The position numbers and the translations under genes are program-made. The notes beneath the pieces are model-generated. The model was not told the origin of the DNA. It saw only the letters and a list, made by a program, of their open reading frames with translations, and made no database searches. From Gammaproteobacteria bacterium (GTDB lineage: Bacteria > Pseudomonadota > Gammaproteobacteria > Thiohalomonadales > Thiohalomonadaceae), in NCBI GenBank assembly GCA_026196575.1, contig JAPHSX010000044.1, forward strand, positions 1 through 52,260: 52,260 nt of DNA. The letters are read 5' to 3'. Of the stretch, positions 1 to 52,260 are shown piece after piece (the stretch's first letter is position 1; each line of letters opens with the position of its first letter).

Positions 1-1176
1 AGAGGTGTTGATCACGTTGCCGTGGCCCAGGTTCTCGAAGAAGCCGGGCAGACGCAGGGCGTTCATACCACCGGAGATGATCGGGGTGGTGGGCTTCATG
101 CCGTGCCACTCCTGGTGGTAGAACGGACCCTGGCAGGAATCACGCTCGATCATGTAGGCGATAACCTTGTCATCCTTGCCGCCTTCCATCTTGCCGAAGC
201 CCATGGTGCCGACGTGGATACCGGAGGCACCCTGCAGACGTGACATCTTGGCCAGAACGAAGGCGGTGTAGCCGCGAACGGATGACGGCGAGGTGACAGC
301 ACCGTGGCCGGCACGATGGTAGTGCAGGTACTGACCGGGGTACTGGCGACGGGCGGTGGTAACCATACCGGGGCCACCAACATAACCGTCAACCAGGAAG
401 GCAACCTTGTCGGCGTCGGCACCGAATGTTTCCAGTACGAAGTCGGCACGGGCACACATTTCGTAGTGGTCGTCGGCGGTGATGTTGGCAGAGAACAGCT
501 TGGCCTGACCGGTTTCGTCCTGGGCGCGCTTCATGGCGTCAGCAACAAGAGGGATAACCTTCTTCATCGGGCAGAAGACCTGGTTACCCTGGGGCTCGTC
601 GTTCTTGATGAAGTCACCACCGAGCCAGAACTGGTAGGCCGCGTGAGCGAAGGGCTCGGGACGCAGGCCCAGCTTCGGCTTGATGATGGTACCGGCGATG
701 TAACCACCGTTCTCGACCGGGCGGCCGAGGATACGCCACATGTCGCTGATGTCCTTGGCCGGGCCATCGAACAGCTGCAGCATACGCGGCGGAACATAGA
801 AGTCCTGCATCTGCAGGTTCTTACAGTCGCCCATACCCTGGTTATTACCAATGGCCAGGGTGAGGAAGGAAACGATCATGGCGCGGCCGTCGATGACGTT
901 GCGGTCGAAGAGGTCGTTCGGGTAGGCGATCTTGATGATGCCCTTGGCTTCATCGCTGTAGTAAACCAGGGCGTCTACGCCCTTGGTGAAGTCATCGGTG
1001 GTAGAAACTTCAACGTTGGTACCGGTAGACGACTCGGCAGCGATGTGCGCCGCCACTTCCAGGTAGCCGTAGCCTTCAGCAGGCTGCATGGTGTAGGCAA
1101 CCAGGATGTGGCCACCACCGGCGATCAGGTCCTCTTCTTTCAGGGAAAGGTCAGCGTAACGTGCAGATTGATCCAT
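1..1176 (-). CDS. cbbM: Form II ribulose-bisphosphate carboxylase (RuBisCO), 3' end cut by window edge
   Basis: This enzyme fixes CO2 onto ribulose 1,5-bisphosphate in the Calvin cycle. The first 392 residues are present; form II enzymes are about 460 residues long, so roughly 70 C-terminal residues lie outside the window. The translation carries the form II landmarks with Rhodospirillum rubrum numbering: [11 protein letters not shown] with Lys166, [11 protein letters not shown] with the carbamylated Lys191 and metal ligands Asp193 and Glu194, and loop 6 [11 protein letters not shown]. The start at 1176 ([10 protein letters not shown]) follows an AGAGGTG ribosome binding site. The absence of form I motifs and of a small-subunit gene in the window supports form II. 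A promoter and a CbbR-type palindrome lie upstream. Confidence 0.97.
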
Positions 1177-1295
1177 TTGGATACACCTCTATACAGTTAG
1201 ATAAAAAATCGTGCGGCGAAAAACATGATGGCCTCCGCCCGCTTGCCGATTAGGGTGGTGCTGCGGCTCGATGAACCGGCGTAATCGGGAAACAG

Positions 1296-1324
1296 ACTAT
1301 AGCCGCTACGTTCCTATAAGTTAA
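1296..1324 (-). promoter_or_regulatory. Probable sigma70 promoter of cbbM
   Basis: On the minus strand TTAACT (1319-1324) and TATAGT (1296-1301) are separated by 17 bases, matching the -35 and -10 consensus at four and five of six positions. The inferred start point is near 1289, giving a leader of about 113 bases before cbbM. The site was read by eye; no start point is mapped. Confidence 0.6.
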
Positions 1325-1346
1325 TTAAAATGAAATGATGGAATAG

Positions 1347-1362
1347 ATAAGGTATTCCTTAT
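1347..1362. promoter_or_regulatory. Putative CbbR operator upstream of cbbM
   Basis: ATAAGGTATTCCTTAT is a perfect 6-base inverted repeat with a 4-base spacer. It contains TAA-N8-TTA, which fits the TNA-N7/8-TNA pattern described for CbbR. Its centre lies about 65 bases upstream of the inferred cbbM start point, the usual position of a LysR recognition site. A near copy overlaps the cbbR start codon. Confidence 0.6.
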
Positions 1363-1373
1363 GATCCACCCCA

Positions 1374-1970
1374 TCAGCGCGCCTCCGGCTTCACCGCCAT
1401 CGCCACGGTGTATTGCGGCCCCTGCTTCAGTTTTTTGTAGTTACCAAAGACCTCGTTACAGGCGCGTTTGATAAACTCACGCAGCCCGGTGATGGTGACC
1501 AGATAGAGCCGCCCCCCCGGCTTGAGGTGCGCCAGCGCATCGTGCAGAAAGAGGTAGAGCATCTCGTTGCCCACCTTGGCCGGGATGTTGGAGGCGATAA
1601 GGTCAAAGCGGCGCTCGCCGATGTGGTTAAAGCCGTTGCTCAGCAGCGCCTCGCCATTGGTAATGCCGTTACGGGCGAGATTGGCGCGGGCATACTCCAC
1701 CGCCACAAAGTCGCGATCCACCAGCAGTGTCTGCCCCTTGGGGGCGAGGCGCGCCATGGTCATGCCGATGGGGCCGTAGCCGCACCCCAGGTCCAGGCAG
1801 TCGTCCGCCTCAGCAATCTCCATGTAGTCGAGCAGCATCAGTGTGCCGGCGTCGATCTCGCGCGGCGAGAAGGTCCCCCAGGTGGTGTGAAAGTTGAGAT
1901 GCTGCCCCTTCAGGGTCGCGTTGAAGACGATATCCTGGCGGAGCTTTTTAAGGTCTGTGGGCGCGGCCAT
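1374..1970 (-). CDS. RsmC/MTS-like class I SAM-dependent methyltransferase
   Basis: The 198-residue product has a Rossmann-type methyltransferase fold. The SAM-binding motif DLGCGYGPIG sits near residue 60, followed by an acidic loop (LLVDRDFVAVEYA) and a late LKPGGRLYLVTI strand. The small-subunit rRNA methyltransferases of this superfamily carry NPPY or NPPF at the catalytic loop; here it reads SNIPAK, so the substrate is uncertain. I chose the ATG at 1970 (MAAPTDLKKL) because residues further upstream do not look like family sequence. The gene is divergent from cbbR and ends just before the palindrome in front of cbbM, so it lies between the regulator and its likely target. The substrate is unknown. 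Confidence 0.8.
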   Translation of the reverse strand: MAAPTDLKKLRQDIVFNATLKGQHLNFHTTWGTFSPREIDAGTLMLLDYMEIAEADDCLDLGCGYGPIGMTMARLAPKGQTLLVDRDFVAVEYARANLARNGITNGEALLSNGFNHIGERRFDLIASNIPAKVGNEMLYLFLHDALAHLKPGGRLYLVTITGLREFIKRACNEVFGNYKKLKQGPQYTVAMAVKPEAR

Positions 1971-2026
1971 CGCACTTATCCTCTGAAGAGCGCCATCCCG
2001 TAAGGGGCAGGCGGCGAAAAAACGGC

Positions 2027-2032
2027 TATGAT
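2027..2032 (+). promoter_or_regulatory. Possible -10 element of cbbR
   Basis: TATGAT lies 34 bases before the cbbR ATG. No good -35 is visible at the expected distance, so an activator-dependent or weak promoter is possible. The start point would fall near 2039. Confidence 0.3.
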
Positions 2033-2051
2033 GATAGTTTTCCAAGCAACC

Positions 2052-2067
2052 ATAAGGTGAATCTTAT
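2052..2067. promoter_or_regulatory. Putative CbbR autoregulatory operator at the cbbR start
   Basis: ATAAGGTGAATCTTAT is a 5-base inverted repeat (ATAAG-N6-CTTAT) with the same size and outer bases as the perfect palindrome in front of cbbM. It spans the ribosome binding site and the first bases of the cbbR start codon, so bound protein would block its own transcription. That role is inference. Confidence 0.5.
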
Positions 2068-2986
2068 GGCAAAGATGAACATCACCCTGCGGCAACTCAA
2101 GGTCTTCTCCTCGGTGGCAAAGCATTTGAGCTTCACCCGCGCCGCCGAAGAGCTGCATCTTACCCAACCTGCCGTCTCGATGCAGGTAAAACAGCTGGAG
2201 GGGCAGCTGGAGATCCCGCTCTTTGAACAGCTGGGCAAGAAGATCTACCTCACCGAGGCGGGGGAGGAGGTGCAGCACTACAGCCGCGCCATTGCGCAGC
2301 AGCTGGACGACATGGCCACCGCGCTGGCCAACCTCAAGGGGCTGGAGCACGGCAAGCTGCGCATCTCAGTGGCGACCACCGCCAACTACTTCGCCCCCCA
2401 CCTGCTCGCCGCCTTTACCCGGCGCTATCCCGGGGTAAACGTCATCCTCGACGTCACCAACCGCCAGACCCTGCTGCGCCAACTGGCGGAGAACGAGGTC
2501 GACATGGTGATCATGGGCACCCCCCCGGCGGAGATGGAGCTGGAGGCCGGCCCCTTTATGGAGAACCCGCTGGTGATCATCGCCCCACCCGGCCACCCGC
2601 TGGCAAACCAGAGAGAGATCCCGCTCAAACAGCTGGAGCAGGAGGTATTTCTGCTGCGCGAGCCGGGCTCCGGCACCCGCAGCGCGATGGAGCGTTTCTT
2701 TGCCCGCCACGGCATCGCCATCACCACCAGTATGGAGGTGAGCTCCGACGAGGCGATCAAGCAGAGTGTGCAGGCGGGGCTGGGGCTGGGGGTGATGTCA
2801 CAGGACGCGGTGGAGATGGAGCTGACGCTGCAGCGACTGCAGATCCTCGACGTGGCGCACTTTCCCATCCAGCGCCACTGGTTCGTGGTGCATCGCCGTG
2901 GCAAGCGCCTCTCGGCCATTGCCCAGGCCTTCAAGAGCTTTTTGCTCGATGAGGCCGCCGCCCTGCTCGACAAGCCGCCCGGCTAA
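2066..2986 (+). CDS. cbbR: LysR-family transcriptional regulator CbbR
   Basis: The 306-residue protein has an N-terminal winged helix-turn-helix (LRQLKVFSSVAKHLSFTRAA, then QPAVSMQVKQLE) and a LysR substrate-binding domain starting near residue 90 (GKLRISVATTANYFAPHLL). This sequence type, including the phrase ATTANYFAPHLL, is typical of CbbR, the activator of RuBisCO operons. I chose the ATG at 2066 (MAKMNITLRQL), which has AAGGTGA five bases upstream; an in-frame GTG at 2057 and an ATG at 2075 are less likely or equivalent starts. The gene is divergent from the methyltransferase gene that separates it from cbbM. A palindrome overlapping the start suggests autoregulation. Confidence 0.93.
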   Translation: MAKMNITLRQLKVFSSVAKHLSFTRAAEELHLTQPAVSMQVKQLEGQLEIPLFEQLGKKIYLTEAGEEVQHYSRAIAQQLDDMATALANLKGLEHGKLRISVATTANYFAPHLLAAFTRRYPGVNVILDVTNRQTLLRQLAENEVDMVIMGTPPAEMELEAGPFMENPLVIIAPPGHPLANQREIPLKQLEQEVFLLREPGSGTRSAMERFFARHGIAITTSMEVSSDEAIKQSVQAGLGLGVMSQDAVEMELTLQRLQILDVAHFPIQRHWFVVHRRGKRLSAIAQAFKSFLLDEAAALLDKPPG

Positions 2987-3004
2987 CCCTGCTTCGATAC
3001 AACG

Positions 3005-3031
3005 AAAAAAGGCGCCCGCGGGCGCCTTTTT
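3005..3031. terminator. Bidirectional intrinsic terminator between cbbR and fba
   Basis: A perfect GGCGCCCG/CGGGCGCC palindrome (3011-3026) is flanked by A6 on the left and T5 on the right, so it gives a hairpin plus U-tract on both strands. It lies between the convergent ends of cbbR and fba. Confidence 0.9.
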
Positions 3032-3054
3032 GCTGCAGTGGGAGAGAAACCCCC

Positions 3055-4119
3055 TTAGTTGACCTTGGGCTCCAGCTTGCCTGCCTCGTACTCCATGAAC
3101 ATGGTCTCCAGGGAGATCGGCTTGATCCTGGAGGCCTGACCGGCGGAACCGAAGGCCTCGAAGCGGTTTTTGCAGATCCCGGCCATCGCCTTGGTCGCCT
3201 CTTTGAGGAACTTGCGCGGGTCGAAGTTGGCGGGATTGTCGTGCAGGTGCTTGCGAATGGAGCCGGTGGAGGCCATGCGCAGGTCGGTGTCGATGTTGAC
3301 CTTGCGCACGCCGGACTTGATTCCCTCGACGATCTCGTCGACCGGCACGCCGTAGGTCTGACCCATGTCACCACCGAAATCGTTGATGATCTTGAGCCAG
3401 TCCTGCGGTACGGAGGAGGAGCCGTGCATTACCAGATGGACATTGGGGATGCGGTCGTGGATCTCTTTCACGCGGTCGATACGCAGGATCTTGCCGGTGG
3501 GCTCCTGGGTAAACTTGTAGGCACCGTGCGAGGTACCGATGGCAATGGCCAGGGCATCCACACCGGTCTGCTTGACGAAGTCAGCGGCCTCGTTGGGGTC
3601 GGTCAGCAGCTTGTCCATATCCAGCTTGCCCTCGGCTCCGTGGCCGTCCTCTTCACCCATCATGCCGGTCTCCAGTGAGCCGAGGCAGCCAAGCTCGCCC
3701 TCGACCGAGACGCCACAGGCGTGGGCCATGTCGACCACCTGCCTGGTGACATTGACGTTGTACTCGAAGCTGGAGGGGGTCTTGCCGTCGGCCATCAGTG
3801 AGCCGTCCATCATCACCGAGGAGAAACCGGACTGAATGGAGCGGGCACAGATCGCCGGCGAGGCGCCGTGGTCCTGGTGCATCACGACCGGAATGTTCGG
3901 GTACATCTCGATCGCCGCCTCGATGAGGTGACGCAGGAAGGGCTCACCGGCATAGGAGCGGGCACCGGCGGAACCCTGCAGGATCACCGGGCTGTCCACG
4001 GCAGCGGCGGCCTGCATGATAGCATGCACCTGCTCCATGTTGTTGACGTTAAAGGCGGGCAGACCGTAGCCATTTTCGGCAGCGTGATCCAGCAGTTGGC
4101 GCAAAGATACAAGGGCCAT
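3055..4119 (-). CDS. fba: Class II fructose-bisphosphate aldolase, Calvin-cycle subtype
   Basis: This zinc-dependent aldolase joins triose phosphates to fructose 1,6-bisphosphate (and probably sedoheptulose 1,7-bisphosphate) in the Calvin cycle and gluconeogenesis. The 354-residue length is normal. The metal site HQDHG is at residues 81-85, GELG at 141-144, and the phosphate-binding HGSSSVP and KVNIDTDLR motifs follow. It is the last gene of the minus-strand tkt-gap-pgk-pyk-fba cluster and ends at a strong terminator. The start at 4119 ([10 protein letters not shown]) has AAGGAG just upstream. Confidence 0.96.
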
Positions 4120-4195
4120 TTCGAACTCCTTAAGCTGTTTGTCGTGTAAATCGGTTAATCAAAAAATTGGCTGTTGGCGCGGGTAGCAACCAGTG

Positions 4196-5629
4196 CTACA
4201 CCAGGTCCCCCACCTTGACGATCTTCATCGCGTTGGTGCCACCGTGGATCCCCATCAGGTCACCCTTGGTAATGATCACCAGGTCGCCGTCGCGTACCGC
4301 ACCGCGGCGGCGCAGCTCGTCGATCGCCTCGCGGTTAAGCTCGGCGTGGTCGGTGGCGGTGACATCAAAACTGACCGGATAGACACCGCGATAGAGGGTG
4401 ACCTTGCGCCGGGTCTGCACCGTGCGCGTCATCGCGTAAATCGGGATCCCAGAGCTGATGCGCGACATCCACAGCGGCGTGGAACCCGATTCGGTCAGCG
4501 CCGCGATTGCCTTCACCTTGAGGTGGTTGGCGGTATACATCGCCGCCATCGCAATCGCCTCGTCGATATTGGTGAACTGGGTGTGGATGCGGTGTTCGGA
4601 CTGGGTGGCCTGACGTTGTTTCTCCGCCTCGATGCAGACCCGGTGCATCGCCGCGATCGCCTTGTCGGGATACTTGCCGGAGGCGGTCTCCGCCGAGAGC
4701 ATCACCACATCGGTGCCGTCGAGCACCGCGTTGGCCACGTCAAACACCTCGGCACGGGTCGGGATCTGGTTCTCGATCATCGACTCCATCATCTGCGTTG
4801 CGGTGATCACCACACGGTTCATCTCGCGCGCCTGGTGGATCAGCCGCTTTTGCACCGGCGGCAGGGCGGCGTCGCCAATCTCCACCCCCAGATCGCCGCG
4901 GGCGATCATAATGGCATCAGAGGCGGCGATGATCTCCTCGATCACCTCCAGCGCCTCGGCACGCTCAATCTTGGCAACGATGCCGCCCTTGCCGCCGGCG
5001 GCGACAAACAGCTCACGCGTCTCGTTGACATCGGCCGCATGGCGCGGGAAGGAGACCGCGAGGTAGTCCGCCTCGATGAGCGCGGCGGTCTTGATGTCCT
5101 CCCGATCCTTCTCGGTCAGCGCCGGCGCGGTAAGGCCACCGCCCTGCTTGTTGATCCCCTTGCGATCGGAGAGGTCGCCGCCAACCACCACGCGGCACCT
5201 CACCTCGGTGTTCTCGACGCTGTCTACCCACAGCACTACCCGCCCATCGTCCAGCAGCAGGGTATCGCCACGGGAGAGATCCTCATGCAGGTGTTTGTAG
5301 GCCGAGCCGACCCGCTCCACGGTGCCGCTGTTCTTGTCGTGGCTGGAGTCGAGAATGAAGCTGGCGCCCTCCTCCAGAAACACCTTGCCCCCGACAAAGC
5401 GCTCGATGCGGATCTTGGGGCCCTGCAGGTCGCACAAGACCCCTACCTGTCGGCCATGGGCACGGGCACGGTTACGCACCCGCTCGACCCGCTCGATATG
5501 CTCCTCTGCCGTGCCGTGGGAGAAGTTGATACGAACCACATCAACCCCCGCCTCGATCATCTTGTCGAGAACCTTCGGGTCATCGGTGGAGGGACCCAAT
5601 GTCGCCAGAATCTTTGTGCGTCTTTGCAT
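4196..5629 (-). CDS. pyk: Pyruvate kinase
   Basis: Converts phosphoenolpyruvate and ADP to pyruvate and ATP. The 477-residue protein opens with RRTKILATLGP, then has RINFSHG, CDLQGPKIR, the KIERAEA segment with the catalytic lysine, MIARGDLGVEI and TQMMESMI, and a C-terminal regulatory domain with SGSTPLWMSRISS. It lies between pgk and fba on the same strand, about 70 bases from each, which suggests co-transcription with Calvin-cycle genes. This links fixed carbon at the phosphoglycerate level to pyruvate. Confidence 0.96.
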   Translation of the reverse strand: MQRRTKILATLGPSTDDPKVLDKMIEAGVDVVRINFSHGTAEEHIERVERVRNRARAHGRQVGVLCDLQGPKIRIERFVGGKVFLEEGASFILDSSHDKNSGTVERVGSAYKHLHEDLSRGDTLLLDDGRVVLWVDSVENTEVRCRVVVGGDLSDRKGINKQGGGLTAPALTEKDREDIKTAALIEADYLAVSFPRHAADVNETRELFVAAGGKGGIVAKIERAEALEVIEEIIAASDAIMIARGDLGVEIGDAALPPVQKRLIHQAREMNRVVITATQMMESMIENQIPTRAEVFDVANAVLDGTDVVMLSAETASGKYPDKAIAAMHRVCIEAEKQRQATQSEHRIHTQFTNIDEAIAMAAMYTANHLKVKAIAALTESGSTPLWMSRISSGIPIYAMTRTVQTRRKVTLYRGVYPVSFDVTATDHAELNREAIDELRRRGAVRDGDLVIITKGDLMGIHGGTNAMKIVKVGDLV

Positions 5630-5697
5630 ACCGGTTATTCAATCACCCTATGTGACAGTAAAGAGGCGGCGGGGCTCTGCCGCGCCTCGGGGTTCGG

Positions 5698-6876
5698 TTA
5701 CTTCGCGCGTTCTTCCAGCATGGCCACGGCGGGCAGGGTCTTGCCCTCCAGGTACTCCAGGAAGGCACCGCCAGCGGTGGAGATATAGGAGACCTTGTCG
5801 TAGATATTGTACTTCTGGATCGCCGCGATGGTATCGCCGCCGCCCGCCAGGGAGAAGCCCTTGGCATTGGCGATGGCCATGGAGACGGTCTTGGTCCCCT
5901 CGCCAAACTGGTCGAACTCGAAGACACCAACCGGGCCGTTCCAGACGATGGTGCCGGCCTTGGCGATGATCTCGGCGAGCTCCTGTGCGGATTTGGGGCC
6001 AATGTCGAAGATCATGTCGTCATCGGCCACTTCATCGGCATTCTTCAGCACCGCCGGCTCGTTCTCGTCAAACTTCTTGCCGCACACCACATCGACCGCG
6101 ATCGGGATATGGGCGCCGCGTGCCTGCATCTTGGCGATCAGCGTCTTGGCGGTATCAACCAGATCATCCTCGCACAGTGACTTGCCGACGTTATGGCCCA
6201 TCGCCTTGAGGAAGGTGTTGGCAATACCACCGCCGACCACCAGCTGATCGACCTTCTCGGAGAGGGCCTCCAGCACGGTCAGCTTGGTGGAGACCTTGGA
6301 GCCGCCGACGATGGCGACCATCGGGCGGGCCGGGTTGGCCAGCGCCTTGGCCAGGTTGTCCAGCTCACTGGCCAGCAGCAGGCCGGCACAGGCGGTGGGG
6401 GCAAACTTGCCAACACCGTGGGTGGAGGCCTGGGCGCGGTGGGCGGTGCCAAAGGCGTCCATCACGAAGATGTCACACAAGGCGGCATACTTTTTGGACA
6501 ACGCCTCGTTGTCCTTCTTCTCGCCGGCGTTAAAGCGCACGTTCTCCAGCAGCACGCACTCGCCCTCGGCAACCTCAAAGCCGCCATTGAGGTAATCCTT
6601 GATGAGGCGCACCTCCCGGCCGAGCTTGGCCGACATATCGGCGGCGATGGGGGCCATCGAGTTCTCCTCATCGGCCTTGCCCTCCTCGGGACGGCCACGA
6701 TGCGACATCACCATCACCCTGGCGCCGGCCTTGAGGCAGTGCTCCACGGTCGGCATCGAGGCGCTGATACGGGCATCGGAGGTGACCTTGCCCTCTTTAA
6801 CGGGCACATTGAGGTCGGCACGGATTAGCACGCGCTTGCCCGCGAGATCCAGGTCGGTCAATTTGATAAAGGACAT
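5698..6876 (-). CDS. pgk: Phosphoglycerate kinase
   Basis: Phosphorylates 3-phosphoglycerate with ATP, the first reductive step after RuBisCO. The 392-residue length fits the bacterial family. Visible motifs are RADLNVPV near residue 19, SHRGRP near 58, the GGSKVSTKL hinge near 190, and the C-terminal nucleotide site GGGDTIAA followed by STAGGAFLE. The start at 6876 ([11 protein letters not shown]) follows AGGAGC. It lies downstream of gap after a 249-base spacer that holds a hairpin and an ERIC-like repeat, so its expression relative to gap may be tuned there. Confidence 0.97.
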
Positions 6877-6911
6877 GATGAAGCTCCTGCTGAGATTTAA
6901 AAAATTTTAAA

Positions 6912-6955
6912 AACGATTTGCCAAACCGTCAGGGCGTGGCTTGGCAAATGGTTTT
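6912..6955 (-). terminator. Hairpin with U-rich 3' side between gap and pgk (leaky terminator or stabilising stem)
   Basis: ATTTGCCAA (6916-6924) and TTGGCAAAT (6941-6949) form a perfect 9-base stem that extends to about 15 pairs with one mismatch. On the minus strand the stem is followed by TTTTTAAAATTTTTT, resembling an intrinsic terminator. Because pgk continues on the same strand 36 bases further on, partial termination or mRNA processing is the likely role. Confidence 0.55.
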
Positions 6956-7005
6956 ATGAGAAATCACGGGGGTAATAGATCTCACCCCGTAAATTCCATG
7001 CACAC

Positions 7006-8211
<1,206 letters not shown>

Positions 8212-10185
8212 TTACAGGACCTCGTTAACCGCGGCGACAACATTCTCGACGGTAAAGCCAAACTCCTTAAACAGCTGATCCGCCGGGGCGGACTCACCGA
8301 AGCGATCGATCCCCACCACCTTGTCGGCGTACTTGTACCACATCGCGGTCACACCAGCCTCGACGGCAACAGCGGGAACACTGGCCGGCAGCACCGCGCC
8401 CTGATAGACCGCATCCTGTGCCTCGAAGACATTGAGGTTGGGCATGGAGACGACGCGAATCTTCCTCTCCCCCATAGCTGCGGCGGCATCCATCGCCAGC
8501 GCCACCTCCGAACCGGTGGCAATGATGATGGCGTCCGGAGTACCGTCACAATCCTTAAGGATGTAACCGCCCCGGGTGATGTCGCTGATCTGCGCCGCGC
8601 TGCGCGCCTGATGCGGCAGCCCCTGACGCGAGAAGACGAGACAGGTCGGGCCATCCGTGCGCTCAACCGCCTGCTGCCAGGAAACGGCTGACTCCACCGC
8701 ATCACAGGGGCGCCAGACGCTCATGTTGGGGATGATGCGCATGGAGGCGATCTGCTCGACCGGCTGGTGGGTCGGGCCGTCCTCACCCAGACCGATGGAG
8801 TCATGGGTGTAGACAAAGATCACACGCTGCTTCATCAGTGCGGCCATGCGCAGGGCGTTGCGGGCGTACTCCATGAACATCAGGAAGGTGGCGCCGAAGG
8901 GGATGAGACCGCCGTGCAGGGCGATACCGTTCATAATGGCGGACATGCCGAACTCACGCACGCCGTAGCGCACGTAGTTGGAAACCTCGTTGGCGTCCAT
9001 CGGTTTGTAGCCCGACCACTCGGTCAGGTTGGAGCAACCGAGGTCGGCGGAGCCACCGAACAGCTCGGGCAGCATGGGCGAGTAAGCCTCGATGGCGGCC
9101 AGGGAGGCCTGGCGGGTGGCCGGACTCTTGGCGGCCGCATCGACAGCGGCGATGTAGGCCGCCGACTTCTCGGCCCAGTCGGCAGGCAGCTCACCCGACA
9201 TACGCTGTTCAAACTCGGCCGCCAGCTGCGGGTACTCGGCACGATAAGCCTCGAACTTCGCGTTCCACGCCTTCTCGGCGGCGGCGCCCTTCTCTTTGGC
9301 GTCCCAACCGTGATAGATCTCGGAGGGCACCTCAAAGGCGTCGTGATCCCAGCCCAGGGCGGCCTTGGTCAGGTTGATCTCCTCCTGGCCCAGCGGCGCG
9401 CCGTGACAGGCGTGGCTACCAGCCTTGTTGGGGGAGCCAAAGCCGATGGTGGTCTTGCAGCAGATCAGGGTCGGCTTGTCGGTCATCGCCTTGGCCATCT
9501 GGATGGCATTTTCCAGTGCTTCGTGATCATGGCCATCCACCGCGGGAATGACGTGCCAGCCATAGGCCTCGAAACGCTTGGGGGTATCGTCGGCGAACCA
9601 GCCATCCACATGGCCGTCGATAGAGATGCCGTTGTCGTCCCAGAAGGCGATCAGTTTACCCAGACCGAGGACACCGGCCAGGGAGCACGCCTCATGCGAG
9701 ATCCCCTCCATCATGCAGCCATCGCCGAGGAAGACGTAGGTGTGGTGGTCAACAATCTTGTGACCCTTCTGGTTGAAACGGCCCGCCATCGCCTTCTCGG
9801 CGATCGCCATGCCCACACCATTGGTGATCCCCTGGCCCAGCGGGCCGGTGGTGGTCTCAACGCCGGGCGCATAGCCATACTCGGGGTGACCGGGGGTGCG
9901 CGAGTGCAGCTGACGGAACTGCTTCAGGTCCTCAATGGAGAGGTCATAACCGGTGAGGTGCAGCAGCGAATAGATCAGCATCGAGCCGTGGCCATTGGAG
10001 AGGATAAAGCGATCACGATCAGCCCACTTGGGGTTGTTCGGGTTGTGCTTCATGTGGTCGTTCCACAGCACCTCGGCGATATCGGCCATACCCATCGGGG
10101 CACCGGGGTGACCCGAATTGGCCTTCTGGACCGCATCCATGCTCAGGGCACGAATGGCATTGGCTAAGTCTTTACGGCTTGGCAT
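8212..10185 (-). CDS. tkt: Transketolase
   Basis: This thiamine-diphosphate enzyme moves two-carbon units between sugar phosphates in the Calvin and pentose-phosphate cycles. The 657-residue length is standard. The thiamine-binding region includes [10 protein letters not shown] near residue 26 and [13 protein letters not shown] near 154. The pyrimidine domain has the family motif with [19 protein letters not shown], and the C-terminal domain follows. It is the first gene of the minus-strand Calvin cluster, with AAGGAGAAG before the start. The leader carries stacked short hairpins. Confidence 0.97.
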
Positions 10186-10241
10186 TGGCTTCTCCTTAGA
10201 AGAGTTTCATTATGAATCTCGTGGCTCCCGTTCCGTCGTTA

Positions 10242-10273
10242 TCGCCACTGGCGACCCACTGTTCTACTGTGGG
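10242..10273 (-). promoter_or_regulatory. Stacked hairpins in the tkt leader
   Basis: TCGCC-ACT-GGCGA (10242-10254) is directly followed by CCCAC-N9-GTGGG (10255-10273). On the minus strand these form two adjacent stems 57 bases upstream of the tkt start. They could influence mRNA stability or translation; no known riboswitch is recognised. Confidence 0.35.
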
Positions 10274-10355
10274 ACGAAACCGAAACAGATAAATTGTTAC
10301 GCTAGTATTTGCCCGGCGAGACGCCGCGACAAATTCGTTCCTGTAATGGCCTCAT

Positions 10356-10387
10356 AAAAAAAGACCGCGGAACCACCGACCCGCGGT
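10356..10387 (-). terminator. Strong minus-strand intrinsic terminator upstream of tkt
   Basis: On the minus strand ACCGCGG, a 10-base loop and CCGCGGT form a perfect 7-base GC stem followed by C and seven Ts. No protein gene ends here: metK diverges and tkt starts 170 bases further on. The terminator therefore ends either a small RNA or an attenuated leader. Confidence 0.8.
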
Positions 10388-10530
10388 GCGGGCGCCAGCG
10401 CGCACCCGTCAACTCACCCTCGTATCGCACGGCGGAAAACCCACCCGAACAAAATAGAACGGGAGATTCTCCACGATCTGGCCAGCGGGGGCAATAGCCA
10501 GACACCCTTTTGCCACAATAGCCTATTTAC
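10356..10530 (-). ncRNA. Candidate small RNA or attenuator leader between metK and tkt
   Basis: The minus strand just before the terminator contains several possible stems in series: TCTGGC/GCCAGA, GGTGG/CCGCC and GGTGCG/CGCACC, ending in the terminator hairpin. The right boundary is a guess; A/T-rich sequence around 10520-10540 could hold a promoter but no convincing -35/-10 pair is seen. I compared it from memory with 6S, SRP, RNase P and SAM riboswitches and saw no match. The existence of a discrete RNA is inferred mainly from the orphan terminator. Confidence 0.35.
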
Positions 10531-10621
10531 AATCAACAGGTTACGTTACATCCACCATCACAACCACTCAGCCGCCCTAGCCAATTTCACCCCCAACCGC
10601 AAGCCGCATCACTATTTCTGG

Positions 10622-10651
10622 AAGACAGCCGACGGAAAAACCGCCTATAAT
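10622..10651 (+). promoter_or_regulatory. Probable sigma70 promoter of metK
   Basis: AAGACA (10622-10627) and a perfect TATAAT (10646-10651) are spaced by 18 bases, 77 bases upstream of the metK ATG. The leader includes a small CGTCC/GGACG stem. Confidence 0.55.
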
Positions 10652-10727
10652 CGCCGCCTAATATTGTCTCGTCCGACACAAGTGGACGGTGTTTACCTCT
10701 TAAACGAAAAGCGGACAACTCATCAAA

Positions 10728-11888
10728 ATGAAAGATAACTACCTCTTTACCTCCGAATCGGTCTCCGAGGGTCACCCCGACAAGATGGCCGATCAGATCT
10801 CCGACGCCATCCTCGATGCCATCCTCCAGCAGGACCCCAACGCCCGCGTCGCCTGCGAGACCCTGGTAAAGACCGGCATGGTGGTACTGGCCGGCGAGGT
10901 CACCACCAGCGCCACCATCCCCTACGAGCGTATCGTGCGCGACACCGTCAACGGCATCGGTTACACCAGCTCCGAAATCGGTTTCGATGGCGAGACCTGC
11001 GCCATGCTTAATGCACTGGGGCAGCAGTCTCCCGACATCGCCATGGGTGTGGATCGTGAAGACCGCGAGAATCAGGGAGCCGGCGACCAGGGGCTGATGT
11101 TCGGCTACGCCAGCAACGAGACCGAGGTGCTGATGCCCGCCCCCATCAGCTATGCCCACCGTCTGGTTCGTCGTCAGGCCGAGGTGCGCAAGAATGGGGA
11201 GCTCAGCTGGCTGCGCCCCGATGCCAAGAGCCAGGTCACCTTCCGCTACCAGAACGGCAAACCGGCCGGTATCGAGGCGGTGGTCCTCTCCACCCAGCAC
11301 AACCCGGAGATCAGCCAGAAGGAGCTGCGCGATGCGGTGATGGATATGATTATCAAGCCGGTACTGCCTGCCGAGTGGCTCGGCGCCGACACCCAGTACC
11401 ACATCAATCCGACCGGACAGTTCATTATCGGCGGCCCGGTGGGTGATTGCGGCCTCACCGGGCGCAAGATCATCGTCGACACCTACGGCGGCATGGCCCG
11501 CCACGGCGGCGGTGCCTTCTCCGGCAAGGACCCCTCCAAGGTGGATCGCTCCGCCGCCTACGCCGGGCGCTATGTGGCGAAGAACATCGTCGCCGCCGGT
11601 CTCGCCGAGCGCTGCGAGATCCAGATCTCCTACGCCATCGGGGTGGCCAAACCAACCTCCATCAGCATCGACACCTTTGGCACCGCCGCGGTGAGCGAGG
11701 CGCGCATCGTGGAGCTCATTCGCCAGCACTTTGACCTGCGCCCCTACGGCATCACCCAGATGCTGGACCTGCTCAAACCGCGCTACCAGGGCACCGCCAG
11801 CTACGGCCACTTCGGCCGTGACGATCTGGATCTGCCGTGGGAGCGCACCGACAAGGCCGAGGCGCTGAGGAGCGAGGCCGGACTATAA
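10728..11888 (+). CDS. metK: S-adenosylmethionine synthetase
   Basis: Makes S-adenosylmethionine from methionine and ATP. The 386-residue protein has the N-terminal [17 protein letters not shown] with the catalytic histidine, the GAGDQG ATP-binding signature near residue 118, and the [10 protein letters not shown]-loop-like signature near residue 260. It starts the plus-strand metK-ahcY-metF-rsmE series. A short stem, GTGCC/GGCAC, follows the stop, then the SAH riboswitch in front of ahcY, so ahcY has independent control even if co-transcribed. Confidence 0.98.
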
Positions 11889-11926
11889 TTCGTATCCCGT
11901 GCCCCCCCTTGCGGGTGGCACATCCC

Positions 11927-11997
11927 CTTAAGCGAGGAGCGCTGCAGCGGATCATCTCCGTCAGGCTCGCTTAAGGTCATCCCTGCAACGGCGCTCC
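11927..11997 (+). promoter_or_regulatory. S-adenosylhomocysteine (SAH) riboswitch
   Basis: The leader of ahcY matches the SAH riboswitch plan. Stem P1 is CTTAAGCGAG (11927-11936) paired with CTCGCTTAAG (11966-11975). The conserved core GAGGAGCGCTGC follows the 5' side, a CGGA/TCCG stem closes the P2 region, and CAGGCTCG precedes P1's 3' side. GGAGCGC (11936-11942) can pair with GCGCTCC (11991-11997) to make the pseudoknot. The known class turns on SAH recycling genes when SAH accumulates. The element ends about 22 bases before the ahcY start. Confidence 0.93.
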
Positions 11998-12019
11998 AAA
12001 CGTTACTAGGAGAGAATAT

Positions 12020-13423
12020 ATGTCTTTTACCGACTATAAGGTCGCTGACATCTCCCTGGCCGATTGGGGCCGCAAGGAGATCGCCATTGCCGAGACCGAG
12101 ATGCCGGGGCTGATGGCCCTGCGCGAGGAGTTCGGCGCCGCCCAACCGCTCAAGGGGGCCCGCATCATGGGCTCGCTGCACATGACCATCCAGACCGCGG
12201 TGCTGATCGAGACCCTGGTCGCGCTCGGCGCCGAGGTGCGCTGGGTCTCCTGCAACATCTTCTCCACCCAGGACCACGCCGCCGCCGCCATCGCCGCCGA
12301 GGGGATCCCGGTCTTTGCCTGGAAGGGGGAGAGCATCGAGGAGTACTGGTGGTGTACCGAGCAGGCCTTCAACTGGCCCAACGGGCAGCGGCCGAACATG
12401 ATCCTCGACGACGGCGGCGATGCCACCCTGCTGGTACACAAGGGGGTCGAATTCGAGAGGGCCGGCGCCGTGCCGGAGGCGAAGGCGGGTGACAATGAGG
12501 AGTGGGTCGCCATCCTCGATGTGCTGCGTCGCAACCTCGCCACCGAGCCGCAAAAGTGGACCGCCATCGCCAACGAGATCCAGGGCGTTACCGAGGAGAC
12601 CACCACCGGGGTACACCGCCTCTACCATATGGAGAAGGCGGGCGAGCTGCTGTTCCCGGCGATGAACGTCAACGACTCGGTCACCAAGTCGAAGTTCGAC
12701 AACCTCTATGGCTGTCGCGAGTCGCTGCTCGACGGTATCAAGCGCGCCACCGACGTGATGATCGCCGGCAAGATCGCCGTGGTGCTCGGCTACGGCGACG
12801 TCGGCAAGGGGTGTGCCCAGGCCTTCCGTGGCATGGGCGCCACCACCCTCATCACCGAGATCGACCCCATCTGCGCCCTGCAGGCGGCGATGGAGGGCTA
12901 CCGCGTGGTCACCATGGAGCAGGCGTGCTCCCTGGGCGATATCTTCGTCACCACCACCGGTAATGTGAATGTGATCGACCACGACCACATGGTGGCGATG
13001 AAGAACGAGGCAATCGTCTGCAACATCGGCCACTTCGACTCGGAGATCAACGTCGCCTCGCTGCGCCAGTATGAGTGGGAGAACGTCAAGCCGCAGGTGG
13101 ACCACATCATCTTCCCCGACGGCAAGAAGATCACCATCCTCGCCGAGGGGCGGCTGGTCAATCTGGGCTGCGCCACCGGCCATCCCAGCTTTGTGATGTC
13201 GGCCTCCTTTACCAATCAGGTGATGGCACAACTGGAGTTCTTCAGCCGCGGCGAGAACTACGAAAACAGGGTCTATGTGCTGCCCAAGATCCTGGACGAG
13301 AAGGTGGCCCGTCTGCACCTGAAGAAGATCGGCATCAACCTGACCGAACTGACCCCGGAGCAGGCCGACTACATCGATGTGCCGGTGGAGGGTCCGTACA
13401 AATCGGACCACTACCGCTACTAA
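12020..13423 (+). CDS. ahcY: Adenosylhomocysteinase (SAH hydrolase)
   Basis: Splits S-adenosylhomocysteine to adenosine and homocysteine, removing the inhibitor of methyltransferases. The 467-residue length fits the bacterial form. Recognisable are [16 protein letters not shown] near residue 52, [16 protein letters not shown], the NAD-binding [11 protein letters not shown] near residue 258, [10 protein letters not shown] and the C-terminal [10 protein letters not shown]. The ATG at 12020 has AGGAGAG upstream. The SAH riboswitch in its leader gives direct substrate control. Confidence 0.98.
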
Positions 13424-13427
13424 GAAC

Positions 13428-13515
13428 TCACCGCGAAGACGCGAAGCGCGCAAAAATGACTTTTTGTCCATGGCAGTGAGTCAGTAGCTTTGCGATCTTT
13501 GCGCCTTTGCGGTTA
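13428..13515. repeat. CGCAAAG-type intergenic inverted repeat
   Basis: Left arm ACCGCGAAGACGCGAAGCGCGCAAA and the reverse complement of the right arm, ACCGCAAAGGCGCAAAG then ATCGCAAA, match over about 25 bases with few changes. The element fills nearly all of the space between ahcY and metF. This type of CGCAAAG repeat is widespread in proteobacterial intergenic DNA; its mobility is unknown. In RNA it would form a long hairpin that could separate ahcY and metF expression. Confidence 0.75.
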
Positions 13516-13535
13516 ATTCCCGAGGTTGAACAACC

Positions 13536-14381
13536 ATGGAATCACAAAAACAGCACCCCAAACAATTCAGCTTTGAATTCTTTCCCCCCAAGTCCGCGGA
13601 GGGGGCGGCCAGGCTGCGCGAAACGCGCGATGAGCTGGCCAAACTCAATCCCAGGTATGTCTCGGTCACCTTTGGTGCCGGCGGCTCGACCCAGAGAGGA
13701 ACCATCGAGACGGTAGGCGAGATGCTGGCGGCGGGGCTCGATACCGCGCCGCACCTCTCCTGCGTCGGCTCCAGCCGGGAGGATATCCGCGAGCTGCTCA
13801 GCGGCTACATCGCGATGGGCGTACGTCGTATCGTCGCCCTGCGCGGCGACATGCCCTCGGGGATGCGTGAGGCGGGGGCCTTTCACCATGCCAACGAGCT
13901 GGTGGAGTTTATTCGCAGCGAGAGCGGTAACCACTTTCACATCGAGGTCGCCGCCTACCCCGAATTTCACCCGCAGGCGGCGAGTGCCGAGAGCGATCTC
14001 GACAACTTCGCCAACAAGGTACGGGCCGGGGCCAACGCGGCGATCACCCAGTATTTTTACAATATCGATGGCTACCTGCGCTTTATCGAAGAGTGCGAAA
14101 AACGCCACGTGGAGATCCCCATCGTCCCCGGGATCATGCCGATCACCAACATCAAGAATCTCGCCCGCTTCTCCGAGATGTGCGGGGCCGATATTCCACG
14201 CTGGTTGCGCCTGCGCCTGGAGGCCTACGGCGAGGATACCGCGTCACTGCGCGCCTTTGGTCTCGATGTCACCACCGAGCTGTGCCGGCGCCTGCTGGAG
14301 AGCGGCGCCCCCGGCCTGCACTTCTACACCATGAACCAGGCTGCCCCCACCCGCATCATCTGGACCAGCCTCGGACTCTGA
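13536..14381 (+). CDS. metF: 5,10-methylenetetrahydrofolate reductase
   Basis: Reduces methylene-tetrahydrofolate to methyl-tetrahydrofolate, the methyl donor for methionine synthesis. The 281-residue protein starts with the family hallmark FSFEFFPPKSAEG, followed by YVSVTFGAGGST, the LRGDMP flavin-site segment and the late GAPGLHFYTMNQ motif. It is short and single-domain, as in bacteria. Its stop overlaps the rsmE start (TGATG), implying translational coupling. Confidence 0.97.
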   Translation: MESQKQHPKQFSFEFFPPKSAEGAARLRETRDELAKLNPRYVSVTFGAGGSTQRGTIETVGEMLAAGLDTAPHLSCVGSSREDIRELLSGYIAMGVRRIVALRGDMPSGMREAGAFHHANELVEFIRSESGNHFHIEVAAYPEFHPQAASAESDLDNFANKVRAGANAAITQYFYNIDGYLRFIEECEKRHVEIPIVPGIMPITNIKNLARFSEMCGADIPRWLRLRLEAYGEDTASLRAFGLDVTTELCRRLLESGAPGLHFYTMNQAAPTRIIWTSLGL

Positions 14382-15112
14382 TGCGTATCCCCCGCATCTT
14401 TCACCCCGCAGCGCTTGCCGCCCATGCCCGTATTGCCCTGGAGGGTAACGCTGCGCGCCATCTGGGGCGGGTGTTGCGGCTCACGGTCGGTGATGAGCTA
14501 CTGCTGTTTGATGGCACGGGCGGGGAGTACCCGGCACACATCGTCGAGCAGGAGAAACAGGGTCTCTGGGTAGTGTGCGGGGAGCGCCAGGAGAGGAGCC
14601 GCGAGTCACCGCTGCAGCTTACCCTGGCGCAGGGCGTCTCCAAGGGGGAGCGCATGGACTACACCATTCAAAAGGCGGTGGAGCTGGGGATCAGCCGCAT
14701 CGTGCCGGTCGCTACCGAACGCAGTGTGGTCAATCTGAAGGGGGAGCGGTTGCAAAGGCGCATGGAGCACTGGCGCGGCGTGATCATCAGCGCCTGCGAG
14801 CAGTGCGGCCGCAACACCCTGCCGGAGTTGTTGCCGCTAAACTCGCTGGGGCAGTGGCTACAACAGCCGCTCGACGGCCGCGGCCTGCTACTGGATCACC
14901 GTGCCACCATGGGGAGCTCCGAGCTGGAGCTGCTGGGCAACGCCTGCACCCTGCTCATTGGGCCGGAGGGGGGACTCTCCGAGCGGGAACAGGGTGCGGC
15001 GAGGGCGGCGGGCTATCTCGGCCTGCGCCTCGGGCCACGGGTGCTGCGCACCGAGACCGCCGCCCTCGCCGCCCTGGCGGCGATTCAGTCGCGCTGGGGG
15101 GATTTGGGGTAA
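14381..15112 (+). CDS. rsmE: 16S rRNA (uracil1498-N3)-methyltransferase
   Basis: A SPOUT-fold enzyme that methylates U1498 of 16S rRNA using S-adenosylmethionine. The 243-residue protein begins MRIPRIFHPAALA and carries KAVELGISRIVPVATERS, EQCGRNTLPEL, and the knot region LLIGPEGGLSEREQ and LGPRVLRTETAALAAL. The ATG shares one base with the metF stop. A longer upstream in-frame reading would overlap metF extensively and is not needed. Confidence 0.95.
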   Translation: MRIPRIFHPAALAAHARIALEGNAARHLGRVLRLTVGDELLLFDGTGGEYPAHIVEQEKQGLWVVCGERQERSRESPLQLTLAQGVSKGERMDYTIQKAVELGISRIVPVATERSVVNLKGERLQRRMEHWRGVIISACEQCGRNTLPELLPLNSLGQWLQQPLDGRGLLLDHRATMGSSELELLGNACTLLIGPEGGLSEREQGAARAAGYLGLRLGPRVLRTETAALAALAAIQSRWGDLG

Positions 15113-15226
15113 CAGAGCCTCCGATTGATGCCACCCGTTACGGATTGACCACGGCAGCCGGTTTCAACCGATATGCTCAGAGGTCGAGCTTACGCTTCAT
15201 CACACTCTCCTCCCCCAAAATTACCA

Positions 15227-15727
15227 TTACGCGGAGAGTCCCAGATTCTCCAGCAACCGCTCCATGGCATCCAGATTGGGGACCAGCACCGATTCACCAT
15301 CCAGCTGCAGGGCCGCGAGCACTACCGGCGCACGGTCCGTATTGCCCTCATCATACTTCAGCATGCCATGTTTCAGTAATGACAGGTGCGGCATCCCCTG
15401 GATCTCCACCGCCATGAAGGGGAGTCGCGGGTTACCATTCAGGGTGTTGAGGATCACCATGCGCCGCTCCTCGTGACGACGCGGCGCCGCTACTCCCAGA
15501 AGCTGTTCAAACCGAACCAACGGCACGCTGCGGCCACGCCAGGAGACAAAACCGGCCAGCCAGTCCGGGGCATGGGCTGCCGCTGTCACGCTGGAGATCT
15601 GGGTCACCTCCGCCACCAAGGTATTGGGTAGCAACAGATTCATCCCCGAGAGGCTCAGCGTCAGACAGCGAACACCCAGCGCCGCCAGCGCCTCTTCACC
15701 CAACTGTTGTGCGGCCGTATCAACCAT
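15227..15727 (-). CDS. chpC: CheW-domain protein ChpC
   Basis: A 166-residue single CheW-like domain (LGVRCLTLSLSGMNLLLPNTLVAEV, then WLAGFVSWRGRSVPLVRFEQLLG). It lies directly downstream of chpA, where ChpC is found in the Pseudomonas Chp cluster. Such adaptors couple receptors to the histidine kinase; ChpC is thought to be accessory to PilI. It is the last gene of the minus-strand chemosensory operon, 15 bases after chpA. The intermediate chpB methylesterase gene known from Pseudomonas is absent. Confidence 0.85.
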   Translation of the reverse strand: MVDTAAQQLGEEALAALGVRCLTLSLSGMNLLLPNTLVAEVTQISSVTAAAHAPDWLAGFVSWRGRSVPLVRFEQLLGVAAPRRHEERRMVILNTLNGNPRLPFMAVEIQGMPHLSLLKHGMLKYDEGNTDRAPVVLAALQLDGESVLVPNLDAMERLLENLGLSA

Positions 15728-15742
15728 GGCGTCGTCTCACCT

Positions 15743-18700
15743 TCACGCTTTGTGGAGCAGTTTTTCGATATTCGTCATCAGATCGATCTCGGTATAGGGC
15801 TTGCCCATGTACTCATTAACCCCGATATCCAGCGCACGCTGGCGATGCTTGTCGCCGGTGCGCGAGGTGATCATGATGATGGGGAGCTGTCTGAAGCGCT
15901 CGGAGTTGCGCAGGAACGTGGCCAGCTCAAAGCCGTCCATCCGCGGCATCTCGATGTCGAGCAACATGACGTCGGGGGTCACCTCGTCGAGCACCGTGAT
16001 CGCATCCACGCCATCCTTCGCCGTTACACACTGCATATTGTTGCGCTTGAGCAGGCGTTCGGTGACCTTGCGTACGGTAATGGAGTCGTCCACCACCATT
16101 ACCACCGGCTCGCGTTCGAGCGCGACCACCTCCGGATGCACGTCGAGCGCCGCCACGCCACCCAGTTTGGCGAAACCGCGGCGTACCAGTGCCGGCATGT
16201 CGATGATCAGGGCGACACTGCCATCGGCAAGGATGGTGGCACCGGCCAGATGGTGCAGGGTACTGAGCTGCGGCCCCAGGCTCTTTACCACGATCTCGCG
16301 ACTGCCGATCAGGCCGTCAACGGCAAAGGCGACCCGGTGCCCACCACTGCTGGTCAGCAACAGCGGCTGTTTGCTGGCGTGCTGAATCATCCCCTTGCCA
16401 GCGCCAAGTGCTGCGGTCAGGTGCATCAGGTCGTAATCGTCACCTAACCAGTTGTGGGTCGGGTGTTCCGTATCAAGCCGTGCCTCCAGTTCCGCGCCGG
16501 AGATACGCTCGATGCCGCTGATACTCGGCAGCGGGATAGCATAGATATCCTCTCCCACATAGACCAGCAGCGCCCGGCTTACCGAGAGGGTGAGCGGCAG
16601 ACGCGCGGTCATCACACTGCCCTGGCCGTAGACCGAATCGATCTCCAGCACCCCGCCAAGTTGCCGGATCTCGCTGTTGACCACATCCATGCCGACACCG
16701 CGGCCCGCCACCTGGGTCAGGGCATCGGCCGTGGAGAAACCCGACTCCAGAATGAAGTGCATGATCTCCTGATCGGCAAGCTGCGCCCCGGGCTGCATCA
16801 GACCACGGGTGATCGCCTTGTCCTTTACCGCCTCCAGGTTAATACCCGCCCCATCATCGCTGACGCGAATGACAATCTCGGAACCCTCGCGGCTGAGCGC
16901 GATCTTGATACTGCCCTCGTCCGGCTTTCCCGCCTGTTTGCGTACCGCCCGCTCCTCGATGCCGTGTGCAAGGGAGTTGCGCAACATGTGCTCCAGCGGC
17001 GCCATCATGCGCTCCACCACGTTGCGATCCATCTCCACCTCGGCACCCTCAAAGGAGAGCGACGCACGTTTGCCCAGCTCTGCCGCAGTCTGCCGCACCA
17101 CGCGGCGCAGACGCGGTGCGCTTTCAACCATCGGCACCATGCGGGTGTGCATCAGGCTCTCTTGCAGCTCGGTGTTGACCCGTGACTGTTGCAACAGCAG
17201 GGTCTCCGTTTCACGGGAGAGGCCGCGCAACACCTCCTCGATACTGAGCAGGTCATTGAGACTCTCCGCCATCGAGCGTGACAGGGTCTGCATGTTGGTG
17301 AAGCGGTCGAACTCCAGCGGATCGAAATCTTCATACCCCTGCTTTTGCGCCTCGGCGCGCCGCGAGTCAATCTGCGCCTCGGTCTCGATCTCCACCTGCC
17401 GTAACTGCTCGCGCAGACGGGTAATGGTCTGATCCATCTCCCCCAGGTTGGCACCAAAGGTGCCGATCTGCTGTTCCACACGTGAGCGGTAGATACTCAC
17501 CTCACCGGCAAAGTTGACCAGGTCGTCGAGCAGGTCGGCACGCACACGCACCACCTCCTGCTGGATGCGTGGTGCCTTGCGGCGAACCTCACCCGTCTCG
17601 CCCGCCTCGCTCTTCTGCTTCGCCGCGACAAGGTCGACCACGACCTCGTTGCTGATCCCCTCTTCACGGGCCAGTCCCTCGGCGATCAACTCACGGATAG
17701 TGCTGATCAGAAACTGCCCGCTCTCCAGTGGCCGCTGTTCGCGCTGCTGGCTGACGATAAGGTGCATGCGCTCCGCCGCAATGGTGAAGAGATCAGCCAC
17801 CTTCTCGCTAGTCGCCACATGGCCATCGGCCATGGCACTCACCAACAGCTGTACCGCATCGGCGATCTCAATCAGCGGCATGATGGCGGTGACATGACAG
17901 CCACGGTTCAGGGTATCGACCGCATCGCGCAAGGCCACGAAGAGGTCGTTGTCATCCACATCGCGCTGCCAGGCGATTTGCGCCTCGGCAACACGCGCGA
18001 ACAGCTGTTCCAACTCATCACCGGCCTGCGCCTCCGGGCCGGTCTCGACCGTCCCCGCCGCCTCAAGCTCGATCACCTCCGCCTCGTCCTCCGCGGCCTC
18101 CCACCCGGGCGGCAACAGATCAATGGCCTCTTCGGCGGGCGGTGTCTGCGGGTGTGCCAAGGCCTCTACCCGGGCAATCAAATCGTCGCCGGAGATCACC
18201 GGCTCCTGATTACGCACCTGCTCCAGCATCGTCACCAGACGATCGTGCGAGAGTTGCAGCAGATCCATCATCTGCGGGCTGCGCTCCAACAGACCATCGA
18301 CCACCGCATCAAAGGTGGATTCCAGGCTGTGACTCAAATCACCGATGGGGGTGATGCCGGCCATCCGCGCCCCCCCCTTGAGGGTGTGCAGCTGGCGCTG
18401 CAGCGCCTCTATCAGCGAACGATCATCGGGGTGCTCCACCCACGCCTGCAGTGTCTGTTCGCTGGCATCGAGGATGTCAACCGCCTCCTCCAAAAAGATC
18501 TCCAGCAGCTCCTGGTCATACTCCTCTTCCACCGCGCCGGTCGGTTCCGTCCTCGGCGCTGCCGCAAATGCTTCCACCTCCGCTATGCCGTGCGTGATCT
18601 CCGGCTCAGCCAGATCAGCAGCAAGTGCCGATGGCACCTGCTCCGCGACGGAGACAGCATCCAGCGCCAGCGCCAGGAGGTCATCCATCTCCGCCTCCCC

Positions 18701-21619
18701 CTGCGGCACCTCTTCGCCCGACAACCCGGTAACCGGCTCCATGTCGGCAAGTTCATGCTCGGCCGGCAGCTCCTCCACGGCCTCAGCGATCAGCGCATCT
18801 GTCGCCGCCGCCCGCTCAAAATCATCCGCCTCGGCGACTCCGGCCAGCCCCCCCTCGGGCTTGGCGTTGGCCACATGCTCAAGGTGTTGCACCTCGGCAT
18901 AGACCTCACCGGCGAGGCGCTGCGCCTCACCGTTATCCGGGCAGGGCAGGGAGTTATCAAAGAGGTAGGCGAGCAGGTCATTGACATAATCGACACAGTG
19001 GCGCAGCGCCGCCAGCCCCTGGTCGCCCACCGTCTCGTGCAACGCCTGCAGCGTCTTGCCATAGCGCTCCAGCAGGGCACTGACATCGGCGACACTGGTG
19101 ACCCCCGCCATATTCGAGCTACCCTTGAGGGTATGCAGGGCGCGAAGTACCGGCTCGCTGACCCTGCGACTGCCACCCTCCTCGACCTGCTGCAGGAATT
19201 CACTGATCACCTCCAGGTGTCCCTGCGCCTCCTTGCTGTAGATCTCCAGCAGTACCGGGTCAAGGTCGGGGAGTGTCACCGCCGTCTCGGCGAGCGGGGG
19301 CTTGGCGGCGCTTTCGGGCTCAACCAGCTTGACCCCGCCCGGCTGCACGATCTCCTCGGCCATCTGCCGCAGCAGCAGCGCATCATCACTGGGCGAGATC
19401 CCGCTTTTGAAGCCCGTCATCAACTCGGGCAGCACCTGGTGGGCCTGCTCCAGCATATCGAAGATGGTGGCGTTGCCGCTCAGGGTGCCATCAATAATAC
19501 GGTTGAGTATGTTCTCGAAGGCCCAGGCAAACGCCCCGAGCTCACTCGCCCCCACCAGGCGACCACTCCCCTTGAGGGTATGAAAACAGCGGCGCAGATC
19601 CTTGAGACTCTCCTCATCACCCGGATTGCTGCTCCATTTTGGCAACAGTTCGCCAATCTTCTGCAGCTCCTCTTCGACCTCCTCCTCGAATATTTCAAGG
19701 ATCTCCTCGTCGATCTCTACCGTGGCGGCTCCCTGCGGCATACTCGCCTGTACCGCGACCGGCGCCGCCAGTTCAGGCTCGGCAGCAGCGTCGACGTGCG
19801 GTGTCTCGAGCGTGAGCTCCTCCACGGCTGCATCGCCCTCATCTGCCAGCAACGGTTGCGCCTCGGCCTCCGGTGCCGCGCCGTAGTCGTCAATTGATAT
19901 CTCAGGTGTAACATCGCTGCCGGCCTCGTCTTGCGCGGCGTAACCCAGCAGCGCCACCGCGCCCTCTGCCACCTCCAGCACCGAGCCAGGGTGTACCCGG
20001 CTCTGCACAAAGGCCTCAAGGTAATATTCGATGCTCATTACCGCATCGGCCAGGGCATCCAGCTTCTCGGCCGCAGGGAGGTGATCGCTGGCAATCAATT
20101 CCTTTTCGATAAACTGGCCGCAGGCCGTGAGGATCTGCGCCACGCGTTTGTAAGAGAGCAGCTTGAGGCTACCGATAACCAGATGCAGCAATCCCGGAAT
20201 GGCATCCAGCAGCGCCTTCTCCTGCGGCTTCTCCAGATAGGCATTGACCGCCTCACGCATCCGGATGAGGTCATCACGCGCCTCTTTCATCACCTGACGG
20301 GTAACACGCTGGTGCTCGGCAATGGCCTCTGGCGAGGTGTCGGTGTCGGCAACCTGCTCCTCCGCCGCATCGGCCTTCTCCAGCGGCACCACGCTGCCCC
20401 AGTCGCGAAGCGCCGACTCCACCGTGAGGATGGCCCCGGCAATACCCATCAGGGTATCGTCACTGGCCTCGACCTCGCCATCGAGCAACTGCCGCAGCAC
20501 CGTCAACTGGCCGTTCAGGATGGTGCGCAGGCCCTCCTCCTGTAACAGGCTGAGGGTGTCGGCCATGCTGCCGAGACTCTCCACCATCGGCTGCAGGCTC
20601 TCGACGCTACGGCGATCGCTGCGCACATAGATATCGAACACATCCTTGGCGCGGGCAAGCTCCTCCATAATGTCGGCGGAGACGGTCTTTTTCAGCTCCG
20701 CATTGATGCCGCCAAGTGCCGTGTGGTCCGTCGCGCCCAACGCCTCCAACTGAAACGCCTGTTTAACCGCCAGCGCCCGTGGGCCGGCGGCACTGGTACG
20801 GGCCAACTGATAGAGCAGGCGATTCAGCAGCTCACGTACCGCCTCGGCATCGAGCCCCACCTCGTCACTGGCTGCCAGTACCCGGATTTGCTGCTCAATT
20901 TTGGCCAGCAGCAGTCGGGTCTCACCGGAGAGCTGCAGCGCACCGTCACGCAACCCCTCGACAAAGGCCGAGGCGACCCAGAGCAACCGCCGGGCGAGGG
21001 CCCCGCCGGCGACGGGTAGCAACTTCTCGATAACGATGGCGATGATCCGCAGATTGGCGCTCTGATCGAGGCCTTTTATCAGTTTGGCCAGCGCCGTGAG
21101 CAGATAGGGGTGAACCTTCTTCGCCAGTCGTTGCAGGGTGATTTTGGCCGCGAGTGCCGCATCCGCCGCCGGTGCCTCCACCTCCAGATTGGGACGGAAA
21201 TAGTGCTCGGTTTTCAACTCCGGTTCGCCGCGCAGGACGCGCATCTCATTGAGCAGCGGTAACAGTGAAATGGGATTATCCTGCTGGCCGGCCAGCAGAC
21301 TCTCCAGATAATCTGGCAGCTGGAGAATGGCGCGCATCAGCAGCTCAAAGCCCTGGCCACGATTTTCGAACTCTCCATCGCGCAGGGCTACCGCGAACCG
21401 CTCCACCTCTTCGGCAAACAGGGCGGCCCCCAGCAGCTCGACCATCTGCAAGGTGCCGAAGACCTGATGCACATAGCCGATGCAGAACTCCAGCTGTGAC
21501 TGATCGTCCTGATCCTCGACATAGGCCTCAAGGGCGAGCCTCGCCTGCTTTAGCGTCTCGTCGATCTCTCCCTTGACCCAGGCCAAGGTGCTGATATCAA
21601 ACTGCTCAGCCATTTGCAT
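15743..21619 (-). CDS. chpA: Hybrid chemosensory histidine kinase ChpA (PilL type)
   Basis: A 1958-residue CheA-like kinase of the twitching-motility system. Three canonical phosphotransfer domains carry HTLKGS/GG motifs, with phospho-accepting histidines at residues 680, 829 and 1078. An N-terminal region (IGYVHQVFGTLQMVELLGA) and a region near residue 1230 resemble degenerate Hpt domains. These are followed by acidic linkers, a dimerisation/HATPase module (N-box MLRNSLAHGIEE near 1546, then DDGAGI), a CheW-like domain, and a C-terminal receiver with VVDDSITVRK and phospho-acceptor Asp1888 (MLLDIEMPRMDG). The Pseudomonas protein is longer, with more Hpt-like domains. It lies between pilK and chpC. 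Confidence 0.95.
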   Translation of the reverse strand: MQMAEQFDISTLAWVKGEIDETLKQARLALEAYVEDQDDQSQLEFCIGYVHQVFGTLQMVELLGAALFAEEVERFAVALRDGEFENRGQGFELLMRAILQLPDYLESLLAGQQDNPISLLPLLNEMRVLRGEPELKTEHYFRPNLEVEAPAADAALAAKITLQRLAKKVHPYLLTALAKLIKGLDQSANLRIIAIVIEKLLPVAGGALARRLLWVASAFVEGLRDGALQLSGETRLLLAKIEQQIRVLAASDEVGLDAEAVRELLNRLLYQLARTSAAGPRALAVKQAFQLEALGATDHTALGGINAELKKTVSADIMEELARAKDVFDIYVRSDRRSVESLQPMVESLGSMADTLSLLQEEGLRTILNGQLTVLRQLLDGEVEASDDTLMGIAGAILTVESALRDWGSVVPLEKADAAEEQVADTDTSPEAIAEHQRVTRQVMKEARDDLIRMREAVNAYLEKPQEKALLDAIPGLLHLVIGSLKLLSYKRVAQILTACGQFIEKELIASDHLPAAEKLDALADAVMSIEYYLEAFVQSRVHPGSVLEVAEGAVALLGYAAQDEAGSDVTPEISIDDYGAAPEAEAQPLLADEGDAAVEELTLETPHVDAAAEPELAAPVAVQASMPQGAATVEIDEEILEIFEEEVEEELQKIGELLPKWSSNPGDEESLKDLRRCFHTLKGSGRLVGASELGAFAWAFENILNRIIDGTLSGNATIFDMLEQAHQVLPELMTGFKSGISPSDDALLLRQMAEEIVQPGGVKLVEPESAAKPPLAETAVTLPDLDPVLLEIYSKEAQGHLEVISEFLQQVEEGGSRRVSEPVLRALHTLKGSSNMAGVTSVADVSALLERYGKTLQALHETVGDQGLAALRHCVDYVNDLLAYLFDNSLPCPDNGEAQRLAGEVYAEVQHLEHVANAKPEGGLAGVAEADDFERAAATDALIAEAVEELPAEHELADMEPVTGLSGEEVPQGEAEMDDLLALALDAVSVAEQVPSALAADLAEPEITHGIAEVEAFAAAPRTEPTGAVEEEYDQELLEIFLEEAVDILDASEQTLQAWVEHPDDRSLIEALQRQLHTLKGGARMAGITPIGDLSHSLESTFDAVVDGLLERSPQMMDLLQLSHDRLVTMLEQVRNQEPVISGDDLIARVEALAHPQTPPAEEAIDLLPPGWEAAEDEAEVIELEAAGTVETGPEAQAGDELEQLFARVAEAQIAWQRDVDDNDLFVALRDAVDTLNRGCHVTAIMPLIEIADAVQLLVSAMADGHVATSEKVADLFTIAAERMHLIVSQQREQRPLESGQFLISTIRELIAEGLAREEGISNEVVVDLVAAKQKSEAGETGEVRRKAPRIQQEVVRVRADLLDDLVNFAGEVSIYRSRVEQQIGTFGANLGEMDQTITRLREQLRQVEIETEAQIDSRRAEAQKQGYEDFDPLEFDRFTNMQTLSRSMAESLNDLLSIEEVLRGLSRETETLLLQQSRVNTELQESLMHTRMVPMVESAPRLRRVVRQTAAELGKRASLSFEGAEVEMDRNVVERMMAPLEHMLRNSLAHGIEERAVRKQAGKPDEGSIKIALSREGSEIVIRVSDDGAGINLEAVKDKAITRGLMQPGAQLADQEIMHFILESGFSTADALTQVAGRGVGMDVVNSEIRQLGGVLEIDSVYGQGSVMTARLPLTLSVSRALLVYVGEDIYAIPLPSISGIERISGAELEARLDTEHPTHNWLGDDYDLMHLTAALGAGKGMIQHASKQPLLLTSSGGHRVAFAVDGLIGSREIVVKSLGPQLSTLHHLAGATILADGSVALIIDMPALVRRGFAKLGGVAALDVHPEVVALEREPVVMVVDDSITVRKVTERLLKRNNMQCVTAKDGVDAITVLDEVTPDVMLLDIEMPRMDGFELATFLRNSERFRQLPIIMITSRTGDKHRQRALDIGVNEYMGKPYTEIDLMTNIEKLLHKA

Positions 21620-21631
21620 ACCGTCTTACCC

Positions 21632-22516
21632 TTAATCCTTTATCTTTCGATACGCCAAGGTATCTTCGAATTTCAGCGATTCCAGGCCCGCCGGCTGCCA
21701 GCCGACCAGCTCACCGGCGCCGAGTACCAGCAACCCACCTGGCTTGAGAAAACGCGCCAGTGTGGCAACAATTTGCTGACGCCGCGGCTGTGCAAAATAG
21801 ATCAACAGATTCTGACAAAACACGATATCCACCTTCTCAAACGGTGCCTGCTCCAGGCTCAATACATTGAGTTGTGCAAAGGCCACCCGCTGACGGAGTC
21901 TGTCGGCCACCCGATAACCCGTAGCGGCGGACACAAAACAGCGCGCTACCGTCGCCGCATCCAGTCCGGCCAAACGTTGCGCCGGATAGCAACCGTCACG
22001 CGCCAGGGCCAGGCTTTCCAGACTGACATCGGAGCCGATCACACCGTAATAGACCTTGCCACGATGCGCCGCCAGGGCCCGCTCCAGCACGATCGCCAGC
22101 GTGTAGGCCTCCTCACCGCTGGCACAGCCCACGCTCCACGCCGTGACGTTGACTGTATCGCACGCTTGCCGCAACAGTGGCGCCAGATAGTGCTCTTCAA
22201 TCAAGCGGAAGGAGGCGGGGTGACGGTTGAAACGGGTCTCATGAATGGTCAGGCGATCCAGCAGGTGGCTCCACTCCATTGACCCCTGCTGCGCCGAGGT
22301 GACCAGCTCGTAGTAGCGTTGAAAATCGCTCATTCCCAACTCACGCATGCGCGTACGCAGCCGGGAGGAGAGAAAGACCTTGCGCCGTGGCGTCACCGCG
22401 ATACCAAGCCGCCGCTCCAGCAGCTCCGCCCAGCAGGCGAACTGCTCCTCGTCAAGCTCGGGCAGTGCCGGCAGACTGCCCCCATTACCACCCTGCAGAC
22501 ACATGGCCGCTAACAT
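21632..22516 (-). CDS. pilK: CheR-type chemoreceptor methyltransferase PilK
   Basis: Methylates glutamates of the PilJ receptor with S-adenosylmethionine. The 294-residue protein has an N-terminal all-alpha CheR domain (RTRMRELGMSDFQRYYELV, then LTIHETRFNRHPASFRLIEE) and a SAM-binding domain with VTAWSVGCASGEEAYTLAI and the late DIVFCQNLLIYFAQPRRQQIV. It lies between pilJ and chpA. No CheB/ChpB methylesterase is encoded in the operon. Confidence 0.93.
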   Translation of the reverse strand: MLAAMCLQGGNGGSLPALPELDEEQFACWAELLERRLGIAVTPRRKVFLSSRLRTRMRELGMSDFQRYYELVTSAQQGSMEWSHLLDRLTIHETRFNRHPASFRLIEEHYLAPLLRQACDTVNVTAWSVGCASGEEAYTLAIVLERALAAHRGKVYYGVIGSDVSLESLALARDGCYPAQRLAGLDAATVARCFVSAATGYRVADRLRQRVAFAQLNVLSLEQAPFEKVDIVFCQNLLIYFAQPRRQQIVATLARFLKPGGLLVLGAGELVGWQPAGLESLKFEDTLAYRKIKD

Positions 22517-22538
22517 CGGGAGCCCAGGCTTGTCCTGT

Positions 22539-24632
22539 TTACCCTGGCAGCTTGAAGCCGGATACCGAACGCTTCAGCTCGCTGGCCAGCTCAGAGAGGT
22601 TACCGATGGATTGCGCCGTCTGGTTGGTACCCTCGGAGGTCTGCGTGGTGATCTCCTGAATGACATTCATGGTGTCGGAGATATTGGCTGCGGCGTGCGC
22701 CTGTTGGCGCGTGGCACTGGTGATGCTCTGCACCAGTTCCGCCAGGTTGGTTGACACGTTTTCGATCTCACTCAGCGCCGCACCGGCATCCTCGGCAATC
22801 TTGGCACCGGCCACTACCCCGGAGGTGCTCTGCTCCATTGAGATGATCGCCTCGTTGGTGTCGGTTTGAATGGTCTTTACCAGCGCCTCAATCTGCTTGG
22901 TCGCATCGGAGGAGCGCTCCGCGAGTCGCGTTACCTCGTCCGCTACCACGGCGAAGCCCCGGCCCGCCTCACCGGCCATCGCCGCCTGGATGGCCGCGTT
23001 GAGCGCGAGGATGTTGGTCTGCTCGGCGATGTCGTTAATCAGTTCAACGATGTCGCCGATCTCCTGGGAGGACTCACCCAGACGCTTGATCCGCTTGGAG
23101 GTCTCCTGGATCTGCTCACGAATGATATCCATCCCGTTGATGGTTTTCTGTACCGCCTCGGTGCCTTTCTTGGCGATATCCACCGAGCGCTGTGACTCCT
23201 CAGCCAACTGGTCGGCGTTCTTTGACACGCCCTCGATGGAGATCGCCATCTCGTTTACCGCGGTACTGGCCGAGGCGATCTGCTGCGCCTGATGGTTACT
23301 TGCCTCAGCCAGATGGCTGGCGGTGGCCTGCGACTTCTCCGCCGCGCTGGTTACCTGACTGGCGGTGGCGTTAATCGCCTCGACCAGGGTACGCAACGCG
23401 TCGATGGTAAAGTTCATCGAGTCGGCGATCGCCCCGGTGATGTCCTCGGTTACCGTGGCGTTCACGGTGAGGTCACCATCCGCCAGGTCACCCATCTCGT
23501 CCAGCAGTCGCATGATCGCCTGCTGACTGCGACGATTCTGCTCCTCGGTCGCCTGGCGCTGCCCCTCGGTTTCGGCCAATCGACGATCGCCGTCACGCTT
23601 CAGGCGCAGGCCCAGCACGATCAGCAGGATTACGGTGAGGGTCGCGAAGATGTTGCCGATGGTGGATGAAATCGGCCGTGTCTCCATCGCTTCCTTATAG
23701 GCCGAATCGAGCTCCGCGATACGATCCAGCAGGATGTCGGAGTTGTCCAGGATATTCTGCACCGCCTCGGAGACCAGGAACATCTCGGGGCTGCGCTCCA
23801 GGATACCGCTCACCTGCTGCCCCAGCATATCGAACAGGTCGCTTACCTCCTCAACCTTCTCCAGCACCTCATCATCATCAACAGCGCGAATATTGAGACT
23901 CTTGTCGCCCTCCAGCAGACCGGTAATGACACGCCCATAGAGGGCGGCGTCGCGGCCGAAGCGGTCGGCGGCGGTAACCGCACCTTCACCCCCCTCCAGC
24001 ACCCGGTTGACGTTGTTGATAATGCGCTGCGACAGCATCAACTGACGGCTGGCAATATAGACCTGATCAGGCGTCGCCCCCTTTTGTGCCATTAGCGTCG
24101 CCACCTCATCGGTCAGGGCGAGCAGCTGTGCCGAGTTCTCGTTAATCATCTTTACAATTTCACGCAACGCCACCACCACGCCACGCGCGTCGACAATCAC
24201 ACTGACATCGGCGTTATATTTATTCCAGCTGGCCACCACGGCATTGAGTCGATCCTGCGCATCGGCGTCTGTGGCCGGTGGCATGCCGCTCTCCGGATCA
24301 CCCATCCGCAACAACTCGAGGTTGGCGGCAAATACCTCACGGTGCTTGGCCAGGGAGTCAAAGGTAGCGGGGAGGCCACGGTTAGCCTGGCCGGCAAACT
24401 TGGAGATCCGCTGCGAGAGCACCTGCTCCTCACCCAGCAACCCCAGATACTCCTTGTCGTACCGGTCCTGCGTATTCACCAGCAGGAAGGTAACAAAGGT
24501 GACCACCAGTGAGATGGCAAGGAAGGTGATAATGACCGTCAGCCCGGTATTCCTGATGGATGCGGGCGCGCCCGCCTTCGCACCGCTCTTTGCGGCCGAA
24601 GCCTTTTTCTTTAATTTTAACGGCAACTTCAT
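22539..24632 (-). CDS. pilJ: Methyl-accepting chemotaxis protein PilJ
   Basis: The receptor of the Chp system. The 697-residue protein has a membrane segment near residues 32-53 ([20 protein letters not shown]), a long periplasmic sensor region with two PilJ-type helical modules ([12 protein letters not shown] and [18 protein letters not shown]), a second membrane segment near 326-344 ([15 protein letters not shown]), a HAMP-like linker and a cytoplasmic signalling coiled coil. The signalling tip [32 protein letters not shown] is conserved. It lies between pilI and pilK. Confidence 0.96.
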
Positions 24633-24704
24633 CTTCTCGACTCCTAAACTCTGGAATATCCCTACAATGGTGAATTATTATCGACCCGATGTTCCTGCGG
24701 AAAA

Positions 24705-25238
24705 TCAGGCCGCAACATGCATAAACTCTGGAAGCTCCGCAAGGTGATTGATATTGAACACCCCCCAGGACTCACCGCGCTGTCGATACTGCCCCATCAA
24801 CATCTGACCAAATGTCACCTCCAGATCAGAGGTGTCGGCACTGAACTCCTCCTCCAGGAACTGACGCATCCCTATCACCTCCTCGACCAGCAACCCCGCC
24901 ACTATCCCCTTATGTTGCATCACCAGGATACGGCTATGCCTCGACATGGCGGTCATCCTCCCCGAGAGAAAGCCCTTTAGATCGAGAATCGGCAACAACG
25001 TGCCACGCACATTGGCCACGCCATGCACCCACTCCCTGGCGCTGGGGATGCGGCTGATCTTCACCTTGCTCAGGATCTCCTTGACCTGCTCCAGCGGCAC
25101 TACCCAGCCCTTGTCATCCAGACGAAATCCGATCCCCTCCCAGGTAGCCTTGACCTCGATCTGCTGCGGCAGGCCATGTGCCCGCTCGCGGCCGCGCCGG
25201 GCCAGTTCATGCAACAACAGTATTGGTGTCTTTTCCAT
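24705..25238 (-). CDS. pilI: CheW-like adaptor PilI
   Basis: A 177-residue protein with one CheW domain (GIGFRLDDKGWVVPLEQVKEIL, NVRGTLLPILDLKGFLSG, VEEVIGMRQFLEE). It couples the PilJ receptor to the ChpA kinase. It lies between pilH and pilJ in the usual order. The gap to pilJ is 72 bases. Confidence 0.94.
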   Translation of the reverse strand: MEKTPILLLHELARRGRERAHGLPQQIEVKATWEGIGFRLDDKGWVVPLEQVKEILSKVKISRIPSAREWVHGVANVRGTLLPILDLKGFLSGRMTAMSRHSRILVMQHKGIVAGLLVEEVIGMRQFLEEEFSADTSDLEVTFGQMLMGQYRQRGESWGVFNINHLAELPEFMHVAA

Positions 25239-25263
25239 CGTGCCTACTCGGTATCCGCTATTA

Positions 25264-25629
25264 CTAACCCGCCAGCAGCGCCCCCACCTTCTCGATCAGG
25301 GTCGCCTCATCCACCGGCTTGGTCAGGTAGTCCTTGGCGCCTTGGCGCAGACCCCACACCCGATCCGTCTCCTGATCCTTGGTGGTAACGATAATGATGG
25401 GGATATGCGAGGTCTCGGCATCCTTGCTGATTTGACGGGTGGCCTGAAAACCGTTCATTCCCGGCATCACCACATCCATCATGATCAGGTCTGGTTTGAG
25501 CGCCTTGGCCTGCGCAATCCCCTCCTCACCATTGGTGGCCGTTACCACGCTGTACCCCAGTTTCTCCAGGATAGTGGTCAATACATGGATCTCGGTTGGC
25601 GAATCATCAACAATCAAAATCTGCGCCAT
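25264..25629 (-). CDS. pilH: Single-domain response regulator PilH
   Basis: A 121-residue CheY-like receiver with no output domain. It has the acidic pair in LIVDDSPTE, phospho-acceptor Asp52 (IMMDVVMPGMNG), the threonine of IIIVTTKDQ and the lysine of YLTKPVDE. In Pseudomonas PilH antagonises or balances PilG signalling to the pilus motors PilT/PilU. It is the second gene of the pilGHIJK-chpA-chpC operon. Confidence 0.93.
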   Translation of the reverse strand: MAQILIVDDSPTEIHVLTTILEKLGYSVVTATNGEEGIAQAKALKPDLIMMDVVMPGMNGFQATRQISKDAETSHIPIIIVTTKDQETDRVWGLRQGAKDYLTKPVDEATLIEKVGALLAG

Positions 25630-25702
25630 TACGCTACTCCTAACTCTATTTTCAATGAATTACACACAAATATTCCGGCCCGAAGGGGAGCGTACAAGTC
25701 AC

Positions 25703-26107
25703 TCAGGATACCTTGTTCAGGACGTGCTGTTCGATGGCACCCAGCAGCTCCTCCTTGGTGAAGGGCTTGGTCAGGTACTGCTCCGAGCCGACGATACGCC
25801 CGCGTGCGCGATCGAACAGCCCATCCTTGCTCGACAACATGATCACGGGGGTGGTTTTGAATTTTTGATTGTGTTTGATGAGGGCGCAGGTCTGATAGCC
25901 ATCAAGGCGCGGCATCATAATATCAACGAAAATGATGTGCGGATGGTGATCGGCAATCTTGGAGAGGGCCTCGAATCCATCATTGGCGGTAAAAACCTCG
26001 CAGCCCTCCTTCTTCAGCAAGGTCTCGGCGGTCCGCCGGATGGTCTTGCTGTCATCGATGACCATGACCTTCAGGCCCTGCAACCCGGTTGGTGCTTCGC
26101 TAGTCAC
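25703..26107 (-). CDS. pilG: Response regulator PilG
   Basis: A 134-residue CheY-like receiver with a short N-terminal extension. Motifs are VMVIDDSKTIRR, phospho-acceptor Asp62 (IIFVDIMMPRLDG), and YLTKPFTKEELL. PilG is the kinase target that promotes pilus extension and cAMP signalling in Pseudomonas. It is the first gene of the chemosensory operon, so its promoter should lie in the 250 bases shared with divergent gshB; TTGAAC (26212-26217) with a poor -10 is the best candidate I see. Confidence 0.94.
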   Translation of the reverse strand: MTSEAPTGLQGLKVMVIDDSKTIRRTAETLLKKEGCEVFTANDGFEALSKIADHHPHIIFVDIMMPRLDGYQTCALIKHNQKFKTTPVIMLSSKDGLFDRARGRIVGSEQYLTKPFTKEELLGAIEQHVLNKVS

Positions 26108-26360
26108 GTATCCCCCATCCTAATATCTATGCTCGCCCTGGAATTTGTCGGCCAATGCCGCCCGAAACAACGACTTGGCACTTTATGGCGAATATTTAAC
26201 ACATTCCTCAGGTTCAATCCATAAGTTCATGCCGAGACTAACATAGTTTGCCCCGCCCTCCCTGCCTCGGCACCCTGAATTCCGGCCCGCACGCGCAAGC
26301 ATTGCGTTGCTGGCACTGAATTTTGCTAAAGTAACGGCTCACGCACAACGGTACCGACAA

Positions 26361-27314
26361 ATGGCAATTACCCTGGGCGTCGTCATGGATCCCATCGGCG
26401 ACATCACCTTTCACAAGGACAGCACCCTTGCCATGCTGCAGGCCGCCCAGCGCCGCGGCTGGGCCCTGCGTTACATGGAGATGGCCGATCTCTACTGCCG
26501 TGACGGGATGGCGATGGCCCGCATGGCCCCGTTGCAGGTGATGGATGACGCACAGTGCTGGTACCGGCTGGGGCAGGCCGAGGAGGGGCCGCTGCACCAG
26601 CTGGACGTTATCCTGATGCGCAAGGACCCCCCCTTCGACATGGAGTACATCTACGCCACCTACCTGCTGGAGCTGGCCGAGCGGCGCGGCAGCCTGGTGG
26701 TCAACCGCCCGGCCAGTCTGCGTGATGCCAACGAGAAGGTCTTTACCGCCCACTTCCCCCAGTGCACCGCACCCACCCTGATCAGCCGCCGCCAACAGCA
26801 GCTGCGCGCCTTCGTCCACGAATATCAGGAGGTGATCCTCAAGCCACTGGAGGGGATGGGCGGCGCCTCCATCTTCAAGGTCAGCGCCAGCGACCCCAAC
26901 ACCAGCGTAATCCTGGAGACCCTTACCGCGCATGGCAGCCGTTACGCTATGGCACAGCGCTTTATCCCCGAGATCAGCGCGGGCGACAAGCGCATCCTGC
27001 TTATCGACGGCGAGCCGGTGCCCTATGCCCTGGCCCGCGTTCCGGCCAGGGGCGAGCTGCGCGGCAACCTGGCGGCGGGCGGCAGCGGGGTGGGGGTAGA
27101 GCTGAGCGCACGCGACCGCTGGATTTGCGAACAGGTTGCACCAACCTTGCGTGAAATGGGGCTTATCTTCGTCGGTCTGGATGTGATTGGTGATTTTCTG
27201 ACCGAGATCAACGTCACCAGCCCCACCTGCATCCGGGAGCTGGATCAGATCTACGGGCTCGACATAGCCGCTCAACTGATGGATGCCATCGAGAGACGAC
27301 TCAGCCAAGAGTAG
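26361..27314 (+). CDS. gshB: Glutathione synthetase
   Basis: Joins gamma-glutamylcysteine and glycine with ATP. The 317-residue protein is an ATP-grasp enzyme: N-terminal GVVMDPIGDITFHKDSTLAML, a RKDPPFDMEYIYATYLLE segment, KPLEGMGGASIFKV in the ATP loop and FLTEINVTSPTCIRELD near the C-terminus. I chose the ATG at 26361 (MAITLGVVMD); an in-frame ATG 54 bases upstream adds non-family sequence. It is divergent from pilG and followed by the tonB-like gene. Confidence 0.96.
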   Translation: MAITLGVVMDPIGDITFHKDSTLAMLQAAQRRGWALRYMEMADLYCRDGMAMARMAPLQVMDDAQCWYRLGQAEEGPLHQLDVILMRKDPPFDMEYIYATYLLELAERRGSLVVNRPASLRDANEKVFTAHFPQCTAPTLISRRQQQLRAFVHEYQEVILKPLEGMGGASIFKVSASDPNTSVILETLTAHGSRYAMAQRFIPEISAGDKRILLIDGEPVPYALARVPARGELRGNLAAGGSGVGVELSARDRWICEQVAPTLREMGLIFVGLDVIGDFLTEINVTSPTCIRELDQIYGLDIAAQLMDAIERRLSQE

Positions 27315-27373
27315 CCGCCCCCCTTTGCCAGAAAAATCAGCACTGGATCATACCCTGCCCACTCAGCCGCAGG

Positions 27374-27379
27374 TATAAT
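27374..27379 (+). promoter_or_regulatory. -10 element before the tonB-like gene
   Basis: A perfect TATAAT lies 37 bases before the GTG start. No clear -35 is present at the standard spacing (TACCCT). Confidence 0.4.
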
Positions 27380-27415
27380 CCCCATCACCCATCAACGGAA
27401 AGAGACGCCAGCTCC

Positions 27416-28306
27416 GTGGCTCATGCGCAAAACCTGTTCACCATCCCCGCCTCGGATCGCCTGGGTCTGACCCTCTTCTTTGCCATCGCCCTGCACGCCA
27501 TCATCATCCTCGGGGTGGGCTTTGATGCCGAACGACTCCCGCCCCGGGAGCGCCCCCTTACCCTTGAGGTGACCCTGGTTCACAGCGCCAGCGAAGAGGC
27601 CCCCGACAAGGCCGACTACCTGGCGCAGGCCAACCAGCAGGGCGGCGGCACGGTCAAGGAGAGGGTGCGCCCCTCCAGTCTCTTCACCAACCCCCATCCT
27701 ATCGACAACCAGGATGGCGACGCGCCGCAAAACCTGCCGCTACAGTTGCCACCACCCAGCCACGCCCAGCACCAGCAACCGGTGCTGCAGGCACAAAAGG
27801 AGAGCCCGCAACAGTGGCAACAGCAGGAGGCGGAGAGAGCAACGGAGGTGCCACAGACACCCAGCGCCACTGAACTGATGCTGAGCGCCCGCGCCATCGC
27901 CCGCATCAGTGCCGAACTGCGGCAAAAACAGCAGGCCTACGCGCAGTTGCCGCGTGAGAAGTACATCAGCGCCAATACCCGCGAGTACCGTTACGCCAGT
28001 TATGAGGACAGCTGGCGGCAGAAGGTGGAGCGCATCGGCAACCTAAACTACCCCGACGAGGCAAGGATGCAGCGGCTCAGCGGCACCCTGCTGCTGGATG
28101 TGGCGATTAACGCCGACGGCACCCTGAAGAGCGTGCGCGTCGATCGCTCCTCGGGCCATCGGGCACTGGACAACGGCGCCATCCGTATCGTGCGCATGGC
28201 CTCCCCCTTCGCCCCGCTGCCGCCGGAGATCCGCAAGGAGGTCGATGTCTTGCACATCCTGCGGGTCTGGCAGTTCGAGGACGACTCGCTGCAGACCAGC
28301 CGCTGA
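27416..28306 (+). CDS. TonB-family energy transducer
   Basis: The 296-residue protein has a single N-terminal membrane segment (LGLTLFFAIALHAIIILGVGF), a Pro/Gln-rich periplasmic linker (about residues 95-150) and a C-terminal TonB domain with YPDEARMQRLSGTLLLDVAINADGTLKSVRVDRSSGH. TonB proteins transmit proton-motive force to outer-membrane receptors. No ExbB/ExbD genes are adjacent. A tonB paralogue between gshB and yqgE is also found in Pseudomonas, where one copy affects twitching motility, so a link to the neighbouring pilus genes is possible. The start is a GTG with GGAAAGAGA upstream. Confidence 0.88.
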   Translation: MAHAQNLFTIPASDRLGLTLFFAIALHAIIILGVGFDAERLPPRERPLTLEVTLVHSASEEAPDKADYLAQANQQGGGTVKERVRPSSLFTNPHPIDNQDGDAPQNLPLQLPPPSHAQHQQPVLQAQKESPQQWQQQEAERATEVPQTPSATELMLSARAIARISAELRQKQQAYAQLPREKYISANTREYRYASYEDSWRQKVERIGNLNYPDEARMQRLSGTLLLDVAINADGTLKSVRVDRSSGHRALDNGAIRIVRMASPFAPLPPEIRKEVDVLHILRVWQFEDDSLQTSR

Positions 28307-28344
28307 CCACCCATTAATCACCAGGGCCAATCCGACTCACGCCA

Positions 28345-28908
28345 ATGACCGACCACACCTCACTGCGCGACCATCTGCTCATTGCCATGCCGGCACTGAG
28401 CGATCCCCACTTCGACCACAGCGTCACCTATATTTGCGAGCACAGCGAGGAGGGGGCGATGGGCATCCTCATCAACCGCCAGCTAACGCTCACCATGGCC
28501 GAGGTGCTGGAGCAGATGAAGATCCAACCCAGCAGTAGCTTTGATACCACACTACAGGTGCATGAGGGTGGACCGGTACAAACAGAGCACGGCTTCGTGC
28601 TGCACACCCCGGTGGGCGCCTGGGAGTCGAGCCTGCAGGTCAATGAGGCCATCGCCCTCACCACCTCGCGCGACATCCTCACCGCCATCGCCCACGGCGA
28701 GGGACCACAACAGTACCTCATCGCCCTCGGCTACGCCGGCTGGGGACCGGGGCAGCTGGAGCGGGAGCTGAGCGACAACGCCTGGCTAAGCTGCCCGGCC
28801 GAGCCACGCCTCCTCTTCGATCTGCCGATAGAGGAGCGCTGGGCCGCTGCCGCCGCCCTGCTGGGGGTAGACCTCAACCTGCTCTCCAGTGAGGTCGGCC
28901 ACGCGTGA
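28345..28908 (+). CDS. yqgE: YqgE/AlgH family protein
   Basis: A 187-residue protein of the UPF0301 family: LRDHLLIAMPALSDPHFDHSVTYICEHSEEGAMGILINR at the N-terminus, VHEGGPVQTEHGFVLH in the middle and ALGYAGWGPGQLERELSDNAWL later. Its biochemical role is not established; in Pseudomonas AlgH has been linked to alginate regulation. Its stop overlaps the ruvX start by four bases, as in many gammaproteobacteria. Confidence 0.94.
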   Translation: MTDHTSLRDHLLIAMPALSDPHFDHSVTYICEHSEEGAMGILINRQLTLTMAEVLEQMKIQPSSSFDTTLQVHEGGPVQTEHGFVLHTPVGAWESSLQVNEAIALTTSRDILTAIAHGEGPQQYLIALGYAGWGPGQLERELSDNAWLSCPAEPRLLFDLPIEERWAAAAALLGVDLNLLSSEVGHA

Positions 28909-29333
28909 GTGGCAGGCCGCGCACCCTGCTCGGCTTCGACTTCGGCACCCGGCGTATCGGCGTGGCCGTCGGTCAGGAGCTGACCCGCACCGCCACTGCC
29001 CTCGTCACCCTCACCAGTCGTGATGGCGGCCCCGACTGGGCCGCCATCGGCCGCCTGATTGAGGAGTGGCAACCTGCCGCCCTGGTGGTGGGGCTGCCGC
29101 TCAATCTCGATGGCAGCGAGTCGGAGAGCAGCCGCCTGGCACGGCGCTTTGGTAATCGCCTCGCGGGCAGGTACAATCTGCCGGTATTTACCGTCGATGA
29201 GCGCCTCAGCTCCAGCGAAGCCGAGGCGCTGCTGGCCGAGCGGGGGCGCTTCGACAAGGCGGATATCGACAAACTGGCGGCGCAGCTCATCCTGCAAGGC
29301 TGGCTGGAAGCGAATAACGGAAAAGAGATATAG
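28905..29333 (+). CDS. ruvX: Putative pre-16S rRNA nuclease / Holliday junction resolvase RuvX (YqgF)
   Basis: The 142-residue RNase H-like protein starts at a GTG inside the yqgE stop (GTGA). It has GFDFGTRRIGVAVGQ, VVGLPLNLDGSES, TVDERLSSSEAEALL and the C-terminal DKLAAQLILQGWL. The family processes the 5' end of 16S rRNA and is essential in E. coli. yqgE-ruvX-pyrR-pyrB-pyrC' are tightly packed and probably co-transcribed. Confidence 0.95.
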   Translation: MSGRPRTLLGFDFGTRRIGVAVGQELTRTATALVTLTSRDGGPDWAAIGRLIEEWQPAALVVGLPLNLDGSESESSRLARRFGNRLAGRYNLPVFTVDERLSSSEAEALLAERGRFDKADIDKLAAQLILQGWLEANNGKEI

Positions 29334-29849
29334 ATGAGCCAACATGCCATAGCCGATGTCGATACCCTGCTGGAGGGGATGACGCAGCAACTACGCGACT
29401 ACCTGGCGGCCCGGCAGATCGAGGAGCCTGTGATGATCGGCATCCATACCGGCGGCGTCTGGGTCGCGCAGGAGCTGCACCGCCGCCTGGGCCTGCAGCA
29501 CCCGCTCGGCACCCTCGACATCAGCTTCTATCGCGACGACTTCTCACGCATCGGCATGCACCCCGAGGTCAAGCCCTCCAATCTCCCCTTCGAGGTGGAG
29601 GAGCGCGCCATCATCCTGGTCGATGACGTCCTGCAGTCCGGGCGTACCATCCGTGCCGCCCTCAACGAGATCTTCGACTACGGCCGCCCGGCACGGGTGA
29701 TCCTGGCGGTGTTGATCGAGCGCAGCGGCCACGAGCTGCCGATACGTGCCGACATCAAGGGCGCCTCGATGGCGCTGCACGCCGACGAGCAGGTCAAGCT
29801 CACCGGCCCCGACCCGATGCGCCTGAGTATCCAGAGCAGCCATGAATAG
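29334..29849 (+). CDS. pyrR: PyrR bifunctional regulator / uracil phosphoribosyltransferase
   Basis: The 171-residue protein has a type I phosphoribosyltransferase fold with the PRPP signature [18 protein letters not shown] near residues 93-110 and [13 protein letters not shown] early. In Bacillus PyrR binds pyr mRNA; in Gram-negatives it often serves as uracil phosphoribosyltransferase or regulator. I see no PyrR-type attenuator in the tight intergenic spaces here. It abuts ruvX with no gap and overlaps pyrB by eight bases. Confidence 0.93.
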
Positions 29850-30828
29850 TCCCAGCCTGCAACTCGACACCAACGGCAAACTGCGCCACTTTCTCACCAT
29901 CGAGGGGCTGAGCCGCCAGCACCTCACCGAGATCCTCGACGTGGCGGAGTCCTTCGCCACCGTCGGCGACAAGAGCGTGAAGAAGGTTCCACTGCTGCGC
30001 GGCAAGACCATCATCAACCTCTTCTTCGAGACCAGCACCCGCACCCGCACCACCTTCGAGCTGGCGGCCAGCCGCCTCTCGGCCGATGTGCAGAGCATCA
30101 ACATCGCCACCTCCGCCACCAGCAAGGGGGAGAGCCTGCTCGACATGCTGCACAACCTGGAGGCGATGCACTGCGACATGTTCGTGGTGCGCCATGCCGA
30201 GAGCGGCGCCGCCCACTTTATCGCCCAGCATGTGGCCCCCCACGTCAGCGTGATCAACGCCGGGGACGGGCGCCACGCCCACCCCACCCAGGCGATGCTC
30301 GACATGTTCACCATCCGTCGGCACAAGGGCGATTTCGCTGCCCTCAAGGTGGCGATCGTTGGCGATGTACTCCACTCCCGGGTGGCGCGCTCGCAAATTC
30401 ACGCCCTCAACACCCTCGGCGTCGGCGAGCTGCGCATCGTCGGCCCCAAGACCCTGATCCCCACTACCTTCGGTGCCCTTGGCACCCACATCTTCCACGA
30501 CATGGCCCGAGGGCTGGAGGGGGTCGATGTGGTGATCATGCTACGGCTGCAAAAGGAGCGGATGCAGGGGGCACTCATCCCCAGCGAGGGAGAGTACTTC
30601 GCCCGCTACGGCCTCACCGAGGAGAAGCTGGCGCAAGCCAAGGCCGACGCCATCGTGATGCACCCCGGCCCCATTAACCGCGGCGTTGAGATCGCCTCCT
30701 CCGTGGCCGATGGCCCGCAGTCGGTGATCCTGGAGCAGGTGAGCAATGGCCTGGCGGTGCGCATGGCGGTGATGAGCATGGTGCTGGGGCGACAGGCCGA
30801 GGCCGCCCGCGCCGAGGAGTCGAAATGA
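29842..30828 (+). CDS. pyrB: Aspartate carbamoyltransferase catalytic subunit
   Basis: Makes N-carbamoyl-aspartate in pyrimidine synthesis. The 328-residue protein has the carbamoyl-phosphate motif [16 protein letters not shown] near residue 57, [12 protein letters not shown] near 146, and [12 protein letters not shown] late. No pyrI regulatory subunit gene follows; instead a dihydroorotase-like gene overlaps its end, the arrangement of class A ATCases such as that of Pseudomonas, where PyrB binds an inactive PyrC-like partner. Confidence 0.97.
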
Positions 30829-32135
30829 ACATCATTATCCGTAACGGCCGCCTCATCGACCCGGCCAACCAGATCGATGCGCTACTGGATATCTACATCG
30901 CCGGGGGGCGTATCACCGCCCTCGGCCAGGCGCCGGAGGGGTTTGTCGCCACCGAGGAGCTGGAGGCGCGCGGCCACATCGTCTGTCCGGGCCTCATCGA
31001 CCTGCAGGCGCGCCTGCGCGAACCGGGGCAGAAGCACAAGGGGACTATCGCCAGCGAGAGCCGCGCCGCCGCCGCCGCCGGCATTACCACCCTCTGCTGC
31101 CCGCCCGATACCCAGCCGGTGATCGACACCCCGGCGGTGGCCGAACAGATCCGCCATCGTGCCGCCGAGGCGGGGCTAGCACGGGTGCTGCCCATCGGCG
31201 CCCTCACCCAGGGGCTGGAGGGGCAGCAATTAAGCTCGATGCAGGCACTGCAGAGTGCCGGCTGCATCGTCATGGGCAACGCCCGGCGCGCCATTGCCAA
31301 TACCCTGGTGCAGCGCCGCGCCCTGGAGTATGCCGCCACCCTGGGACTCACCGTCTTCTTCAACTCCGAAGACCCCTGGCTGGGGGCCGACGGCTGCGTC
31401 CACGAGGGGGCGCTGAGCACCCGCCTCGGACTTGCCGGCATTCCCGAGTGCGCCGAGGTGATCGCCGTCGGTCGTGACCTGATGCTGGTGGAACAGACCG
31501 GGGTACGCGCCCACTTCGGCCAGCTCTCCAGTGCCCGCGCGGTCGAGATGATCGCCACGGCTCGCGCCAGGGGGCTGCCGGTCAGCGCCGATGTGAGCGC
31601 CCACCAACTGTTCCTCACCGAGATGGATGTGGCGGAGTTTGACAGCCTCTGCCATGTGCGCCCGCCGCTGCGCAGCCAGCGCGACCGCGAGGGCCTGCGC
31701 GCCGCCCTCGCCGATGGCACCATTAGCGCCATCTGCTCCGACCATCAGCCCCACGATCGCGATGCCAAGCTGGCCCCCTTCGCCGCCACCGAGCCGGGGA
31801 TCAGCGCCCTGGAGACACTGTTGCCCCTCACCCTGCGGCTGGTGGAGGAGGGGGTGCTGGGGCTGGCCGATGCCATCGCCCGCCTCACCAGCGAACCGGC
31901 CGCCATCCTCGGCCTGGAGCTCGGCCAGCTGGGGATCGGCGCGCCGGCGGATCTCTGCATCTTCGATCCGACCCACCACTGGCAGCTCAGCGAGGCGCAG
32001 CTCCTCTCCCGTGGCAAGAACACCCCCTTCCTCGGCTGGGAGCTGAGCGGCAAGGTCCGTTACACCCTGCTGGAGGGACGCATCGTCCATCGGCCGACAG
32101 CGCAGATCAACAACCTCAACACGGAGCAGGCATGA
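30825..32135 (+). CDS. pyrC': Inactive dihydroorotase-like subunit of ATCase (PyrC')
   Basis: The 436-residue protein has the amidohydrolase fold of long-type dihydroorotase, but the first metal motif DxHxHxR reads D59-L-Q61-A-R63-L-R65, so both zinc-binding histidines are missing. The usual MPNTxP segment reads CPPDTQPV. The later CSDHQPHD segment is retained. It is therefore almost certainly not a dihydroorotase and instead supports the PyrB assembly, as shown for Pseudomonas. An active pyrC must exist elsewhere. It overlaps pyrB by four bases. Confidence 0.93.
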
Positions 32136-33007
32136 ACAAGGCACACCGCGACACCCTCTTTGTTGAAAACGCGGAGATCCTTTCGCACCAGTCGCATGCT
32201 GGCGATCAGTACCTGTTGCGGGTCAACGCACCGCAAATTGCCGCCAAGGCACTGCCCGGCAGCTTTGTCCATATCCGCTGCGACGAGAACCGCCCACTGC
32301 GCCGTCCCATCTCCATCATGCGTGTCGATGCCAGGGCGGGCTGGGTGGAGTTTCTCTACAAGGTGCTGGGTGAGGGGACCGCACTACTGGCACAGCGCCA
32401 GGCGGGCGAGAAGCTGAGCATCATGGGGCCCATCGGCAAACCCTTCATCGCCCACATGGCGCGACCCCGCCCCCTGCTCATCGGCGGGGGTGTAGGGATG
32501 CCGCCGATGCTCTTCCTGGCCGACTCCCTGCGCACGGTGAAGGGAGTCTACCACCCCTTCGTTATCCTCGGTTCCGAGGTGCCTTTCCCCTTCAAGGCGG
32601 TGCCCTCACAGATCATGGTGCCGGGAATGCCGGCCGAGGTGATCGCGGCCATGCCGCTGCTGGAGGATTGGAGCTTCGCCTCGCGCCTCGCCAGCCAGCA
32701 GGGCTATGCCGGTTGCTTCGAGGGGTATGTCACCGGGCTGGCACGCCACTGGCTCGATGCCCTGAGCGATGAACAGCGCGCCGAGGTGGAGATCTTCAGC
32801 TGTGGCCCGCACCCGATGCTGGAGGCCGTGGCCGCTCTGGCACGCGAGTACAATCTCCCCTGTCAGGTATCGATGGAGGAGTTCATGGCCTGCGGGGTGG
32901 GCGGCTGCGCCGGCTGCGTGGTCGAGGTGCAGACCAGCTCGGGGCCGGCGATGAAGCGGGTCTGCGTCGACGGCCCGGTCTTTGATGCGCGGGAGATCTT
33001 TAGCTGA
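32132..33007 (+). CDS. PyrK-like FAD/2Fe-2S electron-transfer subunit
   Basis: The 291-residue protein has a ferredoxin-reductase-type FAD domain (GSFVHIRCDENRPLRRPISIMRVD, with the RPISI flavin motif), an NAD domain (LLIGGGVGMPPMLFLAD and IFSCGPHPML) and a C-terminal iron-sulfur motif: Cys254-x4-Cys259-x2-Cys262-x15-Cys278. This is the layout of PyrK, the electron-transfer subunit of class 1B dihydroorotate dehydrogenase. No pyrD is adjacent. It overlaps pyrC' by four bases, so it belongs to the pyr operon. It may serve a PyrD encoded elsewhere or another acceptor. Confidence 0.88.
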   Translation: MNKAHRDTLFVENAEILSHQSHAGDQYLLRVNAPQIAAKALPGSFVHIRCDENRPLRRPISIMRVDARAGWVEFLYKVLGEGTALLAQRQAGEKLSIMGPIGKPFIAHMARPRPLLIGGGVGMPPMLFLADSLRTVKGVYHPFVILGSEVPFPFKAVPSQIMVPGMPAEVIAAMPLLEDWSFASRLASQQGYAGCFEGYVTGLARHWLDALSDEQRAEVEIFSCGPHPMLEAVAALAREYNLPCQVSMEEFMACGVGGCAGCVVEVQTSSGPAMKRVCVDGPVFDAREIFS

Positions 33008-33067
33008 CAGGGGGCTGGGGCACCAGCGCTGCCCCCTCGCGCCGCAACCGACGCCGTTAACCGGTTA

Positions 33068-33082
33068 TTAACAGCCTGTTAA
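33068..33082. repeat. Perfect 15-base palindrome at the pilU 3' end
   Basis: TTAACAGCCTGTTAA overlaps the pilU stop codon. Left of it lie a second GTTAAC and a GGGGGC/GCCCCC stem (33010-33036) after the PyrK-like gene. The region probably separates the two convergent transcripts, but no classical U-tract is present. Confidence 0.5.
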
Positions 33083-34230
33083 CGCATCCTGCCGAGATCG
33101 TCGGAGACACTATCCAGAGTGAGGCCGTCGAGGCTGGAACCCAGATCCTCCACGTTGTGCTCTTCGCCATCATCGCCCAGCTTGATCAGCATGCGCACCT
33201 CGTTGGCAGAGTCGGCGTTGCGCAGCGCATCCTCCTCGCTAATCAACCCCTCCCGGAACAGCTCGTACAATGCCTGGTCGAAGGTCTTCATCCCCGCCTC
33301 CCGCGACTTCTTCATCAGGCTCTTAATCTCATGCACCTCACCCTTGAGGATGAGGTCGGCCATCAGCGGGGTGTTGATCAGGATCTCGATGGCGGCACGG
33401 CGCCCCTGGCCATCCACGGTGGGGATGAGGCGTTGCGAGATCACCGCCTTGAGGTTGAGCGAGAGGTCCATCAGCAGTTGTGAGCGCCGCTCCTCGGGGA
33501 AGAAATTGATGATGCGATCCAGTGCCTGGTTGGAGTTATTGGCGTGCAGCGTCGCCAGACAGAGGTGACCGGTCTCGGCGAAGGCGATGGCGTGCTCCAT
33601 CGTCTCCGGGTGGCGAATCTCGCCAATGAGGATGACATCCGGCGCCTGGCGCAGGGTGTTGACCAGGGCATCGTCGAAGGTGCGGGTATCGATCCCCACC
33701 TCGCGCTGGGTGACGATGCACCCTTTGTGCTGATGCACATACTCGATCGGATCCTCAATGGTGATGATGTGGCCGTGGCTGTTGGTATTGCGGTAATCAA
33801 CCATCGAGGCGAGCGAGGTCGATTTACCGGTGCCGGTGCCACCCACGAAGAGGATGATGCCGCGCTTGGTCATCGCCAGATCTTTTAGCGAATCGGGCAG
33901 ATTGAGGTCGGTAAAGCTGGGGATCTTGGTCTCGATCTTGCGCAACACCATGCCGGCCTGATTGCGCTGCATAAAGACATTGACGCGAAAACGGCCAATG
34001 CCGGAACGGCTCAGGGCAAAATTGCACTCGTGGGTATTTTCAAACTCGGCGATTTGCGCCTCGTTCATAATACCGTAGACGATCTGCTTGGCCTGATCCG
34101 GGGTCAGGCTCCCCTTGGAGACCGGCATGATCTTGCCGTTAATCTTCATACTTGGTGGAATGCCGGCCGTGATAAACAGGTCGGAACCGTTCTTGTGCAC
34201 CATCAATTTAAGCAAGGAGTCAAAATCCAT
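33079..34230 (-). CDS. pilU: Type IV pilus retraction ATPase PilU
   Basis: A 383-residue secretion ATPase of the PilT family. It has Walker A GGTGTGKST at residues 130-138, the Asp box (IITIEDPIEYVHQHKGC), Walker B (DVILIGEIRHPETMEHAI) and the His box (GHLCLATLHANNSNQALDRI). The C-terminal tail of about 40 residues beyond the PilT end, rich in Asp and Glu, is typical of PilU. PilU helps PilT retract pili under load. It follows pilT by 33 bases. Confidence 0.95.
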   Translation of the reverse strand: MDFDSLLKLMVHKNGSDLFITAGIPPSMKINGKIMPVSKGSLTPDQAKQIVYGIMNEAQIAEFENTHECNFALSRSGIGRFRVNVFMQRNQAGMVLRKIETKIPSFTDLNLPDSLKDLAMTKRGIILFVGGTGTGKSTSLASMVDYRNTNSHGHIITIEDPIEYVHQHKGCIVTQREVGIDTRTFDDALVNTLRQAPDVILIGEIRHPETMEHAIAFAETGHLCLATLHANNSNQALDRIINFFPEERRSQLLMDLSLNLKAVISQRLIPTVDGQGRRAAIEILINTPLMADLILKGEVHEIKSLMKKSREAGMKTFDQALYELFREGLISEEDALRNADSANEVRMLIKLGDDGEEHNVEDLGSSLDGLTLDSVSDDLGRMR

Positions 34231-34263
34231 CCCCGTCTTCTCCTGCGCGATCGCCGCGTCTGA

Positions 34264-35301
34264 TTACATGAAATGATCTTTATTGGCGGCCTTGGAGCGC
34301 GCCTCCTGCTTGCTCACGAGCCCCTTCTCGACCAGCAGTTTCAGGTTCTGGTCCAGGGTCTGCATACCGTACTGCTGGCCGGTCTGGATTGCCGAGTACA
34401 TCTGCGCGATCTTGTTCTCGCGGATCAGGTTACGGATGGCGGGCATACCGATCATGATCTCATGCGCCGCCACCCGCCCCCCCCCCACCTTCTTCAACAG
34501 GGTCTGCGAGATAACGGCACGCAGCGACTCGGAGAGCATGGAGCGCACCATATCCTTCTCCGCCGCCGGGAAGACGTCGACGATACGGTCAATGGTCTTG
34601 GCCGCGGAGCTGGTGTGCAAGGTACCAAAGACCATGTGGCCGGTCTCCGCCGCCTCCAGCGCCAGACGGATGGTCTCCAGGTCGCGCATCTCGCCGACCA
34701 GGATGATGTCCGGATCCTCACGCAGTGCCGAGCGCAGCGCCTCGTTAAAGCCGAGGGTGTCACGGTGCACCTCGCGCTGGTTAATCAGGCACTTTTTCGA
34801 TTCATGGACAAATTCGATGGGATCCTCCATGGTGAGGATATGACCGTGGTGGTTCTCGTTGATGTAGTTGATCATCGCCGCCAGGGTGGTCGACTTGCCC
34901 GAACCGGTCGGCCCGGTGACCAGCGCCAGACCGCGCGGGGTGTCGGAGATCTCCTTAAAGATGGGCGGGCAGTTGAGCTCCTCCAGGGTCAGGATCTTCG
35001 AGGGGATGGTACGCAGCACCGCCCCGGCACCGCGATTGTGGTTGAAGGCGTTGACACGAAAACGCGCCAGCCCCTTGATCTCGAAGGAGAAGTCGGTCTC
35101 CATGTACTCCTCGTAATCCTTGCGCTGCTTGTCATTCATAATGTCGTAGATAAGACCATGCACCGTGGCTTGATCCATCGCCGGCACATTGATACGGCGC
35201 ACATCGCCGTCCACCCGAATCATCGGCGGCATCCCGGCAGAGAGATGAAGGTCGGAGGCCCCGTTTTTCACCCCAAAGGCCAACAGTTCCGTGATATCCA
35301 T
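34264..35301 (-). CDS. pilT: Type IV pilus retraction ATPase PilT
   Basis: A 345-residue hexameric ATPase that depolymerises the pilus. Walker A GPTGSGKST is at 130-138, the Asp box reads ILTMEDPIEFVHESKK, Walker B is DIILVGEMRDLETIRLAL, the His box is GHMVFGTLHTSSAAKTIDRI, and the C-terminal retraction motif AIRNLIRE is intact. It is divergent from yggS and first in the pilTU pair. With the Chp operon 8 kb away it indicates functional twitching motility. Confidence 0.97.
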   Translation of the reverse strand: MDITELLAFGVKNGASDLHLSAGMPPMIRVDGDVRRINVPAMDQATVHGLIYDIMNDKQRKDYEEYMETDFSFEIKGLARFRVNAFNHNRGAGAVLRTIPSKILTLEELNCPPIFKEISDTPRGLALVTGPTGSGKSTTLAAMINYINENHHGHILTMEDPIEFVHESKKCLINQREVHRDTLGFNEALRSALREDPDIILVGEMRDLETIRLALEAAETGHMVFGTLHTSSAAKTIDRIVDVFPAAEKDMVRSMLSESLRAVISQTLLKKVGGGRVAAHEIMIGMPAIRNLIRENKIAQMYSAIQTGQQYGMQTLDQNLKLLVEKGLVSKQEARSKAANKDHFM

Positions 35302-35379
35302 TGACTATGTCCTCAGTTTCTTCGCTACACTATTTATCAATAAATCCGCCCCAACAAGGATAAGGTATAACGTCCGGCC

Positions 35380-36096
35380 ATGAGAGACAACTCAAGCACG
35401 CCAGAAGAGCGGCTGCGGCAGGTGCAACGGCAGATTGACCAGGCACTGGCGCAAAATCGACGCCCTGCCGGTGCCGCCGCCCTGCTGGCCGTGAGCAAGA
35501 CACGTCCCGCCAGCGACATCCTCGCCCTCTACCGTGCGGGGCAGCGCCGTTTTGGCGAAAATTATCTGCAGGAGGCGCTGGGCAAGATGGCCCTGCTCGA
35601 CGGCTATGAGATCGAGTGGCACTTCATCGGCCCCATCCAGTCCAACAAGAGCCGCGACATCGCCAGCCACTTCAGCTGGGTGCATAGCGTGGAGCGCCTC
35701 AAGATCGCCCGGCGTCTGAGCGAACAGCGCCCCGACGGCCTGCCGCCGCTCAATATCTGCCTGCAGGTCAATGTCAGTGGCGAGGCCAGCAAGTCGGGCT
35801 GCCGCCTCGATGAACTGCCACGGCTTGCGGCGCAGGTGGCCACACTGCCACGCCTCAGGCTGCGCGGACTGATGGCCATCCCGGCCCCCAGCGACGACCC
35901 CACCGCCCAGCGCCGCCCCTTTCGCACCCTGCGCGAGGCGCTGGAGCAGTTGCGCGGCGACGGCCTGGCGCTCGATACCCTGTCGATGGGGATGTCCGCC
36001 GACCTTGACGCCGCCATCGCCGAGGGGGCGACGCTGGTGCGCATCGGCACCGCACTGTTCGGGTCGCGCCCCGCAAAAGGCGATTTGCTACCATAA
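35380..36096 (+). CDS. yggS: YggS family PLP-homeostasis protein
   Basis: The 238-residue protein is a single alanine-racemase-like TIM barrel that binds pyridoxal phosphate (AALLAVSKTRPASDI with the PLP lysine near residue 36; FGENYLQEALGKM; WHFIGPIQSNKSRDI; LSMGMSADLDAAIAEGATLVRIGTALFG). It keeps the PLP pool and amino-acid pools in balance. yggS-proC-yggT-yggU is a conserved run. Confidence 0.95.
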   Translation: MRDNSSTPEERLRQVQRQIDQALAQNRRPAGAAALLAVSKTRPASDILALYRAGQRRFGENYLQEALGKMALLDGYEIEWHFIGPIQSNKSRDIASHFSWVHSVERLKIARRLSEQRPDGLPPLNICLQVNVSGEASKSGCRLDELPRLAAQVATLPRLRLRGLMAIPAPSDDPTAQRRPFRTLREALEQLRGDGLALDTLSMGMSADLDAAIAEGATLVRIGTALFGSRPAKGDLLP

Positions 36097-36161
36097 GTGC
36101 TTTGATATCGGGTAATCTACAAAACGCCTCCCTTTGCACAAAGAACCACTGGAACAACGCT

Positions 36162-36989
36162 ATGCAACACACCAAGATCGGTTTTATCGGTGGCGGCAAT
36201 ATGGCCGCCAGTCTCATCGGCGGCCTCATCGCCGACGGCACCACCCCCTCGCAAATCCGTGTGGCCGACCCGGTCACGGAGCGCGCCCGGTCGCTGCAAC
36301 AACAGTTCGCCATCCAGCTTGCCGCCAGCAACACAGCGCTGGTGGCGGAGTCGGATGTGGTGGTGCTGGCGGTCAAACCGCAGGTACTGCGCGAGGTCTG
36401 CCAGCAGATCGCCGCGGCGGCAGCGGACAAACACCCCCTCATCATCTCGGTGGCGGCGGGGATCCGCATCGGCGACATTGACCGCTGGCTGGGCGATGAC
36501 AACGCCATCGTACGCACCATGCCCAACACCCCAGCGCTGGTGCAGTGCGGCGCCACCGCGCTCTACGCCAACGGCCGTGTCGATGGGCGGCAACGGGAGA
36601 TCGCCGAGCGCATCATGCGCGCCGTGGGGCTGACCCAATGGCTGGAGAACGAGCCGTTGATGGATGCGGTGACCGCCCTCTCCGGCAGCGGCCCCGCCTA
36701 TCTCTTTCTGGTGATCGAGGCGCTGGAACAGGCCGGCTGCAAGCTGGGACTAAGCGCCGAGAGCAGCCGCGTGCTGGCACTGCAGACCGCCTTCGGCGCG
36801 GCCAAGATGGCGCTGGAGAGCAGCGAGTCGAGCGAGGAGCTGCGCCGCCGCGTCACCTCCCCCGGCGGTACCACCGAACGGGCCATCGGCGTGCTGGAGG
36901 AGGGCGACCTGCGCGGCCTGTTCGAGCGTGCCCTGACTGCGGCCCGCGACCGCGCCCAGGAGCTGGCCGAAGAGCTGGGCAACGCATGA
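36162..36989 (+). CDS. proC: Pyrroline-5-carboxylate reductase
   Basis: Last step of proline synthesis. The 275-residue protein has GFIGGGNMAASLIGGL at the N-terminus, VLAVKPQVL near residue 66, RTMPNTPALV near 118 and the signature SGSGPAYLFLVIEAL, then LRRRVTSPGGTTERAIGVLE. The ATG at 36162 (MQHTKIGFIGGG) is chosen over an upstream in-frame start that adds 20 unrelated residues. Its stop overlaps yggT by four bases (ATGA). Confidence 0.96.
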   Translation: MQHTKIGFIGGGNMAASLIGGLIADGTTPSQIRVADPVTERARSLQQQFAIQLAASNTALVAESDVVVLAVKPQVLREVCQQIAAAAADKHPLIISVAAGIRIGDIDRWLGDDNAIVRTMPNTPALVQCGATALYANGRVDGRQREIAERIMRAVGLTQWLENEPLMDAVTALSGSGPAYLFLVIEALEQAGCKLGLSAESSRVLALQTAFGAAKMALESSESSEELRRRVTSPGGTTERAIGVLEEGDLRGLFERALTAARDRAQELAEELGNA

Positions 36990-37561
36990 TGTCCGGCAAC
37001 TACCTCATGCACCCGCTGGAGTTCCTCATCAACACCCTGTTCGGCCTCTACATCCTGGTGGTGATGGTGCGCTTTCTGCTGCAGTGGGTACGCGCCGATT
37101 TCTACAACCCGGTATCGCAATTCATCGTCCGCGTCACTACCCCCGCGTTGCGCCCGCTGCGCCGCGTGATCCCCGGCTGGGGTGGCATCGACTTCGCCGC
37201 GGTGGTGCTGATGTTGCTGCTGCAGCTGCTCTCTCTCACCCTGATTCTGCTGTTGCGCGGCCAGGGGGTGCCTCTCCTCACCCTGCTCTTCTGGTCGCTC
37301 GCCGAGCTGGTGACGCTGGCCATCAACATCTACATCGGGGCCATTCTCATCCAGGCAATCATCAGCTGGATCAACCCCGGCACCTACAATCCGGTGATCT
37401 CGCTGCTGCACGCCCTCACCACGCCGCTGTTACGACCGGCGCGTCGCCTGCTGCCGCCCATCTCCGGCCTCGATCTATCGCCCCTTCTGGTGCTGATCGC
37501 ACTACAGCTGCTGAAGATGCTCGCCATTCCGCCGCTGATGATGCTTGCCGGCCTGCGTTAA
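36986..37561 (+). CDS. yggT: YggT family membrane protein
   Basis: The 191-residue protein has two YggT repeats, each starting with a membrane helix (LINTLFGLYILVVMVRFLLQW and LAINIYIGAILIQAIISWINP), followed by the family phrase NPV-SQ or NPVISLLHALTTPLLRP. The family has been linked to osmotic tolerance and cell-envelope organisation; its precise function is not established. The start shares bases with the proC stop; a second ATG three bases on is equally possible. Confidence 0.93.
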   Translation: MMSGNYLMHPLEFLINTLFGLYILVVMVRFLLQWVRADFYNPVSQFIVRVTTPALRPLRRVIPGWGGIDFAAVVLMLLLQLLSLTLILLLRGQGVPLLTLLFWSLAELVTLAINIYIGAILIQAIISWINPGTYNPVISLLHALTTPLLRPARRLLPPISGLDLSPLLVLIALQLLKMLAIPPLMMLAGLR

Positions 37562-37571
37562 CCACGAGACG

Positions 37572-37886
37572 ATGGCAGGACACTACCAATGGCAGGGGGG
37601 GCGGCTGATACTGCATCTACGGGTGCAGCCGCGCGCCAGCCGTGATGAAATTGTCGGCCCGCATGGCGGCGATGCCCTCAAGGTACGCATCACCGCGCCG
37701 CCGGTAGAGGGCCAGGCCAACGCCCACCTCATCCGTTTTCTGGCCAAGGCCTTCGGTGTCTCCCGCTCACAGGTGCGGCTGCTGGGCGGCGACACCAGCC
37801 GCGGCAAGCGCCTCAGCATCGATTCGCCCCGGGAACTGCCAACCAGTGCCGGGATCACCCAGGACGCCGGGGCGGAGGGGAAATAG
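37572..37886 (+). CDS. yggU: YggU/DUF167 family protein
   Basis: The 104-residue protein matches the small UPF0235 family: LHLRVQPRASRDEIVG, LKVRITAPPVEGQANAHLIRFLAKAFGV and VRLLGGDTSRGKRLSI. The function is unknown. The ATG at 37572 (MAGHYQWQGG) fits the family length; an in-frame start at 37545 would overlap yggT. It is the last gene of the yggS-proC-yggT-yggU run. Confidence 0.92.
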   Translation: MAGHYQWQGGRLILHLRVQPRASRDEIVGPHGGDALKVRITAPPVEGQANAHLIRFLAKAFGVSRSQVRLLGGDTSRGKRLSIDSPRELPTSAGITQDAGAEGK

Positions 37887-37889
37887 CGC

Positions 37890-37917
37890 TTGTACTCACA
37901 AATAAGTGCAATATATT
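37890..37917 (+). promoter_or_regulatory. Probable promoter of the dynamin-like GTPase gene
   Basis: TTGTAC (37890-37895) and TATATT (37912-37917) are 16 bases apart, matching sigma70 elements at four and five positions. The leader to the ATG at 38056 would be about 130 bases and is A-rich. The GTPase gene is thus probably its own transcription unit. Confidence 0.5.
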
Positions 37918-38055
37918 AGGTGAGCGGCCGATGATGGCGAGGGGATGAAAAATCATGCACCCCTTCACAAAAAGCAGATAAAAAAATGGTTTTGGCGGGG
38001 TGGCTGTGCCATAACCCCCCGTTGCGAGAGATAACTAAAAACAGAGATCACCAGC

Positions 38056-40026
38056 ATGTCGGAAAAACGCTTTACCGAGCAGATGAAGGCCTATGGCCAG
38101 TGGAAATCGGATCTGGTCACCAACATTGGCGATTACCAGAAGTGGCTCGATGCCAACGGCATGGGCTCCCCCGAGGATGAGCTGCGCATCTACGAAAGCC
38201 TCGCCGCACTGCGCTCCGACAAGCTCACCATCGCCTTTGTCGCCGAATTTGCCCGCGGCAAGACCGAGCTGATTAACGCCATCTTTTTCTCCGAATATGA
38301 CCGTCGCCTGCTCCCCTCCGAGGCGGGGCGCACCACCATGTGCCCCACCGAACTGTTCTACGACGCCGAGCACCAGCACGCCTACATCCGCCTGTTGCCC
38401 ATTGAGACCCGCCTCAATGACACCAGCGTCGCCGAGTATAAGGAAGACCCGATCCACTGGAGCAGCATGGAGCTGGACCTGGAGAATCCGGACAACATGG
38501 CCGATGCCTTTCAGGAGATCGTCAAGGTCAAAAAGGTATCGCGCGACGAGGCGCGCCGGCTCGGTCTCTACGACGACTCCGACAGCCACCTCAACAACCC
38601 CGACGGCAGCCCGCCCGACGAGATCGAGATTCCGTTGTGGCGCCACGCCCTCATCAGCTTCCCCCACCCGCTGCTCAAGCAGGGGCTGGTGATCCTCGAC
38701 ACCCCCGGCCTCAATGCCCTGGGGAGCGAGCCGGAGCTGACCCTCAACATGATCCCCAAGGCGCAGGGGGTGATGTTCATCATGGCCGCCGATACCGGGG
38801 TCACCAAATCCGATCTTGAGATGTGGTCCAGCAACGTCAAACCGGGGCGGGCCGGCAAGGAGAAGGGGCTGGTGGTGATCCTCAACAAGATCGACACCCT
38901 GTGGGATGACCTCAAGTCCCGTGAGCAGATCGCCAAGACCATCAATGAGCAGTGCGGCAAGGCGGCGCAGACCCTGGGCATTGATCTCAGCACCGTGATC
39001 CCGGTCTCGGCACAGAAGGGGCTGCTGGCCAAGATCCGCCACGATCAGGAGCTGCTCACGCGCAGCAACATCCTGGCGCTGGAGTCAATCCTCGCCAACG
39101 AGATCCTCCCCTATCAGCAAGAGCTGGTGCGCGACCACGTCAAGGGGGACGTTGGCGCCATGGTCAAGCAGTCATGCGACCTGCTCGCCTCGCGCTTCCA
39201 CTCGGTGAAGAGTCAACTGCAGGAGCTCAGCGGTCTCAGCGGCAAGAACAATGAGGTGATCGAGCACCTGATGCGCAAGACCCGCGAGGAGCAGGTCGCC
39301 TACCACAAGAATGTGGAGAGCTTTAACGCCAACAAAAAGATCCTCTCTGACCAGAGCAAGCAGCTGCTGGCACTACTCAGCCTCTCCGAGCTCGACAAAC
39401 TGGTCTCCCGCAGCCGTGAGTCGATGACCGGCAGTTGGACCACCGCCGGTCTGAAGAATGGGATGAAGACCTTCTTCGACGGCGTCAGCAACATGCTCAC
39501 CCAGGTCGATGACTACTCCGAGCAGCTCAATCGCCTGGTCACCACCGTCTACCACCAGTTCCAGTCTGAGCACGCGATTCAGGGGGTAGAGCCGGTGCTC
39601 TATAACATCGAAAAATATGTGGCCGAACTGCGCAAACTGGAGGAGGAGGGGGAGGCCTTTCGCAACAGCCCGGTGACGGCGATGACCGAGCAATCCTTTG
39701 TGGTGAAAAAATTCTTCATCACACTGGTCAGCCACGCCCGCAACATCTTCTTCAAGGCGCACCGCGACGCCGAGTCGTGGAGCAAGGCGGTGATGTCACC
39801 GCTGGTCAGGCAGATCAAGGATCACAAGGAGCAGATGGACAAGCGGCTGGAGAATCTGCGCAAGATCAACGAATCGCGCGACACCCTGGAGGAGCGCATC
39901 GCCGAGCTGAAGAAACAGGCCGTGGTGTTGAAAAAACAGCATGATGAGGTCAACAACATCCTCAAGGTGATCAACCGCCCGCTCAATCAGCAAACGGTGC
40001 CGCAGAGGCAGCAACCCGCCGCCTGA
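38056..40026 (+). CDS. Dynamin-like large GTPase
   Basis: A 656-residue protein with an N-terminal GTPase domain: P-loop AEFARGKT at residues 63-70 (Ala63 replaces the usual first Gly), a Thr in the GRTTMCPTEL switch, G3 DTPG at 215-218 and G4 NKID at 277-280. The C-terminal half is predicted helical and coiled (residues about 330-650, ending in KKQAVVLKKQHDEVNNILKVI). An aromatic-rich stretch near 540-560 (VVKKFFITLVSHARNIFFKAH) could bind membrane. Bacterial dynamin-like proteins remodel membranes, but this one has no assigned role. It stands alone, set between yggU and metX. Confidence 0.82.
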   Translation: MSEKRFTEQMKAYGQWKSDLVTNIGDYQKWLDANGMGSPEDELRIYESLAALRSDKLTIAFVAEFARGKTELINAIFFSEYDRRLLPSEAGRTTMCPTELFYDAEHQHAYIRLLPIETRLNDTSVAEYKEDPIHWSSMELDLENPDNMADAFQEIVKVKKVSRDEARRLGLYDDSDSHLNNPDGSPPDEIEIPLWRHALISFPHPLLKQGLVILDTPGLNALGSEPELTLNMIPKAQGVMFIMAADTGVTKSDLEMWSSNVKPGRAGKEKGLVVILNKIDTLWDDLKSREQIAKTINEQCGKAAQTLGIDLSTVIPVSAQKGLLAKIRHDQELLTRSNILALESILANEILPYQQELVRDHVKGDVGAMVKQSCDLLASRFHSVKSQLQELSGLSGKNNEVIEHLMRKTREEQVAYHKNVESFNANKKILSDQSKQLLALLSLSELDKLVSRSRESMTGSWTTAGLKNGMKTFFDGVSNMLTQVDDYSEQLNRLVTTVYHQFQSEHAIQGVEPVLYNIEKYVAELRKLEEEGEAFRNSPVTAMTEQSFVVKKFFITLVSHARNIFFKAHRDAESWSKAVMSPLVRQIKDHKEQMDKRLENLRKINESRDTLEERIAELKKQAVVLKKQHDEVNNILKVINRPLNQQTVPQRQQPAA

Positions 40027-40105
40027 CGGTCGCGGGCTTGCACTGCCCCAGCGGGCTGATTAGACTTCCCCCACCGTGTAATTCGCCCGAGCGACCAGAG
40101 AGCTG

Positions 40106-41254
40106 ATGCCCCATTCCCTACCGGCCGACTCCGTCGGCCTGGTCACCCCGCAGATCGCCCACTTCGACACGCCGCTGCAACTCGACTGCGGGCGCCAGCT
40201 TGCGGCCTACGACCTGGTCTACGAGACCTACGGCACACTCAACCGCGACCACAGCAACGCCATCCTCATCTGCCACGCCCTCTCCGGTGACCACCACGCC
40301 GCCGGCTACCACAGCCCGGAGGACAGGAAACCCGGCTGGTGGGAATCGGCCATCGGCCCCGGCAAACCGATCGACAGCGAACGCTTCTTTATCGTCTGCC
40401 TCAATAACCTGGGTGGCTGCAAGGGTTCGACCGGCCCCAACACCCCGAACCCGACCAGCGGCAAGCCGTGGGGCCCCGATTTTCCCATCGTTACCGTACG
40501 CGACTGGGTGGAGAGCCAGGCACGCCTTGCCGATCGCCTGGGGATCACGCAGTGGGCCGCAGTGATCGGCGGCTCGCTGGGCGGCATGCAGGTGTTACAG
40601 TGGGCCATCGACTTTCCCGCGCGACTGCGCCACGCAGTGGTGATCGCCGCCGCCCCCAACCTCACGGCCCAGAACATCGCCTTTAACGAGGTAGTGCGTC
40701 AGGCGCTGCGCTCCGACCCCGACTTTCACGACGGCCACTACTACGAACACCAGGTGGTGCCGAGCCGCGGCCTCAAAATCGCCCGCATGCTGGGCCACAT
40801 CACCTACCTCTCGGACGATGCGATGCGCGCCAAATTCGGCCGTGAACTGCGCGAGGGGAAGATCAATTTCGGTTTCGATGTGGAGTTTCAGGTGGAGAGC
40901 TACCTGCGCTACCAGGGGGAGAGCTTCGTCGAGCGCTTCGACGCCAACACCTATCTGCTGATGACCAAGGCGCTCGACTACTTCGACCCGGCAAGCGCCT
41001 ACAGCGGCGACCTCTCCGCCGCCCTCGCCGGGGTGGAGGCGAGTTTCTTCGTCGCCTCCTTCACCAGTGACTGGCGCTTTGCCCCGCAACGCTCGCGCGA
41101 GATCGTCAAGGCGCTGCTGGATGGCGACAAGACCGTCAGCTACGCCGAGATCGAGGCCAACCATGGCCACGACGCCTTCCTCATCCCCATCCCCCACTAC
41201 ATGGCGGTGTTCGGCAGTTACATGCGGCGCATCGCCGCGGAGCTGCCGCAATGA
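40106..41254 (+). CDS. metX: Homoserine O-acyltransferase MetX
   Basis: Activates homoserine for methionine synthesis. The 382-residue alpha/beta-hydrolase has [31 protein letters not shown], nucleophile Ser157 in GGSLGGMQ, the Asp of [15 protein letters not shown] and the His of [10 protein letters not shown]. Whether it uses acetyl-CoA or succinyl-CoA cannot be settled by reading; MetX enzymes paired with MetW in proteobacteria are often succinyltransferases. It overlaps metW by four bases. Confidence 0.95.
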
Positions 41255-41856
41255 ACGTGTTGCGTCCCGATCTGGCGATCATCAGCGAGTGGATCACCCC
41301 CGGCTCACGGGTGCTGGATCTCGGCTGCGGGGATGGCACCCTGCTGGCACACCTGAAACGCGAACGCGACGTTGACGGCTACGGCCTGGAGATCGCCCCG
41401 GGGAATATCGTCTCCTGCATCGAGCAGGGGGTGAACGTGATCCAGACCGACCTGGATGCGGGGATAAACGACTTCTTTGACGAGGCCAGCTTCGACTATG
41501 TGGTGATGACGCAGACCCTGCAGGCGATGAGTTATCCCGAGCAGCTGCTAAAGGAGATGCTGCGCGTCGGTCGCGAGGGGATTGTCACCTTCCCCAACTT
41601 CGGCCACTGGCGCGCGCGGGTGCAGCTGGCGCTGGGCGGCCACATGCCGCTCTCCACCGCGCTGCCCAACCAGTGGTACAACACCCCCAACATCCACCTC
41701 TGCACCCTCAAGGATTTCGAGGCGCTGTGCGCCACGCTGGGGATCCGCATCCTGCAGCGCCGGGTGGTCGATCACGCCCACCGCTACCGCCTCGGCGGCA
41801 AGCTGCTACCCAACCTGCTCGGCGAGATCGCGATCTACCGCTTTATTCGGGAGTGA
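41251..41856 (+). CDS. metW: Methionine biosynthesis protein MetW
   Basis: The 201-residue protein has a SAM-methyltransferase-like fold ([69 protein letters not shown]) and family phrases [13 protein letters not shown] and [15 protein letters not shown]. MetW acts together with MetX in many proteobacteria. Translation is coupled through the metX overlap. Its 3' end overlaps the convergent gene at 41843 by 14 bases. Confidence 0.95.
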
Positions 41857-42541
41857 TAACCCGCCACAGCGGCATGGAGATATAGAAGAGGCCGATCAAC
41901 ACCACGAAGAAGCCGGCCAGGTGCATTACCGCCGGGCGACGCAGAAAACTGGTGAGCTTGCCCGCCACCACCCCCATGGCGAAGAGGTTGGGCAGTGTCC
42001 CCAGACCGAAGCTCAACAGCAACAGCGCCCCGTTCAAGGCGCTACCGGCCGAGATCGCCCAGATGAGGGCGCTGTAGACCATGCCACAGGGGAGCCAGCC
42101 CCACACCACCCCCATCACCAGCGCCTGCGAGGGGCGCTGCACCGGCAACAGCTTGCGCCCGTAGGGCTCCACCAGCTGCCACACCCGGCTCCCCATGCGC
42201 TCCAGCCGGTTCATACCGTACCACCAGCCGCCAAGGTAGAGCCCCATCACCACCATAAAAAGGCCGGCGATGACCTGCAGCACCGATTGCGCCTGGTGCA
42301 GCGCGGTCAGATTGGTGGCCATCGCCCCGACCCCGCCCACCAGCGCCCCGGCCACGGTGTAACTGAGCAGACGCCCCAGATTGTAGTTGAGCAGATAGGG
42401 GAGGAGCGAGGCGAAGCGGCCACGCGCCTGCTCCGGCAGGCCGAAACTGAGTGCGCCGACGATGCCGCCACACATGCCGACGCAATGCACGCCGCCAAAC
42501 AGACCGACCAGAAAGGCCGCAAAAAAGCTGATCTCTACCAT
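41843..42541 (-). CDS. TauE/SafE-like (DsbD_2-type) membrane protein
   Basis: The 232-residue protein has about six membrane helices and the paired-cysteine motif HCVGMCGGIVGAL near residue 20, plus a second GWLPCGMVYSALIWA segment. This is the family often annotated as sulfite exporter TauE/SafE or heavy-metal/cytochrome-oxidase assembly factor related to DsbD. The two Cys-containing helices suggest metal or thiol transfer across the membrane rather than sulfite export. It follows the AmpG-like gene by four bases and probably shares its transcript. Confidence 0.8.
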   Translation of the reverse strand: MVEISFFAAFLVGLFGGVHCVGMCGGIVGALSFGLPEQARGRFASLLPYLLNYNLGRLLSYTVAGALVGGVGAMATNLTALHQAQSVLQVIAGLFMVVMGLYLGGWWYGMNRLERMGSRVWQLVEPYGRKLLPVQRPSQALVMGVVWGWLPCGMVYSALIWAISAGSALNGALLLLSFGLGTLPNLFAMGVVAGKLTSFLRRPAVMHLAGFFVVLIGLFYISMPLWRVITPE

Positions 42542-42545
42542 AAAT

Positions 42546-43796
42546 TTACGCCATTGCCCGTGCTGGTTGCAGGCTACGCCACGGGGCGAAACGCTGCAAG
42601 AGCAGCAGCCCGGGAATCGCCACCAGGGCGCAACCGATAAAGAAACTCCCCCACCCCATCAGCTCCACCATAAAACCGGTGGGGGCCGCGGCAACCACTC
42701 GTGGCAGCCCCATCAGGCTACTGAGCAGGGCGTACTGGGTAGCGGTAAATTTTTTGTTGGTCAGGCTCGCCATAAAGGCGACATAGGCGGCGGTACCCAT
42801 GCCGCCGGAGAGGTTCTCGAAGGCGATCACCGCCGCCAGCCAGACAAGCTCATGGCCCACCAGCACCAGTACGGCAAAACAGGCGGTGGAGAGCGCCTGC
42901 AGCACCCCGAAGACCCAGAGCGAACGGTTGATGCCCAGGCGCAGGATCACCACCCCACCAAGCAGACCGCCGAAAATCGTTGCCCAGAAGCCAAACAGCT
43001 TCACCACCGCACCGATCTCACTCTTGCTGTAACCCATCTCCAGATAGAAGGGGGTGGTCATCGCCGCGGCCATGGTATCGCCCACCTTGTAGAAAAGGAT
43101 AAAGAGCAGGATCAGCCACGCCTCGGGGCGGCTGAAGTAGTCGACAAAGGGGAGGAGCACCGCCTCGTGCAGGGTCTTCGGGCTCCCCGGCGCCACCTGC
43201 GGCTCACGCGCCAGCAGCGTGGCGATCACCCCCACCGAGAGGCTCAGCGCCATCAGCAGATAGACCTCACGAAAGGCGATGAGATCGGCGAGAATGAGAC
43301 CACCGCCCCCGGCCAGCAGCATCCCCACGCGGTAGCCGTTCACATAGAGCGCAGAGCCCAACCCCAGCTCCTCATCGGCCAGGTCCTCACGGCGATAGGC
43401 GTCGACCACAATATCCTGCGAGGCGGAGAAGAAGGTAACCAGGAAGGCGATCAGCGCCAGCAGCCAGGGATTGTTGGCGGGATCACTGTAGCCGAGCCAC
43501 ACCAGCGCCACCATCAGCGCCAGCTGTGCCGTCAGCAGCCAGCCACGGCGCCGCCCCAGAAACGGCAGGGTAAAGCGATCGACGATGGGCGCCCAGAGAA
43601 ACTTCAGCGTATAGGGGAGGCCGACCAGGGCAAAGAGGCCGATCACCGACAGGTCGACCCCCTCCTCGCTCATCCACGCCTGCAGTACCGAGCCGGTGAG
43701 CAGCAACGGCACACCGCAGGCGAAGCCCATGACAAAGGCCACCAGCATGCGCCAGCTGACTATCTGCGCGACCAGTTTGCGGTTTTGCGGCCCCAT
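42546..43796 (-). CDS. ampG: AmpG-like major facilitator transporter
   Basis: The 416-residue protein has about 12 membrane helices. FACGVPLLLTGSVLQAWMSEEG, LPYTLKFLWAPIVDR, GRRRGWLL, SASQDIVVDAYRRE and ENLSGGMGTAAYVAFMASL are signature stretches of AmpG permeases, which import muropeptides for cell-wall recycling. I chose the ATG at 43796 (MGPQNRKLVAQ); a longer reading to 43895 runs through a palindrome and lacks similarity. A perfect inverted repeat lies 15 bases upstream. Confidence 0.9.
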   Translation of the reverse strand: MGPQNRKLVAQIVSWRMLVAFVMGFACGVPLLLTGSVLQAWMSEEGVDLSVIGLFALVGLPYTLKFLWAPIVDRFTLPFLGRRRGWLLTAQLALMVALVWLGYSDPANNPWLLALIAFLVTFFSASQDIVVDAYRREDLADEELGLGSALYVNGYRVGMLLAGGGGLILADLIAFREVYLLMALSLSVGVIATLLAREPQVAPGSPKTLHEAVLLPFVDYFSRPEAWLILLFILFYKVGDTMAAAMTTPFYLEMGYSKSEIGAVVKLFGFWATIFGGLLGGVVILRLGINRSLWVFGVLQALSTACFAVLVLVGHELVWLAAVIAFENLSGGMGTAAYVAFMASLTNKKFTATQYALLSSLMGLPRVVAAAPTGFMVELMGWGSFFIGCALVAIPGLLLLQRFAPWRSLQPARAMA

Positions 43797-43810
43797 TCCC
43801 TCAACATCGT

Positions 43811-43835
43811 CCAGTAAAAGCGCTGAGTTTACTGG
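43811..43835. promoter_or_regulatory. Perfect inverted repeat upstream of the ampG-like gene
   Basis: CCAGTAAA, nine bases, then TTTACTGG form a perfect 8-base inverted repeat in the divergent region between the AmpG-like and nuclease genes. It could be an operator or a leader hairpin. I do not recognise the regulator; it is not a LexA box (CTGT-N8-ACAG). Confidence 0.45.
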
Positions 43836-43907
43836 CAGCACCACGCGAACACCACCGCCGCCACCCCAAGCTGGTAAACTTGCACGACACCACACGGCGG
43901 ACGCACG

Positions 43908-44807
43908 ATGTTACAACAGAGAAAAAAGGGGAGAGTCGGCAGCGGCACCATCGTGCTCTGCACGTTGCTGCTGCTTGGCGGCGGGTTCACCAACGCGGCC
44001 AACGCCGCCGCCACGGACGAGGGCTACTTCCGCTGGCAAGATACCGACGGCGCCAATCACTTCGGCGACGCACCGCCCAAAGGCGCCCTCAATCCGCAAC
44101 AGATCGCCACCACCCTGCCGCCACCCCGCTACCGAGTGGAGAGGGTCATCGACGGCGACACCATCGCGGTGCGCCACGGCGGCAAGGTGCGGCTGCTCGG
44201 CATCAACGCCCCGGAGATCGCGCACCGCGACAGGGTCGCCGAGCCATTGGGCGAGCGGGCACACCAGCGGCTGCGGGAGCTGCTGCAGGACCAGCAGGTC
44301 TACCTGGAGTTTGACCAGCAACGGCGCGACCGCTACGAGCGCCTGCTGGCCCATATCAGCCTGGAGGATGGCACCAGCGTCAACGAGCTGTTGCTGCGCG
44401 AGGGGCTGGCCCGCGCCCTCTTTCTGCAACCGAATATGCGCCACCTGCAGCGTTACTTTCAGGCCGAGGCCGAGGCACGAGAGGCACGGCGCGGGATCTG
44501 GTCACGGCCCGAGTTTCAGGTTCGCCCCGCCACTCGCGCCAAGGCGTGCGCCAAACAATTCTGCCTGCTGCAGGGGGTGGTGCAACGGGTCGAACGCAAG
44601 CGCACCTATACCTACCTGCAGCTGCCCGGCAAGCTGCGGGTATCGATCAAAAACCGGGATCTGCCCCAGTTTCTCGCCGCAGGGGTCAACCCGCACAAGC
44701 TCGAGGGCCGCACCGTCATCGTGCGCGGCTGGGTAGGCGAGCGGGAGGGCAGCTACACCCTGCGGCTACAACATCCGCTGCAAATCCAGACACCACCGCC
44801 GACGTAG
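43908..44807 (+). CDS. Secreted thermonuclease-like protein with N-terminal DUF4124
   Basis: The 299-residue protein has a signal peptide (LCTLLLLGGGFTNAANAAA), a DUF4124-like segment (GYFRWQDTDGANHFGDAPP, about residues 40-58) and a staphylococcal-nuclease domain starting near 74 (VERVIDGDTIAVRHGG, VRLLGINAPEIAHRD with the catalytic Arg and Glu, and DRYERLLAHI with the second Arg). A further C-terminal OB-like stretch follows residue 200. It should act in the periplasm or outside the cell on nucleic acids. It is divergent from the AmpG-like gene. Confidence 0.87.
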   Translation: MLQQRKKGRVGSGTIVLCTLLLLGGGFTNAANAAATDEGYFRWQDTDGANHFGDAPPKGALNPQQIATTLPPPRYRVERVIDGDTIAVRHGGKVRLLGINAPEIAHRDRVAEPLGERAHQRLRELLQDQQVYLEFDQQRRDRYERLLAHISLEDGTSVNELLLREGLARALFLQPNMRHLQRYFQAEAEAREARRGIWSRPEFQVRPATRAKACAKQFCLLQGVVQRVERKRTYTYLQLPGKLRVSIKNRDLPQFLAAGVNPHKLEGRTVIVRGWVGEREGSYTLRLQHPLQIQTPPPT

Positions 44808-44841
44808 AACAACGTGCGATGCGACCGCGTGGCGGCGCTGC

Positions 44842-44847
44842 TACAAT
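44842..44847 (+). promoter_or_regulatory. Possible -10 element of pyrE
   Basis: TACAAT lies 42 bases before the pyrE ATG; no good -35 is visible. Confidence 0.3.
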
Positions 44848-44888
44848 AGCCCCCTTTTTCAGCCAACTGACGCACTACGGGGTTTGCC

Positions 44889-45530
44889 ATGCAGGAGTAC
44901 AAGCGTGAATTTATCGAGTTTGCCATCGACAACGAGGTCCTGCGCTTTGGCAGCTTTACCCTCAAGTCAGGCCGCATCAGCCCCTATTTTTTCAATGCCG
45001 GACTGTTCAACACCGGCGAGCACCTGACCCGCCTCAGCCGCTTCTACGCCGCCGCCATTGTCGAATCCGGCATCGAGTTCGACACCCTCTTCGGCCCCGC
45101 CTACAAGGGGATCCCGCTGGCCGCCATTACTGCCCTGTCGCTGTTCGACCAGCACCGGCGCAACGTCCCCTACTGCTTCAACCGCAAGGAGGCGAAGGCG
45201 CATGGCGAGGGGGGCAACATCGTCGGCGCCCCGCTCCAGGGCAAGGTGCTGATCATCGACGATGTGATCACTGCCGGCACCGCCATCGGCGAGGCGATGG
45301 CGATCATCGAGGCGGCCGGCGCCACCGCCTCCGGGGTGGTGATCGCACTGGATCGCCAGGAGCGCGGCAAGGGGGAGAGGTCGGCGATCCAGGAGGTGGA
45401 GAAAAATTTCGGCCTCAAGGTGGCGAGCATCATCACCCTCGCCGACCTGATGAGCTATCTCAAGGATGATCCCCGGATGGCGGAACACCTGCAGGCGGTC
45501 AGCGCCTACCGGGCCCAATACGGCGTCTAG
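44889..45530 (+). CDS. pyrE: Orotate phosphoribosyltransferase
   Basis: Converts orotate and PRPP to orotidine monophosphate. The 213-residue protein has [46 protein letters not shown] with the catalytic lysines, and the PRPP signature [17 protein letters not shown]. The start is ATG 44889 ([11 protein letters not shown]). It is followed closely by a small gene of unknown function. Confidence 0.97.
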
Positions 45531-45545
45531 GCGGCGATTCTGCCC

Positions 45546-45785
45546 ATGCCGCTGCCACCCCGGGATCACGAGACCCACCTGGTCAACGAGCACTACGCGG
45601 TGATCTACACACCGCGCAAGGCGCGCAGCCGCTTTCCCGAAAATTGCGTCACCCTCTACGATAACGAGCTCGACGCCATCGCTGCCGCCAACGAACAGAG
45701 GGGACTCTACGCGGCCCGGGTGGTGGGGCCGTCGCGCTCCTCCGAGGGGATCCGTCTCTACTACCTGGCCCACTGGCTTACCTAA
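45546..45785 (+). CDS. Small conserved-looking protein of unknown function
   Basis: The 79-residue product (MPLPPRDHETHLVNEHYAVI...) has no signal peptide, cysteine or known motif that I recognise. It is charged, with alternating hydrophobic stretches (YAVIYTPRKARSRFPENCVTLY, then IRLYYLAHWL). It lies 15 bases after pyrE on the same strand, its codon use resembles that of neighbours, and it fills the space to the convergent gene exactly. I consider it a real gene, probably co-transcribed with pyrE. No function is assigned. Confidence 0.65.
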   Translation: MPLPPRDHETHLVNEHYAVIYTPRKARSRFPENCVTLYDNELDAIAAANEQRGLYAARVVGPSRSSEGIRLYYLAHWLT

Positions 45786-45804
45786 TCCGCAGCGACGCAG
45801 GGGC

Positions 45805-46572
45805 TCAGCCGATAATCAGTTTTATCCCCACCAGCAGGGTCACCACCTCGAACAGCCGCTTAATCGCCCGATTCCCCTGAATAATCGCCAGGTGTGCCCC
45901 GAGATAGCCGCCCAGCAGGGAGCCGAGCAGCAGTGCCGGCAGCCACGCCCACTTCACCTCACCGAGCAGGCCGAGGGTGAGCGCCCCGCTGCCGTTCCAG
46001 AAGAGGCCCACCAGCACCAGGGTGTAGGCCACCGCCCGCTGGTAATCGAGGCCAAACCAACGCACCAGCCAGAGGGTCACGAAGAGGCCGGTGCCCGAGG
46101 TGAGTGAACCGTTCAGGATACCGATGAGAAAGAGGACACCGCCCCCCAACCACAGTCCCGCACCCTCACAGTTCTTCGGCAGGTGGTGCTGCCCCAGCTC
46201 GCGTCGGAGGATAGAGTAGCCGCCCAGCGACAGGGTCAGCACCCCGAGCGCCAGCTCGGCCATCCGGTCCGGCACGCGCAGAATCAGGCTGGCCCCCAGC
46301 ACCACGCCGGGCACTCCGGTTGCCAGGATAAAGAGCACAAAGCGCCTTTCCAGATGGCTAGTGCGCAGGTGACGCAGGGTGGCCCCCACCCCCAGTGCCA
46401 CCGTGGCCAGCTTGTGGGTTGCCAGCGCGATGGCGAAGGGGAGGCCGAGAAAGATCAGGGCGGGAAGTTGCAGCAACCCCGCACCGCCACCAACGAAGGC
46501 AGAGAAGGTGTTGGCGACAAGCGAGATGAGAAACAGCAGTAACTGTTCGGGTGACAGCGCAAGGGGGAACAT
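45805..46572 (-). CDS. TSUP (TauE/SafE) family membrane transporter
   Basis: The 255-residue protein has seven to eight membrane helices. The N-terminal LVANTFSAFVGGGAGLLQLPALIFLGLP and the second-half LIGILNGSLTSGTGLFVTLWLVRWFG are the paired repeats of the TSUP family, exporters or importers of sulfite, sulfoacetate or other small anions. I chose the ATG at 46572 (MFPLALSPEQ); the longer reading has no signal-like features. In a sulfur oxidiser a sulfur-compound substrate is plausible, but this is inference. Confidence 0.88.
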   Translation of the reverse strand: MFPLALSPEQLLLFLISLVANTFSAFVGGGAGLLQLPALIFLGLPFAIALATHKLATVALGVGATLRHLRTSHLERRFVLFILATGVPGVVLGASLILRVPDRMAELALGVLTLSLGGYSILRRELGQHHLPKNCEGAGLWLGGGVLFLIGILNGSLTSGTGLFVTLWLVRWFGLDYQRAVAYTLVLVGLFWNGSGALTLGLLGEVKWAWLPALLLGSLLGGYLGAHLAIIQGNRAIKRLFEVVTLLVGIKLIIG

Positions 46573-46582
46573 TTCGGGGCCT

Positions 46583-46611
46583 GTGAAATCCAATTCAAGA
46601 CACAGTATACT
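46583..46611 (+). promoter_or_regulatory. Probable promoter of the DUF4124 gene
   Basis: GTGAAA (46583-46588) and TATACT (46606-46611) are 17 bases apart. The -10 lies within a perfect CAGTATACTG palindrome (46603-46612). The ATG follows 40 bases later. Confidence 0.5.
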
Positions 46612-46650
46612 GAAACCTTCGACAGCCGCTGCCGACAAGTGGGAAAAACG

Positions 46651-47301
46651 ATGATCAGAGAACACCTCCGCCACCTCATCACGCTAGCCCTTACCGGCAC
46701 CCTGCTCTTCACCGGCAGCGCACAGGCCAAGATCGTCTGCTGGACCAACAGCGAGGGGGTACGGGAGTGCGGCAACGCCGTGCCGCCCGAATATGCACAG
46801 CAGGAGACGCGCACCATCGACAAGCGCGGCATCACCACCGAGGTGAAGGAGCGCGCCAAGACCCCCGAGGAGCTCGCCGCCGAGAGGGCACGTCGCGCCG
46901 AAGAGGAGCGCCTGGCCGCGGAAGAGGAGAAGAGGCGCCAGGTGCAGGAGGCCTATGATCGGGTGCTGCTCTCCACCTACCTCGACGAGGAGGATATCGT
47001 CCGCTCCCGCGAGCGCCAGTCCAGCGCCATCAATGCCACTATCGATATCACCCGCACCACCATCGACAAGCTGCAGGAGAAACTCAACGGCGAGAGGAAA
47101 CGGGCGGCCGATTATGAGCGTCAGGGCAAACCTTTGCCGGAGCGGCTACAGGAGGATATCAGCTCGCTACAGGGGCAGATCGACGCCAAAAACAGTTACA
47201 TTCGCTCCAAGGAGCAGGAGAAAGAGGTGCTGCATAAAAAGTACGAGGCGGACATGGTGCGCTTTCGTGAACTCAAGGCGAATGGCGCCAAACTGCGTTA
47301 A
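46651..47301 (+). CDS. Secreted DUF4124/coiled-coil protein
   Basis: The 216-residue protein has a signal peptide (HLITLALTGTLLFTGSAQA), a DUF4124-like segment (KIVCWTNSEGVRECGNAVPPEYA) with two cysteines, and then a long charged helical region from residue 60, with an Ala/Glu/Arg-rich coiled coil and further predicted coils to the C-terminus. The ATG at 46651 is preferred to a GTG at 46639. The function is unknown; localisation should be periplasmic. It is divergent from the TSUP gene. Confidence 0.82.
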   Translation: MIREHLRHLITLALTGTLLFTGSAQAKIVCWTNSEGVRECGNAVPPEYAQQETRTIDKRGITTEVKERAKTPEELAAERARRAEEERLAAEEEKRRQVQEAYDRVLLSTYLDEEDIVRSRERQSSAINATIDITRTTIDKLQEKLNGERKRAADYERQGKPLPERLQEDISSLQGQIDAKNSYIRSKEQEKEVLHKKYEADMVRFRELKANGAKLR

Positions 47302-47407
47302 CCGGCTGTCGAACTTCGCTCAAGCTAGTGCGGGAGAAGGTAAAAATGGGGTAACTACCCGCCCCCTGACACAGGTACCCGCTCTCCACATCGGGGCAAC
47401 GGTAAAA

Positions 47408-47475
47408 ACCGGAGCGCCTATGGCGCGATAGGCCGGTGGCTCCCTCGCCCTCTATCGCGGCAGAGCCGCTCCTAC
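47408..47475. repeat. REP doublet (inverted pair)
   Basis: The left unit (47408-47431, GGAGCGCC-TAT-GGCGCGATAG) and the right unit (47452-47475), which in reverse complement reads GTAGGAGCGGC then TCTGCCGCGATAG, are inverted copies of a Pseudomonas-type REP sequence. The CGCGATAG ends face each other across 20 bases. REP pairs are dispersed by RAYT transposases; none is in the window. They lie in the convergent space between the DUF4124 gene and slmA. Confidence 0.8.
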
Positions 47476-47524
47476 GAAACAGCGATACCCGGGAGAGTAT
47501 TTACAAAATGGGATAAAGAGCGCA

Positions 47525-47554
47525 ATTTGCAGGGTGCAAATGAGCATTTTTAAC
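47525..47554 (+). terminator. Possible weak terminator before slmA 3' end
   Basis: ATTTGCA-GGG-TGCAAAT (47525-47541) is a perfect 7-base stem followed after five bases by TTTTT. It could end transcription from the DUF4124 gene. The stem is AT-rich and the spacing to the T-run is not ideal. Confidence 0.35.
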
Positions 47555-47584
47555 GCACTACCGTGCCGCACAAGTAGAATTTGG

Positions 47585-48181
47585 TTAACGAAACACCGGC
47601 GCCGCCAGCAACGCCCACTGCGCCTCCCACTCCACCATCGGCGAACGCTTGAAGCGGCTGCGCACATATTGGTTGATGCGCCCCTCGACCATCGCCAGCA
47701 TCAGATTGGCGATGGCACCAATATTGCCGCCCTCGCGCAGCTCGCCCGCCAGCTCTCCCTCGCGCAACACCTGCTTGAGCTGGGTCTCGATACGGTCAAA
47801 GAACTGACCGATACGCAGCCGCAACCGCTCCGTCTCGCCGGTCAGCGCCTCACCCATCAGGATACGGCTGATCCCCGGGTTCCTGGCGGCAAAGCCCAAG
47901 ACCAGTGTCAGGATCTTCTCGCAGCGCACCGCAGCGCGTTTATCGTCATTCAGGATGCGGCTGGAGAGGCCGAACACCGTCTCCTCCAGAAACTCAATGA
48001 GCCCCTCGAACATCTTCGCCTTGCTGGGGAAGTGGCGATAGAGGGCGGCCTCCGAGACGCCGACCGCACGCGCCAGTCCCGCAGTGGTAATGCGCTCCCC
48101 CGGACTCTGCTCCAGCTCCCGCGCCAGCGCCTCAAGGATCTGCTGGCGACGTGACGGTTTCTGTTCCCTATTCTCGCTCAT
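47585..48181 (-). CDS. slmA: Nucleoid occlusion factor SlmA (TetR family)
   Basis: The 198-residue protein has an N-terminal TetR helix-turn-helix (RRQQILEALARELE, then ITTAGLARAVGVSEAALYRHFPSKAKMFEGLIEF) followed by a ligand-domain-like helical bundle (RILNDDKRAAVRCEKILTLVLGFAARNPGISRILMGEAL). This matches SlmA, which binds DNA and blocks FtsZ ring assembly over the nucleoid. It lies downstream of argB on the same strand, an order also seen in other gammaproteobacteria. Confidence 0.93.
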   Translation of the reverse strand: MSENREQKPSRRQQILEALARELEQSPGERITTAGLARAVGVSEAALYRHFPSKAKMFEGLIEFLEETVFGLSSRILNDDKRAAVRCEKILTLVLGFAARNPGISRILMGEALTGETERLRLRIGQFFDRIETQLKQVLREGELAGELREGGNIGAIANLMLAMVEGRINQYVRSRFKRSPMVEWEAQWALLAAPVFR

Positions 48182-48193
48182 TCTCTTCCCCTG

Positions 48194-49102
<909 letters not shown>

Positions 49103-50479
49103 TTAAAAAGGTAGATTCAGTGTCGGCTCCAGCTCCAGCAGCAGCTCCCTGAAGCGCCGCTCGATGCGTGCCAGCGCCGCCGCCGTGTCGGCCTCAAAGC
49201 GCAACACCAGTGTAGGGGAAGTGTTGGAGGCACGCACCAGCCCCCAGCCATCGGCATACTCTACCCGCAAACCGTCGAGGGTGGTTAGAGTGGCATCCGA
49301 AAAAAAATCCGCACGCGCCAGCAGCCGCACCATCAGCCGATGGTGTTCGTCGCCACTCAGCGGCAGGTGCAGCTCCGGGGTACTCAACGCCACGGGCAGG
49401 GCCTCAAGGAGAGTACGGCTGTGCGCCGCCCGAGAGAGGATCTGCAGCAGCCGTGCCGCCGCGAACAGGGCATCATCAAAGCCGTACCACCCCTCCTTCA
49501 ATAACAGGTGGCCACTCATCTCCCCGGCCAAGAGGGCACCGCGCTCACGCATCCGCGCCTTGAGCATGGAGTGGCCGGTGCGCCACATCGAGGGCTCCCC
49601 GCCCGCCTGACTGATCACCTCACCCAGGTGGCGGCTGCACTTGACGTCGTAGATCACCTCCGCCCCGGGGTGACGGCTCAACAGGTCACGGGCCAGGAGC
49701 ATCAGCAGGCGATCCGGCCAGATGATCTCACCGTCAGCGCTCACCACCCCGAGACGATCACCGTCACCATCGAAGGCGAGCCCCAGCTCCGCCCCCTGAC
49801 TGACCACGGCCTGCTGCAACTCGCGCAGATTTTCCGGGCGATTGGGGTCGGGGTGGTGGTTGGGAAAGGTGCCGTCGACCTCGCAGTAGAGCGGCAGCAC
49901 CTCGCACCCCAGCCGTTGCAAGAGGGCGGGGGCGGTCTGTGCCGCCATGCCGTTACCGCAATCGACCACCACCCTGAGTGGCCGCTGCAGGGTGATCCGC
50001 CCGGCCATCTCATCGAGATAGGCCGCGCGCGGCGCCGCCCGGCGCAGACGGCCCGCCCCCTCACACAAATCACCCGCGACGATGCGCCGGTGCAGGGCGG
50101 TGATCGCCTCGCCGTGCAGGCTCTCCTCCCCCAGCATCACCTTAATGCCATTGTACTGGGGCGGATTGTGGCTGCCGGTAACCATCACCCCGCTACCGGC
50201 ACAACGGCTACAGGCGGCATAGTAGAGCAGCGGGGTCGGGACACAGCCCACAGCCAGCACCTCGATGCCGGCGGCCAGCAGCCCCTCATTGAGCGCCCGT
50301 TGCAGGGCCGCGGAGGAGGGCCGTGCATCGCGCCCGCTGGCGATAGCAGCCACATTGCGGGCGGCCGCCTCACTGCCGATGGCGCGTCCAATCTGATAGG
50401 CGGCAGCGGCATCCAGTCCGGCACCGACGACACCCCGAATATCGTACGGCAGAAAGATCGAGGCGGGCGGGGGCGTCAC
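49103..50479 (-). CDS. algC: Phosphomannomutase/phosphoglucomutase AlgC
   Basis: Interconverts hexose 1- and 6-phosphates for exopolysaccharide and LPS precursors. The 458-residue protein has the N-terminal PYDIRGVVG, the active-site phosphoserine Ser103 in TGSHNPPQYNG, metal loop DGDGDRLGV near residue 238, sugar-specificity GEMSGHLLLKE and phosphate-binding RASNTSPTLVLRFEA. The start is GTG at 50479, overlapping the stop of the upstream membrane-protein gene (GTGA). Pseudomonas annotations fuse a similar membrane region to AlgC. Confidence 0.95.
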   Translation of the reverse strand: MTPPPASIFLPYDIRGVVGAGLDAAAAYQIGRAIGSEAAARNVAAIASGRDARPSSAALQRALNEGLLAAGIEVLAVGCVPTPLLYYAACSRCAGSGVMVTGSHNPPQYNGIKVMLGEESLHGEAITALHRRIVAGDLCEGAGRLRRAAPRAAYLDEMAGRITLQRPLRVVVDCGNGMAAQTAPALLQRLGCEVLPLYCEVDGTFPNHHPDPNRPENLRELQQAVVSQGAELGLAFDGDGDRLGVVSADGEIIWPDRLLMLLARDLLSRHPGAEVIYDVKCSRHLGEVISQAGGEPSMWRTGHSMLKARMRERGALLAGEMSGHLLLKEGWYGFDDALFAAARLLQILSRAAHSRTLLEALPVALSTPELHLPLSGDEHHRLMVRLLARADFFSDATLTTLDGLRVEYADGWGLVRASNTSPTLVLRFEADTAAALARIERRFRELLLELEPTLNLPF

Positions 50480-51624
50480 GGCCTCTTCGCATCCCCCTTG
50501 CCCGGTTTCGCACCCTCATCCTCCTCCACAGTGATCTCACCGAAGTCCATGAACATCATGTCGGGGATCCCCCCGTCACCCTGCTCCGCCTTCTCCTTAA
50601 TCCCTTCGCCCTGCTTCAGGGCGCCAAGTACCGGCTCCATCATCTCCAGCGCCTGCTCCATCTCCACCATCTTCACCGGGTAGGAGTGAAAACGCCTGCC
50701 CTGGCTACTATCCAGCATGAACAGCGCCATCCGCTCCAGCTCACGCCGGATGGTGGCGGCAAAGAAGAGTGCATAAAAGAAGAGCAGCGCGGCAAGCAGT
50801 GCGGCCGTCACACCGAAGGTGGCGAGAAAACCGAGCTTTTGCGCCTCGGCCATGCCGAACCCCTCGCCCGCCCAGTAGGAGAGCTGCCAGGAGCTGCCGG
50901 AGACCACGGCGCGATGGGTCGCGACCTCGCGCCGCTGCCCCGCATCACCCGTGTGCCCCAAAACAGGCCCCTCCCATCCCTGCTGCAGCTCCAGATAACC
51001 GGCCTCCGGCGCCAGCTCGGCGAGCCACTCCTCAATACTTGCCGGTGCCATACTCACCATCAGGCTGGCGATGATCTCGCCGTTATGCACGATGGGACGC
51101 ACCAGGTCGAGGTGCGCATGCACCGAACCGTGCAGGTGCAGCTCCAGCGGTGGCCGCTCGGCACCCGCCTCGGCCTGGCGCGCCAGATCAAGACAGGCAT
51201 AGCCAATCGGCGGGACAAGTGTCGGATCCGGCTCGGTCTCCGCGGGACGCACCACCCGAATACGCAGCGCCTCGGGAAAGTGGGTGGCCAGCCCCTGCTC
51301 GAAGTGGCGCAGCGCCGCGACATCATTCGTCTCAATCGCCGCCGCCAGCGCCTCATCCACCCGCGCCTGCGCCGCCACCTGATCGCCCAGGGCAAGCAGG
51401 CGGCCACCCAGCAGTGCCGCCATCCGCTCCGCCTCCGCCACCTGTTCCACCTGTTGCGCCTGCTTCATCAACGCGGCGTACTGCAGGTAGGCCACATAAC
51501 CGCATACCAGCACCAGCAGCACCGCCAGGACGATGGGCGGCAGGCTCAGCTTGACCACCGTCAGCCCCCGCCCCGCCTTCTTGTTGGCCTTATCCTCGCT
51601 CTTGCTCTTCCCTCGTCCCAACAC
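50476..51624 (-). CDS. Membrane protein resembling the detached N-terminal region of long AlgC
   Basis: The 382-residue protein has a membrane helix near residues 30-50 (LPPIVLAVLLVLVCGYVAYL), an extracytoplasmic region of about 210 residues with sensor-like features (ALGDQVAAQARVDEALAAA, DLVRPIVHNGEIIASLMVSM), a second helix near 265-290 (LATFGVTAALLAALLFFYALFFAA) and an acidic cytoplasmic tail. The layout resembles a single Cache-type sensor without an output domain. It overlaps algC by four bases, so it is translationally coupled to it. The topology suggests it holds or senses for AlgC at the membrane; this is inference. Confidence 0.72.
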   Translation of the reverse strand: MLGRGKSKSEDKANKKAGRGLTVVKLSLPPIVLAVLLVLVCGYVAYLQYAALMKQAQQVEQVAEAERMAALLGGRLLALGDQVAAQARVDEALAAAIETNDVAALRHFEQGLATHFPEALRIRVVRPAETEPDPTLVPPIGYACLDLARQAEAGAERPPLELHLHGSVHAHLDLVRPIVHNGEIIASLMVSMAPASIEEWLAELAPEAGYLELQQGWEGPVLGHTGDAGQRREVATHRAVVSGSSWQLSYWAGEGFGMAEAQKLGFLATFGVTAALLAALLFFYALFFAATIRRELERMALFMLDSSQGRRFHSYPVKMVEMEQALEMMEPVLGALKQGEGIKEKAEQGDGGIPDMMFMDFGEITVEEDEGAKPGKGDAKRP

Positions 51625-51653
51625 CGTGATTTTCCTTTCTCTGTCTAACTAAA

Positions 51654-52109
51654 TTACTGTTTACCAGTATGACCGAAGCCACCCGCGCCGCGTTGTGAGC
51701 TCTCAAAATCGCCCACCAGCTCGAACTCGGCCTGCACCACCGGGATAAAGACCATCTGCGCGACACGCTCCCCCACCTCGATGGTGAAGGGCTCCTGCCC
51801 ACGGTTCCAGCAGGAGATGAAGATCTGCCCCTGATAGTCCGAATCGATAAGCCCCACCAGATTGCCCAGCACGATCCCCTTTTTGTGCCCCAGCCCGGAG
51901 CGCGGCAGCAGCACCGAGGCGAGCGCGGGGTCGCCGATGTGAATCGCCAGACCGGTCGGCAGCAGGCGGCTCTCCCCCGGCGCCAGCAACAGCGGCGCGT
52001 CGATCATCGCCCGCATATCCATCCCTGCCGCACCATCGGTGGCGTAGTGGGGGAGCGGGAACTCATGGCCCAGGCGCTCATCGAGAATCTTCAGTTGAAT
52101 CTTATGCAT
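51654..52109 (-). CDS. dut: dUTP diphosphatase
   Basis: Hydrolyses dUTP to dUMP to keep uracil out of DNA. The 151-residue protein has all five trimeric dUTPase motifs: [40 protein letters not shown] and the C-terminal [10 protein letters not shown]. The ATG at 52109 (MHKIQLKIL) gives the normal length; a longer reading would overlap coaBC. It lies between coaBC and the algC pair. Confidence 0.97.
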
Positions 52110-52125
52110 TACAAACGTCCCGTCA

Positions 52126-52260
52126 CTAACCCTGTTGCTGAAATCGTACCGCCACCACCTCAAGTAGGCGCCGCGCCAGCTCCGCCTTGCCACAGCGCGG
52201 CAGGGCCAGCTCGCCGTCCGCCCAGATGAGATGCAGCGCATTCTCCTCACTATTGAACCC
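52126..52260 (-). CDS. coaBC: Phosphopantothenoylcysteine decarboxylase/synthase, C-terminal 44 residues
   Basis: The reading frame open at the window edge gives [19 protein letters not shown], then [20 protein letters not shown] and FQQQG before a TAG stop. This matches the C-terminus of CoaBC (GFN, acidic loop, LPRxxKxELA). The enzyme makes 4'-phosphopantetheine for coenzyme A. coaBC-dut is a conserved pair. Only the last 44 codons are in the window. Confidence 0.88.

Follow-up and report, generated by a model that had tools for sequence, protein, structure and literature searches.

Genes for bacterial dynamin-like proteins (DLPs) are described in PMC6104087 as mostly paired in operons. For Campylobacter jejuni the same source reports that Cj-DLP2 requires the FVLF motif of its trunk tip for lipid binding, which is lost in the mutants. 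For BDLP, the paddle residues L576/L577 and F583 are stated to be needed for lipid binding (PMC2862293). The dynamin-like protein RdcA of E. coli is presented in PMC6510439 as a soluble cytoplasmic protein that acts in signaling and regulates DgcE, which speaks against a membrane reading. According to PMC6374313, CrfC regulates the positioning of the nucleoid.

Here, a DLP gene was analyzed that is located in a contig of a gammaproteobacterium of the GTDB family Thiohalomonadaceae (the window, 52,260 nucleotides, JAPHSX010000044.1). Its solo occurrence at a recurring site of the chromosome makes it a useful exception to the paired-operon pattern.

A conserved gene for a dynamin-type GTPase

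The gene has the following position:

38056..40026, + strand: dynamin-like GTPase gene (open frame, Dynamin_N match, relatives, dN/dS)

The open reading frame starts with ATG and encodes 656 amino acids plus the stop codon. Pfam analysis revealed a Dynamin_N match (E 6.7e-14, 52.7 bits versus a cut-off of 27), and the dN/dS values against three relatives with 78-79% identity were 0.16-0.19. The gene is real and under purifying selection. An antisense frame (38035-39042, - strand) was set aside, presumably a chance frame in GC-rich DNA. No NCBIfam model scored above its curated cut-off for the 656-aa protein. The sequence-only reading had named clear orthology to a characterized family as an observation that would speak against it, and no clear case was found with NCBIfam and hhalign. 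A description of this solo GTPase family was not found in the open-access PMC literature; as far as that literature goes, the family is uncharacterized and adds one more BDLP-class bacterial dynamin.

The G domain contains the following motifs:

38242..38265, + strand: G1 or P-loop, AEFARGKT, residues 63-70 (Ala/Gly counts in the family rows)
38326..38355, + strand: G2 region, GRTTMCPTEL, residues 91-100 (T93 and T94 invariant in 59 rows)
38689..38724, + strand: G3, VILDTPGLNALG, residues 212-223, with DTPG (family alignment)
38878..38910, + strand: G4, ILNKIDTLWDD, residues 275-285, with NKID (family alignment)
38998..39024, + strand: G5-like, IPVSAQKGL, residues 315-323, with SAQK (family rows)

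As the sequence-only reading had pointed out, the P-loop starts with Ala, but its description as altered did not hold. Ala is present at the first position in 75 of 81 members and Gly in 6 (the 81 rows stem from 110 loci after removal of duplicates and of three proteins shorter than 580 aa, L005, L018 and L051), while a wider set of 95 members contains 80 with Ala and 15 with Gly. Ala-first is thus the commoner form and a trait of the family, and it is a legal Walker A, the usual pattern of which is [AG]x4GK[ST]. The variant GEYSRGKT is the P-loop of 5 of the 95 members.

The key residues of G1 to G4 are invariant in 59 aligned members. The G1, G2 and G4 patterns were found in all 95 members, and DTPG of G3 in 94, with DSPG in the remaining one. 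The motifs are therefore retained in the relatives, in which a loss had been named as an observation that would weaken the initial interpretation. The protein has a dynamin-type G domain with G1 to G4 and the G2 threonine, as in the BDLP/mitofusin class. A degenerate P-loop with an inactive GTPase was rejected in view of the retained G1-G4 patterns and the prevalence of the Ala-first form, and the simplest reading of the motifs is that of an active GTPase.

Predicted structure and a candidate membrane-binding tip

A structure was predicted with AlphaFold from 59 sequences (pLDDT 83.1, pTM 0.71) and compared with known bacterial dynamins, a check that had been proposed for this gene. The C-terminal half of the model is nearly all helix, in agreement with the long helical half noticed initially. 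BDLP ranked first with both search methods. With Foldseek the top entry was 2j69 (E 3.2e-19), followed by IniA, SynDLP, Cj-DLP and the mitofusins; the TM-scores were modest, i.e., 0.47 to 2j69 with a global rmsd of 12.9, which counts against the explanation favored below. With VIA the top entry was 2j68 (Z 21.8, 522 of 656 residues aligned, rmsd 5.8), tied with MFN2 (Z 21.3) and Fzo1 (Z 21.0, G domain only). The family profile also reached solved chains of BDLP (1.1e-14), SynDLP (1.8e-8), MFN2 (1.9e-8) and LeoA (5e-7). In the predicted model, the GTPase-neck-trunk architecture of the BDLP/mitofusin class extends over the whole chain (Z 21.8 to 2j68). By its predicted fold, the protein is a dynamin-like GTPase of this class.

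Two regions of the C-terminal half were analyzed separately:

39241..39879, + strand: trunk helices, residues 396-608 (predicted alone, pLDDT 90.6)
39676..39753, + strand: candidate membrane-binding tip, TAMTEQSFVVKKFFITLVSHARNIFF, residues 541-566 (conservation, hydrophobicity, charge)

When the trunk was compared alone with VIA, all 213 residues aligned with Cj-DLP2 (5owv_C, Z 11.6, rmsd 3.5, rank 4). By itself this likeness is weak evidence, because a designed helical bundle scored higher (Z 13.8) and Foldseek gave no match for the trunk alone at E <= 0.001. The main basis for the predicted likeness of the trunk is the match of the whole chain.

Conservation within residues 341-640 peaks in the 15-residue window 544-558, TEQSFVVKKFFITLV, with a mean identity of 0.73 versus a mean of 0.51. 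This window overlaps the most hydrophobic 18-residue window of the C-terminal half, which starts at residue 548; the motif of the candidate tip is TEQSFVxKKFF. The family mean of the net charge over residues 537-565 is +2.4. A transmembrane stretch was not found, the KD19 maximum being 1.09 for this protein and 1.66 over the 59 members. We infer that residues 541-566 are a putative membrane contact, their place at the tip being deduced from the order of the helices, not from coordinates.

A resident of a conserved chromosomal block

Profile searches named the genes of the window in the order PilT/PilU family (twice), YggS, ProC, YggT, YggU/DUF167, GTPase, MetX and MetW, and the position between yggU and metX given by the sequence-only reading was thus correct (Pfam, NCBIfam). 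Elsewhere in the window, an open reading frame of 1958 aa (15743-21619, - strand) is present, which by its size may encode a pilus-system kinase of the PilL/ChpA type.

The analysis of gene order covered 82 loci with wider flanks, which were picked from the matches and do not comprise all of them; the loci span 8-18 kb, and some end at contig ends. The gene labels are sequence clusters named by eye, with profile confirmation for the genes of the window, mutM and mutY of L066 and coaD of L068. Among the first 68 loci, proC precedes the GTPase gene by at most six genes in 51 and mutM does so in 9, and 8 are other or cut. The 14 further loci comprise 9 with proC, 4 with mutM and one with mutY behind the GTPase gene but no mutM match. 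Over all 82 loci the proC context amounts to 60, the mutM context to 14 and other or cut to 8, so that the gene indeed lies inside a conserved block. The proC context is mostly yggS-proC-yggT(-yggU), although yggS or yggT is not visible in every proC locus. The direct upstream neighbor is yggT or yggU in 45 of the 68 loci.

The remark that the gene order is otherwise that of Pseudomonas turned out to be misleading. Locus L136 has the order of the window, i.e., pilT/U, yggS, proC, yggT, yggU, GTPase, metX and metW, and its PilT is about 95% identical (counted by eye) to PDB 3jvu, which we take to be P. aeruginosa PilT and on which we base the term Pseudomonas-like for this genome. Because the same gene is present at the same place in L136, the GTPase gene belongs to the Pseudomonas-type block, and an insertion into that block was rejected. 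The gene is a resident of the conserved block, not an intruder.

A separate observation concerns the downstream region. In 7 of the 68 loci (L022, L062, L076, L084, L099, L101 and L110), one of the five genes that follow the GTPase gene encodes a protein of the PAS-GGDEF-EAL type, an identity that rests on one checked cluster member, in L091.

The spacer behind yggU contains one shared element:

37889..37917, + strand: promoter-like element CTTGT-(n)-CAATATATT, directly behind yggU (shared upstream regions)

It is present in three of four aligned upstream regions (the window, L002 and L003) and absent from L004, and the spacers around it are otherwise diverged. The promoter of its own that had been ascribed to the gene was thus borne out in part: the shared element is in favor of it, but a promoter consensus scan gave 0 sites. 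The spacer between yggU and the GTPase gene is 169 bp in the window, and 39 of 45 measured spacers elsewhere exceed 100 bp (based on the first start); an operon with yggU was rejected on these grounds. From the upstream regions, a separate promoter is plausible.

One dynamin gene per locus

In each of the 82 loci exactly one protein matched the G-domain profile of the family (E <= 0.001). A motif scan yielded one further candidate, which turned out to be BipA. None of the 82 loci contained adjacent or fused DLP genes. A partner as distant as BDLP or LeoA should have shown up, because the full profile reaches both in PDB; a more distant partner could escape the family profile. The claim that the gene stands alone was therefore confirmed for the neighborhood, in 82 of 82 loci, but not for the genome, which contains another Dynamin_N protein (G000:C32).

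This second protein (L111:613-2148, - strand) has 511 aa and two apparent membrane stretches, as judged by eye. Of the products of the genes before it, one has 160 aa and matches DUF948 weakly, and the other has 246 aa. Among the other genomes searched of the same GTDB family, 11 of 18 contain this second Dynamin_N protein, as does 1 of 11 outside the family. The search of relatives with the 656-aa GTPase did not pick it up.

Distribution in genomes, phages and plasmids

In its own GTDB family the GTPase was found in all 20 genomes searched, including that of the window, with one match running into a contig end; the search of relatives yielded matches in 24 of 39 genomes overall. A draw from the class gave matches in 99 of 369 genomes at E <= 0.001, of which 94 were counted as carriers after 5 matches with E above 1e-20 had been left out. 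In a draw from the phylum, the profile matched 21 of 249 genomes at E <= 1e-10; 20 belong to the class (own genome included), and the one outside it is weak and partial. In the family of one Pseudomonas-like genome the GTPase is present in 29 and absent from 30 of 59 genomes; it is thus dispensable in some lineages, which counts against the favored explanation. At E 1e-5 there was no match among 50,697 phage records or 72,556 plasmid records, and a mobile gene or a defense gene was therefore rejected. As a side observation, genome G302 contains, in addition to a full-length copy elsewhere, a stretch of 142 residues that is 72% identical to the N-terminus of the GTPase (C1:603891-604316), possibly a partial copy.

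A tree of 95 members (FastTree, midpoint-rooted) united the 14 rows with mutM context and L064 in one clade with a support of 0.997. Two genomes, G076 and G316, each hold one copy per context (L059/L060 and L057/L058, respectively). These findings suggest that an old duplication led to the two recurring addresses; the order of the events is a guess, because the midpoint root is one. The next gene after the GTPase gene is mutY in 7 of the 14 mutM-clade loci (L065, L066, L141 and L146-L149), with a mutY start at most 7 bp from the GTPase stop codon, or an overlap, in 5 of the 7. In L147 and L148 the mutY frame is open back into the GTPase gene, and therefore its start is indefinite; in L149 mutY lies behind the GTPase gene with no mutM match.

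Proposed role

The explanation that we consider probable is that the protein is a solo DLP of the BDLP/mitofusin class, encoded on the chromosome and mostly vertically inherited, which as a cytosolic homo-oligomer binds the inner membrane with the tip of its trunk and remodels or guards this membrane. The intact GTPase domain and the predicted BDLP-like architecture were computed; the cytosolic location, the membrane step and the assembly are inferred. The GTPase would reside in the cytosol. Loading with GTP would lead to pairing of the G domains and opening of the neck-trunk hinge, and the conserved, amphipathic and basic stretch at the trunk tip would insert into the inner membrane from the cytosolic side. 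Assembly of a homo-oligomer, without a partner dynamin, would then bend, tether or seal the membrane, and GTP hydrolysis would release the GTPase. The role is likely to be membrane maintenance under stress, and among the roles offered by the sequence-only reading membrane maintenance is the likeliest. A membrane or GTPase assay on this family was not found in the open-access PMC literature, which counts against the membrane reading. The presence of the family in a Pseudomonas-like genome and in many members of the class makes it amenable to work in tractable strains, and it could reveal the task of a dynamin encoded by a housekeeping gene of ordinary Gram-negative bacteria.

Alternative explanations

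The main rival is a non-membrane role, because CrfC/RdcA, a regulator of the nucleoid or of DgcE, is homologous in the G domain. The protein would serve as a soluble GTPase scaffold and regulate a partner, like RdcA (CrfC, YjdA) in E. coli signaling or nucleoid positioning, and would not remodel membranes. We regard this as unlikely. The hhalign comparison with RdcA/CrfC has a probability of 96.7% (E 4.5e-10, residues 50-326), but the likeness to CrfC ends at the G domain, whereas 522 of the 656 residues of the model align with BDLP. The neighbors are in favor of this rival: yggT or yggU is directly upstream in 45 of 68 loci, a relative of YggT, YlmG, acts in chloroplast and cyanobacterial nucleoid distribution according to PMC2923531, and mutY is next in 7 of 14 mutM-clade loci, with an overlap or a distance of at most 7 bp in 5 of 7; however, shared gene order can lack a functional reason. 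The PAS-GGDEF-EAL protein in 7 of 68 loci recalls RdcA and DgcE, but such a neighbor is rare.

A further reading, which we consider improbable, is a membrane-bound GTPase of the genome-maintenance machinery that connects the inner membrane with the state of the nucleoid or with the repair of oxidative DNA damage. If true, both addresses, beside yggT and behind mutM, half with mutY next, would be functional, and the protein would be the counterpart, in other gammaproteobacteria, of the proposed role of CrfC in E. coli.

Phage defense in the style of Leo or DynA, by sealing membrane holes or delaying lysis, had also been listed as a possible role and is quite improbable. The PADLOC profile LeoBC matched 52 of 59 members at E <= 0.001 (best 3e-16; the GTPase of the window weakly, 5.8e-8), and DynA of B. 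subtilis is reported to confer phage resistance (PMC8844932). However, the PADLOC match may reflect generic dynamin similarity, and a dedicated defense role fits poorly with recurring chromosomal sites in housekeeping blocks and with the absence from the collections of 50,697 phage and 72,556 plasmid records. A DLP mutant of Pseudomonas pseudoalcaligenes was considered as a phenotype for the family and rejected, since PMC6344628 describes this DLP as a LeoA ortholog beside a phage integrase.

A factor for sulfur globules or intracytoplasmic membranes of sulfur oxidizers, likewise among the listed roles, is very improbable: the host genome has dsrA and soxB above cut-off, and in the 369 genomes, in a phyletic profile against sulfur oxidizers, carriers were associated with dsrA (50 of 94, Fisher p 6e-8) and soxB (62 of 94, p 5.5e-9) by a statistic that ignores shared ancestry, which alone could account for the association, but the link is neither necessary nor sufficient, as 44 of the 94 carriers lack dsrA above cut-off and 29 lack both genes, 62 of 112 genomes with dsrA lack the GTPase, and a Pseudomonas-like genome carries it.

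Comparison with known systems

The G domain is homologous to that of CrfC/RdcA (YjdA) of E. coli, and homology beyond it was not found, as the hhalign alignment covers only about residues 50-326. In E. coli rdcB adjoins rdcA; the downstream neighbor of the GTPase gene in the window is metX. LeoABC of enterotoxigenic E. coli shares the PADLOC profile that matches 52 of 59 family members; the leoABC operon is located on a pathogenicity island (as cited in PMC6344628), in contrast to the solo gene in a housekeeping block described here. The mitofusins MFN1, MFN2 and Fzo1, in truncated forms, belong to the same fold class (Z about 18-21). According to PMC6104087 they have membrane-anchoring tip helices, whereas the GTPase has no transmembrane stretch. 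Cj-DLP1 and Cj-DLP2 of Campylobacter jejuni (5owv, 5oxf) form a heterotypic pair, in contrast to the single G domain in each of the 82 loci, but the trunk aligns with that of Cj-DLP2, the tip of which has a hydrophobic motif. BDLP of Nostoc punctiforme (2j68, 2j69) is also among the closest systems. A second DLP gene adjoins that of BDLP1 (PMC6104087), in contrast to the loci analyzed here, and the identity in the VIA rows is 13-14%; the predicted GTPase-neck-trunk fold is the same over most of the length.
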